From the NCBI GenBank assembly GCA_913009765.1, contig CAJVYT010000217.1:1-7218 (forward strand): a DNA stretch of 7,218 bases. The letters run 5' to 3'. The DNA is from an uncultured candidate division Zixibacteria bacterium. Its GTDB lineage: Bacteria > Zixibacteria > MSB-5A5 > GN15 > FEB-12. Numbering within the stretch: position 1 is the first letter of the stretch; every line of letters begins with the position of its first letter. This document shows positions 1 through 7,218 of this stretch, piece after piece. The notes under the pieces were generated by a model, which saw nothing but the letters and a program-made list of their open reading frames with translations, had not been told where the DNA came from and did not search any database. Both the position numbers and the translations under genes were made by a program.

Positions 1-1563
1 GGAGGAAATCTCTTTCATCTTATCACCTTTATTATACTTATCTATAATATATTTTCTATTTTCCAATGCGGTTTCTTTGAAGTCACTGTCTTCATACTGC
101 CGAATCATGGCAAGACAATCGTCAGGAGTATTAAAAAGATATTTTTGGGGATAAATATATTTTGCTCCATACCAATTATGAATTAACGGCATAAGCCCTG
201 ATGCCATTCCCTCGGCAATTGAATAATGAAAAGATTCAAACAACGATGTTGATATAACAAAATCTTTATCGGTATACCAAGCAGACATATTGTCAATCCA
301 TCCATCGAAAATAATAGGTAGATTGTTTTCTTTGATAAAATGTTCAAAATATAATTTTATACGAGGGTCTTGATGCTGTCCGGCAATATGCAGCGAATAT
401 TCATTGTCATAGTCATATATTTTTTTGAAGCAGTACAATAACAATTCCGGATTTTTTTTGTAATTGATATATCCTACAGATGCTATTTTTTTGCCGTATC
501 TTTTATTTTTGGGAATTTGATATTTTTGAGTATCAACAGCATTATGAATTATAACTTGGGGTGTTTTTATTTTAATTTTAGCCGTAACCAGTTCCTGTAC
601 TGATTTATTTACAAAAATAAGCAGATCAACTTTTTCCCAATCAACTTGTAAAGGATAATCTGTAAATGCCTCATAGCTGTGTAAACGACAGACTATTTGT
701 GATTTTTTTTTAAACTTGGTTGCTTCAACTAAATACTGGTCACACCATTCAAACCAAGATATATCAGCCCATTCCATAAGGTGTTTCATTTCGTTGAGAT
801 TTGAATTGTCAAATATTTTGACTTCATTGGATTGTTTGAGATAATCAATAATGTCTCCGACAAAACTGTCAATAGAGGAAAAAAATGCAATTTTTTTGCC
901 GGCAATCATTGCATGTTCAGAACTTGAAATAACCGGATTAGGCTTATTCTTTTCTTTTATAATTTCCTGCCATCTATGAATCTCAGCTTTTGATTTTGAG
1001 TTGTTACCGTTTGACTTTTCATTTAGACATAAAAGTTGGTTTGCTTCTTTAAAAAATTGATTATCCAAAGAATATGCCAAGGCATTGTTACGCACTATTG
1101 AGTCATTTGGGTTAATTGTAAGTGCTTTTTCCCAAGAGAGAAAAGCTTTTGCAGAATCATTCAGATGTGTTGCTATTACTGCTAAATCATTAAGTAGTTC
1201 TGAGTTTTCGGGATATTTTGTCAGGAGTGTTTCTACTCTTTTGTAAGCATTTTCATAATTTTGACTATTGATTTCAATGAGTGCAAGATTATAATTTGCA
1301 TCATAGTGTAATGGTTCTATTTTTGTGATTTCTGAAAAGAACTCAAAGGCATCGCTATTTTTTTGCAGCGAGACGGCAAGAATTCCGGCTGTCATTTTAT
1401 CGGTGATGGAACTTGTCGACAACATGGCAACAGTTTTTACATAGGGATATGCCTCCGATAGTTTATTATCCGCTAAGAGTTTATTTGCTTGTGATGTTAA
1501 TTCCTCTGAAGAGATTAGCCCATCAGCAAGTTTTTTTTGCAAATGTAGATTCGTAGTACTCAT
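1..1563 (-). CDS. TPR-containing GT-B glycosyltransferase, C-terminus cut by window edge
   Basis: An open frame of 521 codons starts at ATG 1563 and continues without a stop to base 1, so the C-terminus is missing, probably by little. Residues about 20-160 are helical and TPR-like; the clearest repeats are near 86-120 and 121-154 (ending KYPEN and INPND). From about 222 the protein resembles a GT-B fold enzyme of the GT4 type: NAVDTQKY (341-348), VGYINYKKNPELLL (363-376), and an E-x7-E pair E443/E451 within FESFHYSIAEGMASG, the usual nucleotide-sugar site. No signal peptide or membrane segment is seen, so it should be cytoplasmic. It follows fliW after 34 bases and has its own ribosome site (AGGA, 10 bases upstream). 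Family knowledge: TPR-glycosyltransferases near flagellar genes often modify flagellin. That role is inferred here; donor and acceptor are unknown, and a cell-surface glycan enzyme is an alternative. Confidence 0.88.
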   Translation of the reverse strand, partial: MSTTNLHLQKKLADGLISSEELTSQANKLLADNKLSEAYPYVKTVAMLSTSSITDKMTAGILAVSLQKNSDAFEFFSEITKIEPLHYDANYNLALIEINSQNYENAYKRVETLLTKYPENSELLNDLAVIATHLNDSAKAFLSWEKALTINPNDSIVRNNALAYSLDNQFFKEANQLLCLNEKSNGNNSKSKAEIHRWQEIIKEKNKPNPVISSSEHAMIAGKKIAFFSSIDSFVGDIIDYLKQSNEVKIFDNSNLNEMKHLMEWADISWFEWCDQYLVEATKFKKKSQIVCRLHSYEAFTDYPLQVDWEKVDLLIFVNKSVQELVTAKIKIKTPQVIIHNAVDTQKYQIPKNKRYGKKIASVGYINYKKNPELLLYCFKKIYDYDNEYSLHIAGQHQDPRIKLYFEHFIKENNLPIIFDGWIDNMSAWYTDKDFVISTSLFESFHYSIAEGMASGLMPLIHNWYGAKYIYPQKYLFNTPDDCLAMIRQYEDSDFKETALENRKYIIDKYNKGDKMKEISS

Positions 1564-1564
1564 T

Positions 1565-1587
1565 ATATCAATATCCTATTTTGATAT
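1565..1587 (-). promoter_or_regulatory. Hairpin with Shine-Dalgarno in loop, candidate CsrA site (glycosyltransferase leader)
   Basis: In the transcript a perfect 7-bp stem (AUAUCAA with UUGAUAU) encloses the 9-base loop AAUAGGAUA. The loop holds the Shine-Dalgarno GGA, and the stem ends one base before the glycosyltransferase AUG. The inverted repeat is seen directly. CsrA is known to prefer GGA in hairpin loops overlapping ribosome sites, so control by CsrA is an inference. The stem has only one G-C pair and would be weak alone. Confidence 0.45.
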
Positions 1588-1597
1588 GAACAAACAA

Positions 1598-2074
1598 TTA
1601 AACAGCAGATGAAGCAGTCTCTTGTTCGGAAACATTTTCTTGCTTTGGGAGATACCTCATAAAATAATATTTTACATCAAAATCAGTATTTACCAAGACA
1701 AGCTGTTTTCCCAGATTATTTTCAGTATTGATTAAAATAGGACCCTGCATATTTGCTGTGATATCTTCCGGAGTTTCAGCTAAAGTAACAACCACATACG
1801 TTTCAACAGCATTTACATCATCAATTTTAAGTTCCGCAATTTCTTTGGAATTAATTTCAATTTTATAATTTGTCATAAATAATCTTGGGTTGACTACCAA
1901 AAATGATATTGCCGGTTCATCAATTGATTGGAACCATAAAAAAGGTTTGAGTTCTTCAATTTCAATCAGACAATACTTTTTGTACTTTTCAAAGCCCAAA
2001 ACAGGTCTTTCCATAGTAATCAGTTTGTCTTCTGAGACCTCAATATCTCCTAACCGTAAACTTTGCACAATCAT
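1598..2074 (-). CDS. fliW: FliW, flagellar assembly factor and CsrA antagonist
   Basis: The 158-residue product has near-usual FliW length and its conserved blocks: LGFEKYKKYCLIE (26-38), PFLWFQSIDEPAISFLVVNP (44-63), TPEDITANMQGPILIN (101-116) and GKQLVLVNTDFD (122-133). The usual GLPGF-type turn reads PVLGF. The last 15 or so residues form a polar tail (EQETASSAV) beyond the fold. In Bacillus and Campylobacter, FliW is a cytoplasmic protein that binds either flagellin or CsrA. When flagellin is exported, FliW is freed to sequester CsrA, relieving repression of flagellin translation. ATG 2074 is preceded by a good AAAGGA site 8 bases upstream. The gene lies 21 bases after flgL and is separated from csrA by flgL, whereas the two are commonly adjacent. 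The flagellin gene itself is not in the window. Confidence 0.96.
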   Translation of the reverse strand: MIVQSLRLGDIEVSEDKLITMERPVLGFEKYKKYCLIEIEELKPFLWFQSIDEPAISFLVVNPRLFMTNYKIEINSKEIAELKIDDVNAVETYVVVTLAETPEDITANMQGPILINTENNLGKQLVLVNTDFDVKYYFMRYLPKQENVSEQETASSAV

Positions 2075-2090
2075 ATAATTATTCCTTTAT
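2075..2090 (-). promoter_or_regulatory. Weak hairpin around fliW ribosome site
   Basis: The transcript reads AUAA, then loop AGGAAUAA, then UUAU, directly against the fliW AUG. The Shine-Dalgarno GGA is in the loop, as in the flgK, csrA and glycosyltransferase leaders. The stem is four A-U pairs only, which is easy to obtain by chance in AT-rich DNA. It is listed because it repeats the geometry, not because it is convincing alone. Confidence 0.2.
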
Positions 2091-2095
2091 CTGTT

Positions 2096-4015
2096 CTATC
2101 TTAAAAAGTCCAAAAGTGAAGGCTGAATAATTTTGGCAGATGCCATAAGTGCAGCCTTATAATTATTTTCATATATAGATAAATCTGTAATAACTTTTGT
2201 TAAGTCAGCATCTTCAAGTTCCGAAAGACGTTCGGTAAACATGAATTCCTGTGAATAAAGCCTATTCATCGTACTTTCTAATCTGACACCTTTGGAACCG
2301 TTAACAGCTCTACTGTTTAAAACATGATCAATAGACAAATCAAAATTATCTAAGAGACTGCCTATTGCTTCGGTATCGTTATTTTCCATCGCATTGGCTA
2401 AAACATAAAAAGAGCCAACCATGTCAGACGAGCCATATATTCCTAAATTTCTGGCGGCAGTTCCCCCTGACACATCCTCAATTGTAAATGATGAGTACGG
2501 ATCATTGTTTACAACTTGAATACCTCTGTTATCCGAATTAAGTGATGCGGTAATATCAAGCCCTGAATTGTTAAAAACGTCGAGTAAATCTTGAACAGTA
2601 ACAATTGAAGGGTCATCTAAATCAAGTGTTGCCTTTGTACCACCTTGCCACATAACTATTTCCCCGGTAGTAATTCCCAAACCGTTATTAAGGTCGCTTA
2701 AATTAGATGTTGTCAGAAGCTGCACATCTAAATTTTCACCGATAAAATTCCCTTTGAACTCACCTAAGATTCCTAAATCTTCGGCAGTTGTTCCGCCTAA
2801 TTCTTCAATTGCAAAATCAACTCTCGGAGCGAGGTCGCTCCCGGTAAGAGTTGGTCCTATATTTCCGACTATTCCAAGCTGTTCGGCTAAATTGACATTA
2901 TTTTCTAAATCTTTTATAGATAAATTCAATGGGATACCGTTCGTATCATTTATTTCAAAACCTGTACCGGCAGCGTTGATACTCATAGTAACATTAAATA
3001 TACCTGCAGAACTAAGCTGAGAATTAAACTGCGTTATAACATCATCAACCGTAACAGCAGAACTTAAATCAACGTTAATATCAGTACCGGCATTATCAGT
3101 TACATTAATTAAACCGGAGGTCAAATCAACTCCGGCACCGTTATTTATATTATTTAGCGGGGTCGTGCCGGTAATTAACCCATTTTGTGTTGGCTCAAAC
3201 AAGAGCGAATTGTTATCATCAGCAATTCTTACCGTAAGATTATTTATTCCGTTGATCGCAAGGTCATTATTTATTTGTGTAATTACTTCATCAATAGTAG
3301 TTTCGGCGTTTAAATCAATCGTGGCATTGATGCCTAAGTTTAAATCTCTTATTTGAATCAATCCAGGAATCTGGTTTATGCCGTCACCGTTATGCAAATC
3401 AGAAAGCTGTGTCGAACCGTTAATAGCAGTATCTAAATCAAATCCTTCACCAAGTGTCAGAATCTGTTTTAAAAAGAGGTCTGCCCCATTCATGTTAACT
3501 CCTACTTCAGCAGAGGAGTCAATCTGGTAATTGATAACACCATTATCACCTTGAAAAGTGACACCATTCGCATAACGCTGAAATGCAGCTTCATTAGTCC
3601 TAAACCCGGAAAAAGTATATCGTCCTTCAAGTTGAGAATTACCAAGCTGTAAAATTTTATCAATGCCGGCACGAATCCCGGCAGCAAATGCTTTTCTGCC
3701 GTCGGCATTAAATGAATCATCAGCACCACTAACAGCATCGGCTTTAGCTTCTGAAACGATTTCATTGAGACTGTTTATAATTTCGTCATTTTTAAAATAC
3801 CATGAATTTGCTTGATTGATATTTCCTTGATATTGCTTGTTATTCGCCAACTCATTACGGTAATCAAGATCACGAGTGATACCCAAGGGGTCATCAGATG
3901 GTTTATTGATTCTTTTCCCGGTAGACATTTGAGTCTGCATGGACAAAAATCTTGTAAGAGAATTTTGAGCATTATAAGTAACTCTACCGGCAATCATTGA
4001 ATTGGTAACACGCAT
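2096..4015 (-). CDS. flgL: FlgL, hook-filament junction protein, long form with internal repeats
   Basis: FlgL (HAP3) is exported through the flagellar type III apparatus and joins FlgK to the first flagellin ring. The N-terminal flagellin-like D0/D1 helices are clear: MRVTNSMIAGRVTYNAQNSL at 1-20, then SMQTQMSTGKRINKPSDDP (25-43), the conserved start of FlgL/flagellin. LEGRYTFSGFRTNEAAF (129-145) is typical of FlgL. The C-terminal helices (about 565-639) end in ALMASAKIIQPSLLDFLR, the FlgL version of the terminal domain. At 639 residues it is about twice the usual 300 or so; the extra length is a central insert (about 200-530) carrying three Flagellin_IN-like repeats and short LGI-G linkers, presumably surface-exposed. 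ATG 4015 follows csrA by 19 bases. Its ribosome site is weak (GAG, 6 bases upstream), so coupling to csrA translation is plausible. A flagellin is less likely given the neighbours and C-terminus. Confidence 0.95.
   Translation of the reverse strand: MRVTNSMIAGRVTYNAQNSLTRFLSMQTQMSTGKRINKPSDDPLGITRDLDYRNELANNKQYQGNINQANSWYFKNDEIINSLNEIVSEAKADAVSGADDSFNADGRKAFAAGIRAGIDKILQLGNSQLEGRYTFSGFRTNEAAFQRYANGVTFQGDNGVINYQIDSSAEVGVNMNGADLFLKQILTLGEGFDLDTAINGSTQLSDLHNGDGINQIPGLIQIRDLNLGINATIDLNAETTIDEVITQINNDLAINGINNLTVRIADDNNSLLFEPTQNGLITGTTPLNNINNGAGVDLTSGLINVTDNAGTDINVDLSSAVTVDDVITQFNSQLSSAGIFNVTMSINAAGTGFEINDTNGIPLNLSIKDLENNVNLAEQLGIVGNIGPTLTGSDLAPRVDFAIEELGGTTAEDLGILGEFKGNFIGENLDVQLLTTSNLSDLNNGLGITTGEIVMWQGGTKATLDLDDPSIVTVQDLLDVFNNSGLDITASLNSDNRGIQVVNNDPYSSFTIEDVSGGTAARNLGIYGSSDMVGSFYVLANAMENNDTEAIGSLLDNFDLSIDHVLNSRAVNGSKGVRLESTMNRLYSQEFMFTERLSELEDADLTKVITDLSIYENNYKAALMASAKIIQPSLLDFLR
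2504..3406 (-). repeat. Three diverged Flagellin_IN-like protein repeats within flgL
   Basis: FlgL residues about 204-276, 287-358 and 439-504 share one pattern. Each opens with LSDLHNGDGI, LNNINNGAGV or LSDLNNGLGI, followed by a beta strand (GLIQI, GLINV, GEIVM), an acidic strand (IDLNAETTIDEV, VDLSSAVTVDDV, LDLDDPSIVTVQDL), an amphipathic helix with a conserved N (INND, FNSQ, FNNS) and a final strand pair. This matches the flagellin hook IN motif described in flagellins and HAP proteins. Units two and three are separated by about 80 residues with AEQLGIVG and AEDLGILG motifs, echoed later by AARNLGIYG. The repeats are protein-level; I see no near-identical DNA copies. Confidence 0.75.
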
Positions 4016-4034
4016 AACTTACTCACTTGTTTAA

Positions 4035-4349
4035 TTAATTTTTTGTTTTTCTCGATGAACCATTCTTTTTCATCTTGTCCTTATAGTCAATTGAAGGCGG
4101 TTTTAATTCCTCGCCTTTGATTTTACTTTTAATAAGGTCAACCATTCCTTTAAAATCTTTTGCAATTGAACCCGATGCCTTGCGGTTTTCTTCCTGAATC
4201 TTCACATAAATTTCTTCACGATGTACAACCACATTCATCGGAGCATCAATTCCGATTCTTACTTGTCTTCCATGAATCCCTAACACCGATATTTTAATAT
4301 CTTCACCGATGTTAATTGATTCACCTAACTTCCTTGTTAAAATCAGCAC
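4035..4349 (-). CDS. csrA: CsrA, translational regulator with long basic C-terminal extension
   Basis: CsrA is a small dimeric RNA-binding protein that binds GGA motifs and usually blocks ribosome access; in FliW-containing bacteria its main target is flagellin mRNA. The core is intact: [15 protein letters not shown] (1-15) with L4 and R6, [16 protein letters not shown] (22-37), and VHREEIY (42-48) with the RNA-contacting R44. The protein is 104 residues, against about 60-75 in most CsrA. Residues from about 58 on form a lysine-rich tail with a likely helix ([17 protein letters not shown]) and a disordered end (NGSSRKTKN). In known systems the region just after the core contacts FliW. The start is GTG, supported by a strong AAGGAGG site 6 bases upstream and by alignment with the CsrA N-terminus. 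It lies between flgK (59 bases upstream) and flgL (19 bases downstream). Confidence 0.97.
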
Positions 4350-4351
4350 GT

Positions 4352-4367
4352 AAACCCTCCTTGGTTT
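4352..4367 (-). promoter_or_regulatory. csrA: Hairpin with Shine-Dalgarno in loop, candidate CsrA autoregulatory site
   Basis: The csrA leader reads AAACC, loop AAGGAG, GGUUU in the transcript: a perfect 5-bp stem with two G-C pairs whose loop contains the GGA of the Shine-Dalgarno. The stem ends two bases before the GTG start. CsrA-family proteins are known to repress their own translation through such sites, so autoregulation is a reasonable inference. The linear sequence CCAAGGAGGG partly fits the ACARGGAUGU consensus. Confidence 0.5.
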
Positions 4368-4408
4368 TTATGCCATATATGTTCATAGTTTATTTTTTCT
4401 TTTTTTAT

Positions 4409-5800
4409 TTATCTTCCAACAACTCCCATTCTTAATACTGTATCGAGAGCCTGATCCATTGCTGTAATCACTCTAGCAGCAGCATCGTAGGCGTGTTGAA
4501 ATTTTACCATATTTATCATTTCCTCGTCAAGGGAAACCCCCTGAACAGATTCTTTGGCGAATTCTATTTGCTGTACAAGCAGATCATAGTTTTTTGCAAA
4601 TGATGTTGCTTCATTTGCTTCAACTCCAACGGATCCGATTATAGAGTTATAGTATCCATTAAGAGAAACTGAGCCGTTCTTTAGAACATTTTTATCTCTG
4701 AGTTTTGCTATTTCATAGGCGAGAGTATTATCACTTTCAGCACCGCTTGCTGACGATGTTACCAAAAGTTGATTGGCGACAATATCAGGATTTATCGCAA
4801 TATCTTGAGCGTTAGTTTTGGTTGCATCAAAAAATGCAATATTTGTTTGTCCGTTGCCTGTCTGTCCCTGCATATGAATAGAATTAACCTGTTCAACCAT
4901 AGTAGCGGCTAAAGTATTGAGTTTATCGAGATACTTCGGAATAATAACATCGCGACTGTCTAAAAGAGCTTTTAACTGTCCGGCTGTATTTGTGAGTTCA
5001 AAATCTGAACCTTCCCACATCAGTTTATGAGTTGGTTTACCGTCAACATTTACTACTTTTGACTCTATTCGTATTGCATCTGCCCCATTGACAACAGACA
5101 TTGCTCCAATATATACAACCATTTCGCCACTCTGACTTTCATTGGTATTAATATCTACAAGTGATGAAAGTTTGTCTAAGACCAAGTCTCGGCTGTCTCG
5201 TAAATCATTTGCTTTAACACCACCAACCTCAAGTGACTGAATTTGATGATTAAGACGAGCGACTTCACTAGTCATACTATTTATTTGGTTTGTATAGTTA
5301 TTTAAATCAGAGTCTATTGATGACCGTAATGTTTCAACTTGATCGGTTAACTCATGAAATGAGTTTGTCATAATTTTTGTTTGTGAAACTAACTGATTTC
5401 GTGTAGATGACGATCCCGGATCTTTTGCAAAATCATCCCATGCATTCCAAAATTCGTTCATCTGGTCAGAAAGGGTATTATCGTTAGGTTCATTAAAAAG
5501 CGATTCAACTTGTGAAAGTACTTTTTCTTTATAGCTCCACTCTCCGAGCGATTTACTTTCCTGTCGATACTGATCACCCAAAAACAGATCGCGAATATGC
5601 TGGATACTTGTTACTTCAACACCGGTACCAAAAGACCCTAAAGTATTGTTTTCAGGAAACGTTGAAGATATATTTACTCTTTGTCTTGTATATCCGGGGG
5701 TATTAACATTGGCGATATTATGTCCAATTGTCTGCAGTGATGCTTGACTTGCCAGCAATGCACGCCGACCTATTTCGAGTCCTTGAAATAATCCGGGCAT
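4409..5800 (-). CDS. flgK: FlgK, hook-associated protein 1 (hook-filament junction)
   Basis: FlgK is exported by the flagellar type III system and caps the hook, making the first junction layer before FlgL. The N-terminus carries the rod/hook axial motif HNIANVNTPGYTRQ (27-40). NEFWNAWDDFAKDP (115-128) is the characteristic FlgK helix. Residues about 135-200 are helical with coiled-coil character. The C-terminus has the axial-protein terminal domain: VSLDEEMINMVKFQHAYDAA (about 422-441) and a final helix ending DTVLRMGVVGR. The length of 463 residues is normal, with a modest central domain. ATG 5800 shares its A with the flgN TGA stop (TGATG), so translation is probably coupled, and an AGGAGA site lies inside the end of flgN. 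Adjacent flgN encodes its expected chaperone. Confidence 0.97.
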   Translation of the reverse strand: MPGLFQGLEIGRRALLASQASLQTIGHNIANVNTPGYTRQRVNISSTFPENNTLGSFGTGVEVTSIQHIRDLFLGDQYRQESKSLGEWSYKEKVLSQVESLFNEPNDNTLSDQMNEFWNAWDDFAKDPGSSSTRNQLVSQTKIMTNSFHELTDQVETLRSSIDSDLNNYTNQINSMTSEVARLNHQIQSLEVGGVKANDLRDSRDLVLDKLSSLVDINTNESQSGEMVVYIGAMSVVNGADAIRIESKVVNVDGKPTHKLMWEGSDFELTNTAGQLKALLDSRDVIIPKYLDKLNTLAATMVEQVNSIHMQGQTGNGQTNIAFFDATKTNAQDIAINPDIVANQLLVTSSASGAESDNTLAYEIAKLRDKNVLKNGSVSLNGYYNSIIGSVGVEANEATSFAKNYDLLVQQIEFAKESVQGVSLDEEMINMVKFQHAYDAAARVITAMDQALDTVLRMGVVGR

Positions 5801-6288
5801 CAGATTCTCCTATCTATTGCTACAGTGTTGTTTTGCTCATACGATTCACCTGATTGTCCATAAGTTGGTGATTTTGGTGCATGTATGCGAGCAAGCATAT
5901 CCATCGTTTTGGAGATATATTCTCTCGAACGGTTCAGCAGTATCGCATTTTGATTTCTTGTTTCTGAAATCTTATCGTTAAGTTCAAGAATCACATTTTG
6001 GAGTTGTTCTAATCTGTCTGCCTGCTGTCGGTCAATTAATGTGAGTAAACGGGTGATATTTAAATCGCCGTCTATATTTTTATCTTTTTTAATTTGCTCA
6101 ACAAGTTCCATCCTTTGGCAGTTAAGCATTTGACTTTCGGCAAGCCTTTCATGCTGCTCGGCGGTAACTTCGTTAAGCCCGTCAAGGTTATTTTCTACCA
6201 GCATTCTTTGTTGTTTTTCAAGGAGTTCTAAGAAAGATTCAAAGAGAGCGGCTTCCTTGCCAATAATTTCTATTAATACATCAATCAT
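5800..6288 (-). CDS. flgN: FlgN-like export chaperone for FlgK and FlgL
   Basis: FlgN is a cytoplasmic chaperone that binds the C-termini of FlgK and FlgL and delivers them to the export gate. The 162-residue product is almost wholly helical and charged, with the FlgN-like opening MIDVLIEIIGKEAALFESFL and LLEKQQRMLVENNLDGLNEV, then a long coiled-coil segment rich in Q, E and R through about residue 135. Only the last 25 residues are non-helical. Sequence conservation in this family is low, so the call rests on the N-terminal pattern, size and position directly before flgK. I chose ATG 6288, which has a GGA seven bases upstream and begins where FlgN proteins usually begin. An in-frame TTG at 6300 would add four residues (the frame then reads MDKKM). 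The gene follows the transglycosylase by 47 bases and overlaps flgK by one base. Confidence 0.87.
   Translation of the reverse strand: MIDVLIEIIGKEAALFESFLELLEKQQRMLVENNLDGLNEVTAEQHERLAESQMLNCQRMELVEQIKKDKNIDGDLNITRLLTLIDRQQADRLEQLQNVILELNDKISETRNQNAILLNRSREYISKTMDMLARIHAPKSPTYGQSGESYEQNNTVAIDRRI
5801..5816 (-). promoter_or_regulatory. Hairpin with Shine-Dalgarno in loop upstream of flgK
   Basis: The transcript reads UAGAU, loop AGGAGA, AUCUG: four Watson-Crick pairs plus a closing U-G pair. The flgK Shine-Dalgarno is in the loop and the stem abuts the AUG. The structure lies inside the last codons and stop of flgN, so ribosomes finishing flgN would open it, which is compatible with translational coupling. 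GGA in a loop also makes it a candidate CsrA site; this is inference. Confidence 0.35.
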
Positions 6289-6335
6289 TTTTTTATCCAA
6301 TAATTTTTATCTTCACATTAATAGTCGGTTTATTT

Positions 6336-7016
6336 TCATTTCACTTTAGCACGTATCACATTAGTATTTACATTTATAGTCGATAATGAGTCCATTACTT
6401 TGTCCACATATCCCTCTGTTTCGGGAAATGGGGGTATCCCATCGTACCGCATCACATTACCCGGTCCGGCATTATAGGCTGCCAGAGCGAGTTTTACCGA
6501 TTTAAAGCGGTCGAGCATGCTTTTAAGATAGCGGCTGCCACCGTCAATATTTTCTTCGGGATCAAAGACATCTTTCACATCAAGTTCTGCGGCAGTAGAG
6601 TCAATTAATTGCATTAACCCTTTGGCACCTGACGGTGATACTGCTTGAGGATTCCCATTCGACTCCGCTTTTATAATTGAAATAATCAAAGCCGGATCTA
6701 AAGAATATTTATCAGCAGCTTTTTGAATTTGTTTACCGTACTTTGAAAGAATAGGGTCTTGAGCAATTTTTCCTTGTGTTCTGAGTGGCTGCGTTACTTT
6801 GATAAAACCGCCATCACGTCTGTCAATCTCTAACTGCTCTTGTGGGCGATCTATACCTTTAAATTTATTCTGCTTTATTTCAATAGGTGCATGGGTTTCT
6901 TGTTTTAGTGATTTTATTTGAACCGTATCTGTTTTTGCTTTATAAGGTGCTTCTATTATTTTTTCCAATGAACGATATAAAACAGCAGAAATAGATTTGT
7001 CAGAATCTGTTGTCAT
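6336..7016 (-). CDS. SLT-type lytic transglycosylase of the flagellar operon, 5' end uncertain
   Basis: This enzyme cleaves the MurNAc-GlcNAc bond of peptidoglycan with formation of the 1,6-anhydro product; beside flagellar genes the likely job is opening the wall for the rod. The GH23 SLT domain spans about residues 90-205: IISIIKAESNGNPQAVSPSG (111-130) with catalytic E118, GLMQL (133-137), NIDGGSRYL (156-164) and AYNAGPGNV (180-188). The first 85 residues are polar with no recognisable domain, no signal peptide and no FlgJ rod-binding domain. Enterobacterial FlgJ uses a different (GH73) muramidase, so I give no flgJ symbol. ATG 7016 is only the first visible start: just seven genomic bases precede it before adapter sequence, no ribosome site is seen, and no in-frame stop separates them. 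The real protein may be longer, with a rod-binding or signal segment. A general cell-wall lytic enzyme is the alternative. Confidence 0.88.
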   Translation of the reverse strand: MTTDSDKSISAVLYRSLEKIIEAPYKAKTDTVQIKSLKQETHAPIEIKQNKFKGIDRPQEQLEIDRRDGGFIKVTQPLRTQGKIAQDPILSKYGKQIQKAADKYSLDPALIISIIKAESNGNPQAVSPSGAKGLMQLIDSTAAELDVKDVFDPEENIDGGSRYLKSMLDRFKSVKLALAAYNAGPGNVMRYDGIPPFPETEGYVDKVMDSLSTINVNTNVIRAKVK

Positions 7017-7023
7017 CTGTTTT

Positions 7024-7081
7024 AGATCGGAAGAGCGTCGTGTAGGGAAAGAGTGTAGATCTCGGTGGTCGCCGTATCATT
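7024..7081. other. Illumina TruSeq universal adapter (assembly contamination)
   Basis: The 58 bases from AGATCGGAAGAGCGTCGTGT to GCCGTATCATT are the complete reverse complement of the TruSeq universal (P5) adapter, matching from memory at every base. This is library DNA and not part of the genome. It marks the end of a sequenced insert, so genomic sequence stops at about 7023. Confidence 0.98.
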
Positions 7082-7218
7082 AAAAAAAAAACAAACAGAA
7101 ATAAGAGAAGTGTAATTATTTTTCTATTCGTATTTATGCTTACACACCACGAGGCACCACTATGAATCAACTGTCAGACACGAGCAGCCAATGAGCCACA
7201 GCTGATCGTCAATCTATC
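7082..7218. other. Post-adapter tail: A10 run and sequence of unknown, probably spurious, origin
   Basis: Directly after the adapter come ten A's (7082-7091), then about 127 bases with no open frame, no match I recognise and a composition that shifts from AT-rich to more mixed. Poly-A followed by meaningless calls is typical of a read that has run past the end of its library molecule. A chimeric join to other DNA cannot be excluded. No gene should be called here, and it should not be used as an upstream region for the transglycosylase. Confidence 0.85.

Follow-up and report, generated by a model that had tools for sequence, protein, structure and literature searches.

Contamination of contig ends by sequencing adapters was described by Moeller et al. 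(2024, PMC11536531). According to the abstract and Results of that report, adapter enrichment at p<0.01 was found in 1,110 of 15,657 MGnify reference assemblies, with about 157 expected by chance, and the adapters were concentrated at contig ends. The contig end analyzed here is similar in that a TruSeq adapter, including its read-specific part, lies near the contig end and points outward. It differs in that the whole 58-nt adapter is kept and is followed by A10 and a 127-base tail, whereas the abstract and Results of that report speak of adapter pieces, with no spacer or tail.

The gene that runs into this end resembles the FlgJ-type proteins, in which a rod-binding domain is combined with a C-terminal peptidoglycan hydrolase. 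A longer relative from ENA (P0002) has PF10135 followed by PF01464, and flgI and flgN flank the gene in three related loci (L115, L116, and L117). In contrast to the FlgJ-type protein, the window (the whole stretch of DNA analyzed, 7,218 bases) retains only the SLT part, because genomic DNA stops inside the gene. The features considered below are as follows.

6336 to 7023, minus strand: flgJ-like gene, cut short so that only its SLT lytic transglycosylase part is left (PF01464; identity with P0002; PF10135 in P0002)
7014 to 7016, minus strand: apparent ATG start, corresponding to internal Met91 (alignment with P0002 and relatives)
7024 to 7081, minus strand: TruSeq Universal (P5) adapter, 58 nt (exact string match; alignments of three syntenic relatives end before it)
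7082 to 7091, minus strand: probable T10 spacer from the P5 primer on the flow-cell surface, A10 on the plus strand (exact match of T10 plus adapter; A-runs in IMG/VR)
7092 to 7218, no strand assigned: tail of 127 bases, most likely post-template base calls (no significant matches; composition unlike the window)

The adapter was checked by exact string comparison in the 7,218-base window. Positions 7024 to 7081, in reverse complement, match the Illumina TruSeq Universal (P5) adapter of 58 nt at 58 of 58 bases, with 0 mismatches. The original prediction of a full universal adapter in reverse complement was thereby borne out. The match extends to 68 bases when T10 is added, since positions 7024 to 7091 are the exact reverse complement of T10 plus the adapter. 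By our own estimate, an exact 58-mer would occur by chance in 7,218 bases on both strands with a probability of about 2e-31 at equal base frequencies. No 14-mer from six tested adapter or primer strings was detected in the rest of the window, and Rfam gave no match at gathering scores. The adapter points outward: positions 7024 to 7218 form the end of the window, and the contig of the window protein (P0001) is given as 7,218 bases in the protein database.

The i5 index between the two adapter halves is absent, as in single-index TruSeq libraries. Among the 20 phage records listed as matches, six (H1, H2, H3, H5, H6, and H10) showed 76-84% identity over 62-66 bases and carried 11-15 additional bases relative to the window adapter; these additional bases probably correspond to an index. 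We found no evidence against the adapter identity itself.

To locate the end of the genomic DNA, 27 loci from the genome collection were compared with window positions 6001 to 7218, and four of these (L115, L116, L117, and L120) were compared with the whole window. Three Candidatus Zixiibacteriota MAGs (L115, L116, and L117) were syntenic with the window, with 74-77% DNA identity over 5.4-7.1 kb. Their blastn alignments ended at window positions 7023, 7023, and 7022, respectively. This comparison of related genomes at the upstream end of the transglycosylase gene had been put forward with the original prediction, and homology stops at 7022/7023. In the more distant L118, L119, L120, L121, and L123, the alignments ended at 6688, 6638, 6722, 6698, and 6484. 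Among the 27 loci, no alignment beyond chance extended past 7023.

On the minus strand at the junction, the window reads TCT-AAAACAGATG, whereas L116 reads GGC-AAAACAGATG. Directly ahead of the Met codon the window has AAAACAG, and L116 reads GC-AAAACAG-ATG. At the C of an Ala codon (GCA) in L115 and L116, the window has the adapter T. Thus, the switch from genome to adapter falls between 7023 and 7024, and by this comparison with L116, 7024 is the earliest base that must be non-genomic. Judged from these alignments, genomic DNA ends at 7023.

The window contains a flagellar locus on the minus strand: a flgJ-like transglycosylase gene, flgN, flgK, csrA, flgL, fliW, and a TPR/glycosyltransferase gene. 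The flgL protein was named by its match to Flagellin_N and its position. In L115, L116, and L117, a FlgI gene (PF02119, 409-410 bits) lies upstream and ends at the start of the flgJ-like gene. The csrA gene (window 4035-4349) is situated between flgK and flgL, with fliW beyond flgL, and this order is kept in L115, L116, L117, and L120. By gene content and homology, the contig up to 7023 is Zixiibacteriota-like flagellar DNA.

The window protein possesses an SLT domain (Pfam PF01464, 107.7 bits). PF10135 was not found by Pfam in its 226 residues, as truncation predicts. P0002 has 316 residues, is identical to the window open reading frame at 226 of 226 residues, and carries 90 further N-terminal residues; its rod-binding domain PF10135 is at residues 53-105 (40.2 bits). 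The first 90 residues of P0002 end with AKQ, whereas the window has HSFPTRRSSDL-KQ in that place. In the frame of the gene, the window gives LHSFPTRRSSDLKQ ahead of the ATG. HSFPTRRSSDL has been reported as the translated TruSeq adaptor (in a passage of PMC7949039), and the KQ ahead of the window ATG is a pair of genuine protein residues. Thus, the ATG at 7014-7016 is Met91, since P0002 extends 90 residues further, KQ is genuine, and HSFPTRRSSDL is adaptor. The caution that starts read from this contig end would be false therefore applies to the apparent transglycosylase ATG itself.

In an alignment of 12 proteins, the full extension was present in ten (P0002 and P0004-P0012); P0003 had a shorter one, its contig being as long as that of L117, in which the gene is frameshifted, and P0001 is the window protein itself. 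Both PF10135 and PF01464 are recorded in most of the 120 relatives among the matches listed, several of which bear Zixibacteria names. Six of the other 119 homologues listed (P0027, P0039, P0058, P0060, P0097, and P0116) have fewer than 250 residues and are listed without PF10135. Given these six, an SLT-only protein might exist. For P0039, however, L120 has a longer open frame in which the protein begins in phase near residue 74, which suggests that its start was called too late. In L117, the flgJ-like gene is frameshifted at about 8115-8185: the start frame meets stops, and a tblastn search with P0002 gives two pieces. Either a misassembly or a genuine change could account for this frameshift. 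As far as homology can tell, the window gene is that of a FlgJ-like rod-binding/SLT protein whose rod-binding N-terminal part was lost where genomic DNA ends.

A real genomic insertion of 195 bases that resembles an adapter by coincidence is vanishingly improbable and is already contradicted by the data, and we found nothing in its favour. The exact 58-mer followed by A10 speaks against it, as does P0002, which is identical over the common 226 residues and continuous at the junction. L115 and L116 are likewise continuous; L117 is continuous at the junction, with its frameshift further upstream. Adapter read-through that was assembled into the contig is almost certainly the correct explanation.

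The A-run following the adapter is exactly ten bases long (7082-7091). On Illumina flow cells, the surface primers have a spacer of ten T; a read that traverses the adapter as far as the template end would then be expected to give A10 and nothing more. In a part of PMC11123353, a 10-T stretch is described as added 5′ to primers with P5/P7 letters on a solid surface, and the sequences removed in one study (a passage of PMC9958793) include part of an adapter whose end is followed by A6. We looked beyond the adapter in IMG/VR contigs. At the P5 end, 48 of the 117 copies continue for 12 bases or more beyond the adapter, and 43 of these 48 have an A-run of at least ten; in 65 of the remaining 69 copies, only A or nothing followed. 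At the P7 end (at least 120 loci), the A-run of at least ten was found in 41 of 56 copies with at least 12 bases beyond, and all 66 copies with fewer than 12 bases showed only A or nothing. In L045 and in one of the two copies in L031, A10 passes straight into G only. G is the dark call of two-colour machines, and G alone is expected where no template is present. The length of the A-run in public contigs is not fixed at ten and varies from 10 to 18; shorter runs were seen in 5 of 48 P5 copies and 15 of 56 P7 copies, 20 in all. Thus, the A-run is not read exactly. These results are best read as showing that A10 is a copy of the T10 spacer of the flow-cell primer and not junk. The A10 run had been predicted correctly after the adapter, and its assignment to a junk tail has to be revised: it is an ordered part of the artefact, probably a T10 copy.

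The 25-nt adapter end was detected in 117 copies in 114 IMG/VR loci, and an adapter copy was followed by A10 in 71 of the 114 stretches. Most copies (107 of 117) lie within 250 bases of the sequence end; the count is 105 of 117 without L008 and L087, in which that end is not the contig's own. Among 50,697 phage records, 50 matched part of 7024-7218 at E up to 1, as did 3 among 72,556 plasmid records; the weakest of these matches may be chance. In the phylum to which the relatives belong, matches at E 0.001 were present at seven places in 6 of 132 genomes. One of these contig ends (L145) has the adapter without its first 5 bases, A11, and a 25-base A-rich tail. In L146, L150, and L151, adapter pieces extend to the contig end, and L147 and L148 carry imperfect adapter copies near the contig end. 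The 26-base match with one mismatch in L149 may be chance.

Eight viral contigs (L011, L015, L016, L019, L027, L028, L051, and L069) continue for 1.2-14.6 kb beyond the adapter end and A-run, which suggests joins through the A homopolymer. Since the adapter is far from the contig end in L011, L015, and L016, the bases beyond A10 are not always noise. By analogy with the thousands of bases in these three contigs, the window could be an adapter-bridged chimera, in which 7024-7091 is adapter plus spacer and 7092-7218 is real DNA joined via the A10 homopolymer. We consider this unlikely on the evidence from the tail. In blastn searches at E up to 10, the tail had no match in 20,395 E. coli records. 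In phages, 43 records matched, the best 20 of the 43 at E 0.4 or worse; in plasmids, 92 records matched, the best 20 of the 92 at E 1 or worse. Both are chance levels, and the phage and plasmid matches listed span 20-33% of the tail. The best match in the 27 related loci had an E value of 0.035 over 21 bases, which is also at chance level. Stop codons occur in all six frames of the tail. Its start is A-rich (14 of 25 bases are A), and GC reaches 50% in the final 80 bases, a value attained by 1.6% of the window's own 80-mers. All these points argue against real DNA beyond A10. With the matches listed from the E. coli, phage, plasmid, and 27-locus searches nil or dismissed as chance, a genomic origin of the tail is unlikely as far as these collections go.

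Composition was also scored with Markov models trained on the window itself. At orders 2, 3, and 4, a score as low as that of the tail was found in 5, 3, and 19 of 115 body stretches, and a score as low as that of the last 80 bases in 0, 0, and 6 of 116 stretches. These scores set the tail apart from the window in a way that is suggestive and not proof. Positions 7092 to 7218 are probably base calls made without a template. The presence of 127 noise bases in a contig counts against this reading, as it is unexpected unless very few reads suffice for extension. The claim that about 195 bases are non-genomic stands in its length (7024-7218 is 195 bases) and in its boundary, with homology ending at 7022/7023; for the last 127 bases, it holds to the extent that the tail was made without a template.

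The tail was compared with 23 other contig-end tails from IMG/VR. An A-rich start was present in several of them and absent in others (e.g. L004 and L022). None of the 9-mers of the window tail was present in any of the 23 tails, and the full adapter plus A10 plus C occurred exactly in no IMG/VR contig. The alignment of L145 with the window shows agreement at 9 of the first 12 bases beyond A10, but both stretches are A-rich. We tentatively raise the possibility, which we regard as doubtful, that post-template calls are reproducible enough to survive assembly and leave phantom ends of at least 100 bases behind the adapter and A10 in public contigs. It is part of the same doubtful proposal that such ends often start A-rich.

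From these results, we propose the following course of events. A fragment in the library, from a Zixiibacteriota-like bacterium, would stop at 7023, within flgJ, and the insert would be shorter than the read. The read would continue across the ligated adapter, TruSeq Universal (7024-7081), and then across what is probably the copied T10 spacer of the P5 primer on the flow cell (7082-7091). On leaving the template end, it would produce meaningless calls (7092-7218). The assembler, presumably given untrimmed reads, would have lengthened the contig with them.

Our analysis confirms that the feature is an ordinary assembly artefact of a kind already described. Its significance is in quality control only: positions 7024-7218 should be clipped. 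A promoter or start is not inferable at the 7218 end of the window, and the transglycosylase gene should be flagged as 5′-partial. The adapter end plus A10 makes a simple screen, which also flags the spurious tail that a mask of adapter letters would miss. If phantom ends do exist, they might be taken for a promoter, a novel element, or orphan sequence, and one pattern could screen for them.
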